A stretch of DNA of 64,000 nucleotides, from NCBI GenBank assembly GCA_937883785.1, contig CALGDE010000068.1:1-64000 (forward strand), read 5' to 3'. The stretch comes from an uncultured cyanobacterium. Its GTDB lineage: Bacteria > Cyanobacteriota > Cyanobacteriia > CACIAM-69d. The position numbers and the translations under genes were made by a program. Within the stretch, counting starts at the first letter, position 1; every line of letters begins with the position of its first letter. This document shows positions 1 through 64,000 of the stretch, one piece after another. Under the pieces are notes generated by a model. That model was not told the DNA's origin. It did no database searches and saw only the letters and a list, made by a program, of their open reading frames with translations.

Positions 1-85
1 TGATGCTGTAAGTCATGGCTAAAAAGGCTTTCACCTACTCTGTCACCCCGTCAGCAATTCATATCTAATCTTAAATTCACGCAGT

Positions 86-862
86 TCATTCCTTTTCAAT
101 TTGGCGAGCTCTTGGATAACAAAGTATATAGTCATTGGGCTGAGTGAAATCAGTCTGACGCTCTCGAAATCCTTGTATTAATCCAGAAATATTCCAGTCA
201 TTCAGTTCCGAATTGAGACTCTCAACGTATTCTGAAAAGTTAGCATCGGGGCAACGGAATTCATCTGCACACAAATATTGCCCCAGCAATGCTTTTTCCG
301 AAATAGGTGATCCTCCACTGTCAAAGTCAGTTAAAAGCTTTTCGCGGAAATACAGGTAATCATTTATCTCAGCGGGAGTCACAAGGATTTGAAGAACTTT
401 CAAATAACTAGCACTCTCAAATAAATGAATAAATCCTGACTTTCTACTGCGGTAATACTTTTGATTTCGACAGTTTCTAGGAAGAAGAGGAGACGCTCTA
501 TACAGGATTACCTTGTGGATGGACGTTATGGCTAAATCTGAAATGTCAACAACATTCCCTCTGTGGTTACTTAATGGAATGCTATTAAAATCCTTCAGGT
601 AGTTGAGAGTGTTGCCTATCTGACTTTTGGCTTTATCCAAGATATTTTTCTTAAACCATCTTCCTTCTATTTCAGAGGTGGTATATTTCCCATGATTCCT
701 CTCTTTGAGTTGATAAACAATGAGGAGATTGTCTAGCCAAATGACGCTGTCGGCAAATTCATGTTCATTCTTAGATGCATCCTGAAACTGGTTTTGGGAG
801 AAAGTAAACTCCTTGAAAAAACAAAGTTCTTGTATCTGTGCAACTGAATTGTGAAAGTTCAT
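86..862 (-). CDS. Hypothetical protein, possibly PD-(D/E)XK nuclease-like
   Basis: A 258-residue protein that I do not recognise by family. Near the N terminus an acidic stretch (E-F-A-D-S around residues 35-39) is followed by W-L-D and then a hydrophobic strand ending in Q-L-K-E-R (about residues 51-55). The E...D...(Q)xK spacing resembles the core of restriction-endonuclease-like folds; this is inference from a short motif only. There is no signal peptide or membrane segment. The gene is AT-richer than the photosynthesis genes around it and stands alone on the minus strand at the window edge, which fits an accessory or recently acquired gene. Start taken at the ATG at 862; the upstream sequence is AT-rich with no clear Shine-Dalgarno. 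Confidence 0.6.
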   Translation of the reverse strand: MNFHNSVAQIQELCFFKEFTFSQNQFQDASKNEHEFADSVIWLDNLLIVYQLKERNHGKYTTSEIEGRWFKKNILDKAKSQIGNTLNYLKDFNSIPLSNHRGNVVDISDLAITSIHKVILYRASPLLPRNCRNQKYYRSRKSGFIHLFESASYLKVLQILVTPAEINDYLYFREKLLTDFDSGGSPISEKALLGQYLCADEFRCPDANFSEYVESLNSELNDWNISGLIQGFRERQTDFTQPNDYILCYPRARQIEKE

Positions 863-929
863 GAATCATCAAAGTAACAGTTGCTTCTATTATTGTCTCT
901 TGAATTTTTCGCTAAAGGGGACAACGTAA

Positions 930-1580
930 TTATTGTTGGGGCAGTATGATCGCCGATCGCAGCAAAATGGCGTGACGGCTATTAACGACGGTTACCGCAA
1001 ATCCATCTTGGCTCAACTCTTCCAGCAGCTTATTTGCCGGCTTCATCTTTTTAGTATGGCTAACCAGCAAATACGGGCGCTGACCGTAGGATACGAGCCC
1101 CGGCGTTTCTCCCATTCGATCGCGTAAGGTGCGGGCGATCGCCAAATCGCTGAAATAATCCACCAGCACCGCGTAACCGTCCCCCAGCGCTTGGGGACTG
1201 TAGGAGTTGCTCCCCCCCGGTGTAGCGGTGTTCGAAGGTTCGATTAAATAGGCGGTGCGGTTTAGGCGATCGCTGATATAAGCTTGCCAAGCTTCGGCGA
1301 TCGCCTGGGATGGAAACCCGCTCAGGCGCAGCACCGTTTCTCCTTGGTAATCACATAGGGTCACTTCCACCGACTCCGGCAACTCCTCGTACAGCGCCAC
1401 CTCCACATCAGGAGAATCTCGCCGCACCATTAGTAGGTAACGCCCCGCTGCCGGTGGTTCGCAGGGTTTCAACGCCTGGGCAACGGGGGCGATCGCCGTA
1501 CTGGCGACGACGTGTATCGCCGTACCCATTATTAGACTTCCTACTAAAAGGCGGGCGTTGAGGAATCGTGGAAAAGCCAT
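930..1580 (-). CDS. Exported conserved cyanobacterial hypothetical protein
   Basis: A 216-residue protein starting MAFPRF. The ATG at 1580 is preferred over a TTG five codons upstream because GGAGG lies about 8 nt before it. Residues 1-36 form a basic n-region and a hydrophobic stretch ending in alanine-rich sequence, a likely signal peptide. The rest is soluble, with two blocks of similar texture (about 45-110 and 135-210) containing hydrophobic strands and the phrase GRYLLMVRRD, reminiscent of repeated small alpha/beta modules such as SPOR-like folds in exported proteins. Function unknown. It lies directly downstream of ycf54 on the same strand (28 nt apart), so the two may be co-transcribed. 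Confidence 0.75.
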   Translation of the reverse strand: MAFPRFLNARLLVGSLIMGTAIHVVASTAIAPVAQALKPCEPPAAGRYLLMVRRDSPDVEVALYEELPESVEVTLCDYQGETVLRLSGFPSQAIAEAWQAYISDRLNRTAYLIEPSNTATPGGSNSYSPQALGDGYAVLVDYFSDLAIARTLRDRMGETPGLVSYGQRPYLLVSHTKKMKPANKLLEELSQDGFAVTVVNSRHAILLRSAIILPQQ

Positions 1581-1608
1581 AGAAACGGCCTCCAATTTAT
1601 TGAGAAAG

Positions 1609-1938
1609 CTACGATGCCGCTGCTAGGGACGCAATGGGATCAGGAATCGAATCCGATGGAGCTTCAAACTCCCCCGTTAATACGTACTCTAGCCGCAGTT
1701 TCGTCCAAGTGATAAACGTCTTGTTGGTGGAAATAATGGCGGCGGCGGGCTGGGGAACCTTGGCCTTGACCTCCGCCATCTCTGGCGCTTCTAAAAACGC
1801 AGGCTCCAGGACGAACCAAAAATCAATCTCTTTTTCTTGTTCGTTATAGTTGCGAATGCGCTCGCTAATGACCTCATCAAAGGGCTCTTCTTCCACTAAA
1901 AACTTTTTGCTGGCAATGCTGAAGTAGTAGGTCGTCAT
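1609..1938 (-). CDS. ycf54: Ycf54 family, Mg-protoporphyrin IX monomethyl ester cyclase factor
   Basis: A 109-residue protein with the complete Ycf54 signature: N-terminal MTTYYFSIASKKFL, the E-E-E-P-F-D-E-V segment, Q-E-K-E-I-D-F-W-F and the conserved stretch A-A-A-I-I-S-T-N-K-T-F-I-T-W (about 67-80). In characterised cyanobacteria and plants Ycf54 binds and supports the oxidative cyclase that forms ring E of chlorophyll, converting Mg-protoporphyrin IX monomethyl ester to protochlorophyllide. The length is normal for the family. The protein is soluble, probably associated with membrane-bound cyclase. The cyclase catalytic subunit is not in this window. Confidence 0.93.
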   Translation of the reverse strand: MTTYYFSIASKKFLVEEEPFDEVISERIRNYNEQEKEIDFWFVLEPAFLEAPEMAEVKAKVPQPAAAIISTNKTFITWTKLRLEYVLTGEFEAPSDSIPDPIASLAAAS

Positions 1939-2059
1939 GGAACTGAATAAGCGTTTTTCGCTAAAGGGTTTTGATGGTTTTTAACAGCTCGGTTGGTGCG
2001 CTGGCACGCGCCCTGCATCGCCGATGGAGCAACAAATTTTACCGTTATCAAGCTGGGAG

Positions 2060-2779
2060 CTACACCTGATTGATAATTTCCTTCATTTCCCGCACCGCCC
2101 GCTCAATACCGACCAATACGGCGCGGCTAATAATCGTATGCCCAATATTTAGCTCTTCCATTCCCGGCAGTTGCGCTACCGGTAGGGTGTTCCAGTAGGT
2201 TAGCCCGTGCCCAGCGTTGACCCGCAGCCCTGCCGCGATCGCCCGTTCACATCCGTCTGCCAGCACGGCTAACTCCTTCGCCTGCGCCTCCTCGCTTTTA
2301 GCTTCTGCGTAGGTGCCGGTGTGCAACTCAATAAACTTAGCGCCACACTTCGCCGAGGCTTCAATCTGCGCTGGGTCCGCATCAATAAACAAGCTCACCG
2401 GGATATTTGCCCCTTGCAGCTTGGTGACCACATCGGTCATGCGAGGCAACACCGCTGCAATTTCCAAGCCCCCTTCGGTGGTGACCTCTTCCCGCTTTTC
2501 CGGCACCAAGGTGACATAGTCTGGCTTGATATCTAGGGCGATCGCCACCATTTCATCCGTCGCCGCCATTTCTAGATTCAAATGGGTACGCACCGTTTCC
2601 CGCAGCAGATAAACGTCGCGATCCTGGATATGACGACGGTCTTCCCGCAGGTGTACCGTAATGCCGTCAGCTCCTGCCAGCTCAGCAAGGACAGCTGCCC
2701 CCACTGGATCGGGCTCAACGGTACGGCGGGCTTGGCGAATGGTCGCCACATGATCGATATTGACACCTAAAGTCGGCAC
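2060..2779 (-). CDS. pdxJ: Pyridoxine 5'-phosphate synthase PdxJ
   Basis: A 239-residue TIM-barrel enzyme. It condenses 1-deoxy-D-xylulose 5-phosphate with 3-amino-2-oxopropyl phosphate to give pyridoxine 5'-phosphate in the DXP-dependent vitamin B6 route. Diagnostic motifs: N-terminal [15 protein letters not shown], the phosphate/substrate strand [16 protein letters not shown] (about 36-51), [23 protein letters not shown] (about 91-106), [15 protein letters not shown] and the C-terminal AGHGL...[13 protein letters not shown]. Full length and intact. The start codon is GTG at 2779 (family proteins start with [10 protein letters not shown]); no strong Shine-Dalgarno is visible. It is followed 45 bases downstream by the 3' end of a broken kinase gene's neighbour region. 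Confidence 0.96.
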
Positions 2780-2824
2780 GGCGAACTCTACTTACGGCAA
2801 AACAAAACTTAACGTCTTCAAATT

Positions 2825-4966
2825 TTACCCCAATGCTTTTACCGTGCCGACTTCAGCGTGCGGTGCTTTCGTCGATGTTCCTTCCTCGACCTTCTGCGTG
2901 GTGGGGATGCGAATCGTAAATTCTGTGCCTTCACCCACAACGGAGTTACAAGTCAAGCTTCCCCCGTGGGTTTCGGTGATGATTTTGTAGCTAATTGAAA
3001 GCCCGAGCCCGGTGCCTTGTCCAACCGGTTTCGTTGTAAAGAAAGGGTCAAAAATGCGATCGCGCACCGCTTCTGGAATGCCCGCTCCATTGTCACGCAC
3101 TCGAATCCAGCAGCATGGCGTCCTTTCAGCATACCCGTTTTTCGCCGGTAAAACCCCATCTACTCCTGTGCTGATAACAATTACAGGACGCGAGTCTGTC
3201 TCCTCGCCACCATCACTGTTCACCGGTCCCGCCTGACTCGGCTCACAATAACGTAGCTGAGAAAGCGCATGAATCGCGTTGTCGATAAGGTTAAGAATGA
3301 CCTGGTTGAGCTGCGCTGGATAACATTCGACGGGAGGAACATCCCCGTAGTCTTTGACAACTTCAACAACATGAGATTTGCTGTTGCCTTTGAGCTTACT
3401 TCTAAGGATAACGAGCGTATTTTCGATGCCTTCATGAATATCAACATGCTTCGACTCAGACTCATCTAAGCGGGAGAAATTCCGTAGGGATTTGACGATA
3501 CTTTGTACCCTGTTAGTGCCATCTTCAATGGAACTTAATAGCTTGGGGAAATCATTGCAGATATAGTCGATATCTAACTCCTCTAGCTGTTCCCTTAGCT
3601 CATCGCTTTCCTCCACACCATGTTCTTGATAAAGGGCGATCGCCTCCAGCAAAGCTTCACTATGGCTGCGGGCGTGGGCAACATTGCCATGGATAAAACC
3701 AATGGGATTATTAAGTTCATGGGCAACGCCTGCAACTAGTTGCCCTAGGCTCGACATTTTCTCTGTTTGAATTAACTGAGTCTGGGTACTTTTCAACTTT
3801 TCTAAAGTGGACTTAAGATCGCCATTTTTCTGCTCCAACGATTGAAAAGACTGACGAACTTGGTTGACCATCGTGTTAAATGCGTTGGCTAAGGTGCCAA
3901 ATTCATTGCGAAATCCTTCCGGAACTTTGGTGTCTAAATACCCTGAACTAATGGATAGTGCCGCAGCATTTAACCGTTGCAATGGAATCAATATAGAGCG
4001 AGATAAAATGAACCCGGCAGCGATAGAAACTCCCCCCGCTCCCAATAGCACTAAGCAGGAAATTATCAAACTATTCCAGACAACTTTATCCAGTTCTTGG
4101 CTGGGTAATTCTACGACCACAAACCAGTCCACGGCGTATATGTTCGAGCTGGCACCCAGCACAGATAATCCCTGCAATCCTTGGTACTGATTCAGATAGC
4201 GCTTATCCAAACTTTGGTCTCGAACCTGTTGAATTAGGGTTGGATCCTTCAACTGTTGAAGAGAAAAGTCTTGATAGGAGGTTTCTGCTCGTAGAGTTTG
4301 GGTGATAACCAGATTATTTTGATCAACGATATAGAGATATCCACTGTCGCCAGTTTGCGACTAATTAATGATGTATTGAAGCTGCTCTAGATTAATTTGG
4401 GTTAGTAAAGCACCGCTCAGTTTACCCTCATTGTTTCGCATTGGAAGACCCACTGTGATCACAGATAAACCTTGATCTTTTCGAACCTTTACCGGACTAA
4501 TATCTTGTTCTCCGGTTGTAATGATTTTTTGCCAGTCAACCTGTGATCCATTGAGTAAATACTCGATTTCCTCCTCTGTATTTTGACTGAATGGTGTGAT
4601 TGAACTGGAGACTTTCCCCTCGATGTCAACAATTGCGATCGCGAAATAGGCGTCACTACTTTCCGCGATCGTCCGTAAAAAATTCGACTGGCGTTCCGGG
4701 GATAACTCGGTAATTCCTGGAAGCCGGGCAAGGTAATTGAGTGGATCTTTAAGCTGGGTTAAAAAGAAGCTGATTTTATTAGCAGAATTTTCAACTTGAG
4801 ACTGTTTAAGATCCCGAAGAATATTGAGCTGATTTTGATAGTTAAACCAGGTTGTTAGCCCCCCCACTGCGATAACGCTACTTGCCACAAGGGTGACGAT
4901 TCCATACCGCAAAGTATGGCTAATTGAGAATGGAGCAGAATGGGCTCGACTGGAAGAAGAAGTCAC
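2825..4966 (-). pseudogene. dCache-HAMP histidine kinase interrupted by an in-frame amber codon
   Basis: One continuous minus-strand frame runs from an ATG at 4966 to a stop at 2825 (714 codons) except for a single TAG at 4361-4363. The first part (201 residues) has an N-terminal membrane segment and the first half of an extracytoplasmic Cache sensor. After the TAG the frame continues at once with S-Q-T-G-D-S-G-Y-L-Y-I-V-D, the usual end of a Cache domain, then a second membrane segment, HAMP, and a HisKA/HATPase core. This includes the phospho-acceptor H-box AHELNNP (codon 416), an N-box DNAIHAL, G1 DNGAGIP, F-box FDPFF and G2 GTGLGL. The surrounding text (QYIIN-stop-SQTGDSGY) suggests a CAG (Gln) to TAG change. 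The gene is either a recent nonsense pseudogene, a readthrough gene or a sequencing error; a TTG at 4252 could restart a kinase lacking the sensor. An orphan binding protein lies just upstream. Confidence 0.88.
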
Positions 4967-5010
4967 GAGAGCTAAGGGGAATTCAGCACAAAGTTGCCAC
5001 GCAGTCTAAA

Positions 5011-5072
5011 GCTAAATATTAGAAGCTAAATATTATTAGAAGCTAAATATTAGAAGCTAAATATTATTAGAA
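5011..5072. repeat. Perfect 31-bp tandem repeat, two copies
   Basis: Positions 5011-5041 and 5042-5072 are identical 31-bp AT-rich units. Each unit is itself built from a smaller GCTAAATATTAGAA-like word used twice, and a degenerate extension (AAATTGAATATT) follows. The repeat sits in the 114-bp gap between the binding-protein gene and the interrupted kinase, where it would form part of the intercistronic RNA if the two are co-transcribed. Confidence 0.9.
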
Positions 5073-5080
5073 ATTGAATA

Positions 5081-6328
5081 TTAAAAATCTAGAGTTTCAG
5101 CCCGAGAGAGGGTTTGTGGTAGCCCAAAGGCTTGGGGACCGCCCACAAGGTTAATGGCTCGGGTCACAAACTGATCGTCAACCAAATCTTTGGCAACAAC
5201 ATTAGGGTCTAAATTCTGAATAAAAGTCCCTGATTCATCTAGTAGGGTGGTTTTTAAAGTTTTGACCAAGTCCGTTGTGTAAGACGGAAATGGATAAGGT
5301 TGAAAATCAATGCGGCGTGATCGCCATTCAGGATGGTGAATTGCGCCTTCTTTACGGTAAAAATCGTTGTTATATCGATTCAGTATGCGATCCAAAACGT
5401 CAACAGAGTGTGGCATGTAGTTGCTGCCGTTTTTGGACAGGAGGTGTGCGAGTTCGGGGCGATTTCCTCTAGACCATTGTTGCGCCTTCACGATTCCATT
5501 GACAACACCTTGGCTCCAGTCTGGGCGATCGCGAAGGTCTGCCTCATGCATGAATACCACACAGCATGCATGGTCACGCCAGATATCTCCCGTTAGCCGC
5601 AGCAGGCGACCCACCTGTGCCGTTTCCGCCGCTGAGTTAAAGGGTTCGGCAACGATATAACCGGCGATGTTCTCATTGCTCAGCGCTTTAACCATATCCG
5701 GGGGAGGCAGCACCACAAGCCCAACTTCATTGGAGGCAAGGCGGCGATTTAGGGTCAGGCTAGACACTGGCTTTAGACCATATTGGTTAAGCAGCATCTG
5801 CAGCACAACATTATGGATGGAGTACCAGAACGGAATGGCAATGGTGCGTCCCCCCAACTGCTCTGGGCTTCGAATACTGGGGTGTACGGTGATGGCGGAT
5901 CCATTTGTATGGTTCCAGGCAACCACTTTGGCAGGAAATTGAAGACTGTAGCGCAGCCAAAGACTGGCGGGCATCAGGATATGGATGACATTAACCTGCC
6001 TTTCCATAAAAGCCGTTGCGATCGCTTTCCAGGAACGATACGGCGTTGGGCGATCGCTTTCTAACCCTTCCTGCCGAAAGAATCCTTGATCGTGGGCAAC
6101 TAATAAAGGGGCCGAGTCGGTGATCGGTAGGTATCCCACCCGTACGGTGTCGCCATTTTTGACACGCTCATCCGTACCTTCCGAGAATTGTTTACGGCCA
6201 ATCCCTTGACAGCCAACGTTGCCGGCGCTTAAAGCAACGGCACCGGAGAATAATCCAGCGAGCTTAAGAAAGCGACGGCGACTGGGGGAGATAGTTCGCC
6301 AAGGGGATGATCGGTGGGGCGAAGACAT
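5081..6328 (-). CDS. NrtA/CmpA/SsuA-like ABC substrate-binding lipoprotein, orphan
   Basis: A 415-residue periplasmic solute-binding protein. The N terminus carries a twin-arginine-type motif SRRRFLK (residues 17-22), a hydrophobic stretch and Cys40, a likely Tat-exported lipoprotein. The mature part begins VRVGYLPITDSAPLLVAHDQGFF, the standard opening of the nitrate/sulfonate/bicarbonate binding-protein family. It has further family landmarks such as WKAIATAFMERQVNVIHI, GGRTIAIPFWYSIHNVVLQMLL and a YIVAEPFNSAAE segment. The ligand cannot be read from sequence. No permease or ATPase gene lies nearby; instead the next gene on the same strand is a membrane sensor kinase with an extracytoplasmic Cache domain. 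The binding protein could serve sensing rather than transport; that is inference. Confidence 0.9.
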   Translation of the reverse strand: MSSPHRSSPWRTISPSRRRFLKLAGLFSGAVALSAGNVGCQGIGRKQFSEGTDERVKNGDTVRVGYLPITDSAPLLVAHDQGFFRQEGLESDRPTPYRSWKAIATAFMERQVNVIHILMPASLWLRYSLQFPAKVVAWNHTNGSAITVHPSIRSPEQLGGRTIAIPFWYSIHNVVLQMLLNQYGLKPVSSLTLNRRLASNEVGLVVLPPPDMVKALSNENIAGYIVAEPFNSAAETAQVGRLLRLTGDIWRDHACCVVFMHEADLRDRPDWSQGVVNGIVKAQQWSRGNRPELAHLLSKNGSNYMPHSVDVLDRILNRYNNDFYRKEGAIHHPEWRSRRIDFQPYPFPSYTTDLVKTLKTTLLDESGTFIQNLDPNVVAKDLVDDQFVTRAINLVGGPQAFGLPQTLSRAETLDF

Positions 6329-6588
6329 GGGTCTAGAGCAGTATTTTCGCTGTTGAGGGAGTGGACCGATAAATCAGGGCAAGGTCTCAAGGGCGTACTA
6401 TCAGTCAAACTCCAGATGTCTTGCGCAGTGGGGCGTCACGTCTTTTAGCGTAACAATATGCCAGAGGCTGAAGCCCTCGCTGCTATTGAGTTTGAAAATT
6501 TAAAATTCGATATTTAATGCTTTGAGTCCTAATGACCTTCAGGGCAAATCGATGGTTGCCCAGGTCGAGTTGTTTACCGCGATCGCCA

Positions 6589-6715
6589 GAGCATGTCATC
6601 AATCGAGCACCAGAAACCTTACATGGAAGGGAATACGCGCCCTTTTCAAGCAAACAGTGCTAGGGGCTGAAACCCTTACAGTTAAAGGCGTTGAAACTTA
6701 AATGATGACAGCCCC
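6589..6715 (+). mobile_element. MITE-like element, copy 1 (TA-flanked family)
   Basis: About 127 bp with imperfect terminal inverted repeats: the left end reads GAGCATGTCATCAAT, and the reverse complement of the right end reads GGGGCTGTCATCATTT. It shares its interior with two other copies in this window, including the core CCCTTTTCAAGCAAACAGTG and a run GGGGCTGAAACCCTT. A TA follows the right end (6716-6717); the left flank is CA. No coding capacity. The structure and TA flank suggest mobilisation by a Tc1/mariner-IS630-type transposase, which is not in the window. Confidence 0.75.
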
Positions 6716-7179
6716 TAGTTAGTACAATACAGACCAATTAGCCGGTAGTAATGATGACGGCTGATTAGTCTGTGGAATGATCTTGGGAGAATTGTCCCGC
6801 GTCGTGCTGTCAACACCGAAGAAATGGTAGCTGAGGACCACCACCATTCATGTAACTAGCATTACTGATATTTTATATTTTCTTTATTGTTTTACCTAAG
6901 GCTCACGAAGCGTTAGCAAGATCGGTAGTGCGGATCCAGCTTTGGTAGGGCTTACGCGAGGCATGCTGTTTGAATGATCGTTTGTTTAATGTTGGGATAA
7001 CAGGGGCAAGGGTACGGGATCCCAGTCCTGTAGGGGATTCGGAAGCACTCTGGAGGTGCCAACGACAGTATCGGACTTTCAGTGATCCGAGAGTTGTACA
7101 CAGTTCAAGAGTGATCGCTGAAACCCTGCTGAAACCCTATTGATCTTGTTGCTCTCCAAAGCCTTTACAAGATTAGCCC

Positions 7180-7208
7180 GGGGAGGGGGGGTGAGGGTGA
7201 GGGCGGGG
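7180..7208 (+). other. G-quadruplex-type G-rich tract
   Basis: The plus strand carries five G-runs of at least three guanines within 29 bases, separated by one to two bases (GGGG-A-GGGGGGG-TGA-GGG-TGA-GGG-C-GGGG). This satisfies the usual pattern for intramolecular quadruplex formation. It lies about 70 bp beyond the 3' end of the minus-strand glycosyltransferase gene, so the corresponding RNA would be C-rich and the non-template strand of that transcript would be the C strand. Confidence 0.6.
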
Positions 7209-7279
7209 ATCTATGCAAGAGGTTTACTGTCCTGGCCAGGACATTCAAGGTTGCCTGGCGGTAACGGACTTAGCTCCTT

Positions 7280-9028
7280 CTAGGGAACCCGTTTCCAAAG
7301 ATTGGGAAATTGTGTCCGCTGAATTGCATCAGGGCTTGATCGCCAAGACTCTGGTGGATAATAGGCAAAGTTTGGCAACGGTGGCGCTGCGGCGGGAACA
7401 GAGGCGTCGACGGGCAAAATTTGTAGGGCAATGCCGTCCTTGAGCTGGGGGGTTAGGGTAAGCAGCCGCAGGGGATCGGTGCTGGTAAGCACAATCTGGT
7501 CGGGAACTGTGGAACGGGTGGGATCAGGGGGGGCTAGGGAGTCAATGAGCACTTGGGCGATCGCCGGTACGTCGTAGCTGCTGTATTTATGCCACCAGGT
7601 GTTTGACTGGGTGCCATGGTACGCCGAAGATAGGGCGCTGAAAATCAGGCTCATGGCGGCAAAGCCATAGATAAATTGAAATAGGCGCGGCTGACGATTT
7701 AGACTTTGCCAAAACTGGGCGATCGCCCAGCCGAGAATCATCGCCAGCCCTAGGTACGCCAACAAAAAATAGCGGGGAATGGTGGAGCGTTGCCCGCCAG
7801 TGAGCAAATCTAGGGCTGCAAAGGGGATCACCGTGCCGAGCCAGCTAACCGGCAGCAACCATAGAGCGCGGGGCTGCGATCGCATCATCCAAACAATGCT
7901 GGCAATAATTAACCCCACGATGGTGACAATACCGATGGCGATCAGAGGCGTATCGAGCAGTCGCACCGGGTCGCCGTTGCTGGCGGTGATATCAAATAGG
8001 GGCTGGTTGGGAAATCCCAGTTGGGCATCGAAAAGTACGGCAGAGAGGTTTAGCAACCATCGCTGGAGCAACACCGGCGCAGAGAGGTCCCGGTTCAGCC
8101 AGCCGATTTGTTGCCGGTAGGTGAAGATGAAATATAGCCAGGGAGCAAAGGCAATTAAGGTGGCGATGCAGGAGCGAATGTAGTTGCCGAGGAATCGCGA
8201 AAAGGGGGTAGGCGATCGCCAGCTTTTCATCAACGTGCGGCGGTGTCCCCCCACAAAGATGCCGTGAGTGATAATCACCAGCAAAAACGGCAGTTGGGTA
8301 TAGAGTCCAACCATCAAGCTGAAGGCATAGAGAATCCAGCGAGCACGAGGATTGCCGGATCGGGTGCGGGTGGCTTGCAGCGCTTTTAAAAATGCCAGGG
8401 TACTAAGGGCGGTGATTAGCAGCCCTAAGCTGTAGCCCCGGGCCTCGCGGGCGTAAAGAATTTGAATAGGGGATAGGGCCACAACTGCGGTGGTGGTCCA
8501 TTGCACCGTGCGCCAAGATAGGGGGCTGGAGTGTTCGGGATATAGCGATCGCACCCAACGCCCCAGCTCCTGCACCAGCGCGTACATGACCGGCAACAGC
8601 CCTACTCCCAGCAGCGCTGATAAGCCACGGAGGGCAAAAGGCGTGTTGCCAAAAAGGGTAGCCCAGCCCCGCGCCAGCAAGTAATACAGCGGTACCTGTT
8701 CTGGGTTTTCGTACGCCAAACTGCTTAGGGTTTTATCCCAGCCGCGACTCGCCGCCCCTTCCGATGACAAATCAAAAAAATACGCGGTGAACTTGTCCGG
8801 TGACCACAACCGATCCAGCACCTCCGGTCCCGGCGATCGCACCTCTTCTTTGGTCAACCCAGCCACACGAATGCTGGTGATCGTTTCGTCGTACCAATAC
8901 ACCGCCCGATCCAGTGCCGTAAATCGCAGCACAATACCGAGGGCGATCGCCACGCCACAGCCAAAAATTAGAGCCCGCGTCAGGAAAGATCGCCGTACTG
9001 GCCGTTGTAACTGCGTAGGAACCAACAT
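7280..9028 (-). CDS. GT-C fold membrane glycosyltransferase (GT39/ArnT-like)
   Basis: A 582-residue polytopic membrane protein with roughly 10-12 hydrophobic segments. After the first membrane helix (about 17-37) comes an extracytoplasmic loop with W-Y-D-E-T (Asp47-Glu48). This is the acidic pair that marks GT-C transferases using polyprenyl-phosphate sugars (ArnT, PMT, GT39/GT83 families). A luminal segment with V-P-L-Y-Y-L-L-A-R-G-W follows, and further on A-L-R-G-L-S-A-L. The C terminus is a soluble domain of about 100 residues. It probably transfers a sugar to a lipid, protein or glycan on the outer face of the plasma membrane; donor and acceptor unknown. Only 10 bases separate it from the upstream GUN4/zinc-ribbon gene, so the two are likely co-transcribed. 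Confidence 0.85.
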   Translation of the reverse strand: MLVPTQLQRPVRRSFLTRALIFGCGVAIALGIVLRFTALDRAVYWYDETITSIRVAGLTKEEVRSPGPEVLDRLWSPDKFTAYFFDLSSEGAASRGWDKTLSSLAYENPEQVPLYYLLARGWATLFGNTPFALRGLSALLGVGLLPVMYALVQELGRWVRSLYPEHSSPLSWRTVQWTTTAVVALSPIQILYAREARGYSLGLLITALSTLAFLKALQATRTRSGNPRARWILYAFSLMVGLYTQLPFLLVIITHGIFVGGHRRTLMKSWRSPTPFSRFLGNYIRSCIATLIAFAPWLYFIFTYRQQIGWLNRDLSAPVLLQRWLLNLSAVLFDAQLGFPNQPLFDITASNGDPVRLLDTPLIAIGIVTIVGLIIASIVWMMRSQPRALWLLPVSWLGTVIPFAALDLLTGGQRSTIPRYFLLAYLGLAMILGWAIAQFWQSLNRQPRLFQFIYGFAAMSLIFSALSSAYHGTQSNTWWHKYSSYDVPAIAQVLIDSLAPPDPTRSTVPDQIVLTSTDPLRLLTLTPQLKDGIALQILPVDASVPAAAPPLPNFAYYPPESWRSSPDAIQRTQFPNLWKRVP

Positions 9029-9038
9029 TGGGGGCAGC

Positions 9039-10049
9039 TTAAGAAAGTTGACTCGCTAATGCAGCCATGTAGGGCACATCCCAACTGTCTGTATACATGC
9101 GCGATCGCCCTAGAGAAAAATTACGCCCGGCATTAGCCCCCGGAAAAGGTAAATGTCCTGGCGGTGCGCTGAGGTCAAAAATTAAATCCTGGTAGGCGAT
9201 CGCCTCATAAACGGTTTCCGTTTTTGGTCCCCGCATGCGATTAAAAAATGCTGCCACCTGCTCCTTCCAACTGCCGGGACTTTGATCCACCACCGGCACC
9301 GTACCCACCGCACGCTGCCAGCCTACCCGCAGGGCAAACTCCCCATAAACCCTCGGCTCATCCACGCCCACGGTGCCTCCCGCCTCTCGCCACAGGCGAG
9401 ATTGCACCGAAAATCCAAACTTTCCCTGGCTATATTTCACCCACAGCTCGTCAATTTGCTTCAGCTCCGCCACGGGGAAATTGGCGACGGAGCTATTGCT
9501 GGCAAAGTAGCGAACTAGCTGATCCGTTGCCCGATCCGCCTCCCGCCACTGCCCCGCTTCTAGGGCATTAAACAGCGGCTCATAAAGGGTCTCACGGGGT
9601 TTACCACCTCGCGCCTCGGCACAAACTCGATGCCCCTGCCCCTTCAACACCACATCTTTGTAGATGGTGACCCCGCCCACAACGACTTCCTCAATGCGAT
9701 CGTCATAGTCCTCGATATGGAAGCTAAAGGGCTGATTACAAAAACTGCACAGCCGTCGATCTAAGTCATTGCCGCAGTTGGGGCATTCTTTGATCGATGC
9801 ATCCACAACAAAAACGCCGCAGGAACCACAGGGGCGAGGGGCATTGCGCACCTGACTAAAGCACTCGGGGTGGAAGAACATGGCTGTGTCCATCGGTCCC
9901 TTCTCCATCCGCACCTCAGAAGGCTTCACTGGCTGTAAACACACCGTACAGGTCAGCCCACGATAATCCTGAGCCTGACAGTGGGGACAGTTTTCCGCAC
10001 TATCACTAACGGAGTTGCCACATTCGACGCACTGAAGAAGCTGAACCAT
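9039..10049 (-). CDS. Zinc-ribbon protein with C-terminal GUN4 domain
   Basis: A 336-residue protein. The ATG at 10049 (MVQLLQCVECG) is used because it opens the first zinc ribbon; the frame upstream is not conserved in character. Residues 1-125 hold a series of CxxC pairs (for example C7/C10, C21/C24, C34/C37, C74/C77 and later pairs) typical of tandem zinc ribbons. From about residue 160 the GUN4 fold is recognisable: an A-G-Q-W-R-E-A-D helix, I-D-E-L-W-V-K-Y-S-Q-G-K-F-G-F-S-V-Q and the closing F-D-L-S-A-P-P-G-H-L-P-F. Between the last two blocks there is an extra segment of about 50-60 residues compared with Synechocystis Gun4. GUN4 domains bind porphyrins and can activate Mg-chelatase; whether this multi-domain form does so is unknown. 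Confidence 0.85.
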   Translation of the reverse strand: MVQLLQCVECGNSVSDSAENCPHCQAQDYRGLTCTVCLQPVKPSEVRMEKGPMDTAMFFHPECFSQVRNAPRPCGSCGVFVVDASIKECPNCGNDLDRRLCSFCNQPFSFHIEDYDDRIEEVVVGGVTIYKDVVLKGQGHRVCAEARGGKPRETLYEPLFNALEAGQWREADRATDQLVRYFASNSSVANFPVAELKQIDELWVKYSQGKFGFSVQSRLWREAGGTVGVDEPRVYGEFALRVGWQRAVGTVPVVDQSPGSWKEQVAAFFNRMRGPKTETVYEAIAYQDLIFDLSAPPGHLPFPGANAGRNFSLGRSRMYTDSWDVPYMAALASQLS

Positions 10050-10443
10050 AGGGCGTGTTTGAGATAGACAGCCAGCGAGGCATAGAAATTTTGCCGTTCT
10101 GTGGTCCCAGAATAACCCACATTTTTTGGAATTTAAGTCCTCTTCTAAACCCCTCAAAATTAATGCACATCATCGCCAAACAGCATTGGGAATGGTCTAC
10201 GTTAGCGGTGGTCGTTACCCCATCGAGAAGTTTGATCGACCCTAAAACGTGCGGGCGATTGTGCCCTTAAGATTCCAGATAAATATGTTTTGGTCTCTCG
10301 GAATTAAGTAACGGGCTGAAGTTTATCGACGGGGCGATCGCGATTGATCTAAGCCGGTTTATGACTCTGGAGGAGTCGCCTTTGAAGGTTTGGGCATTGA
10401 GGTGGCGATCGCTGATATTTTGCAGGGTCTCCAGACAGAATAG

Positions 10444-10548
10444 CTACGAAGGCAGCAGCTTCTTCGCTAAATCTTCGGCGGCGGCGTGGGGGCTCTTGAA
10501 GTTGAACGCTAGGGCTAGGTTTTGGGTTTTACCTTTCATAAAGATCAT
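10444..10548 (-). CDS. Possible 34-residue ORF or gene remnant
   Basis: An ATG at 10548 opens a 34-residue frame with coding-like composition, M-I-F-M-K-G-K-T-Q-N-L-A-L-A-F-N-F then K-S-P-H-A-A-A-E-D-L-A-K-K-L-L-P-S. A second ATG at 10539 has GGAG nine bases upstream. The frame stays open for about eleven codons before the first ATG (ending in C-D-L-V-Q-L-E), so this may instead be the 3' remnant of a decayed gene. It lies on the same strand as, and downstream of, the PP-loop cluster and the 45-residue membrane protein. No family recognised. Confidence 0.3.
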   Translation of the reverse strand: MIFMKGKTQNLALAFNFKSPHAAAEDLAKKLLPS

Positions 10549-10663
10549 CTCCAGTTGCACTAGATCACAGAGTGTTGAAACTCAATTTTAAAAAAGCATC
10601 ATTTGTTACTTTCGCCGCGTCTATTATTAGCGCCGATATTAGCGCTGATTTCATTGGTTTTTA

Positions 10664-10801
10664 TCAGTAACTCTGGGACATATTTGCGTAGGTAAAAGCC
10701 CCAACGGTCCAATACAAAATTAGCCATAGCAGGCTAAGTCCTAAGGTTATTCCCAACACTGCGGCAATTACCTGACGCAAAACTTCCTTTAAAGCTTTCA
10801 A
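10664..10801 (-). CDS. 45-residue single-pass membrane protein
   Basis: A TTG start at 10801 opens a 45-residue frame ending in TGA at 10664-10666. A purine-rich AGGGGCAAGGGG stands just upstream and an in-frame TAG lies seven codons before the start. The protein has a short basic N terminus (K-A-L-K-E-V-L-R-Q), one long hydrophobic helix (V-I-A-A-V-L-G-I-T-L-G-L-S-L-L-W-L-I-L-Y-W) and a short polar tail (Y-A-N-M-S-Q-S-Y), the layout of a small integral membrane protein. It follows the last of three tandem PP-loop genes by 67 bases on the same strand and may be part of that transcript. Not recognised as any known photosystem or cytochrome small subunit. Confidence 0.6.
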   Translation of the reverse strand: MKALKEVLRQVIAAVLGITLGLSLLWLILYWTVGAFTYANMSQSY

Positions 10802-10868
10802 AGCCCCTTGCCCCTAAGATTGCTGCAATATCTCTTCGTTATCGTACCTAAACACCGCTTGATCTCGC

Positions 10869-12044
10869 CTATTTTTTACCCTTGATGCGATCGCGAACCC
10901 ATCGCGCCCCCTCCCGCAGCTCCCAAAAATAGGGCGTCTTTGCCAGAACCCTTGCTCGAAGGGGAAATTCAAACCCCTGGGCCTCAGCAAAATCGGCAAT
11001 TTCCCGCCGAAACGGATCGTTTCGTAACAGGGGCTCGGGGAAGTAGTTATGGCGAATCTTATAATAGCGATCCAAGTCAAACACTGAGCTGTAGCGATCT
11101 AATTTGCCTGCAATATCTAACGTTAATTGGGTTTGCAAGCATTTTTTACATTGCCCGCAATTTCCTGCCAATTTATTACTGCTGCAAATATCTAACCAAG
11201 TGTAAGAGTCTTCAACGTCTGCCACCTGTAGGGTTTTTTCCACCCGTGTATATTCATGCCCAACGGAAAACATTTCCATGGTTTCTGTGGATAGAAATGG
11301 CGTGGCGATCGCCTCCCAATAGGATAAATTTCCCGCAATTTCACGATGTCGATTTAGTTCAATATATTTGTATCCCGAGGAAAAATAATACTTACCTATG
11401 CCCCGCTGAAATAACAAAGCCACCGACCCATTACGAACCACTGAACTGGCGCGAAAACTGATGTTAACCGCCTGATAAAATTCTTCTAAGCTAGAGTTGA
11501 CTGCCACGTAGGGCAGCCCCAGCTTTTGGGTCAAAGGCAGCAGCCGATTGTACCGAGCTCTAAATAATTTTTCCCCACCTGAGCTATGGGATCCAACGTT
11601 ATTGAACAGTAGGTGGGTAAGGCGAAAGGCGTCGGGAATTTGATTTTCATAAAAGTGGCAATTTAATGTATGAAATGCGTCAATACCCCCAGAAAAACCG
11701 GTCATAGACCCGATGGGCTTGGTTGTGTATTTTTCCAGGTGCCGCGGTTTGATTTCAATATTTTTGAGCACCGGCAAAATATTTTTTAAAAGCCCTTGAT
11801 AGGCCGAGGAGAATACATAGTAAAGTCTTTCGGAAATAATGCCGTCAATTTCAATATCTTCCCCTAGCTTCATGGCGGGCATCAAAGCAGCGACCAAAGC
11901 TGCATCGGCGCGATCGCTCAGCAAATCCCTATATTCCTTTTCCACCGAATACCAAAGGGTTTGACTTCCTAACGAAGACTCAATCGTTACTTTGTATTTC
12001 GCTAAACCGTCTTCTTCAACTAAAACAGGGCGACTGATTTTCAT
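10869..12044 (-). CDS. PP-loop ATPase, QueC-like, paralog 1 (variant P-loop)
   Basis: A 391-residue protein, third in a tandem of three paralogs. Residues 1-105 form a conserved N-terminal domain (E-S-S-L-G-S-Q-T-L-W, S-D-R-A-D-A-A-L, G-E-D-I-E-I, S-E-R-L-Y-Y) that I cannot name. The PP-loop nucleotide-binding motif follows at 118-124 as SGGIDAF; the usual final serine of SGGxDS is alanine here. Further landmarks are N-N-V-G-S-H (148-153), E-Y-T-R (264-267) and a four-cysteine cluster C287-x8-C296-x2-C299-x2-C302, the zinc-site spacing seen in QueC-type enzymes. Family members activate a carboxylate or similar group with ATP (AMP + PPi). The actual substrate is unknown. The gene is AT-richer than its two siblings and the protein is the most divergent of the three. 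Confidence 0.8.
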   Translation of the reverse strand: MKISRPVLVEEDGLAKYKVTIESSLGSQTLWYSVEKEYRDLLSDRADAALVAALMPAMKLGEDIEIDGIISERLYYVFSSAYQGLLKNILPVLKNIEIKPRHLEKYTTKPIGSMTGFSGGIDAFHTLNCHFYENQIPDAFRLTHLLFNNVGSHSSGGEKLFRARYNRLLPLTQKLGLPYVAVNSSLEEFYQAVNISFRASSVVRNGSVALLFQRGIGKYYFSSGYKYIELNRHREIAGNLSYWEAIATPFLSTETMEMFSVGHEYTRVEKTLQVADVEDSYTWLDICSSNKLAGNCGQCKKCLQTQLTLDIAGKLDRYSSVFDLDRYYKIRHNYFPEPLLRNDPFRREIADFAEAQGFEFPLRARVLAKTPYFWELREGARWVRDRIKGKK

Positions 12045-12145
12045 GGAATAAGTGTGAATTGGGGTGGCTTCTAACTATCGACAATAGATTAAAAAATAGT
12101 TCGAAAAGCTGTTGCTTTTCTTCCGTCAAAACTTTAACCTCAGCT

Positions 12146-13321
12146 CTATTTCTTTCTTAAGCGATCGCGAATCTTTCTGCCCAGGTTTCGCCCTTCCAAA
12201 TAGAAGGGAACTTTTGCTAATAATCTTGCCTTGGCAGGGAATGCATAGCCTTGGGATTCAGCAAAATTTAATAGCTCCTGGCTAAAAAGGTGTTTGCCCA
12301 GGAGAATTTCCGGCAGGTAGCGATCGCGAATTTGATAGTACCGATCTAAATTAAACTGCCCCGAATACTTATCTAGTTTTCCCGTCGCCTCTAATGCCAC
12401 CAACGCCCATAAACACTTCGCGCACTGACAACAATTTCCGGCTTGTTTACTAGAGGCGCACACATCCAATGTGGTGTAAGTTTCTGGCACCGTTGTTAAC
12501 CGCGAAATTTTCTCGGCGCGGGTATATTCGCTGCCCACGGCGATCGCCTCAAAGGTTTCGGTTCCCAGCAGCGGCAGCAACATGGGGTCAATGCTGCCCA
12601 TGGAGCAGCCCGGCTGGGCTTGGATGCGGCTGTAGTCAAAGGCGGACGCATACAAAAAGGCGCTGATGCCCCGTTGTAGCACCAGAGCGGCGGCGGTGTT
12701 GCGCAGGGTGTGGCTTTTCTCAAAGGAAAATCCTTCGTAAAATACGCCGATATTGGAGTTGATGGAAACAAACGGGAGCCCGAAATCTTTGGCGGTATTT
12801 TCGAGGGTGCGATAGCGATCGCGAAACAGCCCTTCACCGCCGCTGCCGTGGGAGCCCACGTTGTTATAAAGCAAGTGGGTCAATGCGCGACTGGGCACCA
12901 CATCGGGGTTATAGCGGGGCAGGTGGTCCGCCAGGGCGCAAAAGGAATCAACACCGCCGGAAAATCCCGTCGCCACTCCGCCTTCGGTGTCCGGCGACCT
13001 TAACGCTGGATCCAGGTGTTCAGCGTGGATTTTTACCCGATTTAACTGGGGCAATAGGGTGGTTAAAAGTCCTTGGGCCCTTCCAGAAAGGTTGTAGTAC
13101 AGCCGTTCCGATAGGGGACCGTCAATGGACACATCCTCGCCCAAAATCATGGCGGGTAACAGCATCGCCACCAGGGCTCCGTCGGCGCGATCGCTCACTA
13201 AATCCCTGTACTGGGGCGGGAAGGAAAACCAGAGTGGTTGGGAGCCCAGCGAAGACTCCACCTTTGCCTGGTAAACAATGGCACTGTCTTGCTGAATTAA
13301 GGTTGGGCGGCTGATTTTCAC
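12146..13321 (-). CDS. PP-loop ATPase, QueC-like, paralog 2
   Basis: A 391-residue protein in the middle of the tandem triplet, about 100-110 bases from each neighbour and on the same strand. It starts MKISRP like the third copy. The N-terminal domain is conserved (V-E-S-S-L-G-S-Q-P-L-W-F-S, S-D-R-A-D-G-A-L-V, S-E-R-L-Y-Y-N-L-S-G). The canonical PP-loop SGGVDSF is at 121-127. Then come L-L-Y-N-N-V-G-S-H-G-S-G-G (about 150-162), Q-R-G-I (216-219), E-Y-T-R-A-E-K and the cysteine cluster C288-x8-C297-x2-C300-x2-C303 followed by L-W-A-L-V-A-L-E-A-T-G-K-L. All residues expected of an active N-type ATP pyrophosphatase are present. It resembles QueC (7-cyano-7-deazaguanine synthase) in motif plan but is nearly twice as long and has an extra N-terminal domain, so it is not assigned as queC. 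Confidence 0.82.
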   Translation of the reverse strand: MKISRPTLIQQDSAIVYQAKVESSLGSQPLWFSFPPQYRDLVSDRADGALVAMLLPAMILGEDVSIDGPLSERLYYNLSGRAQGLLTTLLPQLNRVKIHAEHLDPALRSPDTEGGVATGFSGGVDSFCALADHLPRYNPDVVPSRALTHLLYNNVGSHGSGGEGLFRDRYRTLENTAKDFGLPFVSINSNIGVFYEGFSFEKSHTLRNTAAALVLQRGISAFLYASAFDYSRIQAQPGCSMGSIDPMLLPLLGTETFEAIAVGSEYTRAEKISRLTTVPETYTTLDVCASSKQAGNCCQCAKCLWALVALEATGKLDKYSGQFNLDRYYQIRDRYLPEILLGKHLFSQELLNFAESQGYAFPAKARLLAKVPFYLEGRNLGRKIRDRLRKK

Positions 13322-13433
13322 GGGGTGGTTTTCGCTGGAGCGATTGCGGTGTGCTGGGGGAAGTGTGCGGTGGGAAATGTGCCGTGATAGAGGACGATGG
13401 CAAGGCGATTAATAATCGGCTAATCGGCGATGT

Positions 13434-14615
13434 TTATTGTTTTCTCAGGCGATCGCGCCAATGCCGGAAGGTTTGCCGCCCCTTTAGAAAGAGGGGAATG
13501 CGGGCGAAGAGGCGGGCTTTCTTGGGAAAAGTGTAATTGTGGGACGCTGCCAGGGTCAGCAACTCACCGCTGCGGGGATGGTCCCCGAGAAGGATTTCCG
13601 GTAGGTAGCGATCGCGAATTTGCCGATACCGCTCCATATTGAACTGGTTCTCGTAGTGTTCCAGAGCCCCAACAGCTTCCAGCGCCACCAGGGTCCACAA
13701 ACATTTATCACACTGGGAACAGTTGCCCCCCTGCTTATGGGAAGCACAGCACACATCCAAATGGGCATAGGTATCGGGAACCTCTGTCAGACGCAACAAT
13801 TTTTCGGCGCGGGTATACTCGCATCCCACCGATACGGCATCTAAATTTTCTGTGGAGAGCAACGGCAGCAACAGGGGGTCTATTTTCGCCGTACCGCCAG
13901 CGCCGCTGCTGCTGATTTTGGCGTAGTGGAGGGCGGAGGCATAGAGAAACACCCTGATTCCTCGCTGCAATACCAAGGGCACCGTAGTGTTGAGCACCGT
14001 GTGTACCTTGGCAAAGGGAAGTCCGTTGTAAAACTCACCAGCATTGGAATTAACGGCAACAAAGGGCAGCTCTAGCGTCTTTACGAAAGGCTGGAGAGCA
14101 CGGTAGCGATTGAGAAAAAGCTCCTTTCCGCCGCTGCCGTGGGAGCCAACGTTGTTGTACAGCAAATGGGTTATGGCATGGCTGGGAACCACCGTTGGAT
14201 TGTAACGAGGGTAGTGATCCACCAGGGCACAGAAGGAGTCAACGCCGCCAGAAAACCCCGTTGCTACACCAGTGGATTTGGCAGTAGATTCAGACGTTGC
14301 TGACGCTAAATGCGGGGCATGGATTTTGATGGTTTTTAAGGTGGGATCCAAACTGCGCAACAGGGCCTGACACCGTCCCGATAGGTTGTAGTACAGCCGC
14401 TCCGAAAGGACCCCTTCCACATGGATATCCTCTCCCCGAACCATGGCGGGAAAGAGCAGCGCTGCTAGCGCTCCGTCGGCGCGATCGCTCACCAACTCCG
14501 TGTACTGTTCCGCCAAAGAAAACCACAGCGGTTGCAACCCCGTTGCAGATTCAACGGCGACACGATACGTGATATTTCCTTCAGCGTGGGCTAATTCGGG
14601 GGCGCTAATCTTCAT
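13434..14615 (-). CDS. PP-loop ATPase, QueC-like, paralog 3
   Basis: A 393-residue protein, first in transcription order of the triplet. The ATG at 14615 (MKISAP) aligns with the starts of the two paralogs; a TTG six codons upstream is possible. It has SGGVDSF at 122-128, L-L-Y-N-N-V-G-S-H-G-S-G-G, L-Q-R-G-I-R-V-F-L-Y-A-S, C-E-Y-T-R-A-E-K and C290-x8-C299-x2-C302-x2-C305. It is clearly closest to the middle copy, with which it shares long identical stretches around the P-loop, the NNVGSHGSGG loop and the C-terminal R-Y-x-Q-I-R-D-R-Y-L-P-E-I-L-L-G. Upstream is glyQ on the same strand (123 bases away), probably an independent gene. Three full-length copies side by side suggest related but distinct substrates. 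Confidence 0.82.
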   Translation of the reverse strand: MKISAPELAHAEGNITYRVAVESATGLQPLWFSLAEQYTELVSDRADGALAALLFPAMVRGEDIHVEGVLSERLYYNLSGRCQALLRSLDPTLKTIKIHAPHLASATSESTAKSTGVATGFSGGVDSFCALVDHYPRYNPTVVPSHAITHLLYNNVGSHGSGGKELFLNRYRALQPFVKTLELPFVAVNSNAGEFYNGLPFAKVHTVLNTTVPLVLQRGIRVFLYASALHYAKISSSGAGGTAKIDPLLLPLLSTENLDAVSVGCEYTRAEKLLRLTEVPDTYAHLDVCCASHKQGGNCSQCDKCLWTLVALEAVGALEHYENQFNMERYRQIRDRYLPEILLGDHPRSGELLTLAASHNYTFPKKARLFARIPLFLKGRQTFRHWRDRLRKQ

Positions 14616-14738
14616 GGGGGACGCGAGCCGCAAAGACAGGGTGGTGCAGCGTAAACCGCCAAACTCTTATGGAACTTCTCCCGTTGTAGCAGCGCCACTT
14701 CTTAAGTCACAGCCTGAAATAACAGCCTGTAACGGCTT

Positions 14739-15644
14739 CTACGCCGACGCCAATGCCTCTAGCTTCTGGGGGAATGCTCCGTTAAGCAGGGGGAATCCCA
14801 AGTCTTCGCGCTTTTTCACGTACTGTTGCGCCACCTTCTTTGCTAAACCACGGATACGACCGATATAGCGGGTGCGTTCCATCACCGAAATGGAGCCCCG
14901 CGCATCCAACATATTGAACATATGGGAACACTTGAGCACGTAATCCAAAGCGGGCAGCACCAGCTCCTTTTCCACCAGGCTAATGGCTTCTTTTTCGTAC
15001 AGCTCAAACAGGGAAAACAGCATCTCCGGGTTCGACGCCTCAAAATTGTAGGCACATTGCTCAATTTCTCCCTGGAGGTGTACGTCGCCGTAGGTTAGGG
15101 AGTCATTCCACTGGATATCGGCGATCGCATCCACTCCCTGCAAATACATAGCCAGGCGCTCAAGCCCGTAGGTGATTTCAATAGCCACCGGATTGCAATC
15201 CAACCCGCCACACTGTTGGAAATAGGTAAACTGGGTCACTTCCATACCATCGAGCCACACTTCCCAGCCCACGCCCCAGGCTCCCACCGACGCATCTTCC
15301 CAGTTGTCCTCCACAAAGCGGATGTCGTGGTCGTCGGGGTTGATGGTGAGCGCACGCAGGGAATCCAGGTACATATCCTGAATGGTGTCCGGCGACGGCT
15401 TGATGAGCACCTGGTACTGGTAATAGTGCTGATAGCGGTTGGGATTTTCCCCGTAGCGCCCGTCAGAGGGACGACGGCAGGGTTCCACATAAGCCACTGA
15501 CCAGGGCTCCGGTCCTAGCGCACGCAGGAACGTGTGGGGATTTTTGGTGCCTGCGCCCTTTTCCGTGTCGTAGGGCTGCGCAATTAGGCAACCTTGGTCT
15601 CCCCAAAATTTATTGAGCGTGGCGATCGCATCTTGGAAATTCAC
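14739..15644 (-). CDS. glyQ: Glycyl-tRNA synthetase alpha subunit
   Basis: A 301-residue class II aminoacyl-tRNA synthetase subunit of the heterotetrameric (alpha2beta2) bacterial GlyRS, which charges tRNA-Gly in the cytoplasm. It is identified by the N terminus [14 protein letters not shown], then [16 protein letters not shown] and [14 protein letters not shown]. Motif-2 region Y-V-E-P-C-R-R-P[11 protein letters not shown] follows, with [10 protein letters not shown] and motif-3-like [13 protein letters not shown]. Full length for the family. The beta subunit gene glyS is not in the window, so the two are unlinked here. Start at the ATG at 15644. Confidence 0.97.
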
Positions 15645-15868
15645 GGTAAATCTAGTCTCCCCGGTGCCCTTGGTTAGTAACTTGGCTGATCAATTGGCGT
15701 GGCTAATTTTTGTACCCCAATGATTTTACAGAGGGATGCTGCCCTTGGGCACTTTTAACGGCGCTGACTTGGATTTCCTAGAACGTTTATCGAGGGCAGT
15801 CCGTCACAGAAAACCTTGGAAAAACTGGCGAAGAAAATCAACGGAGGAAATTTAGCTTAAAAAGCTCA

Positions 15869-15910
15869 GCCCAGAAAACTCAACCCAGAAAACTTAGCCC
15901 AGAAAACTAC
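15869..15910. repeat. 14-bp tandem repeat, three copies
   Basis: Three consecutive 14-bp units of the form (G/A)CCCAGAAAACTNN occupy 15869-15882, 15883-15896 and 15897-15910. The third overlaps the stop codon and last base of the minus-strand exported-protein gene. A degenerate fourth unit (AAAAAGCTCA) may precede them. Confidence 0.85.
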
Positions 15911-16728
15911 AGCTCAACTTGTCCTTCAAAGAGCACCACCTGTCGCTTGACCCATTGGCGATCGCGACCTTCACCCACCGCTTCATTCCGCAAGGTTAAC
16001 ACCCGCAAGGTGTATTCCCCTGGCTCCAAGTTATCAATAACCCCCTCCGCCTCATAGTCACAGCGACATCGACAGTGCTGATCCGTGGTGTCCTGCTCCA
16101 TCACTTCTAAAACTTGCTCCCGGCGCTTAGGAATAAGCTGAATTTGCGAACAGCAGTTGCCAGAGCGACTGTACTTAAACTGCACTGCTCCCGATTCCGA
16201 GAGCCCTTGAATATCTAAATCGGTAACTTGGTCGTCCCGTTCAGTGATGGTAACCGTGTCAACTGGGTCGTCCTGTTCAGTGATGGTAACCGTGTCAACT
16301 GGGTCGTCCTGTTCGGTGATGGTAACGGTTTCCTCTGCGGTGCTCTTAGGGAGACCTTGAAAGGAAGTCGCCCCAGCCCAAGGCATTTCAGCCCCAGCCA
16401 TTCCAGACCCAGCCGCTGCATTAACGGAGCGTACCTTCCTAGGGCAATCCTTTGCCGATGTATCCGACGCCCCTTCCGTGGACGAATCCCCAGCCTCGCC
16501 CCCTACACTCTGGATTTGGGGCTCATAGCTGTCGTCAACGCATTGATCCACCGTAAAGGTCCACAGCACCTCCTCAGGACGGGGTACGCCAGCCTGGGAG
16601 CTGTAGGTTAGCCCCACAACGGCTCCTAATACCCCTGCGATCGCCCCTCGCCTTAAGGTCCTTTCGAAGGGCTTTCGAAGGGATTTTTGAACGGCACTAG
16701 CGTTGTTGTGTACCCGACGGCTCAACAT
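15907..16728 (-). CDS. Exported or membrane-anchored protein with TVTITEQDDPVD repeats
   Basis: A 273-residue protein; the start at 16728 (MLSRRVHNN) has GAGAG five bases upstream. Residues about 25-48 are basic then hydrophobic (A-I-A-G-V-L-G-A-V-V-G-L), an uncleaved or cleaved signal. A variable low-complexity middle contains three 12-residue repeats T-V-T-I-T-E-x-D-D-x-V-x encoded by an exact-length 36-bp DNA repeat. The C-terminal ~110 residues look folded: a cysteine-rich patch (N-C-C-S, then H-C-R-C-R-C-D) and a beta-rich end with N-L-E-P-G-E-Y-T-L-R-V-L, similar in texture to Ig-like or carbohydrate-binding modules. Function unknown; probably periplasmic. Confidence 0.7.
   Translation of the reverse strand: MLSRRVHNNASAVQKSLRKPFERTLRRGAIAGVLGAVVGLTYSSQAGVPRPEEVLWTFTVDQCVDDSYEPQIQSVGGEAGDSSTEGASDTSAKDCPRKVRSVNAAAGSGMAGAEMPWAGATSFQGLPKSTAEETVTITEQDDPVDTVTITEQDDPVDTVTITERDDQVTDLDIQGLSESGAVQFKYSRSGNCCSQIQLIPKRREQVLEVMEQDTTDQHCRCRCDYEAEGVIDNLEPGEYTLRVLTLRNEAVGEGRDRQWVKRQVVLFEGQVEL
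16231..16338. repeat. 36-bp in-frame minisatellite, three copies
   Basis: Units at 16231-16266, 16267-16302 and 16303-16338 begin GTCGTCC(C/T)GTTC(A/G)GTGATGG and differ by only a few bases in the first two copies. They keep the reading frame of the exported-protein gene (12 residues per unit). The third unit diverges at its end. Copy number is a likely site of strain-to-strain variation. Confidence 0.9.
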
Positions 16729-16927
16729 AATTACTCTCAATAGATTCAAAAAATACGCAGAACTCAATAACGCGATCGCCCTGTGCTATTTTCATTGTTC
16801 CCAAATGCGCCCTAATTCCAAGGTAAACACCCTGGAAGATAAATTTCGATAAAACCTTGACATGCCTGTACAACTTCGATACATTTATTTTCACGAAACG
16901 ACGGCAACACCGGCGATTCCGCAATAC

Positions 16928-17000
16928 GCCCCCATCGTCTAGAGGCCTAGGACACCTCCCTTTCACGGAGGCGACGGGGATTCGAATTCCCCTGGGGGTA
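16928..17000 (+). tRNA. trnE: tRNA-Glu (anticodon TTC)
   Basis: A 73-nt cloverleaf. Acceptor stem GCCCCCA (16928-16934) pairs with TGGGGGT (16993-16999), with discriminator A at 17000. The anticodon stem CCTCC/GGAGG encloses the loop CTTTCAC, giving anticodon UUC. The T arm reads CGGGG-ATTCGAA-TTCCCC-like with the GTTC-type core TTCGAAT. CCA is not encoded. In cyanobacteria and chloroplasts this tRNA also supplies glutamate for 5-aminolevulinate synthesis (C5 pathway). It is encoded opposite to its neighbours. Confidence 0.97.
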
Positions 17001-17171
17001 TTGATGATAGAGACAAAGGCTGATTCCAAGGCTAAGTGACGCCAGGAATCAGCTTTTTGTTCGTCTGTTTTATTCTTTCATGGCAAATGCGCCGCAGCAG
17101 AATAGCCAACGGCGCAAATTACAGAAAGTTATGTGGTTTTCCTCTACGTGGCTGGTTTTCTATCGCCCTTT

Positions 17172-18764
17172 TCAGGCTGCATTTAGGGCGATAACAGCCT
17201 CAATGCGATCGCGCACCATCTCAGCGTTCAAATAAGACAACAGCGGTCCCGCCTTCGGTCCCCGGTCCTTATTGAGGAACGAGCGATATACCGATTGGAA
17301 GGCGATCGGCATTTTTAGCTCAAGCTGTTTTGCCGTGGAAAACAGGGTGGTTTGCAAGGTTTCCCCATCCCAGGTATCCACCCCCTGTAAATTCTCCAGC
17401 AGCGCCTGCAAATACTGCACCTGCTCCGGCTTTAAATCCTCTGCCTTGTCGGGAATCGAATCCATATACAGAACCAGCTTGTCCTCCTCGTCAGCGTAGT
17501 CATCCAGCCACTTCTGGGCTACGGCGATACGCTGCCGGGCAATTTCCCAGTCTTCCTCACTCAACGCGCCACCGCTGCGGCTATCCACCTCAGAATTAAT
17601 GTCCAGGTGGGGCAATTGCAGCAGGGAAATTAAGGTGCTGAAGTCGAAGGGCTGATAGGGGACAATCTCGTCTTCAATTTGGGAGTAGTACAGGCTCATC
17701 CAGTCGTCCGATAGCTCCGGTGGCTTGCCGTCGTTCTCAGCGATCGCCTTGCCGTAGCGAGCCACTAAGCCGTCGTAGTCCCGAAATAGTCGAGTAATGG
17801 TCTCGTAGTTAGGCGAGAAATTAATAACAGTCTTCGGCGGCGTGCGCAGCATCAGGAAGCGCAGCAGCTCCGGTGGCAACAGGGCTGCCATATCCTTGGC
17901 GCTGGAGCCTACCCCCTTGGAGGAACTCATCTTGGTGCCGTTCACCAAAATAAATTCGTAGGGCGCGTGGTACGGCGGATTTTTACGCAGCACTTTGCGA
18001 CAAATAGAATTCGCCACATCGCGGGACCCGCCTTTCTGGGAATGGTCCTTACCCGCCAGCTCAATGGTGACCCCCACCAGCTCCCACTTGGCGACCCACT
18101 CCACTTTCCAGGGCAGCTTACCGTTGCCATCCATCGGCGACATCCAGCCCGAGTAGCCACAGCCTTGGGTGTAGTCCGTGGCGTTGCGATCGCAGGTGTA
18201 GAAAATCTTGCCGTCTTTATAGTCCGTAACCTTGGTGGTGGCGATTTTTCGGCACTTTTCGCAAATTGCCTGGAACGGATACCAATTATCTGGACGGTCC
18301 GCTTTGCTCACTTCTTTGTAAGACTGGCGCACCAGGTGAGCGTTCTGCAAAAACTTGTCGATATAGGGATTCATCTGCCCAGACCGATAAAAGTCTCGCA
18401 GATAGTAAATATCTGGACGCACACCCAAATCTGCAAAAACATCCAAGAATTCGCCCATAAAATACTTGGCGTAATCCTCCGCCTCTGGTCCTGGCGATGG
18501 CACGTTACACAGAGGTTCTCCCAGATAGGGCGCAAATTTTTCCTGGTCCAAATAATGGGGAACCGTATCAAGGGCGTCGTAATCATCCACGCCATAAGTG
18601 AACTTCACCGGTTTGCCAGCCTGTTTTAGGGCGCGATAGATGGTGTCGTGGATAATGACCCCGCGAACGGAGCCCACGTGGACGCGACCGGAGGGGGTTT
18701 TTGAATCGTTAACGACGATCGCAGAACCTTGCGCGTCGGCGGCAATTTTGTCAGCCCAAAACAT
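17172..18764 (-). CDS. lysS: Class I lysyl-tRNA synthetase
   Basis: A 530-residue enzyme of the class I (Rossmann-fold) LysRS type rather than the class II form usual in bacteria. Evidence: HIGH-like H29-V-G-S followed by V-R-G-V-I-I-H-D; the class I LysRS signature F-T-Y-G-V-D-D-Y-D (55-63); and paired cysteines C168-E-K-C171 and C191/C202 that probably bind zinc. Also present are E-L-A-G-K-D-H-S-Q-K-G-G-S (235-247) and the KMSKS loop as T-K-M-S-S-S-K-G (277-284). It charges tRNA-Lys in the cytoplasm. The length matches the family and no frameshift is seen. Whether a class II LysRS also exists in this genome cannot be told from the window. Confidence 0.95.
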   Translation of the reverse strand: MFWADKIAADAQGSAIVVNDSKTPSGRVHVGSVRGVIIHDTIYRALKQAGKPVKFTYGVDDYDALDTVPHYLDQEKFAPYLGEPLCNVPSPGPEAEDYAKYFMGEFLDVFADLGVRPDIYYLRDFYRSGQMNPYIDKFLQNAHLVRQSYKEVSKADRPDNWYPFQAICEKCRKIATTKVTDYKDGKIFYTCDRNATDYTQGCGYSGWMSPMDGNGKLPWKVEWVAKWELVGVTIELAGKDHSQKGGSRDVANSICRKVLRKNPPYHAPYEFILVNGTKMSSSKGVGSSAKDMAALLPPELLRFLMLRTPPKTVINFSPNYETITRLFRDYDGLVARYGKAIAENDGKPPELSDDWMSLYYSQIEDEIVPYQPFDFSTLISLLQLPHLDINSEVDSRSGGALSEEDWEIARQRIAVAQKWLDDYADEEDKLVLYMDSIPDKAEDLKPEQVQYLQALLENLQGVDTWDGETLQTTLFSTAKQLELKMPIAFQSVYRSFLNKDRGPKAGPLLSYLNAEMVRDRIEAVIALNAA

Positions 18765-18824
18765 GGCGAATAAAACGGTGCTCGATACAGCCTATTAACA
18801 TTATCAGGATTTATCGGGAAAGCC

Positions 18825-19961
18825 TCAATTCTCCTCGTCGTCAGTTTGCTCCGATGTCTCAGAACCCTCATCAACGTCCTCAAGGGCTGGTTCCGGATCG
18901 CGATCTCTTTCAGAAATAGAATCGTCGGCAATCTCCACCGCCGCTACTTCTTCGCCGTCGGGCTCTTCGGAGTCTGAAGCTTCTGGCTCTTTTAACTCAG
19001 ATAACTCAGATGCTGCGGCAACAGGCTCTTCTGTTGCACTTTCGTCCTCAGCTTCAACGTCTGCCGTTTCAGTGCTTTCAGCTTCTACAGTCTCAGCTTC
19101 TACAGTTTCAGTAGTTTCGCCATTAGCATTTTCATCGGTGTCTGGTTTTGAGGCGGGTTCAGAATCGTCGGCGAATTCAGGGGCGATCGCCTTATCACCA
19201 GCCTCATCATCCGCCTCGTCACTCACTTCCTCCGCTGTTTCCTCTTCGACCTCTTCCCCTTCCCCTTCATCTTCACCAGCCAAATCCGCGGTGTCATCCG
19301 CGTTTAACTCAGCCCCTTCTTCCTCAATGTTGCTATCTTGGCTTGCCATTTCTTCCGCAATTTCACCTGCCTCCTCTTCTTCAAGAACCGGCAAGATACG
19401 ACTCAGGGGAATTCCCCAGCGGAAGAAGCTGCGGTCGATTTCATCAACGGGAAACGCTTCTGCCCCGTTAATCATCGAACCTGGCATGGCCAACGCTAAC
19501 GCTGCCCCCAATCCCATTTGCAGCCATAGGCTAGTGAGCAAAAACGCAGCGATCGCCACCCCCAGCCCAGCCCATCGGCTATCAAAGGGCGTCACTTCAG
19601 CTGCAATGGGAGCCCACCGATACACCAGCCGCAGCAGAAATAATCCCAATATGGCGCTAGTTAGGGCAATGCCTTTCGCCCCCCCCCCGTTCGCCACCGT
19701 CAAAACCCTAAGCTGCCGAGCCGATAAACTTGCTGGGCGCAGAGACACCAGCGGCACCGAAAACGGATAAATCGGACGAAACCACTGCAGCGCTAATACC
19801 GGCACCGCCCCCAAAATTCCCACCGCCAAACAATCCAAACTACCCGGCAGCAGCGGATCTCCCGCCGCAAACCCCAATAAACAAGCCTCTAAGCCAACGG
19901 GCACCGCTGTCAAAGCCGCTAAGTGAAACAAAAGAAACGGGTCTTTCCGATGTGTCGCCAT
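18825..19961 (-). CDS. Low-complexity-tail membrane protein downstream of infB
   Basis: A protein of about 378 residues; the ATG at 19961 (MATHRKDPFLLFHLAALTAVP) is chosen because related cyanobacterial proteins start with a short basic segment followed by DP-x-L-x-x-H-L-A; a longer frame begins at 19991. Residues 8-200 contain about five or six hydrophobic segments. From about residue 210 to the end the sequence is an extremely acidic Glu/Ala/Asp/Ser/Thr tail with internal repeats (E-T-V-E-A-E-T-V-E-A-E-S). This is the layout of the conserved cyanobacterial 'low-complexity tail membrane protein', often beside infB. Function unknown; the tail probably lies in the cytoplasm. Confidence 0.8.
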   Translation of the reverse strand: MATHRKDPFLLFHLAALTAVPVGLEACLLGFAAGDPLLPGSLDCLAVGILGAVPVLALQWFRPIYPFSVPLVSLRPASLSARQLRVLTVANGGGAKGIALTSAILGLFLLRLVYRWAPIAAEVTPFDSRWAGLGVAIAAFLLTSLWLQMGLGAALALAMPGSMINGAEAFPVDEIDRSFFRWGIPLSRILPVLEEEEAGEIAEEMASQDSNIEEEGAELNADDTADLAGEDEGEGEEVEEETAEEVSDEADDEAGDKAIAPEFADDSEPASKPDTDENANGETTETVEAETVEAESTETADVEAEDESATEEPVAAASELSELKEPEASDSEEPDGEEVAAVEIADDSISERDRDPEPALEDVDEGSETSEQTDDEEN

Positions 19962-20210
19962 GCGATATGTCGCTACAAACTGAAACATCAAAACTGAAAT
20001 ATCGAAACTGAAACACTAGGGCCAGCTCTTGAATGCATAGAACAGCCTGCGATCGCTGAGGGGCGTCGTTGGCGAAGCAAATAGTATGGATTCAGCTTCG
20101 ATTGAACGGCTCAAATGAACAGCTCAAAATTGTCCTATTTTTTATCAAGCTGGCTATCAATTCCAAATTCCGACATTAAACAATGTGCTGGCTGCTGAAT
20201 CGCACAAAAC

Positions 20211-20255
20211 AAAACCGGCGAGCCTAAGAGCATCAGCCCTAGACTAGCCGGTTTT
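20211..20255 (-). terminator. Putative terminator of the infB operon
   Basis: A 9-bp stem AAAACCGGC (20211-20219) and GCCGGTTTT (20247-20255). Read on the minus strand it is followed by the T-rich TTTTGTTTTGTG. It lies 55 bases beyond the infB stop and separates infB from the membrane-protein gene. The 27-nt loop is longer than in typical intrinsic terminators. Confidence 0.6.
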
Positions 20256-20309
20256 TGAAGCTAGACGGTCAAATTAAACAGCCAAGTTAACTTAGCTATT
20301 TACAAGGCG

Positions 20310-23300
20310 TTAAACCTTCAAGGTGCGACGTTTCGCCACAAGCTTAAAGGACTCAATAATGTCGCCCTGCTTCCAAGCGCTAAAGCTATCTAAACCAACA
20401 CCACACTCAAAGCCAGTGTTGACCTCCTTCACGTCATCACGCATACGCTTCAGCGAATCCAAACGACCGTTGTGCACCAACTTGCCATCGCGGTGAACTC
20501 GAATCAGGCAATCGCGAATTAGCTTGCCCTCCTTGATGTAGCAACCGGCAACAGCGCCACGCCCCACAGGGAACACCTCGCGAACTTCCGCCTGACCCAA
20601 GCCTTCTTCCACCTCTTCCGGCTCCAGTAGACCTTCCATCGCCCCCTGGATATCATCCAGAAGCTTGTAAATCACACTGTATTCACGCACATCAACGCCC
20701 GCATCATCGGACGCACGACGGGCACCGGTTGCCAAGGTGGTGTTGAATCCAACAATTACAGCGTCACTGGCATAGGCAAGGTCAACGTCCGTTTCACTCA
20801 CCTCGCCCGGAGCCGCCATTAGCACGCGGATTTGTACCTCATCCTGGGGCAACTGCTGCAAGGATCCGAGGATGGCTTCCACCGAACCTTGTACGTCTGC
20901 CTTCAGAATCAAATTCAGTTCCTTCAGCTCCCCTTCCTGGGCTTGGTCGGACAGGCTAGTTAGGCTCACCCGGCGAGAAGCCATGGCTTGCTGAAGTCGG
21001 CTTTGACGTTGCTCGTCGCTGCGATCGCTGGCAAGGGACCGAGCTTCTCGCTCATCGGCAAACACCTGGAATTCGTCACCGGCAGCGGGCACTTCGTTCA
21101 GACCCAACACCTCCACCGCAAAGGATGGGGATGCTTCGTCCACGCGATCGCCGCGATCATCAATCATGGCGCGCACCTTACCTAAGCAAGGACCCACCAG
21201 CAGAATATCGCCCACTCGCAGCGTACCGTTTTGCACCAACAGCGTCGCCACCGGACCGCGAGCCCGATCCAAGTGTGCTTCCACAACGGTACCCTTCGCC
21301 AACGTATCCGGGTTCGCCGATAGGTCTTCCACCTCGGACACCAGCAGCAAGTTCTCCAACAGATCGTCCAGGTTTTCACCCTTCAACGCGCTGACGGGCA
21401 CCATAATCGTTTCGCCGCCCCATTCCTCAGGAACCAGACCACGCTCCGACAGCTCCTGCTTAACTCGCTCGGGATTGGCACCCTCCTTGTCGATCTTGTT
21501 AATGGCAACCACAATGGGCACCTTTGCCGCTTGGGCATGACTTAAAGCCTCCAAGGTTTGGGGGCGCACGCCATCGTCGGCAGCTACCACCAAAATGGCA
21601 ATGTCGGTCACCCGTGCACCCCGCGCCCGCATCGCCGTAAAGGCTTCGTGGCCGGGCGTATCTAGGAACACAATTTGCTGATTCTTGCCATTGTGAGTCA
21701 CGTCCACGTGGTAAGCGCCAATATGCTGGGTAATTCCCCCTGCTTCCCCTTGGGCTACCTTGGTTTCGCGGATGGAGTCGAGCAAAGTGGTTTTTCCGTG
21801 GTCCACGTGACCCATGATGGTCACCACCGGCGGACGAATTTGAAGGTTGTCCAGATCGGCCTCGTCCAGCATCTCCGTCACCTTCTTGGCGGCGGACACC
21901 TGTTCTTCCTCTTCCACCAAAATCCCAAACGCTTCAGCCACCATTGTTGCCGTGGGAATATCCAGGGTCTGGTTAATGTTGACCATGGTGCCCTTCAAGA
22001 ACAGATGCTTGATGATGTCCGTGTCAGGAATGATGCACATTCTGGCAAGCTCTGCCACAGTAACGCCGTCGGTTAGAGAAATAATCTCTGGGCGTTCCTG
22101 CTTCTGAGCCGCTCCGTGGTGACGATCGCGACGGTTGCGAGATGGACGAGACCGGCGCTTCGGCGAAGCTTTCGCTGCCGGTGCAGAGCTGGTGGGCTTG
22201 GCGGTCACCATACCTTTGGGCTTCGGCGGCCGGGCGATGGACAGGCTGACCTGATTGTTAGGCACGCCACTAGCGCTCATTTCCTCATCAAAATCATCGT
22301 CATCGTCGTCGATGGCAATAGGCGATCGCCGCTTCTTCAGGCGCTCCTTAGAGGAATTACGCTCCCGCATCTCTCGCTCGCCATCGGTCCAATCGCGCGT
22401 TTTCTTGCCAGGACGGGCGGGCGAAGGGCGGCGCAAACGCGGAGCGAAAGAACCACTATCATCAGAACTTTCTCCGCTTTCAGAAGACGACGCAGCAGGT
22501 CGTGTGGGCTTATCTAAAAGCTGAGCAGCAGCCTCCTGGGTCTCTTTGGGAGCTTTGGACTCTTCTGGACGGGAGGATTTTGGACTGGGGCGACGCAGCT
22601 CAACAATGGTGGGCTTGGGCTTGCGGGGCGCCTGGTCGTCATCGCGAGTACGCTCACCAGCCTTCACGGGGCGGTCAACTTTCTTACGAGGCGGTCCCAC
22701 CCGACCCGGTCGAGGAGAGTCCGCTGTGGATGCTGCCACATCTCCCCCACGGGCTGGGGGACGAACAAGCTTAGGACGAGGCGGGGGCGGCACCACTTTC
22801 GGCGCAGCTTCCGCTAGCTTGTCAGCGGCTTTTGCCTTGGGAGGGGTGCCGGAATCAGCGGCGGATTTGGGCACCACCCGTTCAATGGTGGGCTTAGGCT
22901 TAGATGGACGAGCCGGGGCACCCGGGCGGGGCGACGGCGCACCAGCACCATTGGTGTCAGCCTTGGCAACCTTGCGGACAATTTGAGGCTTTTGCTTTAA
23001 GGTCGGCTTCTGACTTAGCTCTGGCTTGGGTGCCTGAGGTGGCGCTGTCGACTGACTCGCGGTCGCCGAAGCAGGCTTGCTAACCGCCGGTTTTGCGCCA
23101 TTACTGACCTCAGCTCCAGCTTGCTTGGGTGCCTGACCCGGACGACTGACGGGTGCCTGAGGCTCAGCCACCGGGCGATCGCCCCCAGCTTTGCGGGCAG
23201 CAGGACGTGGAGGGCTGGGACGTTCAGGGGGCTTATTCGCAGCCGCCTTCTGAGGGGGAGTCGGCTTGGGCGCAACGGCAGCGTCGTCATCCTCTGACTC

Positions 23301-23606
23301 GTTCTTGCGCACCACTAAAATCTGAGGCGACTGGGCAGGCGGAGTAGCTGACTTCTTCGCAGACTTCTGAACTGGCGCTTTGGGCTTTTGAGGGGGGGCT
23401 TTGGGGGCGGCACCATTTGAGGCACCGTTCGATGATCCATTCTTTTCCCCTGCCGTCACCCGAATGCGAGTGGCGTCATCTTCTGTGATGGTGCTGCTAT
23501 GGCTTTTTGCCTCAACACCAAGTTCTTTGCAAATGTTCAGTATGTCGCGGTTTTCCAGATTTAACTCCTTAGATAAATCGTAGATCCTCACTCTGCCTGT
23601 GCTCAT
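20310..23606 (-). CDS. infB: Translation initiation factor IF-2
   Basis: A 1098-residue GTPase that recruits initiator tRNA to the 30S subunit. Order of domains: IF2-N helix (1-55, [16 protein letters not shown]); a very long Pro/Ala/Lys-rich linker (about 55-510) with many PKP- and PPP-type runs; a second IF2-N-like element ([15 protein letters not shown]); and the G domain with P-loop GHVDHGKTT near residue 600, D-T-P-G-H-E and N-K-I-D. Domain II and the C-terminal tRNA-binding domain follow, ending [13 protein letters not shown]. The linker makes it longer than E. coli IF-2 (890) and close to other cyanobacterial IF-2. It lies in the conserved rimP-nusA-rnpM-infB order. Confidence 0.97.
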
Positions 23607-23951
23607 CCAGTACTTTCCTCGAAAATTGGCTCTTTTTAGGTCATGACATATTAGTCACCACTCTGGCTTTACCGGGGAAGACAGCCCATCTTCCATTCCC
23701 TAGATACCCTAGGTTATGGGCAATGTGCCATTACACATTATTCCCCGCCTCTATTATGGCGCGATATGGCGAATCCGTAAGGTAAATATCCAATATTGCG
23801 TAGATGTTACCGAAGGTTCCATTGTCCTGGTTGTCCCGGGGACGGATTATCCACGGAACCTCATGATGCATAACCGCAGGGTTATAAGGGCTAGGCAACA
23901 GCACCTTTGCAATGGGCGGTCCCGTTCCCACAGGAAAAAACTGGCGTTGCT
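23607..23951. other. 345-bp gap between rnpM and infB
   Basis: No gene is evident. The stretch may hold an internal promoter for infB or a processing region of the cluster transcript. The open frames on both strands here lack start signals and coding character. No convincing terminator-like hairpin was seen. Confidence 0.5.
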
Positions 23952-24209
23952 TCAAATTAAAGGAGATTCTAATCGTTGAAAAAGTTGGTCATATATGGCG
24001 GGATCAACCGAAGTACGTAGCGATCGCTCCAGCCGCTTCTTTTTCTGAGCCAATCGCAAGCAAGCCTCTGTGGGGCACAAATAGGCGGAACGCCCCATGC
24101 CGTAATCAAGGGTGACAATGCGATCGCCGTTATTTCGCACAATGCGCCAAAATTGAGAGCGATGAGCGGTGCGACGACAGCTGACACAGCAACGGTAACC
24201 AACGGGCAT
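23952..24209 (-). CDS. rnpM: YlxR/RnpM family RNA-binding protein
   Basis: An 85-residue protein of the YlxR (DUF448) family. The family landmarks are present: C-C-V-S-C-R-R-T (7-14), then a strand with F-W-R-I-V-R and G-R-S-A-Y-L-C-P-T-E-A-C-L-R-L-A (about 39-54), followed by a basic helix K-K-K-R-L-E-R-S-L. YlxR of Bacillus subtilis modulates RNase P and has been renamed RnpM; the cyanobacterial role is not established. It sits between nusA (91 bases upstream) and infB, the standard position of this gene. Confidence 0.92.
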   Translation of the reverse strand: MPVGYRCCVSCRRTAHRSQFWRIVRNNGDRIVTLDYGMGRSAYLCPTEACLRLAQKKKRLERSLRTSVDPAIYDQLFQRLESPLI

Positions 24210-24300
24210 GGGAACTCTTGGGCTTTGCGACTTCTAGGTTTTGTTGCTCTTAGATTCTGCGACTCTGAGACTGTGCCCTAAGAGCGCAACCTATTCCTAC

Positions 24301-25881
24301 TTATTCCTCCTCTTCGTCCAATTCCTCCTCGTACGCGGCGTCAGGGGCATCAACATCGTCAGCTTCGTCAGCTTCGTCAGCTTCGTAAGTGTCATCGGGA
24401 GCGCTTTCCTCCACTTCCTCGTCCACTGCGGCAGCGTCCTCTTCTGCGTCTTCGGCTACGGCATCCTCAGCCTCGATAGCTTCAGCTTCAGTGGCTTCCA
24501 CCACTTCAACTTCGTCAGTGTCAACGTCCGCTGCTGCCTCAGGCGCGTCTTCATCTTCAGTATCCGCAGAGTTCACCGCCTCTGCTTCTGCCGCCTCCGC
24601 TTCTGCGATCGCCGCCTGTTCCTCTGCCCAAGCCGCCTCTTCTTCCGCCAGTGCTGCCGCCTCGGCCTCCGCCGCTGCTCGCTCCTCTTCCTGGCGAATT
24701 GCCCGTGCTTCTGCCGCTTCCGCCGCGGCTAAATCTTCTGCTTCGTAGTCGTAATTCGCCGAATCGCGAATATCAATCTTCCAGCCCGTCAACCGAGCCG
24801 CCAGGCGCACATTTTGCCCTTCTTTACCAATGGCCAAACTCAGCTGATCCTCCGGCACCAGCACATGGGCCTGACGATCCTCAGGATCCATCAATCGCAC
24901 CTCATCCACCCGCGCCGGACTCAGAGCCTGGGCAATATACATAGAGGGGTCGGGGGACCAGCGAATGACGTCGATTTTTTCGCCCCGTAGCTCGTTCACC
25001 ACCACCTGAATCCGTGATCCCCGAGCCCCAATGCAGGCTCCTACCGGATCCACATCTCGCTCCGCCGTATCCACGGCAATTTTTGTGCGTGGTCCCACGT
25101 AGCGAGATGGTGGGTTAGCTTCCCGCGCCACCGCCACAATGCGCACAATATCGTCCTCAATTTCCGGCACTTCGTTAGCAAACAAATACACCACCAAGCC
25201 TGCGTCAGCTCGCGATACCTGAAGCTGGGGACCTCGCTGGGTGCCTTCACACACGCGCTTCAGGTAAATTTTGATGGGGGCATTAGCGCGATAGTTATCG
25301 TTGGGCAACTGCTCCCGACGATGTAGTTCCGATTCCACCTCTGGCTGCCCGTAGCCGCTGGTTACCGCGACGATGACCGACTGGCGTTCAAATCGCAAAA
25401 TACGCCCTTGCAGCACCGTTCCTTCTAAGTCTTGAAATTCCTCTTGAATGAGTTTGCGCTGCTGATCCCGCAGCTTTTGAGCCAGCACCTGCTTGGTTTG
25501 GATCGCCGCCATCCGCCCAAAATCATCCTGACCAGGGGTGACGTCCAAAATCACCGTGTCCCCCAGCTGGGCTTCGGGGGCCACTTCCTGCACTTCCAAC
25601 AGGGCAATTTCGTGGTCGGGGTTGGTTACCTCGTCCACAATGCTTTTAGTGGACAGCACTCGAAATCCTTCGTCTTCAGTGTCCAGCTCCACTTCAAAGG
25701 TGTCGAAGTAGTCCTCTTCGAAGGTTATTCGAGTGTCCAGGTCCTGGGTTCGTCGATAGCGTTCGTAACCCTTTAGCAGTGCCTCGCGCAGGGCTGCTTC
25801 CACGGAGGATTTCGGTAGATTTCGCTCCCGGCTAATTCCGTCGATCATGTCTTGTAAACCGGGCAAACGAACCATTGACAT
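24301..25881 (-). CDS. nusA: Transcription termination/antitermination factor NusA with acidic tail
   Basis: A 526-residue protein. The N-terminal RNA-polymerase-binding domain (M-S-M-V-R-L-P-G-L through about 130) is followed by S1 (about 135-210, G-T-V-L-Q-G-R-I-L-R-F-E-R) and the two KH domains. KH landmarks include R-G-S-R-I-Q-V-V-V-N-E-L-R-G-E-K-I-D-V-I and L-A-I-G-K-E-G-Q-N-V-R-L-A-A-R-L-T-G-W-K-I-D-I. NusA controls pausing, termination and antitermination. There is no acidic-repeat domain of the E. coli type; instead residues from about 370 to the end form a ~150-residue Ala/Glu/Asp tail with EAD and AEA repeats. The tail is encoded by 9-bp repeated DNA words. The tail length is notable even for cyanobacteria. 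Confidence 0.96.
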   Translation of the reverse strand: MSMVRLPGLQDMIDGISRERNLPKSSVEAALREALLKGYERYRRTQDLDTRITFEEDYFDTFEVELDTEDEGFRVLSTKSIVDEVTNPDHEIALLEVQEVAPEAQLGDTVILDVTPGQDDFGRMAAIQTKQVLAQKLRDQQRKLIQEEFQDLEGTVLQGRILRFERQSVIVAVTSGYGQPEVESELHRREQLPNDNYRANAPIKIYLKRVCEGTQRGPQLQVSRADAGLVVYLFANEVPEIEDDIVRIVAVAREANPPSRYVGPRTKIAVDTAERDVDPVGACIGARGSRIQVVVNELRGEKIDVIRWSPDPSMYIAQALSPARVDEVRLMDPEDRQAHVLVPEDQLSLAIGKEGQNVRLAARLTGWKIDIRDSANYDYEAEDLAAAEAAEARAIRQEEERAAAEAEAAALAEEEAAWAEEQAAIAEAEAAEAEAVNSADTEDEDAPEAAADVDTDEVEVVEATEAEAIEAEDAVAEDAEEDAAAVDEEVEESAPDDTYEADEADEADDVDAPDAAYEEELDEEEE

Positions 25882-26078
25882 AACGGGAGATCTCCTTGCT
25901 GTGAATGATTTTGGATAGGGAGCGACGGGGATGTGGTGCCGCCGCAGAATTTTCTTGTGAGCTTTGTTCTACTTGGCGCCCTATGGGTTGTTTAAATTGC
26001 CTGGGCGCACTGACGCGGGGCAATGCCCCATCGGTAGTGTCTTGGTGATGGCGGTCAACGCTATTGCCGTTAAAACCT

Positions 26079-26546
26079 TTAGAATTCGTCGCCGTCGGCT
26101 AGTTGAACGGCTTGGACGAGGGGGCGTGGCAGTTTAACCACTCGTCCTTTTTGGGAAAGGCGTACGTGGTCGTCGTCTCGACCAACCAGGGTGCCTTCCC
26201 AATGGCGCTTCCCTTTGTGGGGCTCCGTTAGGTCAACGGCAACGGCAAAGCTTTTAAAAGAGGCGAAGTCGCGATCGCTTTCTAGGAGGTTCGATAAACC
26301 GGGGCTAGACACTTCCAGCACATAGGAATCAGGCACAGACTCGTGTTCGTCCAGCTGAGCTTCCAAGGCGCGGCTCATTTTTTCACAGTTATCCAAGCTG
26401 GTATCAGTGCCGGGGTTACGGACCTCCAGGCGCAGAACCGGTGGACTTTGGTTGGTGTGAAAAGCCGCATTAACCACTTCCAAACCCAGCTCGCTGGCAA
26501 TGGGAGTGGCAAGGTCAATAATGGTGGGGATCAGCGGGTGAGTCAT
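26079..26546 (-). CDS. rimP: Ribosome maturation factor RimP
   Basis: A 155-residue protein needed for 30S subunit maturation. The ATG at 26546 (MTHPLIPTIIDLATPIASELGLEVVNAAF) is the start expected from the family; the frame stays open 50 codons further upstream but without family character. Motifs include L-R-L-E-V-R-N-P-G-T-D-T-S-L-D-N-C-E-K-M-S-R-A-L-E (about 33-60), S-Y-V-L-E-V-S-S-P-G-L-S (about 74-85) and the C-terminal SH3-like domain with G-R-D-D-D-H-V-R-L. It is first in the rimP-nusA-rnpM-infB cluster. Confidence 0.95.
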   Translation of the reverse strand: MTHPLIPTIIDLATPIASELGLEVVNAAFHTNQSPPVLRLEVRNPGTDTSLDNCEKMSRALEAQLDEHESVPDSYVLEVSSPGLSNLLESDRDFASFKSFAVAVDLTEPHKGKRHWEGTLVGRDDDHVRLSQKGRVVKLPRPLVQAVQLADGDEF

Positions 26547-26976
26547 AGAAAGTGGGCGATCGCTCCAGCAAACAGGCAACAGGTCATCAGCGGTCGCAGG
26601 CAGTTCCCTACAAAAGCAGCGCTCTGCACTGGGACCATTGACGGCATATTCCGAGAAAAGCCAATAAAAAAAGCCGGTTATGGGACCGACTCGCAACGTT
26701 TTTAGTTACGGGTTGAAGCTTTCTTTAGAAGAAATATCAGTGAACGACTACATCTATGGGAGCGCGTTCGCTGTGCTTCAGCGTACAGTCTAACCTAGGG
26801 TGGATCCGGCGACTAGGGCTTGTTTAAGCTTTGTGGAGCGCCGTGGAAAAAACCGTTAAAAAGGCTGGCGATGGTCACAAAGTGTGGGAACAAAGCCCTG
26901 AGTCGGTGCACTGGAGTGGGTTCGGTGTATCCTAAGAGCTACGACTTTTCCTTCGACCTAGTGGGGCTAGAGAGTA
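26547..26976. other. 430-bp divergent promoter region, rimP / psbM
   Basis: The start region of rimP (minus) and of psbM (plus) face away from each other across this gap, so it should hold promoters for both. I see no RNA gene and no clear sigma-70 hexamer pair that I would defend. GAGAG just before the psbM ATG is a plausible ribosome-binding site. Confidence 0.5.
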
Positions 26977-27084
26977 ATGCAAACTAATGACCTGGGCTTT
27001 ATTGCCAGCATCCTTTTTGTGGCTGTTCCGGCGGCTTTTTTACTAATCCTTTATATTCAGACCGCCAGTCGTGAAGGTGAGTAA
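26977..27084 (+). CDS. psbM: Photosystem II reaction centre protein M
   Basis: A 35-residue single-span membrane protein: [15 protein letters not shown], then [20 protein letters not shown]. It matches the PsbM consensus ([15 protein letters not shown][10 protein letters not shown]) nearly throughout. PsbM lies at the monomer-monomer interface of the photosystem II dimer in the thylakoid membrane. A weak AGAG precedes the ATG, and a strong terminator follows about 110 bases downstream, so it is a monocistronic gene. Confidence 0.97.
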
Positions 27085-27192
27085 CTCGCTGTTTCCGGCG
27101 ATCGCTTTTACTGCAATCTATTATTAAATTCTTGTTTAGGTTGCTGTTTGTGCAATCAAAACGGCAAAAGTTATAGACAAGAGAAATTTGTT

Positions 27193-27230
27193 AAAAGGGC
27201 TCCACGATTCAATAGTGGAGCCTTTTTTAT
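27193..27230 (+). terminator. Rho-independent terminator of psbM
   Basis: An 8-bp stem GGCTCCAC (27198-27205), 9-nt loop and GTGGAGCC (27215-27222), followed by six T residues on the plus strand. On the minus strand the stem is followed by CTTTTAAC, so it may also serve the convergent pgsA gene that ends at 27246. Confidence 0.92.
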
Positions 27231-27245
27231 GGCTGTTTCTTTGGG

Positions 27246-27764
27246 TTAGGTGCGCTTGGGGAATAGGTAAATGAGTCCGGAAATCCAGGAGAGGGTGACG
27301 GCGATCCAGAAGGCGGAGAGGGAAAGAACAGGATAGGGGTCAAAGCTGGGGCAAAGCAGTAGGGCGATCGCCACAATTTGACTCACGGTTTTGAATTTTC
27401 CCCACCAGTTTGCGCCGGAGATCTTGGTTTGGTTCACCCGCCACCCGGCAATGGTTAACTCTCGGGCGGCGATCGCAAAGACGCCCCACGCAGGCACCCG
27501 CCCCAATTCCACCAGCGCCATCAGCGGAGCCAGCACCAATAGCTTGTCCACCAAGGGATCTAGAAATTTTCCCAGGTCCGTCACTTGGTTAAGGCGCCGC
27601 GCCAGATAACCATCTAGCCAGTCCGTGAGAGCTGCCACCAAAAAGATTCCCAATGCCCACCAGCGCTGCTCCGTCGATGGATTGTTAGAGGGATCGCTGA
27701 GCAAAATCAAGGCGGCAGGAACGGCGAGGAGGCGGGAGCAGGTTACCCAGGTGGGTAGATTCAT
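27246..27764 (-). CDS. pgsA: CDP-diacylglycerol-glycerol-3-phosphate 3-phosphatidyltransferase
   Basis: A 172-residue membrane enzyme that makes phosphatidylglycerophosphate, the committed step to phosphatidylglycerol, an essential lipid of photosystems. The ATG at 27764 (MNLPTWVTCSRLLAVPAAL) matches family starts. The CDP-alcohol phosphotransferase signature D-G-x2-A-R-x8-G-x3-D-x3-D is complete: D-G-Y-L-A-R-R-L-N-Q-V-T-D-L-G-K-F-L-D-P followed by L-V-D. About five to six hydrophobic helices are visible. Convergent with psbM. Confidence 0.95.
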   Translation of the reverse strand: MNLPTWVTCSRLLAVPAALILLSDPSNNPSTEQRWWALGIFLVAALTDWLDGYLARRLNQVTDLGKFLDPLVDKLLVLAPLMALVELGRVPAWGVFAIAARELTIAGWRVNQTKISGANWWGKFKTVSQIVAIALLLCPSFDPYPVLSLSAFWIAVTLSWISGLIYLFPKRT

Positions 27765-27972
27765 GGTGTGATGCTGCCAGATGTGTAGCTTGATTTTAAG
27801 GGGGCGATCGCCCTTCTCTGGGGAATTTCCTCCGCAGCCCCTGTCCACTTTGTGGTTCGGCGGGGACTCCTTGACACGGCGCTAAAGCGCTTGAAGCAGA
27901 CGCCAGTTTTCTACAAAAGAGGCACTATTATTGATATCCCGTTTAATAGACCGTTGAAAGGAGAAGACCGTT

Positions 27973-28380
27973 ATGCGACTACTACACACCATGTTGCGAG
28001 TGGGCGATTTGGACCGCTCCATTCAGTTTTATTGCGATGTGTTGGGGATGAAGCTGCTGCGTAAAAAAGACTATCCCGGCGGCAAGTTTACGCTGGCCTT
28101 TGTGGGCTATGGCGACGAGTCTGACCATTCAGTGATTGAGCTAACCCATAACTGGGGGGTGGAGTCCTACGATTTAGGAGATGCCTACGGGCATATTGCG
28201 CTGGGGGTGGATGACATTTACACCACCTGCAATGCGATCGCCGAGCAGGGATGCAAAATTTCCCGCCCGCCGGGACCGATGAAGCACGGAAAAACCGTGA
28301 TTGCGTTTGTGGAAGATCCCGACGGCTACAAAGTGGAATTGATTGAACTGAGTAGCCGCAGTGGCAACAGCAATAGTTAG
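27973..28380 (+). CDS. gloA: Lactoylglutathione lyase (glyoxalase I)
   Basis: A 135-residue vicinal-oxygen-chelate enzyme that isomerises the hemithioacetal of methylglyoxal and glutathione to S-lactoylglutathione. Typical sequence: [40 protein letters not shown] (metal-binding Glu), G-H-I-A-L-G-V-D-D (His) and [12 protein letters not shown] (second Glu). GAAAGGAG stands about 9 bases before the ATG. The stop codon TAG is formed by TA plus the first G of an adjoining MITE-like element, so the last codons may have been altered by its insertion. Confidence 0.95.
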
Positions 28381-28504
28381 AGGCTGTATCATTTAAGGCT
28401 CAAAGCCTTTAGCTGCCAGGGTTTCAGTCCCTCAACACTGTTTGCTTGAAAGGGCGTGTAATCCCCACTACGTCAGACTTCTGGTGCTCAATGATGACAC
28501 GCCT
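28380..28504 (-). mobile_element. MITE-like element, copy 2 (TA-flanked family)
   Basis: About 125 bp in the opposite orientation to copies 1 and 3. Its plus-strand left end reads GAGGCTGTATCATTTAAGG and the reverse complement of its right end reads AGGCGTGTCATCATTGAG, an imperfect terminal inverted repeat. Both ends abut TA (28378-28379 and 28505-28506). The reversed interior contains CCCTTTCAAGCAAACAGTG as in copy 1 and CACCAGAAGTCT as in copy 3. It begins at the last base of the gloA stop codon. No coding capacity. Confidence 0.78.
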
Positions 28505-28819
28505 TAGGATTGCCGCACCCTAATTGCTGCCAGTTAACGGCGACGCCAAGGTTAAAAGTGCACGTGTAATTTGAAGTTTTGGGGCTGATGCTGGAGATGG
28601 ACCAGCTCTAAAGAACTCGGTGCAGTAGGTTTGGGGTTGGGCAATCACCCCAACTCCATCAGCTCGACCAACGGAGTGGAGACAGCTGCCGATTCAGCAA
28701 TGGGGTAAGGGGCAGCTCGTAACGAAACGACTGCTCTTCTTCGTTGCTTTTCTTCGGCCGATGCCCAAGTTGAGTGTCTACTGTTTGTGCGTCCAATACT
28801 TTTTGGGGTAAATCAACCC

Positions 28820-29365
28820 ATGGAAAAATTACGTCTATCTGCTGCCAAAGCAAGCTTGGTAAGCATTGCTGGCGCTGGGATCGCTTTGATGACCGGAATG
28901 CCGGCGATCGCGGGGAATGCTGTTTTTGATCAAAGCTTGTCCACCGTTGAAAGATACTTTGGGCGCTACCACACGCGGCTAACCCATGCCGACGGCAACC
29001 GCGACTATACCTTCAGCGTAGCCAAGCTGCGTCGGGCGATTCCAGAGTTGCCCCAGGGTACAAAATTTGTGATCTATTTTGTCAACGGCAAAGCAAGGGA
29101 CGTACGGTTAGATTATCCCAATCGCCCTCGCCAGTCCGATGTTTACAATCAGGCGATCGCCCAGAAATTTTTCAAATTCGTTTTGGGATGGGATGCCCCA
29201 AAGTGGCAAGAACTCAATTACTCCATCTTTGGTGCTGCGATGGAAGAAACCAATGAATACTGCCTGGGGGATGGAGTTGCCACATCATGGAAAACCGCCA
29301 ATTTCCTTGGCTATACAAGGTTGGTTGAGAATCCAAAGCTTTACTTCAAAACCGAGTGCGAGTAG
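28820..29365 (+). CDS. Exported hypothetical protein
   Basis: A 181-residue protein; the ATG at 28820 (MEKLRLSAAKASLV) opens a clear signal peptide: basic start, hydrophobic core A-G-A-G-I-A-L-M-T-G-M, then A-I-A-G with likely cleavage after about residue 31. The mature protein has an N-terminal Y-F-G-R-Y-H-T-R-L-T segment, a central beta strand F-V-I-Y-F-V-N-G-K-A-R-D-V-R-L-D-Y and a C-terminal stretch with two cysteines (Y-C-L-G-D-G-V; K-T-E-C-E). I do not recognise the family. It stands alone, downstream of gloA and the MITE-like element. Confidence 0.75.
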   Translation: MEKLRLSAAKASLVSIAGAGIALMTGMPAIAGNAVFDQSLSTVERYFGRYHTRLTHADGNRDYTFSVAKLRRAIPELPQGTKFVIYFVNGKARDVRLDYPNRPRQSDVYNQAIAQKFFKFVLGWDAPKWQELNYSIFGAAMEETNEYCLGDGVATSWKTANFLGYTRLVENPKLYFKTECE

Positions 29366-29485
29366 TCTGACGCGCCCCTGTGCCTTCTGAGCTTAAGGCT
29401 TCATTCAAATCCCCTTTGCAGACACTGAGTTGGAGTTGCCTTCTGATGCAAAAGGGATTATCGCTTCTACTCGTTTTGGCTCCTA

Positions 29486-32065
29486 TTACAACCGAAGCTG
29501 TAGTTGGATCTTGGTGGGGGAAGTGCCCGAAACTTGCCATGCCTGCAAGGTTTGGCGCAGTCTATTTAGGACGTTGCGATCGCGGATGGTGGACTGGGTA
29601 TCGTCCACCACAATGCGCACCAGACGACCATTGCGCGCGTTTACCTCCAGGAACACGTCGCCGCTCACCCCAGAAAATCCAGCCACGCTACATAGATATT
29701 CCTTGAGCTTTTCCAGTTGTTCGTCGGTTAGCCCCTCAGCTTTGATTACGGCAATCTTAGGGTTGACGGGGCTACAGCTTGGTTCCTGCGGCGCAATTTC
29801 GCCGCTTTCTGCCATATCACCTGGCGGCAAGGCCTGAGGTTGAATAAGGGGAGCTGGACGACCGATCGCGCCCACTTGACTCTGTCCTCGTGTTCCAGAG
29901 GCTCTCCGACTGACGGGCGCTGAACCTGGTGGTGCGGGGCGAGGAGGGGCACCGTTTACTGCGCCGCCAAAAATGCCTTCGTAGCTGACGCCTTCAGGTA
30001 ATTCCACCGGCACTTCCACGGACCGCCGGGTGCCGTCAGGCTCCACCCGCACTTCCTGGCTAACGGCCACAAAGGCGGTGTATTGGGACAGGAGCCGGTA
30101 CGCTAGGGCCGTGTTGGTCACCTGGTCCACCAGGGATTTCACCTCATTGCCGTAAAGCTGGTTCATTAGGCTTTTGATTCGCGATCGCGCCCATAGCTGA
30201 GCGATCGCCTCCTGCCCCCGCTGATCGAACGTTAGATTAAACCGTTCTTCGTAGCGCCTACCACCCGCCTGGGTTCCAGTGACCACAAGGGTTCCCGGCT
30301 GAAGATCTTTTTTTCGTCCAAAAATCACCAGCGGCTGAGCAGCAAATAGATCTGGCGCGGCGCCGGGATAAATTTCAGGCGCTGCCCCCGATCCTTCCCA
30401 GCGAACTTGCACATTGGTCAGCACCGGGTTGGATAGCTGTTTGAAAAATCGTTCAACGGCATCGTCTAGTTTTTCGTCCTGGCGCACCACTTGAGAGGCA
30501 CCACGCCCCACCTCTGCCAGCCGATCCAGCAAGAAGCGGTTGGTGGAACTGCCGACACCGAAGCTGAAGAGGCGATTGCCGGGTTGGAGGCGATCGCGCA
30601 CCTCACCGATAATTTCGCGATCATTGCCGATATAGCCATCCGTTAGCAGCACGATGGTGCGCAGCCGCCCCTCTTCCTGGGCAGGAAAATTCATCACCGC
30701 GTCAATGCCCGCCTGCAAATTAGTGCCACCGTTTGCGTCCAGCGCATCCACATACTCAAACGCCTTCTGACGGTTGGCGCGGTTATTTTTCAGAGGTGCT
30801 GCCGACAATCGAGTAGTGGTGTTGGCAAAGTCCAAAATCGTGAAGGTGTCATCCGGGTGCAGATTATGGAGCAATCGGCGCATTAAGGCCTTTGACTGGG
30901 CAATGGGGGCACCGCGCTGGGAGCCAGACGTGTCCATCAAAAATACAATATCCCGAGGTACGATCGCCCGCTGTTTGTAATCCACCGCCGGCACCAGATA
31001 CATCCCAAAGTGCCCGCCGCGATCGTCGCCATGGGTAAACACCGTCGCCTGGGTATCCTTGCCCGAAACCTGGTAGCGCAGGATCAAATCCTTGTTAGGG
31101 ATAGTGTCGTTTTTATCCAGCTCAATAACTGTCGCGCCGCGCTGGGATTGGATATCGAGATCGTGAGATGGCGATCGCACCTGCTTTACGGGACCAATGC
31201 CGTCCCAGTTTTCCACAACCACCTTCACCTGGATATCGTGCCCGGACCGCATCCCCGGCGGCAGCACCGGTGCATTAATGCGATCGGCGTCGGGCACCTC
31301 GGCGGTATTGCCCTCGCCATCGATGGGACGCCCAGGGATGTATCGCGGTCCCACCACCATGGGGAAGACAAATTCGTAGTCGCCCCCCTCAAACTTCAAA
31401 GACTCCGTGTAGCGCAGGGTCACTTTGATGGTTTCGCCGGGACGGATATTGGTCAGGGACTGGGTGAAAATATTGGCTCGCTCTTGCTCCAACAGGCTGG
31501 CGGTGCGACCTTCCTGGCGCGCTTGCTCAAAAATTTCCTGCGCCTCCTCTCGCTTTTTAATCAGCCCCTTAATGGTGCGATCGCCCAGGGTGATCTCCAA
31601 ATCATCCACCGCCGACTCATCTGGCAGGGGGAATGTATACACCGCATCCAGCGGCACATCGAAGGGATTTTTAAAGGTTTGGGTCACCTCCACCCGCGCC
31701 AGGTTTCCCGATACCTGGGCATTAACGTCGGTGTTTTCCAACACAAACGTCGCTCGAGGATCCACCGTCGGCATATCGGGAGCGTCAGACGGCAATAACG
31801 GACGCAGGCTAGAGGTGACGCGATCGCCAGATTGACTAGCTTGGGAATTTTGAGCCATGGCTGAGGAGGGGAGGGCTTGCTGGGGCGATCGCGACACTGA
31901 ACTTGAACCCGACACCGTGCGGGCAAGGGCGATCGACCCACCCCCAGCAACCATCGCACCGCAAAGGCTGGCAACTACCCAATATTTTCTGCCGAGCCTC
32001 GCCCGTGCTTTTACCCACGAGTTCTCTCGTGAATTCGCCTTTGAATTCGCCTTTGAATTTGCCAT
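29486..32065 (-). CDS. VIT and von Willebrand A domain protein
   Basis: A secreted or membrane-anchored protein of about 859 residues (ATG at 32065; a GTG at 32077 is also possible). The N terminus has N-S-K-A-N-S-K-A-N-S-R-E-N repeats, then a hydrophobic anchor (about 30-48). A VIT domain spans roughly 100-240 (V-E-V-T-Q-T-F-K-N-P, Y-T-F-P-L-P-D-E-S-A-V, K-K-R-E-E-A-Q-E-I-F-E-Q-A). A vWA domain follows with MIDAS D-T-S-G-S and the T and D loops (N-G-G-T-N-L, L-L-T-D-G-Y-I-G-N). The C terminus contains a Pro-rich linker and a folded tail. Proteins of this VIT-vWA plan are related to the inter-alpha-trypsin-inhibitor heavy chain and probably mediate metal-dependent adhesion; partner unknown. 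Confidence 0.88.
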   Translation of the reverse strand: MANSKANSKANSRENSWVKARARLGRKYWVVASLCGAMVAGGGSIALARTVSGSSSVSRSPQQALPSSAMAQNSQASQSGDRVTSSLRPLLPSDAPDMPTVDPRATFVLENTDVNAQVSGNLARVEVTQTFKNPFDVPLDAVYTFPLPDESAVDDLEITLGDRTIKGLIKKREEAQEIFEQARQEGRTASLLEQERANIFTQSLTNIRPGETIKVTLRYTESLKFEGGDYEFVFPMVVGPRYIPGRPIDGEGNTAEVPDADRINAPVLPPGMRSGHDIQVKVVVENWDGIGPVKQVRSPSHDLDIQSQRGATVIELDKNDTIPNKDLILRYQVSGKDTQATVFTHGDDRGGHFGMYLVPAVDYKQRAIVPRDIVFLMDTSGSQRGAPIAQSKALMRRLLHNLHPDDTFTILDFANTTTRLSAAPLKNNRANRQKAFEYVDALDANGGTNLQAGIDAVMNFPAQEEGRLRTIVLLTDGYIGNDREIIGEVRDRLQPGNRLFSFGVGSSTNRFLLDRLAEVGRGASQVVRQDEKLDDAVERFFKQLSNPVLTNVQVRWEGSGAAPEIYPGAAPDLFAAQPLVIFGRKKDLQPGTLVVTGTQAGGRRYEERFNLTFDQRGQEAIAQLWARSRIKSLMNQLYGNEVKSLVDQVTNTALAYRLLSQYTAFVAVSQEVRVEPDGTRRSVEVPVELPEGVSYEGIFGGAVNGAPPRPAPPGSAPVSRRASGTRGQSQVGAIGRPAPLIQPQALPPGDMAESGEIAPQEPSCSPVNPKIAVIKAEGLTDEQLEKLKEYLCSVAGFSGVSGDVFLEVNARNGRLVRIVVDDTQSTIRDRNVLNRLRQTLQAWQVSGTSPTKIQLQLRL

Positions 32066-32350
32066 TGCTTTTCCCACACCAATTACAGCAACAATGCCGC
32101 AGGGAATTTGCCGGAAGCACGCCGAATCGATTTATCAATCAATACAATCTGCCAATCGATACAGTCTGCGGCGGCTACATGATCCGTTGTTTTTTTACGG
32201 CGGAACGGCGATCGCGTCCATTTTCTAAGGTGTCCACTATCCGGATGCCGATTCTGATCCCCGCCTGTCGCCAACTTCTCCCGCCAATCAGCGAATAGCG
32301 ATATCTTTAAGGTCTGTAAATAAACGCCTGCCAAACCCAGCCGCCTGCCC

Positions 32351-33970
32351 ATGGATATCAAACGTTTACTGCTTACGATTTTGACGGTGCTCTGCGTCTC
32401 GGTCACCGGCTTATCCCTGGTAAGTAGCCTAAACGAAACCCAGATTCAAAGCCGACTGGAGCTATATCAAACCAATCTGCTCCTGCGAGTGGTGGGGCTG
32501 GATAGCGATCGCCCAGTCGCGCCAGAAATTATGGATGTATCCATCGATAGCATTGGGCAAGCAGTGCGTGCAGGCTTTGGGCAAAGCAATGCGGTTCAGC
32601 AGTCCCTCAGCGCCTACGAGACCTTCCGAAAATCCGCTGAAGCCAGCCTTGAAACATTTAACGAGCGCCTAGACAATCCCGACGACACCATCACCGCCGA
32701 AGAGCTGTTTACCTTACAAACGGAAATCAAGCAGCAAACCCAGGTGCTTGCCGAGGTGGATTTACGCATTGGCTTGCTATTGGCGGTGAAGCAGGAACGC
32801 GAGCTTGCCCAAAAGCAGTGGAATCCGCTAGTGCCCGACAGTTTTACCTTGAAAGATGCCGTCAATAACCCAGCGAAAGAGCCTCTAGAACTGGTGGGGC
32901 AAACTGCCGGTATTGCGTCGGTTTTATGGCGCGATGATGCTGGCGACGTGATTCAGCAAACCTTGGGCAATGCAGCCAAAATGGTGCCTGCGCAGTTGCA
33001 GGAGTTAGACGGGTGGTTTGAGGACTTGGCGATCGCCCGCTGGTTAACCTTGACCGATCAAACTGACGCCCTCGCCAATCTCAAAGCCAGCGCCACCGCC
33101 CAAGCCAACCGCACCGCCATCAAACTTGCCACCGTTAATTTTGTCCCCATCATCGGTCTAATCATCGGCGTCGGACTGCTGATTTTCCTGGTTATTCAGC
33201 GATTTGTGCAAAAATCCCAAGCCCTCCTTGCCCTCAACGCCACCGAAAGTTGGGATATCCCCTGGTCCAACGAAACCGTTTTACAGGTCTTCGTCGTCGG
33301 TTTTTTCTTCGTCGGACAGCTGGTTACTCCGCTACTCCTGGGGCTGACCACCAGTGCCCTCGGCATCAACCGCGCCGCCCTAACGGGACTTCCAAAAGCC
33401 AGCATTATCCTCCTGGGCTACGGCTTCCTCAGCATCCCCGGTTTGTGGGTCCTACGCTACTCCATTCGCGAATATTGGCCCCTAGCCAAGCCCTGGTTTG
33501 ACTACAATTTTCGCGATCGCTGGTTCCGCTGGGGCATCGGCGGCTATGCGCTCGCCCTCCCCTTAGTGGTCGGCATTTCCTTGGTCAACCAGCTCCTATG
33601 GCAGGGACGCGGCGGCAGCAACCCAATCCTGGGCATCATCCTAGAAAACCGCGATCCCTGGGCGATCGCGGCCTTCTTCCTCACCGCCTCCATCGCCGCC
33701 CCTCTCTTCGAAGAAACCCTATTCCGCGGCTTTCTGCTGCCGTCGCTAACCCGCAGCCTATCTCCCTGGGGCGCCGTTGTAGTTAGTGCGCTGGTGTTTG
33801 CGATCGCCCACCTAAGCCTGTCGGAAGTGCTACCCCTAACGGTCCTCGGCATCGTCCTCGGCGGCGTTTACCTGCGCACCCGCAACCTGGTCGCCCCGAT
33901 CCTCCTTCACGGACTTTGGAACAGCGGCACCCTAATCAGCCTTCTAGTTCTCTCCAACGGCGGCATTTGA
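32351..33970 (+). CDS. CPBP family intramembrane metalloprotease
   Basis: A 539-residue membrane protein. One N-terminal helix (about 5-25) is followed by a ~220-residue soluble, helical segment, then about eight membrane segments. The C-terminal ~130 residues are the CPBP (CaaX protease/Abi) domain: motif 1 E-E-T-L-F-R-G-F-L-L-P, motif 2 F-A-I-A-H-L-S-L and motif 3 H-G-L-W-N. All predicted catalytic residues (Glu-Glu, Arg, His, His/Asn) are present. Substrate unknown. The gene is divergent from the VIT/vWA gene with about 285 bp between them. Confidence 0.9.
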   Translation: MDIKRLLLTILTVLCVSVTGLSLVSSLNETQIQSRLELYQTNLLLRVVGLDSDRPVAPEIMDVSIDSIGQAVRAGFGQSNAVQQSLSAYETFRKSAEASLETFNERLDNPDDTITAEELFTLQTEIKQQTQVLAEVDLRIGLLLAVKQERELAQKQWNPLVPDSFTLKDAVNNPAKEPLELVGQTAGIASVLWRDDAGDVIQQTLGNAAKMVPAQLQELDGWFEDLAIARWLTLTDQTDALANLKASATAQANRTAIKLATVNFVPIIGLIIGVGLLIFLVIQRFVQKSQALLALNATESWDIPWSNETVLQVFVVGFFFVGQLVTPLLLGLTTSALGINRAALTGLPKASIILLGYGFLSIPGLWVLRYSIREYWPLAKPWFDYNFRDRWFRWGIGGYALALPLVVGISLVNQLLWQGRGGSNPILGIILENRDPWAIAAFFLTASIAAPLFEETLFRGFLLPSLTRSLSPWGAVVVSALVFAIAHLSLSEVLPLTVLGIVLGGVYLRTRNLVAPILLHGLWNSGTLISLLVLSNGGI

Positions 33971-34034
33971 GAAAGATTTGTAGTGATGAGTATGATCTGA
34001 ATTAGCTTCAGTCGCCGTTACTGGTTGGACTTTT

Positions 34035-34667
34035 ATGGTTACAACACCGATCCTCACTCAACAAGAAAAGGTTTTACTGCAGGGAGTTAGCTGGTCTACC
34101 TACCAAGGATTGGTGTATGACTTAGCGGAAAAGCCAGGCAAGCGCTTGACCTACGATCATCAGTGGCTAGAAATTATGACGCCATTACCAGAGCATGAGG
34201 CGAACAAGCGACTACTGGGGCGGATTGTTGAGGCAACAACGGAAGAGCTAGGGCTAGAGATTTATAGCTTGGGCTCTACCACTTGGAGCCGAGAAGATTT
34301 ACAGCGGGGATTGGAGCCTGACGAGTGTTACTACATCACTTCGGAAGCTCAAGTTCGCGGCAAGACGGATATCGACTTAACCATCGATCCACCGCCAGAT
34401 CTGGCAATTGAAATTGATATCACCAGTAGTTCGCTCAATCGCTTGGAAATTTACGCTAGCCTCGGCATCAAAGAAGTGTGGCGTTTTGATGGAGAAAGCT
34501 TATTTGTCTATGTTTTGAAGGGCGATCACTACGAAACAGGAGCACAGTCAACAGTATTGCCAGTTTTAAATACTGAGAAACTTTTAGAGACTTTGAAAGG
34601 ACGCGATCGCCTGGGGGAAAATGCATTAATTCGAGAGCTTCGTCGTTGGATTAACCAGCAAGTATAA
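34035..34667 (+). CDS. Uma2 family endonuclease
   Basis: A 210-residue protein of the Uma2 (DUF820) family, which is expanded in cyanobacteria and has a PD-(D/E)XK nuclease fold. Landmarks: L-T-Y-D-H-Q-W-L-E-I-M-T-P-L-P-E-H-E near the N terminus, E-P-D-E-C-Y-Y-I-T, and the catalytic strand P-D-L-A-I-E-I-D-I-T-S-S-S followed by Y-A-S-L-G-I-K-E-V-W-R-F. Substrate and physiological role are not known for this family. Stand-alone gene. Confidence 0.9.
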   Translation: MVTTPILTQQEKVLLQGVSWSTYQGLVYDLAEKPGKRLTYDHQWLEIMTPLPEHEANKRLLGRIVEATTEELGLEIYSLGSTTWSREDLQRGLEPDECYYITSEAQVRGKTDIDLTIDPPPDLAIEIDITSSSLNRLEIYASLGIKEVWRFDGESLFVYVLKGDHYETGAQSTVLPVLNTEKLLETLKGRDRLGENALIRELRRWINQQV

Positions 34668-35145
34668 ATCAGACTTTTACCTAGACAATGTCCTCACCAA
34701 CCGGGTAAGCGCAAATATTTTGCAACTTTTCTCTCTAAAATTTGGAAAAACTCATTCAACATACGTTGTTGTAACTCTTGAGACTCACTTCTGGAAAAGT
34801 ATCCGTAATACTTTCCACAACAACTTCACCCCTCTAGATTTGTGCATTATTCCAACGCACTTTTGCGTAATGGAATGGTTTCTTGAATACCTCAGCTTGC
34901 GCCGCTTTCCCTGGGCCGGTGCGTAAGAGTGCTTAGGATCAGGATGGAGAAGTATATCCAACTCGTAATCTTCTCTCCATCGACCGTCCCGCGTGTATGG
35001 AGCGCAGTTTGCGTCTGTCGAGCACTAGTCAACCTCTGAAGCTTGTAATCGCCACCGTTTATTTTTTCGTTTAGGCATTGGATCGATTGAATTGACTTCA
35101 ACGGGGAACTTCGACAAAAGCAGTCTGGTAATCTGCCTAAGTTCC
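34668..35145. other. 478-bp stretch without a supported gene
   Basis: It lies between the Uma2 gene (plus) and the VOC gene (minus), so it is a convergent 3' region. AT-rich. Short frames on both strands lack start signals and recognisable content. No clear terminator hairpin with a T run was found. Confidence 0.6.
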
Positions 35146-35511
35146 TCATAAATTATGCCCGACCCTCCACAACACCCCCGTTGGATCGTGCATCGTAAAA
35201 TCTCGCATTCCCCACTCTCGATCCGCTGGCTTACTAACCCGAACGCCGTATTTAGAGGCAACGTTACTATCAGCAACTCGCTGCCACCAACTATCGGCAT
35301 CTTCCACTAGAAGATGCATCATAAAATTATTGGCATGGTCTTCAACGTAGGAATTTTGGAGAAAAAAACTACTGTTTCCCGCCACAAAATAAGCCATGCT
35401 CTCATCGGACCACTTCAATTCGCAGCCAATATCTGTGTAAAACTGCTTCGATAGCCCAAAGTCTTTTGCCGGCACAAAAGCCTTAATCTCCACCACTTCA
35501 TAGTTAGACAA
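35146..35511 (-). CDS. VOC family (glyoxalase/bleomycin-resistance-like) protein
   Basis: A 121-residue vicinal-oxygen-chelate fold protein: M-S-N-Y-E-V-V-E-I-K-A-F-V-P-A-K-D-F-G-L-S-K-Q-F-Y, then D-I-G-C-E-L-K-W-S, F-F-L-Q-N-S-Y, M-M-H-L-L-V-E-D-A-D-S-W-W and C-terminal R-D-F-T-M-H-D-P-T-G-V-L-W-R. The C-terminal D-P-T-G-V-x-W is the usual VOC ending. Metal ligands are not all clear and the substrate is unknown. Single gene just beyond the apcE terminator. Confidence 0.85.
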   Translation of the reverse strand: MSNYEVVEIKAFVPAKDFGLSKQFYTDIGCELKWSDESMAYFVAGNSSFFLQNSYVEDHANNFMMHLLVEDADSWWQRVADSNVASKYGVRVSKPADREWGMRDFTMHDPTGVLWRVGHNL

Positions 35512-35548
35512 TTACCTTTCCTCCATATTCTTTAACTAGAACATTCAA

Positions 35549-35591
35549 AAATAAAAAATAAACTCCCCCAACCATTAAAGCCAGGGGAGTT
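35549..35591 (-). terminator. Rho-independent terminator of apcE
   Basis: Stem AACTCCCC (from 35561) pairs with GGGGAGTT (35584-35591); the loop is about 15 nt and contains further pairing. Read on the minus strand the stem is followed by TATTTTTTATTTTTG. It lies 35 bases beyond the apcE stop codon. Confidence 0.93.
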
Positions 35592-35626
35592 ACATTTCAT
35601 GCTAATTCCGAAGGAACAAACATTAT

Positions 35627-38745
<3,119 letters not shown>

Positions 38746-40017
38746 ATGTCCCCTGCCTCGAATTCTGTTGCCCCCGATTCCGCCCAACAGCAAACCCTTG
38801 CCGCTGTCGAAGGGCTTTATGATACCTACCCTTTTCCGCCAGAGCCCCTGCTGGACGAGCCGCCTCCGGGATACAACTGGCGGTGGAATTGGACTACAGC
38901 CTATGCCTTTTGCTCCGGTCGCCAGCCCGCCAACAAAACTCCGCGCATTCTCGATGCCGGCTGCGGCACTGGGGTAGGGACGGAGTACTTGCTGCACCTT
39001 AACCCGGAGGCAAATATTACGGCGATCGACTTAAGTTCCGGAGCCTTGGATGTGGCTCGGGAGCGGTGTCGGCGATCCGGCAAGCCGGGGGATAGCGATC
39101 GCCTCACCTTCCACCACATGAGCCTGTACGACGCCAACGAAATTCCCGGAGAATTTGACCTGATCAACTGCGTGGGAGTGCTTCACCACCTGCCAGATCC
39201 AACGCGCGGCATCCAGGCATTAGCTAAAAAGCTGGCTCCCGGCGGCATTATGCACGTGTTTGTTTACGGGGAGCTGGGGCGCTGGGAAATCCAGCTAATG
39301 CAAGAGGCGATCGCTCTGATTCGCAACTGCCCTAGCGATGGCGCTCCGGAAAATCCCTATGAAGACGGCGTGAAAATTGGTCGCGACCTGTTTAGTACTC
39401 TGCCAGAACATAGCGCCCTAGTGCGGCGGGAAAAGGAGCGTTGGTCCATGGAAAACACCAAGGATGAATGCTTTGCCGATATGTACGTTCACCCCCAAGA
39501 GGTGGATTACAACGTCAACACCCTATTCGACCTAATTGAGGCCTCTGGGCTGGAATTCCTCGGTTTCTCTAATCCTAAAATTTGGACCTTGAACCGGCTA
39601 ATTGATAAGGCGCCCCATTTGATTGAGCGGGCTCAGCAGCTGCCAGAACGCGATCGCTACCGCCTTATTGAAATTCTCGACCCCGGCAGCATTAGCCACT
39701 ACGAATTTTTCCTGGCACGCCCCCCATTCACCGTCACCGACTGGTCCGACGACACGACTCTGCTCAACGCTATCCCCCAAATCAATCCCTGCCTAGATGG
39801 CTGGCCGGGACAAGCGTTCTTCAATCCGGACTATCAAATTGTCAAACCCAACGACTTAGAATTCCAATTCCTCCAAGGCTGTGACGCTAACCCCGGCACC
39901 ACAACCGTAGGGCAGCTCATTGACTCCCTACACATTCCCGACGGCTCCAACTTTGATCTCAGCACCGTTCGCCAGTTGCTGACCCAGCAACTGCTGATTC
40001 TGACTCCCCCTGTTTAG
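38746..40017 (+). CDS. Class I SAM-dependent methyltransferase
   Basis: A 423-residue protein. An N-terminal motif Y-D-T-Y-P-F-P-P-E-P-L is followed by the Rossmann methyltransferase core: motif I I-L-D-A-G-C-G-T-G-V-G-T (about 67-78), motif II I-T-A-I-D-L-S and motif III/IV F-D-L-I-N-C-V-G-V-L-H-H-L-P-D-P. Then come L-A-P-G-G-I-M-H-V-F-V-Y and a long C-terminal region (about 200-423) that I cannot assign. Homologous architectures in cyanobacteria are annotated only as methyltransferases. The stop codon TAG (40015-40017) is formed by TA plus the first G of sequence resembling the end of a MITE-like element. Confidence 0.88.
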   Translation: MSPASNSVAPDSAQQQTLAAVEGLYDTYPFPPEPLLDEPPPGYNWRWNWTTAYAFCSGRQPANKTPRILDAGCGTGVGTEYLLHLNPEANITAIDLSSGALDVARERCRRSGKPGDSDRLTFHHMSLYDANEIPGEFDLINCVGVLHHLPDPTRGIQALAKKLAPGGIMHVFVYGELGRWEIQLMQEAIALIRNCPSDGAPENPYEDGVKIGRDLFSTLPEHSALVRREKERWSMENTKDECFADMYVHPQEVDYNVNTLFDLIEASGLEFLGFSNPKIWTLNRLIDKAPHLIERAQQLPERDRYRLIEILDPGSISHYEFFLARPPFTVTDWSDDTTLLNAIPQINPCLDGWPGQAFFNPDYQIVKPNDLEFQFLQGCDANPGTTTVGQLIDSLHIPDGSNFDLSTVRQLLTQQLLILTPPV

Positions 40018-40047
40018 GGCATGTCATTAACTAGATACTGTGTTCTA

Positions 40048-40167
40048 GAGCGTGCCATCGATTAATCGCCAGAAGTCTCGCCCAGTGGTTAATCCACGCC
40101 CTTTCAAAACCAAAAACGCTAGGGGTTGAAACCTTCGTGGCTTTGAGATTTAAAGGATGACAGCCCC
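40048..40167 (+). mobile_element. MITE-like element, copy 3, with extra left end at 40017
   Basis: About 120 bp with left end GAGCGTGCCATCGATT and right end (reverse complement) GGGGCTGTCATCCTTT, flanked by TA on both sides (40046-40047 and 40168-40169). The interior shares CCAGAAGTCT with copy 2 and CCCTTTCAA and GCTAGGGG with copy 1. A second left-end-like sequence, GGGCATGTCATTAAC, starts at 40017 right after another TA, so the element may be longer (40017-40167) with a duplicated or nested end. No coding capacity. Confidence 0.72.
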
Positions 40168-40545
40168 TAAGCTCTAGGCTTTCTTAAACAGTGAATAGTA
40201 CACCAAGATGAAAGTGCCCGAGGCCACCATCCTCATGCTCCGTTGTTTGGGGACTTAGCCAATGACAACCCAAGTGCCACACTGATTTCACCCTGTTGTG
40301 TCCTTTGTCAGCGCCCTAAACACCCATTACCGCCTACTGATGGCGCCTGTTAATATCGCCCGGAGTTAACTCCCCCTGCGTGATATTATTCTCGTGGCTT
40401 AGAACTCAGGGCGTGCCAGAATTGGAAAGCTTGTCATTTGTTTGTAAGGCTACTGGTAAGCACAGTTGAGGTACTGAAGGTTAGCGCTGGATTGCTTTTA
40501 CTTGTGTACCGGTTTTTGACCTTTTGAAAAAGTCCCTGACTTTCT
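40168..40545. other. Upstream region of the ATP synthase operon
   Basis: 378 bases between the MITE-like element and atp1. It should contain the atp operon promoter and leader. I see no gene. The region is moderately GC-rich and no sigma hexamer pair stands out. Confidence 0.5.
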
Positions 40546-41013
40546 ATGGAATCTCCGTTAATCAGGACTGCAAACGAAGTGCCGTCTTCTGCCAAAGTTG
40601 AAGTGGACAACAGCCAAGAGTTAGATCAGCAGTTGGAAGAGTCTTCGGACAGCGCCAACGGTATGGCTGACTTCTACCAGTTGAGAAACAGCCTGCTAGT
40701 TATCATTGCGGCATCTTCTGCCGTGATTTTTGTGGCAGTGTTTTTTACCTATGGACTCAACACTGCTCTTAACTACTTGTTGGGAGCGATTGTTGGCTTG
40801 GCCTACATCCGAATGCTGGCAAAAGACGTAGAAAGGATTGGCGTTGGTTCTAGTCGCTTTAGTAAGGCTCGACTGGCTTTGTTGGTGGGCGTTGTGGCGA
40901 TCGCCTCAAAGCTAGAGAATCTAGAAATTTTGCCTATCTTTTTCGGCTTTCTAAGCTATAAGTTTGCCCTAATCCTGTACACTTTGCGTGCAATTGTGAA
41001 TCCCGACGTTTAG
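40546..41013 (+). CDS. atp1: ATP synthase accessory protein Atp1 (AtpI-type)
   Basis: A 155-residue membrane protein, first gene of the ATP synthase operon. About 45 polar N-terminal residues precede four hydrophobic segments (L-L-V-I-I-A-A-S-S-A-V-I-F-V-A-V-F-F; N-Y-L-L-G-A-I-V-G-L-A-Y-I; A-L-L-V-G-V-V-A-I-A; the C-terminal helix). Atp1/AtpI proteins help assemble the c-ring and are not part of the finished enzyme. Its position before subunit a is standard for cyanobacteria. Confidence 0.92.
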   Translation: MESPLIRTANEVPSSAKVEVDNSQELDQQLEESSDSANGMADFYQLRNSLLVIIAASSAVIFVAVFFTYGLNTALNYLLGAIVGLAYIRMLAKDVERIGVGSSRFSKARLALLVGVVAIASKLENLEILPIFFGFLSYKFALILYTLRAIVNPDV

Positions 41014-41108
41014 ATTCCTGGCTTTTCGAAGCGTTGAATCTACTGGGACATCGTAATTGTTATGACTGTCATTTTGGTTTTCTAAGCTAGCTGTAAGACC
41101 ACACTGCT

Positions 41109-41852
41109 ATGACCAACTTTTTCCCACTTCCTATCACCAACGTGCTAGCTGAACTGGAAGTTGGAGAGCACCTGTATTGGCACGTTGGCAACTTCAAGAT
41201 TCATGGTCAGGTCTTCCTGGCGTCTTGGGTTGTTATGGGTGCCTTGATTGTTGCCTCCATCTTAGCTACACGGAACGTGCAGCGTGTCCCCAGCGGCATG
41301 CAAAACTTCATGGAATATGCCTTGGAGTTCATTCGCGACCTGGCAAAAACTCAGCTTGGGGAAAAAGAGTATCGAAACTGGGTTCCCTTTATTGGCACCT
41401 TGTTTCTATTCATCTTTGTGTCCAACTGGGGCGGAGCTTTGATTCCGTGGAAGCTGGTGGAACTGCCCTCTGGTGAGCTGGCAGCTCCAACCAACGACAT
41501 CAACACAACGATTGCGTTGGCGCTTTTAACGTCCCTTGCCTATTTCTATGCAGGACTAAGTCGGAAAGGACTGGGTTACTTCGCGGATTATGCCCAGCCG
41601 ACGCCAATTATGGTTCCTTTCAAAATTATTGAGGATTTCACCAAGCCTTTATCACTAAGTTTCCGTTTGTTTGGTAATATCCTAGCGGACGAGCTGGTGG
41701 TGGCAGTGCTAGTCTTCCTGGTTCCTCTTTTTATACCGGTTCCACTAATGCTTTTGGGTCTGTTTACAAGTGCGATTCAAGCCTTGATTTTTGCCACACT
41801 GGCAGCAACCTACATTGGGGAAGCGATGGAGGAACATGGAGAGCATGAATAA
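41109..41852 (+). CDS. atpB: ATP synthase F0 subunit a
   Basis: A 247-residue membrane subunit forming the proton half-channels with the c-ring (called atpI in Synechocystis). Conserved blocks: [34 protein letters not shown], and the critical channel helix [21 protein letters not shown] with the essential arginine. The final helix [17 protein letters not shown] follows. Five to six membrane helices, full length. Confidence 0.96.
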
Positions 41853-41865
41853 CCTCGGTAACTAA

Positions 41866-42153
<288 letters not shown>

Positions 42154-42223
42154 GTAGAGATAAGTTGCCGCAACTTTAGGTTATGGCGAGAAGGCTGTGG
42201 CTAACAAGCTGTATCTGATTTTT

Positions 42224-42259
42224 GGGAAGGGTGTTTCCCCTTTTGTGAATGCCCTTCCC
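42224..42259 (+). promoter_or_regulatory. Stem-loop between atpE and the b' gene
   Basis: Perfect 8-bp stem GGGAAGGG (42224-42231) and CCCTTCCC (42252-42259) with a 20-nt loop, followed by TTTAGTTTGG. The T stretch is too short for a confident terminator. It may attenuate readthrough or protect the atpE end of the transcript, either of which would favour more c subunit than b'. Confidence 0.55.
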
Positions 42260-42437
42260 TTTAGTTTGGAATCAAATAGTGGATATTTCCTATGTTGAGT
42301 TCATGGCATAACTCCGCTAGTCAAATTCTATGTAATTTGAGTTTTTAAACAGTAAAAATCGAGTCAGTTTCATGCCAGTCACATCCAAACTTGCCCTGTA
42401 GTAAGAGGTTTTAACTGGAGTTTAGGAGTAAGAGTGA

Positions 42438-42926
42438 ATGCTGCACATTGCTTTACCGACAATTCTTGCCGTTGAAGAGGCGGCTGAGTCGGGTGGCTTG
42501 TTTGATATTGACGCCACAATGCCATTAATGGCAGTTCAGTTTGTAATTCTGGCTCTGATTCTAAACGCGGTTTTGTATAAGCCTCTAGGTCAAGCCATTG
42601 ATGAGCGGGCTGACTATATTCGCAATCAGCAAGTGGGATCCCAAGAGCAAGTTGCAAAGATTGAGCGGATGACTCAGGAGTATGAGGACGCATTGTCCAG
42701 TGCTCGTCGAGAAGCTCAAGATATTGTTGCTGAGGCTCAGGCTGAGGCTCAGGCAGTGGCATCAAAGGCACTGACTGAAGCTCAACAGCAAGCCCAAGCG
42801 GAGCGAGAGACGGCTCGGGGTGAAATTGATAAGCAGAAGGAAGTGGCGATCGCTACCCTAGATGCTCAAGTTGATACCCTAAGTCGGCAAATCGTCAAAA
42901 AGCTTCTTGGATATGAGTTGAGTTGA
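42438..42926 (+). CDS. atpF2: ATP synthase F0 subunit b'
   Basis: A 162-residue peripheral-stalk subunit specific to photosynthetic organisms (atpG in Synechocystis nomenclature). One membrane helix (about 32-50, [20 protein letters not shown]) is followed by a long charged coiled coil (55-155) rich in Ala, Glu, Gln and Arg. It pairs with subunit b. The stop is seven bases before the atpF start. Confidence 0.95.
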
Positions 42927-42933
42927 GTCGGTT

Positions 42934-43497
42934 ATGTACAGTCAAAATATTTTTTACAATTTACCGATTCACGGCAATGTTTTAGGTTCGTTGGTCCTTG
43001 CTAACGAGGGTGTTGGGATTAACTTCGACATCTTGGAGACCAACCTAATTAACCTGGCTATCGTTCTGGGCGTTCTTTTCTTCTTCGGAAAAGGATTTCT
43101 AGGAAACCTTCTGGGGAGTCGTAAGGCAGACATTGAAGCTGCTATTTCTAAAGCTGAATCTCGCCAAGCGGAAGCAGCAGCATCTTTAGCGGAACAGCAA
43201 AAGAAGTTGGCGGCGGCCCAGGAAGAGGCGAAAAGTATTGTGGCTAAAGCCCGTGAATCATCGGTGCGTGTTAAGGAAGATATTCTCGCCAAGTCTAAGA
43301 CTGAGGTGGAGCGTATGAAGTCTGATGCGTCTCGCGACCTGGCTTCTGAGCAGGAGCGGGTGATTTCTGAACTGCGGCAGCGAGCGATCGCCAAAGCCCT
43401 GGTTGAGGTTGAGAGCAAGATTAAAGTTGGGCTGAGCGATGAGCAAAAGCGTGGCTTGGTTGACAAAAGTATTGAACTAGTTGGTGGAGGGAATTAG
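42934..43497 (+). CDS. atpF: ATP synthase F0 subunit b
   Basis: A 187-residue peripheral-stalk subunit. After about 30 residues (family members carry an N-terminal extension), [24 protein letters not shown] is the membrane helix. A long right-handed coiled coil follows (about 65-165, with [17 protein letters not shown]) and S-I-E-L-V-G-G-G-N closes it. atpH begins 3 bases beyond the stop, so the two are translationally linked. Confidence 0.96.
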
Positions 43498-43499
43498 AG

Positions 43500-44060
43500 A
43501 TGGCTACAAACTCCACGACTATTTCTGGTATTGCTGAGCCCTATGCTCAGGCTTTAATGTCCTTGGCTCAATCCAACAATGCCGTAGACAAGTTTGCGGA
43601 AGATGCGGCAAGCCTGCGGGAAGCTATTAGTGCCTCTGAGCAGTTTGAAGCATTTTTGGCAAATCCTTTTGTGGACCCAGACGCGAAGAAAGGCGTTCTG
43701 GCAAAACTGGCAGAAAAAGGTTTGCATCCAATTGTGGGCACCTTTTTGAAATTGCTAGTTGATCGTAAGCGCATTGCCCTTCTAGAAGAAATTTGCCGCA
43801 AGTTTCAGGCGCTTTATCGAGAAGCAACCAATACGGTTTTGGCAGAAGTTGTTTCCGTAGTTGAGCTTTCTGATGAGCAACGCACTGCTGTGATTGACCG
43901 TGTTAAGTCAATGACCAGCGCTGAAAAGGTTGAAATTGAGACTCAACTTGACCCGTCTTTGTTGGGCGGCGTCATTATCAAGGTGGGCTCCCAGGTGGTT
44001 GACGCCAGTTTGCGAGGCCAGCTCCGCCGCATTGGTTTGAGCCTAAGCTCTCCCGTTTAG
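43500..44060 (+). CDS. atpH: ATP synthase F1 subunit delta
   Basis: A 186-residue subunit (atpD in Synechocystis) that joins the alpha3beta3 head to the b/b' stalk. The N-terminal helical bundle has A-E-P-Y-A-Q-A-L-M-S-L-A; the later block is L-L-V-D-R-K-R-I-A-L-L-E-E-I-C-R-K-F-Q-A-L-Y. The signature near the C terminus is D-P-S-L-L-G-G-V-I-I-K-V-G-S-Q-V-V-D-A-S-L-R-G-Q-L-R-R-I. Full length. Confidence 0.96.
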   Translation: MATNSTTISGIAEPYAQALMSLAQSNNAVDKFAEDAASLREAISASEQFEAFLANPFVDPDAKKGVLAKLAEKGLHPIVGTFLKLLVDRKRIALLEEICRKFQALYREATNTVLAEVVSVVELSDEQRTAVIDRVKSMTSAEKVEIETQLDPSLLGGVIIKVGSQVVDASLRGQLRRIGLSLSSPV

Positions 44061-44131
44061 GGTTGAGGGACCCTATAAAACTTCTGACTGCCGAAGTCTG
44101 GCTAGAACTCCAACACCAAACACTTAAATAA

Positions 44132-45670
<1,539 letters not shown>

Positions 45671-45780
45671 TACCCACGGTATCCGGGTCAGTGGCGGCTT
45701 TCGATGGTCGCTGCTGATCCCTGTGTGGCTGAGTCTCGTCAGCCAAATAGTTGATGGCTGAGTAATTTAGGACAGTCCCC

Positions 45781-46728
45781 ATGGCTAATCTCAAGGCAAT
45801 TCGTGACCGTATTCAGTCGGTCAAAAATACCAAAAAAATTACTGAAGCAATGCGCCTGGTGGCGGCGGCAAAAGTACGTCGCGCTCAAGACCAGGTAACT
45901 AAGACTCGTCCTTTTGCTGACCGGCTTGCTCAGGTTCTGTACGGCTTGCAAACTCGGCTGAAGTTTGAGGACGCTGACTTGGAGCTGTTAAAGCAGCGCC
46001 CAGTGGAGACTGTTGGGTTACTGGTGGTGTCGGGCGATCGCGGTTTGTGCGGCGCTTACAACAGCAATGTGATTCGCCGGGCTGAGAACCGTGTGCGGGA
46101 AATCGAGGCGGAAGGGCTTAACTGCCAGCTTATTGTAGTGGGCACTAAGGCTGCTCAATACTTTGGCCGCCGCGATTACAAGATCAGCGCCACCTACGAA
46201 AATTTGGAGCAGATTCCAAACTCAGCAGAGGCCTCTAAGATTTCTGATGAGCTTCTATCGGAGTTTTTGTCGGGTTCTGTGGACCGGATTGAGCTGGTTT
46301 ATACGAAGTTCGTCTCTTTAATTAGCTCTCGCCCTGTGGTGCAAACGTTGCTGCCTTTGGATCCTCAGGGTCTTGAAGCGCAAGATGATGAAATCTTCCG
46401 TTTGACTAGCAACGGCGGTAATTTTGAGGTAGAGCGTTCAGCGGTCACAAGCGAGGTTAAGCCTTTCCCGCGGGATATGCTTTTTGAGCAAGATCCGGTG
46501 CAAATCTTAAACGCTTTGCTGCCGTTATATCTGAATAATCAGCTATTGCGATCGCTACAGGAATCAGCCGCCAGTGAGCTTGCTGCCCGTATGACTGCCA
46601 TGAGCAACGCCAGCGACAACGCTAGCACCTTGATGAATACTTTGACCTTGTCTTACAATAAAGCTCGTCAAGCTGCCATTACACAGGAGATTCTTGAGGT
46701 TTGCGGTGGAGCAGAAGCTTTAGACTAA
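45781..46728 (+). CDS. atpG: ATP synthase F1 subunit gamma
   Basis: A 315-residue rotor subunit (atpC in Synechocystis nomenclature). N-terminal coiled coil [24 protein letters not shown] and the C-terminal helix with [26 protein letters not shown] photosynthetic-type insertion (about 195-235, [15 protein letters not shown] through P-F-P-R-D) is present. It lacks the two cysteines that give thiol regulation in plants, as is usual in cyanobacteria. Last gene of the operon. Confidence 0.97.
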
Positions 46729-47258
46729 GGGCAAGTTTAGAAGTTAGAAGCGAGCGTCTTTGTTTTTACCGGCGCCTGCCTCTAGAGGACCCCAGTGCTA
46801 CCTGCCATGCTGGTGAGCAGGAGACGAACATACTGACTCACAATGCAGTTCAGCGCTTACAGTTGAGCTGTATTTTTTGTGGGTACGGCTCCCATGGGCT
46901 GCCATTTTTGCCGAAAAGACGAACCCATTACACTTCAGTCAGTGGTGCCCCCATAAAGATTAATGGAAATATTAAAAACTATTAATGCTTTCTGAGGAGT
47001 GGGGACCAATGCCCGAGAATGGGGAATGATTTGGCGAAGCAATAATTTGGCTAGTGTGGCTCTCTACAAGGGTTTTGGCTTTTTTTCGCTAACCATGTGC
47101 CCTCTCATTTTGATAGTGCACCCCTGTCTGAATACGATTAATTTTTAATATCTCCTCAGCAGTTGGAATTGGTTTTATGATGAAAAGCCGGGGGCTAGCA
47201 ATGGCTAAATTTTTAGTATCCCCAGTCGAATATTTCCTTTCGGAGGAGTTCATTAACA
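46729..47258 (+). promoter_or_regulatory. 530-bp atpG-apcA intergenic region
   Basis: No gene is evident. Such a long leader is common upstream of highly expressed apc operons, and the apcA promoter should lie here. The only firm element is GGAGGAG (47242-47248), ten bases before the apcA ATG, a strong ribosome-binding site. A small stem CCTGC/GCAGG around 46801-46820 lies just downstream of atpG. Confidence 0.6.
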
Positions 47259-47744
47259 ATGAGTATCGTCACGAAGTCGATCGTGAATGCCGATGCTGAG
47301 GCTCGTTACCTTAGCCCTGGCGAACTAGATCGTATTAAGGCTTTTGTTACCACTGGCGCCCAGCGTCTACGTATTGCCCAAATTTTGACTGAAGGTCGCG
47401 AGCGCATTGTGAAGGAGGCTGGTAATCAGCTATTCCAAAAGCGCCCCGATGTGGTCTCTCCCGGTGGAAACGCCTATGGTGAGGAGATGACCGCTACCTG
47501 CTTGCGCGACATGGATTATTACCTGCGTTTGGTGACCTACGGCGTAGTTGCTGGTGACGTTACCCCCATCGAAGAGATTGGTTTGGTAGGTGTTACCGAG
47601 ATGTATCGTTCTTTGGGCACTTCCATTGAGGCTGTTGCTGAGAGTGTTCGCCTAATGAAGAGTGTTGCCACCGGCTTGATGAGCGGTGACGACGCTGCTG
47701 AGGCAGGCGCTTATTTTGACTACGTTGCAGGTGCAATGCAGTAA
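47259..47744 (+). CDS. apcA: Allophycocyanin alpha subunit
   Basis: A 161-residue phycobiliprotein of the phycobilisome core. It has [19 protein letters not shown], chromophore-binding Cys81 in [13 protein letters not shown], and the alpha-type ending [14 protein letters not shown] phycocyanobilin is attached at Cys81. Preceded by an excellent Shine-Dalgarno. First gene of apcABC. Confidence 0.98.
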
Positions 47745-47833
47745 GTTCAGCGAAAGCCTAGGGCGTTTCCCTAGGGAAACAAACTTTTTTGCTGATTTTA
47801 ATCATTTGAACATCGCGTTTTTTTATAACGACC

Positions 47834-48319
47834 ATGCAAGACGCAATTACTTCGGTTATCAACTCCTCTGATGTGCAGGGTAAGTACCTGGATACATCTG
47901 CTTTGGAGAAACTACAGGCTTATTTTGCTAGCGGTGAGCTTCGAGTTCGCGCGGCAAATGCCATCAGCGCAAATGCTGCTCAGATTGTTAAGGACGCTGT
48001 GGCTAAGTCCTTGCTCTACTCTGATGTGACCCGTCCTGGCGGCAACATGTACACCACTCGTCGCTATGCTGCTTGCATTCGCGACTTGGATTACTACTTG
48101 CGCTATTCCACCTACGCTATGTTGGCTGGTGACGTGTCCATCTTGGACGAGCGCGTATTGAACGGTCTGAAGGAAACTTACAATTCCTTGGGTGTGCCCA
48201 TCGGCTCCACTGTTCAAGCTATTCAGGCGATGAAAGAAGTGACCGCTAGTATTGTTGGCGCTGACGCTGGCAAGGAAATGGGCGTTTACTTTGACTACAT
48301 TTGCTCTGGCATTAGCTAG
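47834..48319 (+). CDS. apcB: Allophycocyanin beta subunit
   Basis: A 161-residue phycobiliprotein that pairs with ApcA as the (alpha-beta)3 trimer of the core. [20 protein letters not shown] is the family start. Cys81 in [14 protein letters not shown] binds phycocyanobilin, and Asn71 in P-G-G-N-M-Y is the conserved position methylated in beta subunits. It begins 89 bases after apcA. Confidence 0.98.
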
Positions 48320-48392
48320 ATTGTCGTTGATTTTGGTTTGATTCAGAGGGTTGTGGTTGTGGTTTTCCTTCTGAGTTAAGGCAAGGTTGATG

Positions 48393-48480
48393 TGGGGTCT
48401 GAGATAAGGTGGGGTTTTTGAGGGTGCTACACGAAGCTTGCTTGGTGTGCCGGACAAGATTCTTCTAATCTCAGACCCCA
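48393..48480. repeat. 88-bp inverted-repeat element between apcB and apcC
   Basis: Perfect 13-bp inverted repeats TGGGGTCTGAGAT (48393-48405) and ATCTCAGACCCCA (48468-48480) enclose 62 bases. ATG flanks both sides (48390-48392 and 48481-48483), a possible 3-bp target duplication. It may be a tiny inserted element or a stem-loop that lowers apcC relative to apcAB. It does not resemble the other mobile elements in the window. Confidence 0.7.
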
Positions 48481-48543
48481 ATGTTTATTGGTTCGGTTGG
48501 GAATTTCTTTAGAGTCTTTAGAGAGTGTTGGAGAGGCGATCCT

Positions 48544-48747
48544 ATGCGTATGTTTAAGGTGACGGCTTGTGTGCCCAGTCAAACTCGGATTCGTACCCAG
48601 CGTGAGTTGCAGAATACTTACTTTACGAAGTTGGTGCCTTACGACAACTGGTTTACTGAGCAGCAGCGCATTATGAAGATGGGTGGCAAGATTGTGAAGG
48701 TTGAGCTGGCTACGGGTAAGCCTGGTTTGAACACTGGGTTGTCCTAG
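48544..48747 (+). CDS. apcC: Phycobilisome small core linker (Lc7.8)
   Basis: A 67-residue linker that caps allophycocyanin core cylinders. The ATG at 48544 (MRMFKVTACVPSQTRIRTQRELQ) is the family start, with GGAGAGG eight bases upstream; the longer open frame from 48481 has no such signal. The body contains the CpcD-like fold with V-P-Y-D-N-W-F-x-E-Q-Q-R-I. Third gene of apcABC, separated from apcB by the inverted-repeat element. Confidence 0.97.
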   Translation: MRMFKVTACVPSQTRIRTQRELQNTYFTKLVPYDNWFTEQQRIMKMGGKIVKVELATGKPGLNTGLS

Positions 48748-48906
48748 GCTGTTGCCAGTAGTTTTGAATCTTTTTTGCGAAGGCAGATTTACGCTGATGC
48801 GGATTTAGCCTTTCACCGTGTGTTTTTTACGAGCAGTTTAGGGCGTTAACCTTAAGGTGTTTTACGAAAGCATGCGGTTTTGCATTGATGGGCATGGGAG
48901 ACGGTG

Positions 48907-50169
48907 ATGGGCTGGTGGCGATCGCTCAGGCAGTTTAGGAAAAATATTAAGGGCTGGGCGGCGGAAGCGCGGGTATTACGGTGGCTGACGCTGCTGTGGA
49001 TAGTGTTGGGCTGGGCGGTGTTGCTGTCGGCGTCCTATGCCAGTGCGGATTTGGCTTATGGGGACGGATTGTATTACTGCAAGCGCCAGTTGATTTGGAT
49101 TGGCATTGGTTTGGTGCTGATGCAGGTGATTGCGGTGGTGCCGCTGCGGGTTTGGCTGCGGGGGGCTCCTTGGGCGGTGATGTGTGCGTTGGTGGTGCTT
49201 TGGGGGCTGTTGATTCCGGGGGTGGGCTACGAGGTGAATGGTGCGGTGCGCTGGGTGCTGGTGGGATCGGTTCCGATTCAGCCGTCGGAGTTGCTGAAGC
49301 CAATGTTGGTGCTACATTCGGCAATGGCTCTGGGGCAGTGGGATCGGTTGCGGGATCGCCAGCGGTGGTTTTGGCTAGGGTCGGTGGCGATCGCCCTTAT
49401 CGGAATTTTGCTACAGCCCAACTTGAGCACTGCCAGCCTGTGCGGCATTAGCTTATGGTTGGTGTCCCTAGCGGCGGGGTTGCCGTTGACGTATTTATGG
49501 GGAACAGCGCTGGGGGGAGGGTTGCTGGCGGTGATTAGCATCAGCCTGCGCAGCTATCAGCAACGACGGATTATTGCGTTTTTAAATCCCTGGGCAGATC
49601 CCCAAGGCAACGGCTATCAGCTGGTGCAAAGTTTAATGGCGATCGGCTCCGGCGGCGTTTGGGGCACGGGATTTGGGCTTTCAAAACAAAAGCTAGCCAA
49701 TTTGCCCATTCAATATACGGACTTTATTTTTTCCGTTTACGCCGAGGAATTTGGGCTGGTGGGCTCTTTGCTGCTACTGGGGCTAATTGCTGTGTACGGT
49801 GGCGTGGGGCTGTGGGTAGCGGTGAAGACCCAAAGTGTCACGGTGCGATTGGTGGCAACGGGCAGCGTGGTGTTTTTGGTGGGACAGTCTCTGTTGAATG
49901 TGGGAGTGGCCACTGGGGGGCTGCCCACCACTGGCTTGCCGCTGCCATTTTTCAGCTATGGCGGCAGTTCCATGTTGGCAAGCTGCATTCTGGCTGGGCT
50001 GCTAACGCGGGCGGCTCGGGAGTCCGCTGCACCGGTGGCCACTTTCCCTCGACAGAGCGGCGGCTCGAAGAATAATGGCTTTAAGAATAACGGCTTTAAA
50101 AATAGCGACATTAAAAATAATGGATCCAAGAAGGCTTCCCAATCTGCTGCACGTCAATTTTTTCCCTAG
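48907..50169 (+). CDS. ftsW: FtsW/RodA/SpoVE family peptidoglycan polymerase
   Basis: A 420-residue SEDS-family protein; the ATG at 48907 is preferred to the GTG one codon before because GGGAG lies at a better distance. About ten membrane helices. SEDS motifs: A-V-R-W-V-L-V-G-S-V-P-I-Q-P-S-E-L-L-K-P, then F-I-F-S-V-Y-A-E-E-F-G-L-V-G and the final G-L-P-L-P-F-F-S-Y-G-G-S-S-M-L. It polymerises lipid II at the division septum together with a class B PBP. The C-terminal tail (about 385-415) contains N-G-F-K-N-N-G-F-K-N repeats built from a 15-bp DNA word, probably unstructured. Confidence 0.9.
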   Translation: MGWWRSLRQFRKNIKGWAAEARVLRWLTLLWIVLGWAVLLSASYASADLAYGDGLYYCKRQLIWIGIGLVLMQVIAVVPLRVWLRGAPWAVMCALVVLWGLLIPGVGYEVNGAVRWVLVGSVPIQPSELLKPMLVLHSAMALGQWDRLRDRQRWFWLGSVAIALIGILLQPNLSTASLCGISLWLVSLAAGLPLTYLWGTALGGGLLAVISISLRSYQQRRIIAFLNPWADPQGNGYQLVQSLMAIGSGGVWGTGFGLSKQKLANLPIQYTDFIFSVYAEEFGLVGSLLLLGLIAVYGGVGLWVAVKTQSVTVRLVATGSVVFLVGQSLLNVGVATGGLPTTGLPLPFFSYGGSSMLASCILAGLLTRAARESAAPVATFPRQSGGSKNNGFKNNGFKNSDIKNNGSKKASQSAARQFFP

Positions 50170-50232
50170 GCAGAAATTTTGATGGGCGGTGGTTGGGATT
50201 TTGAAATTTTGAATCTTGAATTGTGGGTTTTA

Positions 50233-50266
50233 TAAAAAAGGCGATCGTCTCAGTGAAGCGATCGCC
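50233..50266 (-). terminator. Rho-independent terminator of sbtB, built on HIP1
   Basis: Perfect 8-bp stem GGCGATCG (50240-50247) and CGATCGCC (50259-50266) with an 11-nt loop, followed on the minus strand by TTTTTTATAAAA. The stem arms are almost the HIP1 palindrome, so a common genomic word has become the terminator stem. Located 39 bases beyond the sbtB stop. Confidence 0.9.
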
Positions 50267-50304
50267 AAACCTATCTAGTTTTTTCAGAGCTTTTATTGGA
50301 TTTG

Positions 50305-50634
<330 letters not shown>

Positions 50635-50862
50635 CTAGCTTTGTGTTTTGTGTTTCTGCTTGTGTGTACTTGCGTCTTTACTTACTTGTGCCCGTGCACT
50701 GTCACTTGGATGGCGAATTGAAATCGATGGCAAATTGAAATTGCGAATTAAACGGCTAGCTGTCGCACTGCAAATCACAGAAACTTGAACAAGTTAAGGC
50801 AATATTCCAGACGACAGCGTCAATACCGGTCCTAGCCGTCACTCATTTTTAATCCGCCATCT

Positions 50863-51936
50863 TTAACCCGCCATATCCATCAAGGTTTGGGCGAGCCCGA
50901 TATAAAGGGGAATCCCCAACGCTAAAGCCACAGGGGTTCCCACAGCCGTGGACGAACCAATATAAGCAGAAGGATTTGCTTTGGGAATACCGGCGCGCAA
51001 GGTAGGCGGTCCCGAAATATCGGAGCTGGATGCCGCAATCACCGCTAGAATCACCACGCCGCCGTAGCTAAATCCTGTAATCTGGTGGGCGATCATCCCG
51101 AAGCCAAACGCAATGAAACCGTGGAGCAACGGAGCGATGAAGGCGTAAATGGCATACCACTGTCCCACCTTACGTAGCTCGCCGAGGCGTGCTGCTGCTT
51201 CCATCCCCATCACCAACATCAAAATAGACAGCAAACCGCGAAAGGCAGGGTTGAAAAAGTTGTCGTAGACGCTGGTGGGATCGGTCAAAATACCTAAGCC
51301 AAGCCCAAGTAATAGGGCGGATAGGGCTGATCCTTGCAAGCTGTCCTGAATGATGGGCCAAATTTTGATCCGGGTATTTTGCGGCTGGGGGGGCTGCTGA
51401 TCGTCAAAATATTCCCCTTGATTAAGGCGAGCTTCTGCTGCTTGCCGCTGTTTAGTGGCGTAAATGCTGGCCAGGACGATCGCCGTTACCAACGCAGGAA
51501 TATCCATAAACGGATATAGCGCTGCTGCCCAAGGCTCATAGAACATCTCCTCCGAATCCAGCAAGGTGAGGGCGGCGGCGAGGGTGGAACCACTGACTGC
51601 ACCAAATAGCCCAGCGGTGGCGATCGCATCCATCATTTTTACCTTAGGCAACAGCCCCAGGGAGTAGCGCCCGATAAATACAATTGCGATGCCTGTAAGG
51701 GTGGCAAATAGGGCGGGTAGGAGCATTTCCACCAAATTTTCAGTGTTGCGGATGGCAATACCGCCGCTGAGTCCCACCTTAATCAGCAGCATAAAAACGA
51801 TGAATTTATAAACGGCCTCTGGAATTTGCAGGCGGCTGTTCACGGCGGCGACGACCATACCGCCGATTAAAAAGCCGAGGGTGGGGGACTGCAATTTGTC
51901 CAGAAATAAAGCGCCAAATTCGGACAGAAAAGTCAC
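50863..51936 (-). CDS. sbtA: Sodium-dependent bicarbonate transporter SbtA
   Basis: A 357-residue permease of the SbtA family (inducible, high-affinity HCO3- uptake of the carbon-concentrating mechanism, plasma membrane). GTG at 51936 is chosen as start because AGGAGG lies 9-10 bases upstream. The first residues, V-T-F-L-S-E-F-G-A-L-F-L-D-K-L-Q-S-P-T-L-G-F-L-I-G-G-M, match the family. Other marks: F-I-V-F-M-L-L-I-K-V-G-L-S-G-G-I-A-I-R and A-T-A-G-L-F-G-A-V-S-G-S-T-L-A-A-A. About ten membrane segments, with a central hydrophilic loop (about 165-200) that in the family faces the cytoplasm. Followed 243 bases later by sbtB. Confidence 0.96.
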   Translation of the reverse strand: MTFLSEFGALFLDKLQSPTLGFLIGGMVVAAVNSRLQIPEAVYKFIVFMLLIKVGLSGGIAIRNTENLVEMLLPALFATLTGIAIVFIGRYSLGLLPKVKMMDAIATAGLFGAVSGSTLAAALTLLDSEEMFYEPWAAALYPFMDIPALVTAIVLASIYATKQRQAAEARLNQGEYFDDQQPPQPQNTRIKIWPIIQDSLQGSALSALLLGLGLGILTDPTSVYDNFFNPAFRGLLSILMLVMGMEAAARLGELRKVGQWYAIYAFIAPLLHGFIAFGFGMIAHQITGFSYGGVVILAVIAASSSDISGPPTLRAGIPKANPSAYIGSSTAVGTPVALALGIPLYIGLAQTLMDMAG

Positions 51937-52639
51937 GGTGTAATTCCTCCTTCTAAAACCGGGTGGACAAGACGATGGCATAGGGGGATTTTTTCACTCC
52001 CGGTGGCTAGCCACAGATGTAAATCAACGGTAGATCACCGCCGTTTTTGCGTTAGAGCGCGTTGCCTCAGAGGATATTTCACTCCAGCGATCGCCCTTAA
52101 TTGCGCCGACAAAGCGTATTAGCTGACTGCCTTTAAAGGAGAACCGAGAAAAAAATAATTGCGCCCTGGTGCCATCTATCCATAGGCATAATCCTATGAA
52201 AGCCCTGACCTCCATGTGATTTAGTCTATCTCTAAAGTCACTAAAAAATGACGTTGAGTGGCGAAATTTAGGACGCAATGCTAAATGCAGAATATAAGTT
52301 TTACTTTTTAAAGTTGGCTGCTTATATACTTTTGATTAATGTCTTTCCCCAGGCAGTGCTCCAAATATGTCTCCGGATAGTGTCGGAATTTTGCCAATTA
52401 GTTCGCTAAATTTAGTTCTCTAAATACAGCGCCCCTGACCTAAGAAATAAGTCAGGGGCGACAGCTCCATAAGGTCCTTTGTACGAGTAACGCCCCTAGG
52501 GCGGTTTTCGACTGGATCCTTAGTTAGGAGTTATGGGGACAGCCTTAGTCGTTCTTGCTTTTAAAAAAGCGCGTACTCCCACTGCATAGGGTTTCTTGCA
52601 TTTTCTAGCGTCTTCTCCTGGCGTTTATTGATGCACGCC
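51937..52639. other. 703-bp gap between the site-2 protease gene and sbtA
   Basis: No convincing gene. An open frame at 52024-52278 (minus) has no family character or clear start signal. The region should contain the sbtA promoter (CO2-responsive in other species) and the 3' end of the protease transcript. It holds the strong hairpin at 52430-52460 and AT-rich sequence at 52280-52430. Confidence 0.55.
52430..52460 (-). terminator. Strong stem-loop, possible protease-gene terminator
   Basis: Perfect 10-bp stem CGCCCCTGAC (52430-52439) and GTCAGGGGCG (52451-52460) with an 11-nt loop. It is 180 bases beyond the site-2 protease stop. On the minus strand it is followed by CTGTATTTAG, only weakly T-rich, so a factor-dependent or regulatory role is as likely as intrinsic termination. 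Confidence 0.55.
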
Positions 52640-54154
52640 TTAGCCACCAATGCCTAGGGTGCCTGCGAGGCTGGGGGTCAGGGGCAGCAAGGTGGCGACG
52701 GTGAGAAATAGTAGCAACAGGGCGATCGCGGCGCGGGCGTCGTCGGGCTCAGACAGCTCTTCTAGGCTGGGGCGTTCCAGGTCGCGCTGTAGGAATGCCA
52801 CCACCAGCGCCCAGTACAAAGCCAGGGGGGTGGCAAAGGATGCCAGCACCAGGACGCCGATGGTGAGGACGGTGGTAATGCGGGCGGTGCGACGACCGTA
52901 AATCGCCTGCACAATGCGTCCGCCATCGAGCTGTCCGGCGGGAAGGGCGTTGATGGCGGTGATGACTAGTCCAAGCCAGCCAATAATCACAAAGGGATCC
53001 ACGTCCACAACGCTTTGCTGTAGGTTCTCCCCCAGGAGCAGTTTGGCGAGGGTGCCCACCAATGCAGACGCTTGGAAAAAGCCTGAGGGTAGCTGGAAGG
53101 CGCTGCCGGGGTGTGAGGTTTCTAAGCCAATCAGCAAAATCAGTAGGGATAGGGCTCCGCCGGCTAGGGGACCAGCGATCGCCACATCACACAGGGCTTG
53201 GCGGTTGGGGATAAACGATAAAAACCGGTTTAGGGAGCCGAAGGAGCCGATTTGGATCACCGGCAAAAAGTAAGGACCGCTAAACTCGACGCCCACTTTC
53301 CGCGCCGCAACTTGGTGTCCAATTTCGTGGACGCCCAAAATGGTCAACAGCCCACCGGCAATTAGTACGCATTCTTGCCAGCGAGACGGTTCGGAAAAGA
53401 AGTCGAACCCTTGGATTAAGCCAGAGGCTTCGAAGGTGGTGAGGACGGTGGCGATCACCAAAACCACCGCCAGAATACTTTGGATGTTGGTGCGCTGGGC
53501 GGGTTTTACCGTCTCCGGCAACACGATGACCGTGGGGCGCTTGTCGGGACCTTCCACCAAAAATGGCACGTAGCGATCGCCCACCAAATCCTTAAGTTTG
53601 GTCGATAGCACAGCGTGGGTTTCCGCCGGCTCCCCCCGTAAATTGCCTTTAAAAATAACCCCCTCTTGGTAAGGCAATGTTTCTGTGGCGAAAAACGTAT
53701 CAATGCCAAAAATGCCCTTTATAAGGTCGATATCTTCCTGGGGCATAGGCGCGAGCCCTGGGGTGACGGGCATTCCCTGGGGCATGGGTTTCCCAGGATC
53801 GTTTGGATCAGTGGCGTCTGAGGAGGCGGCTTCCGCTGATAGGGGTTGCGATCGCCATTTAGGCACGGCGCTGGGAGGCAAGTCCTTCGCTATGGTGCGC
53901 AGCCGCTTGCCCAGATAAATATAAATTCCCGTAGACATCCCCAGCAGCACCAGCACGCCCACCAGGTTCACGTAAATTCCTAGCGCAAACAGGGTGAAAA
54001 ACGTTAGCCACGGCAGCATCAACGATACGGACTGGAGCCAGGCCAACAACCCCACTTTGCCGAAGGGACGGGATCGGGCAAATCCCCAACCTAAAATGCC
54101 AACGGCGATGGCGGCGATCGCCAGCGTTACAAAATTCTCAGACGCCAAGGTCAT
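52640..54154 (-). CDS. Site-2 protease family membrane metalloprotease (EGY-like)
   Basis: A 504-residue intramembrane zinc protease (M50). The N-terminal half has three membrane segments and a soluble domain (about 95-215) with a Pro/Asp-rich linker and a conserved F-K-G-N-L-R-G motif as in chloroplast EGY proteins. The catalytic helix carries H-E-I-G-H (His276, Glu277, His280), and the distal metal ligand is in N-A-L-P-A-G-Q-L-D-G-G around residue 409. It cleaves membrane proteins within or near the bilayer; substrate unknown. Plant EGY1 is a thylakoid homologue needed for chloroplast development. Confidence 0.92.
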   Translation of the reverse strand: MTLASENFVTLAIAAIAVGILGWGFARSRPFGKVGLLAWLQSVSLMLPWLTFFTLFALGIYVNLVGVLVLLGMSTGIYIYLGKRLRTIAKDLPPSAVPKWRSQPLSAEAASSDATDPNDPGKPMPQGMPVTPGLAPMPQEDIDLIKGIFGIDTFFATETLPYQEGVIFKGNLRGEPAETHAVLSTKLKDLVGDRYVPFLVEGPDKRPTVIVLPETVKPAQRTNIQSILAVVLVIATVLTTFEASGLIQGFDFFSEPSRWQECVLIAGGLLTILGVHEIGHQVAARKVGVEFSGPYFLPVIQIGSFGSLNRFLSFIPNRQALCDVAIAGPLAGGALSLLILLIGLETSHPGSAFQLPSGFFQASALVGTLAKLLLGENLQQSVVDVDPFVIIGWLGLVITAINALPAGQLDGGRIVQAIYGRRTARITTVLTIGVLVLASFATPLALYWALVVAFLQRDLERPSLEELSEPDDARAAIALLLLFLTVATLLPLTPSLAGTLGIGG

Positions 54155-54331
54155 ACTGCGCTAAAACTCCCCAGGGACAACGCCAGAAAACAGCTCTGGC
54201 ACCTAAATATAGGAGATCCTATCGCAGTAACCGCGAGGGCAGCGATTTAAAGAAAGGAGAAAATCCCGAACCCCACGTTTCCCCAAAAACTGTCCTACGC
54301 CGCCATATCTTCACTTCGGAACTTCGGATCT

Positions 54332-54904
54332 TTACTCCGGAGATGAATCAGAGGACGGAAATTGCCCTCGCTTCTTCCGCGCCTCCATGGCCCGCTCCAA
54401 AACCCCCAATAGCCCAGGCATTTCTTGCTGGAGGGCCAACAGCAGCCGTTCGCCCGCCTCTTCGTCGCCAGGATCCACCCCCGTTTCCATTACCTGGTGC
54501 AGCCGAGGCATAGCAAAGTCGTCCACAATCTGGATCAAGCCCGTTAGGCAGCGGTTAAACTGGCGCTCCGTCAAGGTGGAGTCCTCTAACGGAAATTCAA
54601 TCATGGCGCGAATTTCCCCGTCGGAGGGGTCGTACTCCCATTGCAGCATTTTGGTTTCCCAGGAAATGCTCAACATGGTTTGCAAAATGGCGTTTTTGTG
54701 GGGATTGTCCTGAATGCCCGTAATAACGTGGGGGGCGAATAGCTTAAAGAATTCGCCGTCTTCATCAAGCTGGGCCACAATCATAAAGTCTTCCAAGTTG
54801 TCGGCTTGGACGGCGGTGACAATACAACTGCGATCGCGGTCAATTTTGTATTCCCAACCGCGATTACTTAAATAGCCGCCAATTTGCTCAATGGTTGCGC
54901 CCAT
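54332..54904 (-). CDS. YbjN domain-containing protein
   Basis: A 190-residue cytoplasmic protein with the YbjN fold, a type III secretion chaperone-like alpha/beta domain: G-W-E-Y-K-I-D-R-D-R-S-C-I-V near the start, then D-F-M-I-V-A-Q-L-D-E-D-G-E-F-F-K-L-F-A-P and L-S-I-S-W-E-T-K-M-L-Q-W-E-Y-D-P-S-D-G-E-I. The last 50 residues are charged and probably disordered. Widely conserved in cyanobacteria, function unknown. Located between the protease and TerB genes on the same strand. Confidence 0.82.
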   Translation of the reverse strand: MGATIEQIGGYLSNRGWEYKIDRDRSCIVTAVQADNLEDFMIVAQLDEDGEFFKLFAPHVITGIQDNPHKNAILQTMLSISWETKMLQWEYDPSDGEIRAMIEFPLEDSTLTERQFNRCLTGLIQIVDDFAMPRLHQVMETGVDPGDEEAGERLLLALQQEMPGLLGVLERAMEARKKRGQFPSSDSSPE

Positions 54905-55163
54905 AACTGTCCTTAGCTTTCAGCTTTTATCTCCTAAGCCCCCATGACTTGCTCCAATGCCACCTAGGTTCCACCGAAAAGGGAAACAGATAGATATTTA
55001 GCAAGTCTAGGTCTGAATTCTACCCGTAAATCCCTCAGGGCACATAGATACGGCAAAAATACTGCACGCAACGGTATCGTACGCCAAGAATTGCACCCAG
55101 AAATACGCTCAGAACTTAACCAAATGCACAGCAGATCGCAAAATCTGGAGTGTTTCGCTTAGA

Positions 55164-55195
55164 GGTGTTACTTGGGGGCGGTGTTACTTAGGGGC
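55164..55195. repeat. 16-bp direct repeat within a 362-bp intergenic gap
   Basis: GGTGTTACTTGGGGGC (55164-55179) is followed immediately by GGTGTTACTTAGGGGC (55180-55195). The repeat word also pairs with AGTAACACC about 45 bases downstream, a possible stem-loop with GGTGTTACT. The surrounding gap (54905-55266) lies between the YbjN and TerB genes and has no supported gene. Confidence 0.7.
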
Positions 55196-55266
55196 TGTTG
55201 TTGTAATGACATTCAAATAACAGGTCAGTAACACCCCCTTAGCTTTTATCTTTCCCCTCAATTTTT

Positions 55267-55713
55267 TTACCCTCGGTTTTTAATTGTCATCGCAGTTACC
55301 AGCAAATCTGCCATGTCCTGGTTGACGTCCAACGTATCCCTAAGGCTGTTCAAATAAGACTGCTCTTCCTCAGCTAAGTCGCCGTCGCTGGTCACCATAT
55401 CTGCAGCCATGGCAAATGCCGTTTCCCGCAGCTCTGCTTCGAGCACCGACCGGGCACCCACCAGCAGCGCCTCCGGTCCAGGATTCTCCAGCAGCTTTAA
55501 TACCCGCTCCAACATATGTAGACGAGCTTCCTCATCGAGGGGCTTAAAAAGCTGCATGGAAAATAAGTTATCGCGCAGTATTCTTAGCTCTTCGTCGGTG
55601 GCATATCCGTCGGCAGCCATTGCTGTGGTTAAAACAGCCGTAAAGGCTTCAGCTGGACTGAGATTTAAGGTATCGCTTTCTTTATTGGCGGTGGCGTTGC
55701 TAAAAAGTCCCAT
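55267..55713 (-). CDS. TerB family protein
   Basis: A 148-residue helical protein of the TerB (tellurite resistance B-like) family: A-A-D-G-Y-A-T-D-E-E-L-R-I-L (about 34-47) and D-M-V-T-S-D-G-D-L-A-E-E-E-Q-S-Y-L (about 109-125) are the two TerB metal-binding-type acidic motifs. No other ter genes are near, so tellurite resistance is not implied; cyanobacterial TerB proteins are usually stand-alone with unknown roles. Confidence 0.9.
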   Translation of the reverse strand: MGLFSNATANKESDTLNLSPAEAFTAVLTTAMAADGYATDEELRILRDNLFSMQLFKPLDEEARLHMLERVLKLLENPGPEALLVGARSVLEAELRETAFAMAADMVTSDGDLAEEEQSYLNSLRDTLDVNQDMADLLVTAMTIKNRG

Positions 55714-55992
55714 GGAACAAGCCTCACATCAGGTTGTAAACGGGTGTGCAATACGAAATGTGTAAATTGAGGTTAGATCGGCTGAAATTTACCAGAATCT
55801 ATCAAGAAAAGGCGGTGAGTCCTTGAGCTGATATGTTGATTTTGGCTTCTTTATCTATAGGTGCGGGGCGATCGCCACAGATTGTATTGTTCGTTATCGA
55901 TGGTTTTTCGAGTTTGTAACGTTGCGTTGTCGTGCCCCTTTCTAAGGCTGCGTCGTGCTGTGTGATATATCGTCTCGTGGGCTTATTTTGTG

Positions 55993-57177
55993 ATGTCGTT
56001 AACTTTGCCGAAAACCATTGTGCTCCTGGGATCTGGAGAGTTGGGGAAGGAATTTGTGATTGCAGCCCAGCGTATGGGCAACCGGGTTGTGGCAGTGGAT
56101 CGCTACGCGGACGCGCCGGCGATGCAGGTGGCGGACCATGCGGAGGTGATTTCCATGCTTGATGGGGACGCCCTGGAGGCGGTGATCGCCCAGTACAGCC
56201 CGGACTTTATCGTGCCGGAAATTGAAGCCATTCGCACCGAAAAACTCCAGGAGTTTGAAGACCGGGGCATTACGGTGATTCCCACTGCTGCCGCCACCCA
56301 TTACACGATGAATCGCGATCGCATTCGAGATCTAGCCTCCTCAGAACTGGGGATCCGCACTGCTCGCTACGGCTACGCGTCCAGCGCCGATGAACTGGTG
56401 GCAATTTCTGAAAAGATCGGCTTTCCCAACGTGGTGAAACCGGTGATGTCATCGTCGGGAAAGGGGCAGTCTACCGTGACCTTGCTAGAGGAGGTCACCG
56501 CCGCCTGGGACTATGCCACCGCCCAAGCACGGGGGGCAAGCTCCCGGGTCATCGTGGAGGAATTTATCCAATTCAACTTGGAAATTACCTTGCTTACCAT
56601 TCGCCAGTGGGACGGTCCCACCTTGTTTTGTCCCCCCATTGGACATCGCCAAGAGCGGGGGGATTATCAAGAGTCTTGGCAGCCTGCCGCGATAGCTCCG
56701 GCGCTGTTGGAATCGGCCCAAGCCCAGGCAAAAGCGGTCACTGACGCTTTGGGGGGCGCCGGTATTTTCGGGGTGGAATTTTTTATTACGGAAACCGAAG
56801 CGATTTTTTCTGAGCTATCGCCCCGCCCCCACGACACGGGAATGGTTACCATGACGTCCCAAAATTTAAATGAATTTGAATTGCATTTGCGGGCGATTTT
56901 GGGATTGCCCATTCCGGTGATTTCCCAAAGCGGCCCAGCGGCAAGCGCCGTGGTGTTAGCAGACCGCGCGTCTGATTCTTCTGAGGCGATCGCTTACGGC
57001 GGCGTCCATAAAGCCCTGGCGGAGCCGGGGGTCGATGTGCGCCTTTTTGGAAAGCCCAGCACTCGACCCCAACGGCGTATGGGGGTTACTTTAGCCCAGG
57101 GCGACACGGTGGAGCAGGCGCGGCAAAAGGCAAAACAGGCCGCTGAGGCGATCGCCTTAGAATTTATCAAGTCCTAA
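55993..57177 (+). CDS. purT: Formate-dependent phosphoribosylglycinamide formyltransferase
   Basis: A 394-residue ATP-grasp enzyme that formylates GAR with formate and ATP, step 3 of purine synthesis, independent of folate. Marks: L-G-S-G-E-L-G-K-E-F, V-D-R-Y-A-D-A-P-A-M-Q, V-P-E-I-E-A-I, K-P-V-M-S-S-S-G-K-G-Q-S (ATP-grasp loop), E-L-S-P-R-P-H-D-T-G-M-V-T and A-K-Q-A-A-E at the C terminus. A GTG one codon upstream (55990) is an alternative start. Confidence 0.97.
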   Translation: MSLTLPKTIVLLGSGELGKEFVIAAQRMGNRVVAVDRYADAPAMQVADHAEVISMLDGDALEAVIAQYSPDFIVPEIEAIRTEKLQEFEDRGITVIPTAAATHYTMNRDRIRDLASSELGIRTARYGYASSADELVAISEKIGFPNVVKPVMSSSGKGQSTVTLLEEVTAAWDYATAQARGASSRVIVEEFIQFNLEITLLTIRQWDGPTLFCPPIGHRQERGDYQESWQPAAIAPALLESAQAQAKAVTDALGGAGIFGVEFFITETEAIFSELSPRPHDTGMVTMTSQNLNEFELHLRAILGLPIPVISQSGPAASAVVLADRASDSSEAIAYGGVHKALAEPGVDVRLFGKPSTRPQRRMGVTLAQGDTVEQARQKAKQAAEAIALEFIKS

Positions 57178-57217
57178 AGGCTTTGCTTGGGGAGCTTTCC
57201 TCAGTGACTTAGGGGGG

Positions 57218-57246
57218 GCGAGGCAATGTCGCGAATTCAGCCTCGC
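57218..57246. terminator. Weak stem-loop between convergent genes
   Basis: GCGAGGC (57218-57224) pairs with GCCTCGC (57240-57246) in the 73-bp gap between the purT stop and the stop of the minus-strand kinase. There is no T run on either side, so it is only a candidate terminator shared by two converging transcripts. Confidence 0.4.
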
Positions 57247-57250
57247 GAAC

Positions 57251-59236
57251 CTACACAACACCCCTGACTTTCTCCTGGGTTTTTCCTTTGACACTAACCG
57301 GGGTTTGTTGCAGCGGCAGATGAATTATAAACTGCGTTCCCTGGTTGGGGTGGGACTGGCAGCGCAAAGTGCCGTGGTGATTTTCATGAATAATTTGGTA
57401 GCTAATTGACAGCCCCAAACCGGTGCCTTTTCCCACTGGTTTCGTGGTGAAAAACGCGTCAGAAAGTTTTTGGCGCACATGGTCCGATATCCCTAAACCG
57501 TTATCGGCGATTTTAATAACAGCTATTTCGTCTCGACCCATTTCCGTCGTGATGGTGATTTTGGGAAGGAAAGAACCGTAAAAGAGCCCGTTTTGAGTGA
57601 CATTGCCCGCGCCATCACCGTCGGCATCTTCACCATTGGAGCCGCTGGAAACGGAACTTTCACGGGTGGCATTTTCATGGTCAACCCGCGCTTCCAACGC
57701 ATCGATTGCATTGGACAAAATGTTCATAAAAACCTGATTAACCTGACCCGAATAACATTCAATTTCCGGCAAAGAGCCGTATCTTTTGATGATTTCGATT
57801 TTGGGATAGATGGGATCGGCTTTTGTTCGATTTCGCAACAGCAGCAGAGTACTATCAATGCCCTCATGAATATCCACCCGCTTCAAACTTGATTCATCTA
57901 AGCGAGAGAAGTTTTTGAGGGAAATGATAATATCTCGAATTCGCTCTGAACCTAATTTTATGGACCCCACCAAACTGGGTAAATCTTCTCGGATATATTG
58001 AAAGTCTAGATCTTCCAATTTCTCCTCAATGTGGGGAGGAACAGTGGAATATTGCGCCATTAGGAAATCCACTGTTTCCATGAGCCCATCCACTGAACTT
58101 TCTAAGTGAAATAAGTTTCCATAAATAAAATTCATGGGATTATTAACTTCATGGGCAATGCCCGCCACAAGCTGTCCTAAGCTAGACATTTTCTCTGCTT
58201 GAACAAGTTGAAGTTGGGTGTGCTTCAAATTCTCAAATGCCTGGGTTTTTGCGATAATCTCTTTTTCTAATTCACGGGCATCGGTAACGCGCTTAATTAG
58301 GGGGCGTAACAGTAGAATTGCTCCCGCGGTCGCCGAAAGACTCACCATCAGCACCGACAGCCCCACAAGGATCAAATCTCTATTAACGGACGCGTAAAGC
58401 TCTTGCTCATCGATGCTTAAAGCACTTACCCAGTTGGTATTAGAAATGGGAGCGAAGGCAATCACTTGATCTCCTCGCCGCTCTAGCCCCCTTTTCTCTT
58501 GGGCGATCGCCCGCTTGAGGACCGTTACTAAACCTTCTGACAACTCCTTTGATCCATTCTGTAACTGGAAAAATGACTCCAGACCGTCGCCATTCTCTTG
58601 GGCTAAAACCAAGTCACCCGTTTCCCCTAGTCCGCCCGATTTTTTGGTTATCTTTTCTAACTCAGACAACTCGAACGTGGCAATATCTGTTCCAATCTGC
58701 TCATTGGTGTCGGAAAGAATTGGGGCTGAAATAAGAATATATAGGCTGCCGTTAATGGAAACTGGTCCGGTAATTGTCGGGCTATCACCTTTGGTTTTTA
58801 AAGTGTCTTTTAACTCGGTAAATGCGACTGGTCCTACTTTGGAAATTAACTGTTGATTGGGATCAAATCGACTGATGCCCACGAGGAATTCAGTGCGCCC
58901 AAGGGCATCCCCTAGAATTTTGGTGCTGGATGATTGAAGCTCTTCAAAACTGGCTTTTCCTTGAAGGTATCGGTCCAGTAGTTGATATGCACGGGTTCGG
59001 CTGGTAATTTGCTCAGCGATATCAACCTTACGTTCCAGGGACTGATTAACGGCAAAAATATGGGTACTAAGGTTAGCCTGGAGATCTTTTTCTCGACTAT
59101 TTTTAAGCTTGGTATAGAGGGGAATAACACTAATTAGAGCCACCAGAACACTCACTAAAAAGACTCCCCCAGCAGAGTAGAGACTTAGATTCCGTTGTAG
59201 GCGACTGGATAGGGCTGAGTTGGCTTTGGCAACCAT
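57251..59236 (-). CDS. dCache sensor histidine kinase
   Basis: A 661-residue sensor kinase. Membrane helices at about 20-42 and 285-312 flank an extracytoplasmic dCache domain (about 45-283). A short coiled segment leads to the HisKA H-box A-H362-E-V-N-N-P. The HATPase domain follows with N-box (I-L-S-N-A-I-D-A-L), G1 (D-N-G-L-G-I) and G2 (G-K-G-T-G-L-G-L-S). It is closely related to the interrupted kinase at 2825-4966 and to the kinase part of the next gene (shared L-K-N-F-S-R-L-D-E-S-x-L-K-x-V-D-I-H-E-G-I). No receiver domain and no response regulator gene nearby; ligand unknown. Confidence 0.92.
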   Translation of the reverse strand: MVAKANSALSSRLQRNLSLYSAGGVFLVSVLVALISVIPLYTKLKNSREKDLQANLSTHIFAVNQSLERKVDIAEQITSRTRAYQLLDRYLQGKASFEELQSSSTKILGDALGRTEFLVGISRFDPNQQLISKVGPVAFTELKDTLKTKGDSPTITGPVSINGSLYILISAPILSDTNEQIGTDIATFELSELEKITKKSGGLGETGDLVLAQENGDGLESFFQLQNGSKELSEGLVTVLKRAIAQEKRGLERRGDQVIAFAPISNTNWVSALSIDEQELYASVNRDLILVGLSVLMVSLSATAGAILLLRPLIKRVTDARELEKEIIAKTQAFENLKHTQLQLVQAEKMSSLGQLVAGIAHEVNNPMNFIYGNLFHLESSVDGLMETVDFLMAQYSTVPPHIEEKLEDLDFQYIREDLPSLVGSIKLGSERIRDIIISLKNFSRLDESSLKRVDIHEGIDSTLLLLRNRTKADPIYPKIEIIKRYGSLPEIECYSGQVNQVFMNILSNAIDALEARVDHENATRESSVSSGSNGEDADGDGAGNVTQNGLFYGSFLPKITITTEMGRDEIAVIKIADNGLGISDHVRQKLSDAFFTTKPVGKGTGLGLSISYQIIHENHHGTLRCQSHPNQGTQFIIHLPLQQTPVSVKGKTQEKVRGVV

Positions 59237-59323
59237 AGTCTGATTGGGGCGGCGGGTAAGCGTCGCAGTTAGGTAAAAGACAATCGAACCTGTGGCACCG
59301 TTTTATGTGGCGCTGGTTTTAGT

Positions 59324-59491
59324 GCTGAGATTGGCGTTGTTGCATGATTAGAGCTAAGTTTTAGTCTTTTTTCGTTCATTCTTAACGAGTTTACGTATCA
59401 GAGGCTGTAAAAAAAGAGAATTTCCCGAGTTCTCACTTTCTGAAACCCTTGATATGACTGGATTTATTTATGCAACAACGCCGCTGAGATT
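59324..59491. mobile_element. 150-bp IS903-like MITE with perfect 9-bp target duplication
   Basis: The element is 59333-59482: perfect 13-bp terminal inverted repeats GGCGTTGTTGCAT (59333-59345) and ATGCAACAACGCC (59470-59482). It is flanked by the direct repeat GCTGAGATT at 59324-59332 and 59483-59491. The GGCnTTGTTGCATAAAT-type end and the 9-bp duplication are hallmarks of the IS903 group of the IS5 family. There is no transposase, so it must be moved in trans. It sits in the 618-bp gap between the two kinase genes. Confidence 0.9.
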
Positions 59492-59854
59492 TAATGCTTT
59501 CGGCGATCGCTTCTCTGTCGATATATTCCCAAGCTGTTTTTATCGTACAGTCCTATTTTTAAAGCTCTTATATAAAACTCTAACTTAAAGGGACAGGCGC
59601 AAAGAACGCACGATACCAATCCTTTTTTCGTCAATAGTGAGCCCGCCTTGAGTGGTCAAGAATTAATCTTAAAAATATATATTTATTGACTTTGGCGGTG
59701 AATTATAATGTCGATTAATTTGCCTTGGATACAGAAGATGGAGCTTTGTAGAAAGGCGAGCTCAGTGATTAACTGGCAGGGCTTTGGGGGCGTGAAAGGT
59801 GCTAACGTCCTGTGTCGATTCTGCCGCATTCAATGGAGGGGGCTCTACTGGTCC

Positions 59855-62545
59855 TCAGGATATTGTTAGCTTGCCTTTGGTTCCGGGGCGGGTTTTGAGG
59901 GTTTGGCGGCAGGGAATTCTTATGTTGAACGTGGTAGATTCCCCTGGAGTTGAATCCACGGTTAGTTGTCCATGGTGCTCATCCACAACGATTTGATAAC
60001 TGACCGCCAAACCCAGTCCGGTGCCTTCGCCCACTGCTTTTGTGGTGTAAAAGGGATCGAAAATTCGATTCAGATTTTCAGCACTAATGCCGCTGCCGTT
60101 GTCCCGAATACGAATAATTACGCTGGAGTCCCCATCTTGTTCTGTGGATACCATAAGCAAAAGGGGCGATCGCAGACCCTTTTGTCCTGCCAAAGCGTCA
60201 ATGGCATTGGACAAAATGTTGAAAAATACCTGATTTAAATTGCCTGTAAAACATTCCACGGAAGGCAGGTTACCGTAGTCACGAATTAATTGAATTTCGT
60301 TGGCTTTTACGGAGTACTCCAACAGCAATAAAGTGCTGTCAATGCACTCATGGAGATCAACGGTTTTTAAACTAGCCTCATCAAGGCGTGAAAAAGTGCG
60401 CAAGCTATTAGTAATTGCCCGCACTCGATCAACGCCATTGTGCATAGATTGCAATACGTTCGGTAAGTCTTCCCGCAGGAATTCCAGGTCGATTTCGCTA
60501 ATGTTTAAATCGACGTTCGGTGAACTGCTGGGCAAATGTTCTTCGTAAATCGCCAACATTTTCCACAGGTCGCTTACGTACTCGTGAAGATAAGCCAGGT
60601 TACCGCTGATAAAGCCCATGGGATTGTTCATTTCGTGAGCGATTCCGGCCACCATTTTCCCCAGTGCGGAGATTTTTTCGTTTTGCACCAGTTGAGCCTG
60701 GGTGTTGCGTAAGCTTTCCAGGGCCGCCGTCAGGCGTTCGTTGCGCACCTGTAAGTCTGATGCGGCCTGCTTTAACGCTCGCTCATTTAATTTGCGCAGG
60801 CTAATATCGCTCAAAATGACGATTAGGGTGCCCTGGCTTCCCTGTTGGTAAGTGGTTGCCCGCAATTCCACGGGGAAGGTTTGCTGGTTATGGCGACGCC
60901 CCACCAGCTCCACAATTTGCCCGTCCTCGGCCCAGGTTCTTAAGTTGTTCCAAAATCGATCCTGCAATGGAGGTTGATCCGGTTGATTATCCTCGGGTGG
61001 GAGTCCTAGCTGCCTGGCATTGAGTTGCTCTTCCATTTGCTCCAGGTCAAACAGGTCAGCGATCGCCCGTCCAATCAGCTCATGGGATTCGTAGCGAAAT
61101 AGCTGATAGGCGACGGCGTTGGCGCTGCGGATGGTGCGATCGCTGGGGAAAACGGTAAAAATCGCTTCTGAAGCAGTGTTTATGATGGCCTGGGTTTTCG
61201 CCGTTGACCGTTCCAGCGCTCCAATGACGTCGTTGTACCGAGCTGCAATTTGCCCCACTTCCGTGAACGGTTCGGCGGGCACCCGCAGACTCAGATTGCC
61301 TGTTTGCTGGTGGGTGCTCATCACCTCAAACATCTCCACCAGGTCGGACCGGGCACCGTGCTCTACGATGTTTAGCCCCAGCAGCTCCTCCCGTGCCGAA
61401 ACCCGCAGGGGGGTGAACCGCGCCATAACCCACAGGGTAATAAAGGTGGCGCCCCCAGCCCACACTATCCCTGTCAGTACGCCGAGAAGCTGTACCCCCA
61501 GTTGGACCACGGGGCTTAGCCCGGTGCCTATTAGTTCAGAATTGCCAAATAGGGCCACCGCCAGGGTCCCCCAGATGCCGCCGCCCAGGTGCACCGGTAC
61601 AGCGCCTACTGCGTCGTCAATGCAGCAGCGCAACAGTAGCCGCCCAGAAATAAACATCACCACGCCCCCCATGGCGCCGACGACAGTGGCTGCTGTGGGG
61701 GTAATCACATGGCAGCAGGCGGTGACGGACACTAATCCCGCCAGGCAGCCGTTGGTAATCCACTCCACCTCCACCCGCTTGCCGCGCCCAACGGTGATGA
61801 GCAGCGGAAACAGGAGCCCGCCCGCGCCCCCTAAGACCGTGTTTAGCAAAATGCGGGGCACGGTGTCGTCGAAGGCTAGGGTACTGCCGCCATTAAAGCC
61901 TAGCCAGCCAAACCAAAGAATGAGGGCGCCCAAAATGGTGCGGGGGAAGTCGCTGCCATAAATGCTTCTTACGCTACCGTTTTTGTCGAAGCGATCGCGC
62001 CGGGGACCAATAATCAACATGGCGGCAAGGGCCACGCCGCCCCCTAACCCATGAACAACGGTGGAGCCAGCAAAGTCCACAAATCCCAGCTTTCCTAGCC
62101 AGCCGTAGGATGCACCATTTTGTAAGCCGTTCCAGGCCCAGTGCCCAAAAACGGGATAAATCAGCCCAGAGACGAGGGCGGACAGGACCACATAGGCGCG
62201 GAAGTGCATGCGCTCGGCGATCGCCCCGGACACAATGGCGACCGCCGTGCCGCAAAACATGGCTTGGAACAGGAAGAAAACGATTTCAGGGGTGCCAATG
62301 TTTCTCGACCACAGGGAAAAATCTGTCCCCCAGCCGTTGGCAGTGATGCCAAACATCAGCCCGTAGCCCAACAGCCAAAACAACAAAATTGAAACGGCGA
62401 AATCGGTGATGTTTTTGAGGGCAACGTTAATGCTGTTTTTCTGCCGAGTGGCTCCAGCCTCTAGGCATAGGAACCCGCCCTGCATTAGAAAAACAAGGAT
62501 TGCGCAAATTAAGATCCAAAGGCGATCAAGTAAAACCTGTTCCAT
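59855..62545 (-). CDS. Ammonium transporter-sensor histidine kinase fusion (Amt-PAS-HK)
   Basis: An 896-residue fusion. Residues 1-400 are a complete Amt/Rh channel with eleven membrane helices: pore residues D157, twin histidines H165 (S-T-V-V-H-G) and H319 (V-P-V-H-L-G-G-G-I-W-G), W-F-G-W-L-G-F-N-G-G-S (211-221), and the Amt C-terminal L-G-L-N-I-V-E-H-G. A HAMP-like segment (about 405-450), a PAS domain (about 450-585), a coiled coil and a HisKA/HATPase kinase follow, with H637 in A-H-E-M-N-N-P. The kinase part matches the other two kinases of this window. Related Amt-kinase fusions are thought to sense ammonium through the Amt part; transport ability here is unproved. Confidence 0.94.
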   Translation of the reverse strand: MEQVLLDRLWILICAILVFLMQGGFLCLEAGATRQKNSINVALKNITDFAVSILLFWLLGYGLMFGITANGWGTDFSLWSRNIGTPEIVFFLFQAMFCGTAVAIVSGAIAERMHFRAYVVLSALVSGLIYPVFGHWAWNGLQNGASYGWLGKLGFVDFAGSTVVHGLGGGVALAAMLIIGPRRDRFDKNGSVRSIYGSDFPRTILGALILWFGWLGFNGGSTLAFDDTVPRILLNTVLGGAGGLLFPLLITVGRGKRVEVEWITNGCLAGLVSVTACCHVITPTAATVVGAMGGVVMFISGRLLLRCCIDDAVGAVPVHLGGGIWGTLAVALFGNSELIGTGLSPVVQLGVQLLGVLTGIVWAGGATFITLWVMARFTPLRVSAREELLGLNIVEHGARSDLVEMFEVMSTHQQTGNLSLRVPAEPFTEVGQIAARYNDVIGALERSTAKTQAIINTASEAIFTVFPSDRTIRSANAVAYQLFRYESHELIGRAIADLFDLEQMEEQLNARQLGLPPEDNQPDQPPLQDRFWNNLRTWAEDGQIVELVGRRHNQQTFPVELRATTYQQGSQGTLIVILSDISLRKLNERALKQAASDLQVRNERLTAALESLRNTQAQLVQNEKISALGKMVAGIAHEMNNPMGFISGNLAYLHEYVSDLWKMLAIYEEHLPSSSPNVDLNISEIDLEFLREDLPNVLQSMHNGVDRVRAITNSLRTFSRLDEASLKTVDLHECIDSTLLLLEYSVKANEIQLIRDYGNLPSVECFTGNLNQVFFNILSNAIDALAGQKGLRSPLLLMVSTEQDGDSSVIIRIRDNGSGISAENLNRIFDPFYTTKAVGEGTGLGLAVSYQIVVDEHHGQLTVDSTPGESTTFNIRIPCRQTLKTRPGTKGKLTIS

Positions 62546-62916
62546 ACCTTACTTTTTCGACAAGATGGCTGGCACATCAGAAACCTTTTAACGGCAATGG
62601 GCTAATGGCAGTGGCAAGAGAGTGGACTCTCAGTGGACTCTTCGTGGAGTCGCTCCGCTGCCGCGTAAGGTTCACTCAGAAATACGTAGAAAAAATATGC
62701 AGAAAATCGAAAATTTTGACCCGCATCCTTTTTGGCGATCGCCAATACCCCTCGGATAACGGTCCCTAAACTAATCCCTAAAATAAGCTGCATCAATAAG
62801 ACGCTGTCTTAGGTTAACTCAAGGTAAAGTTGCCACTGATTTAAACCATTCAATTGTTAAGGGCAAAATCAGCCACCTATTTAAGATTAGTCATCTTAAA
62901 GTCAGCAATCTTAAAG
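62546..62916. other. 371-bp gap upstream of the Amt-kinase gene
   Basis: It lies between the Amt-kinase start and the 3' end of the CCB gene, both minus strand, and should contain the Amt-kinase promoter. I see a short ATCTTAAAGTCAGC word repeated around 62891-62921 and no gene. Confidence 0.5.
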
Positions 62917-63462
62917 TCAGCTGTCTATCAAATCGAGGGCTAATCTCAAAGACTCCACCTCGTCACGGTGCCCCTTTACGGTGATGCGCCCGGAAGCTTT
63001 GCCCGCCTCTGTTTCAATGGCTTCCGACAAAATCTCTACCCGTAGTACAACCTGTTCCACCCGTCCTGAGGTTTTCCAGTAAAACACCCCCGCCAGTGGA
63101 GCGATCGCCACCAGCCCCAGGGGCCAGTAGCCACTTTCGGGCACCGACAGAGAAATCACCAACCCCAGGCACAGCCCCCCAACCCCCGCCAGGGCGCTGA
63201 GTAATCCCGCCAAAAACTTGCTGGGAGCCACAAACCCTTCAAAGGTGACTTTGTCGTTTTCCTTATCTCGATTAATCACTTTGTAAGACCGAGCTGCAAA
63301 ATATTGCCGTAATAGGTCGCGCAATTCGGCCTCTGGCTGGGTGGCTAAAAACTGCTCCGTTTCAATGCGATCCTTTGCAGACGCTCGAATAAAGAAGAAC
63401 AACCCAATGGACAACAGCAGCGTCCAAACAAAGGTGGACTGGGTGGCGGCATTGTCAAACAT
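62917..63462 (-). CDS. Cofactor assembly of complex C subunit B (CCB2/CCB4-like)
   Basis: A 181-residue membrane protein. Start at ATG 63462 (MFDNAATQSTFVW); a TTG four codons upstream is less likely. One N-terminal helix (about 10-26, V-W-T-L-L-L-S-I-G-L-F-F-F-I-R-A-S) is followed by a soluble segment and a helical hairpin (about 85-130). The C-terminal domain contains V-L-R-V-E-I-L-S-E and I-T-V-K-G-H-R-D-E-V-E-S-L. The layout and the F-F-F-I-R-A-S-x-K-D-R motif match proteins annotated as cofactor assembly of complex C subunit B, which attach heme ci to cytochrome b6 in the thylakoid. Confidence 0.85.
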   Translation of the reverse strand: MFDNAATQSTFVWTLLLSIGLFFFIRASAKDRIETEQFLATQPEAELRDLLRQYFAARSYKVINRDKENDKVTFEGFVAPSKFLAGLLSALAGVGGLCLGLVISLSVPESGYWPLGLVAIAPLAGVFYWKTSGRVEQVVLRVEILSEAIETEAGKASGRITVKGHRDEVESLRLALDLIDS

Positions 63463-63474
63463 GGCAATTTTCAA

Positions 63475-63912
63475 GTCTTATTTTTTAAGTCTTGGGATAG
63501 AGAGATTAGGTCTTTTGATGGAGGTATAAATAGAGAAGAAGTGCAATTCCCTTAAATCTCCGCTGTTTTTCTTGCCATTATTCCCAAGTCAAGGCAAGAG
63601 GCGGTGTTGTCCTTTAGCATCTTTGTTGCGGCGCCCTTGATAAGCGCAGTGCAACAACCTTTGAAGAATACATGTTAGGGACAAGAGAGTATCTACTCTA
63701 AAAGCTGTTACAAACTGAATTCTTAAGGATTCAGTGGCGAGCTCGATGTACGGCTGTATGATTCGATTCTTTTAATTGTCTTGCTCAGTGGTTTCTTGGT
63801 TAAGGGTGCAAAAATTGCTGCTTCATTGGGGCTCTGGAAATTTTTTCTGAAATCAGGTTTCGAAATTTGATTTTTGGAAGTCATTTTCTAGACGCAATGC
63901 CGACGCACTCTA
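63475..63912. promoter_or_regulatory. 438-bp region with a stem-loop, upstream of a partial ORF
   Basis: Between the CCB gene (minus) and a plus-strand frame at the right edge. A bipartite stem lies at 63623-63657: TTGTTGC (63623-63629) pairs with GCAACAA (63651-63657) and GCGC (63631-63634) with GCGC (63644-63647). It could be a leader structure of the downstream gene or a remnant repeat. No other feature. Confidence 0.4.
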
Positions 63913-64000
63913 ATGGCTATTAACACTCACGCTATGACCTTTATCGAACAACTTAAGCATTGGTTCGAAACCTTTATTTTCTCTGCAAACACTTCCTACA
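63913..64000 (+). CDS. Partial open reading frame at window edge
   Basis: ATG at 63913 opens a frame that continues past the window end: MAINTHAMTFIEQLKHWFE, then T-F-I-F-S-A-N-T-S-Y. There is no clear Shine-Dalgarno, and a second ATG lies at codon 8. Only 29 residues are visible and I do not recognise them. Confidence 0.35.
   Translation, partial: MAINTHAMTFIEQLKHWFETFIFSANTSY

Follow-up and report, generated by a model that had tools for sequence, protein, structure and literature searches.

A tandem triplet of QatC- and QueC-related PP-loop proteins in an uncultured cyanobacterium, from a family that may act on surface glycans

Introduction

Recent work has shown that QueC-type enzymes modify proteins as part of phage defence. 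Canonical QueC is recognized by an SGGxD PP-loop, a C(x)8CxxCxxC cysteine cluster and the VPxRN and YPDC motifs. A related protein, QatC of the Qat anti-phage system, is about 400 aa long with N- and C-terminal extensions (PMC13279940); its model, NF041925, belongs to PF06508 cluster 2, and its zinc site is the variant C(x)19CGxCxxRR. Another relative is Cap9 of type IV CBASS. PP-loop enzymes also add nitrogen to the sugars of surface polysaccharides, as described for the WbpG-type N-sugar amidotransferases and for WbpS/WbqG of the asparagine-synthase type (PMC13329287, PMC7468200).

In this study, we analyzed a 64,000-nucleotide stretch of DNA from an uncultured cyanobacterium (contig CALGDE010000068.1; hereafter the window) that encodes three PP-loop proteins in tandem. 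We give an even chance to the interpretation that they belong to an undescribed QatC/QueC-related family of PP-loop ATP-pyrophosphatases that serve as surface-glycan ligases, activating a sugar-linked carboxylate and probably forming an amide. If this is true, a separate branch present in multiple phyla and located in surface-sugar clusters extends QueC-type chemistry to glycans, and naming the family provides a testable function for many loci.

Results and Discussion

Three conserved paralogs

A reading of the sequence alone had described three full-length paralogs arranged head to tail, each with an SGGxD PP-loop and a C-x8-C-x2-C-x2-C cluster, and both descriptions are borne out. All three genes are on the minus strand: copy 1 (13434..14615) starts with ATG and encodes 393 aa, and copy 2 (12146..13321; GTG start) and copy 3 (10869..12044; ATG start) each encode 391 aa. 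Gaps of 112 bp and 101 bp separate copy 1 from copy 2 and copy 2 from copy 3, respectively. The PP-loop is SGGVDS in copy 1 (residues 122-127; 14235..14252) and copy 2 (residues 121-126; 12944..12961), and SGGIDA in copy 3 (residues 118-123; 11676..11693), where the final loop residue is alanine, giving the consensus SGG(V/I)D(S/A). The four-cysteine cluster spans residues 289-305 of copy 1 (13701..13751), 288-303 of copy 2 (12413..12460) and 287-302 of copy 3 (11139..11186); two adjacent cysteines in copy 1 allow its first spacing to be read as C-x9 or C-x8.

The copies are the only family members in the genome; identity to copy 1 is 62% for copy 2 and 44% for copy 3. A triplet in identical order is present in a sister species (G001), whose orthologues of copies 1, 2 and 3 are 85%, 86% and 82% identical to those in the window. 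All copies are under purifying selection, with omega values of 0.12, 0.11 and 0.10, respectively. Because the order has been kept in the sister species and selection acts on every copy, the triplet is more than a chance arrangement.

A family outside current models

No match to any of the three proteins was found in Pfam, NCBIfam or PADLOC, and PHROGs yielded no assignment, with a QueC-like entry at an E-value of 0.08 only. A PDB sequence search with copy 2 returned nothing and the family profile reached a best E-value of about 1; searches of phage records and of curated amidotransferase models were likewise without a match. The PF06508 model matches none of the three window copies and one of 67 relatives (E 0.05), and the family falls below detection by NF041925, which misses the window copies and matches one relative at an E-value of 0.07. 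The annotated members in this analysis are all labeled hypothetical proteins, and no curated model for the family exists. The proteins lie in no characterized family. The weak matches to DUF6395 (PF19932) involve 27 of 67 family members, with a best E-value of 3.9e-4 and none in the window. One DUF6395 member shares a C-x2-C-x2-C stretch with the family, but it carries SNGND instead of SGGxD and is missed by the family profile. Our literature search found no paper mentioning DUF6395.

Profile comparison identifies QatC as the nearest, albeit distant, relative. In hhalign, the PP-loop and zinc region of the family aligns with QatC over 216 columns at probabilities of 89-92% (E 2e-6 to 8e-8), as opposed to 0.1-0.5% for the reversed control, and comparison with QueC gives 10%. 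Among 108 family members, the loop glycine is present in all and the loop aspartate in 107, each of the four cluster cysteines is kept in 107-108, and R268, K271, N296 and K302 are near-invariant, as are the PP-loop and the cysteines as a whole. The cluster has the spacing of canonical QueC rather than that of QatC, and it is unlike the CxxC(x)6CxC motif of WbpG. About half of the family also has the R-N of VPxRN. Nevertheless, the family differs from canonical QueC in lacking YPDC, whose Y/D positions for CDG recognition (columns 241 and 243) are variable, and in having extra N- and C-terminal parts. We could rule out that the triplet represents a duplicate QueC or a QatC replacement, as the genome carries a separate, canonical QueC and its other PF06508 match is MnmA-like.

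Fold and N-terminal domain

The AlphaFold2 model of copy 2 has a pLDDT of 95.2 and a pTM of 0.92. Foldseek matched it to Cap9 with a probability of 0.95 (TM 0.62 on Cap9 length) and twice to phage QueC with a probability of 1.00, although the E-values of these matches are only 0.003-0.1; the QatC structures 9ZEF and 9ZEE were absent from the fold results. Together with the retained motifs, the model and these matches support the proposed QueC-type PP-loop fold, in which the four-cysteine site probably binds zinc.

NcsA and TilS also appear among the Foldseek matches, with weak E-values, and a sequence search turned up MnmA at an E-value of about 1. These matches would suit a PP-loop enzyme of the NcsA, ThiI or MnmA type that transfers sulfur or another group to RNA or a cofactor. 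We regard such a role as highly improbable. The only cysteines common to the three copies are the four of the cluster, which disfavors thiolation. Moreover, the neighbors are not RNA-modification genes, and the tRNA synthetase genes next to the triplet recur in one sister species only.

The N-terminal domain had been noted as lacking a family name, and we found no Pfam match to it. In copy 2 it comprises residues 1-112 (12986..13321, minus strand) with the order b-b-b-a-b-a-b, and modeled alone it has a pLDDT of 94.6. A fold search gave weak RNase H-like matches only (E at least 0.04). In RNase H terms, D47 is the single near-invariant acidic residue, and for this reason we claim no nuclease function. 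Comparison with the N-terminal extension of QatC by hhalign gave a probability of 0.2%, with no sequence signal.

These comparisons bear on the possibility that the family modifies proteins in the manner of QatC or Cap9, coupling a protein amine to a carboxylated small molecule, which might be CDG, in defence or regulation. Its kinship with QatC is consistent with this, as is a layout of N-terminal extension, QueC core and C-terminal helices that parallels QatC (PMC13279940), which is of similar length. In addition, two Gastranaerophilales loci with fused members contain queD at a distance of 2-3 kb, and one Bacteroidales member has queD, queE and a queC-like gene in its vicinity. Still, we consider protein modification quite unlikely. 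The N-terminal domain is not detectably homologous in sequence to that of QatC and is an addition relative to Cap9, the CDG-recognition positions are not conserved, and the genes near relatives are overwhelmingly glycan genes. In the window, PADLOC is blank for the five proteins searched, so that qatA, qatB and qatD are found neither there nor among the neighbors named by Pfam, which also include no CD-NTase.

Surface-polysaccharide genes near relatives

We surveyed the neighborhoods of 97 family loci, which come from many phyla. The genes that recur there encode polysaccharide pyruvyl transferases most of all, and also glycosyltransferases and flippases. A pyruvyl transferase homologue occurs within 5 kb in 37 of the 97 loci, and in 22 it is the immediate neighbor of the family gene, with both on one strand; it is directly downstream in L051, L052, L057 and L067, and in L058 it is fused to the family member in one protein. 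Among genes at most two places away, Pfam counts for PS_pyruv_trans were 16/136 and 8/120, accompanied by GT2, GT4 and flippases, against a background of 1-4 PF04230 genes per relative genome. In the RefSeq genome of Gloeothece verrucosa, the family gene follows a gene for polysaccharide pyruvyl transferase at a distance of 14 bp. A member on a Paracoccus plasmid is surrounded by catabolic genes. The linkage to pyruvyl transferase may be only a general marker of polysaccharide loci. A literature search found no paper that links QueC-like proteins with polysaccharide pyruvyl transferase.

Of the three pathways previously suggested for the triplet, glycan modification is supported by these neighbors, whereas a modified nucleobase is disfavored by the presence of the genome's own QueC and by the absence of the CDG motif. 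As a glycan ligase, the enzyme would bind ATP at SGGxD and adenylate a sugar-borne carboxylate, such as that of a uronate, a pyruvyl ketal or a comparable acid. An amine, either ammonia or an amino compound, would then displace AMP, so that the glycan or its precursor ends up carrying an amide. The N-terminal domain might bind the glycan or a partner transferase, and the three lineage-specific copies in this genome could serve substrates that are related to one another or assemble into a mixed oligomer.

Alternatively, the family might act in a glycan pathway without forming an amide, for example by using ATP to transfer an acyl group or an amino acid, or by producing a nitrile or amidine on a sugar. 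QueC itself yields both an amide and a nitrile (PMC13329287), a TupA-like ATP-grasp protein is encoded next to the family member in L036, and non-ribosomal peptide synthetases stand beside two Gloeothece members. However, such named neighbors are inconsistent across loci, and we view this alternative as unlikely.

Repeated tandem expansion

The homologues are not always single genes with unrelated neighbors: tandem sets occur in seven lineages and polysaccharide genes recur nearby. Every tandem set forms its own clade, which indicates seven independent expansions and rules out orthologous triplets shared across phyla; in two-copy sets, gene conversion could imitate this pattern. By contrast, every copy in the cyanobacterial and planctomycete triplets groups with its orthologue from the second species. 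The tandem copies retain their catalytic residues, and biosynthetic enzymes do not usually show such repeated expansion with their active sites intact. When 69 genomes were searched with the QueC model, no strong QueC matches stood side by side among those listed. It may be that the copies of the triplet have distinct substrates in one pathway. A more specific scenario, which we hold to be doubtful, is that QueC-type ATP chemistry is coupled to polysaccharide pyruvylation and creates an undescribed glycan modification, for example by amidation of a sugar acid or a pyruvyl ketal. Tandem sets of two or three active paralogs, having evolved at least seven times, would then handle several positions or form a mixed complex.

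The window locus

The linkage to polysaccharide pyruvyl transferase is absent at the window locus itself. The genome has two PF04230 genes, both on contigs other than that of the triplet, and no polysaccharide cluster surrounds the copies, whose neighbors are glyQ (14739..15644, minus strand, upstream of the triplet), lysS, IF-2, NusA, pdxJ, a protein with zinc ribbons and a GUN4 domain (9039..10157, minus strand) and, beyond the latter, one gene for a GT-C type membrane glycosyltransferase of 582 aa (7280..9028, minus strand). Given these housekeeping neighbors and the divergence of the copies to 44-62% identity within the genome, it is conceivable, although on balance improbable, that the triplet of this species has left polysaccharide synthesis for another pathway. 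Every core residue has nonetheless been retained, and the GT-C gene is conserved beside the triplet in both species. The product of this gene has a TMEM260-like Pfam match slightly under the cut-off, and locus L031 has a homologue with 30% identity at a distance of 31 bp from a remote family member. A promoter scan yielded 3 candidates against 5.6 expected.

Two miniature genes downstream had been grouped with the triplet in one system, and this grouping is not supported. The 34-residue ORF (10444-10548, or 10444..10560 as a 38-codon ORF; minus strand) has no conserved counterpart in the sister species and is probably not a gene. The 45-aa membrane ORF (10664..10801, minus strand), which starts with TTG and follows copy 3 after a gap of 67 bp, is a real gene, as had been proposed, and is strongly conserved, with 93% identity in the sister species and an omega of 0.03. 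It is not a dedicated partner of the triplet, however, because a homologue with 55% identity is present in a genome of the same family (G002) that has no triplet.

A family linked to polysaccharide loci

The three head-to-tail QueC-like genes of the sequence-only reading are present as described, on the minus strand (copy 1, 14615-13434; copy 2, 13321-12146; copy 3, 12044-10869), and they belong to a real, uncharacterised family of PP-loop proteins. There is strong contextual evidence that this family works on surface glycans, and we infer that its reaction forms an amide. What is new is the family itself, its linkage to polysaccharide pyruvyl transferases (PF04230) and its convergent tandem arrays; the PP-loop mechanism as such is not.

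The family is patchily distributed, occurring in 16 of the 386 genomes of the phylum, and one genome scan yielded 154 relatives from bacteria and from at least one archaeon. By Pfam, genes within two places of relatives have mostly polysaccharide functions, among them pyruvyl transferases (16/136 and 8/120 in the neighbour sets), GT2, GT4, Wzx-type flippases and Wzy-type proteins. A local search of 97 family loci, seeded with pyruvyl transferases, found homologues at 40; at 37 they lie within 5 kb, and at 22 they are direct neighbours on the same strand. Pfam confirmation covers the seeds (L050, L051) and one fusion, most other matches coming from the local search alone. In four close relatives (loci L051, L052, L057 and L067) the gene directly downstream is a pyruvyl transferase, and in Gloeothece verrucosa (RefSeq) three glycosyltransferases and a pyruvyl transferase are followed 14 bp on by the family gene, an order identical in Gloeothece citriformis. 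Besides adjacency, a WOR-3 bacterium encodes both domains in a single 707-aa protein (L058:3037-5160; Pfam-confirmed). Because relative genomes carry 1-4 pyruvyl transferase genes each, this linkage is far above background, though part of it may come from polysaccharide loci generally. Exceptions are a Paracoccus plasmid member, which lies among catabolic genes, and the window triplet, whose surroundings include just one GT-C gene.

Relationship to QueC and inferred chemistry

Pfam, NCBIfam and PADLOC returned no match for any of the three window copies. The only recurrent Pfam signal in 67 relatives was DUF6395, a family of unknown function, and it was weak (27 members, best E 3.9e-4). The structure predicted from these 67 sequences was confident (pLDDT 95.2), and with it Foldseek retrieved Cap9 (probability 0.95) and two phage QueC proteins (probability 1.00), at modest E-values (0.003-0.1). 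In profile comparisons, the PP-loop and four-cysteine region matched QatC with a probability of 89% local and 92% global (reversed QatC control, 0.5% and 0.1%), whereas the family matched canonical QueC at 10%; QatC and QueC match each other at 97%. These profile matches place the family within the QueC superfamily by way of its QatC side. By these criteria it is not canonical QueC, QatC or Cap9, and it probably works like a QueC-superfamily ligase. The N-terminal 105-112 residues are predicted to fold alone (pLDDT 94.6), with a faint RNase H-like topology, and profile comparison found no sequence signal between this domain and the QatC extension.

Near-invariant in 108 aligned members are the loop Gly and Asp, the four cysteines, R268, K271, N296 and K302. 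In QueC and Cap9, Y and D residues read the deazaguanine base (PMC13329287, PMC13279940). The equivalent columns are variable across these 108 members, and an R-N possibly matching QueC VPxRN occurs in about half of the family. Superfamily enzymes activate carboxylates, converting ATP to AMP and PPi. Because this chemistry is established, the most economical inference by analogy is that a carboxylate would be adenylated with ATP and then attacked by a nitrogen nucleophile. A sulfur-transfer reaction is unlikely, since the three window copies share no cysteine beyond the four-cysteine cluster.

In surface polysaccharide, uronic acids are turned into uronamides by WbpS/WbqG (PMC7468200), and the PF06508 superfamily includes an N-sugar amidotransferase, WbpG (PMC13329287); PP-loop enzymes thus do put nitrogen on surface sugars. 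The family shares the PP-loop with these enzymes but differs in its cysteine pattern, and none of the curated amidotransferase models matches it.

Tandem arrays and the window triplet

Nine loci carry two or three copies side by side: the window lineage (two species), Planctomycetota L054 and L055 (triplet), L064, Chloroflexota L052, Gemmatimonadota L053, Gastranaerophilales L073 and Lachnospiraceae L113. In a 43-row tree every tandem set forms its own clade (bootstraps: window set 95/94, L054/L055 100/100, L052 96/96, L053 100/99, L064 99/95, L073 100/100, L113 100/100), and the 108-row tree agrees, so the expansions number seven, each independent. Every tandem copy retains the loop Gly and Asp and all four cysteines; judged by these motifs, the copies are therefore probably all enzymes, not one enzyme with inactive partners. 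As to why arrays recur, the simplest ideas are that the copies act at different acceptor positions or form a mixed oligomer.

Identity to copy 1 is 62% for copy 2 and 44% for copy 3, and the genome carries no further family copies. The triplet recurs, flanked by the same genes, in a sister species (G001), and nonsynonymous-to-synonymous rates between the two (0.12, 0.11 and 0.10 for copies 1, 2 and 3) indicate that all three are maintained. Of the miniature downstream genes proposed to accompany the triplet, the 45-aa ORF is genuine (93% identity in G001, ratio 0.03), but its tie to the triplet is loosened by a homologue in a triplet-less genome of the same taxonomic family; the 34-aa ORF lacks a conserved counterpart and is probably not a gene. 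The gap between copies 2 and 3 contains a terminator-like stem and then a T-rich stretch (12103-12120), a feature that may separate the transcription of the two or attenuate it.

Near the triplet, the sole glycan-type gene is the GT-C gene (7280-9028, minus strand). A 30% identical homologue (L031:11241-12938) sits on the opposite strand to a distant family member, 31 bp away. At 9039-10157 a GUN4 domain is fused to zinc ribbons; a PADLOC PD-T4-6 match (E 1e-20) spans the GUN4 part and is probably no sign of defence. A 286-aa protein with no assigned family (15907-16767), bearing short internal repeats (TVTITEQDDPVD), evolves faster than its neighbours (59% in G001).

Other fusions and neighbours

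Four Gastranaerophilales members (L035:13290-15158, L037:9430-11292, L039:8792-10654, L040:2840-4705; Pfam for L035 and L037) carry an S11 D-Ala-D-Ala carboxypeptidase-like domain fused at the C-terminus. By eye, all four have Gly at the catalytic Ser position of SxxK, so this domain may be a binding domain; a signal peptide is not apparent. Two Gloeothece plasmid loci (L208, L209) place glycosyltransferases, a pyruvyl transferase and the family gene beside non-ribosomal peptide synthetases, one with a sulfotransferase too, and possibly make a glycosylated peptide product. Some family members have a queD-like gene a few kb away (L037:6676-7041, L039:13082-13447, L099:5548-6542), and one queE-like and one queC-like gene are also near the last; named by a look at the sequence, these neighbours hint weakly at a deazaguanine link.
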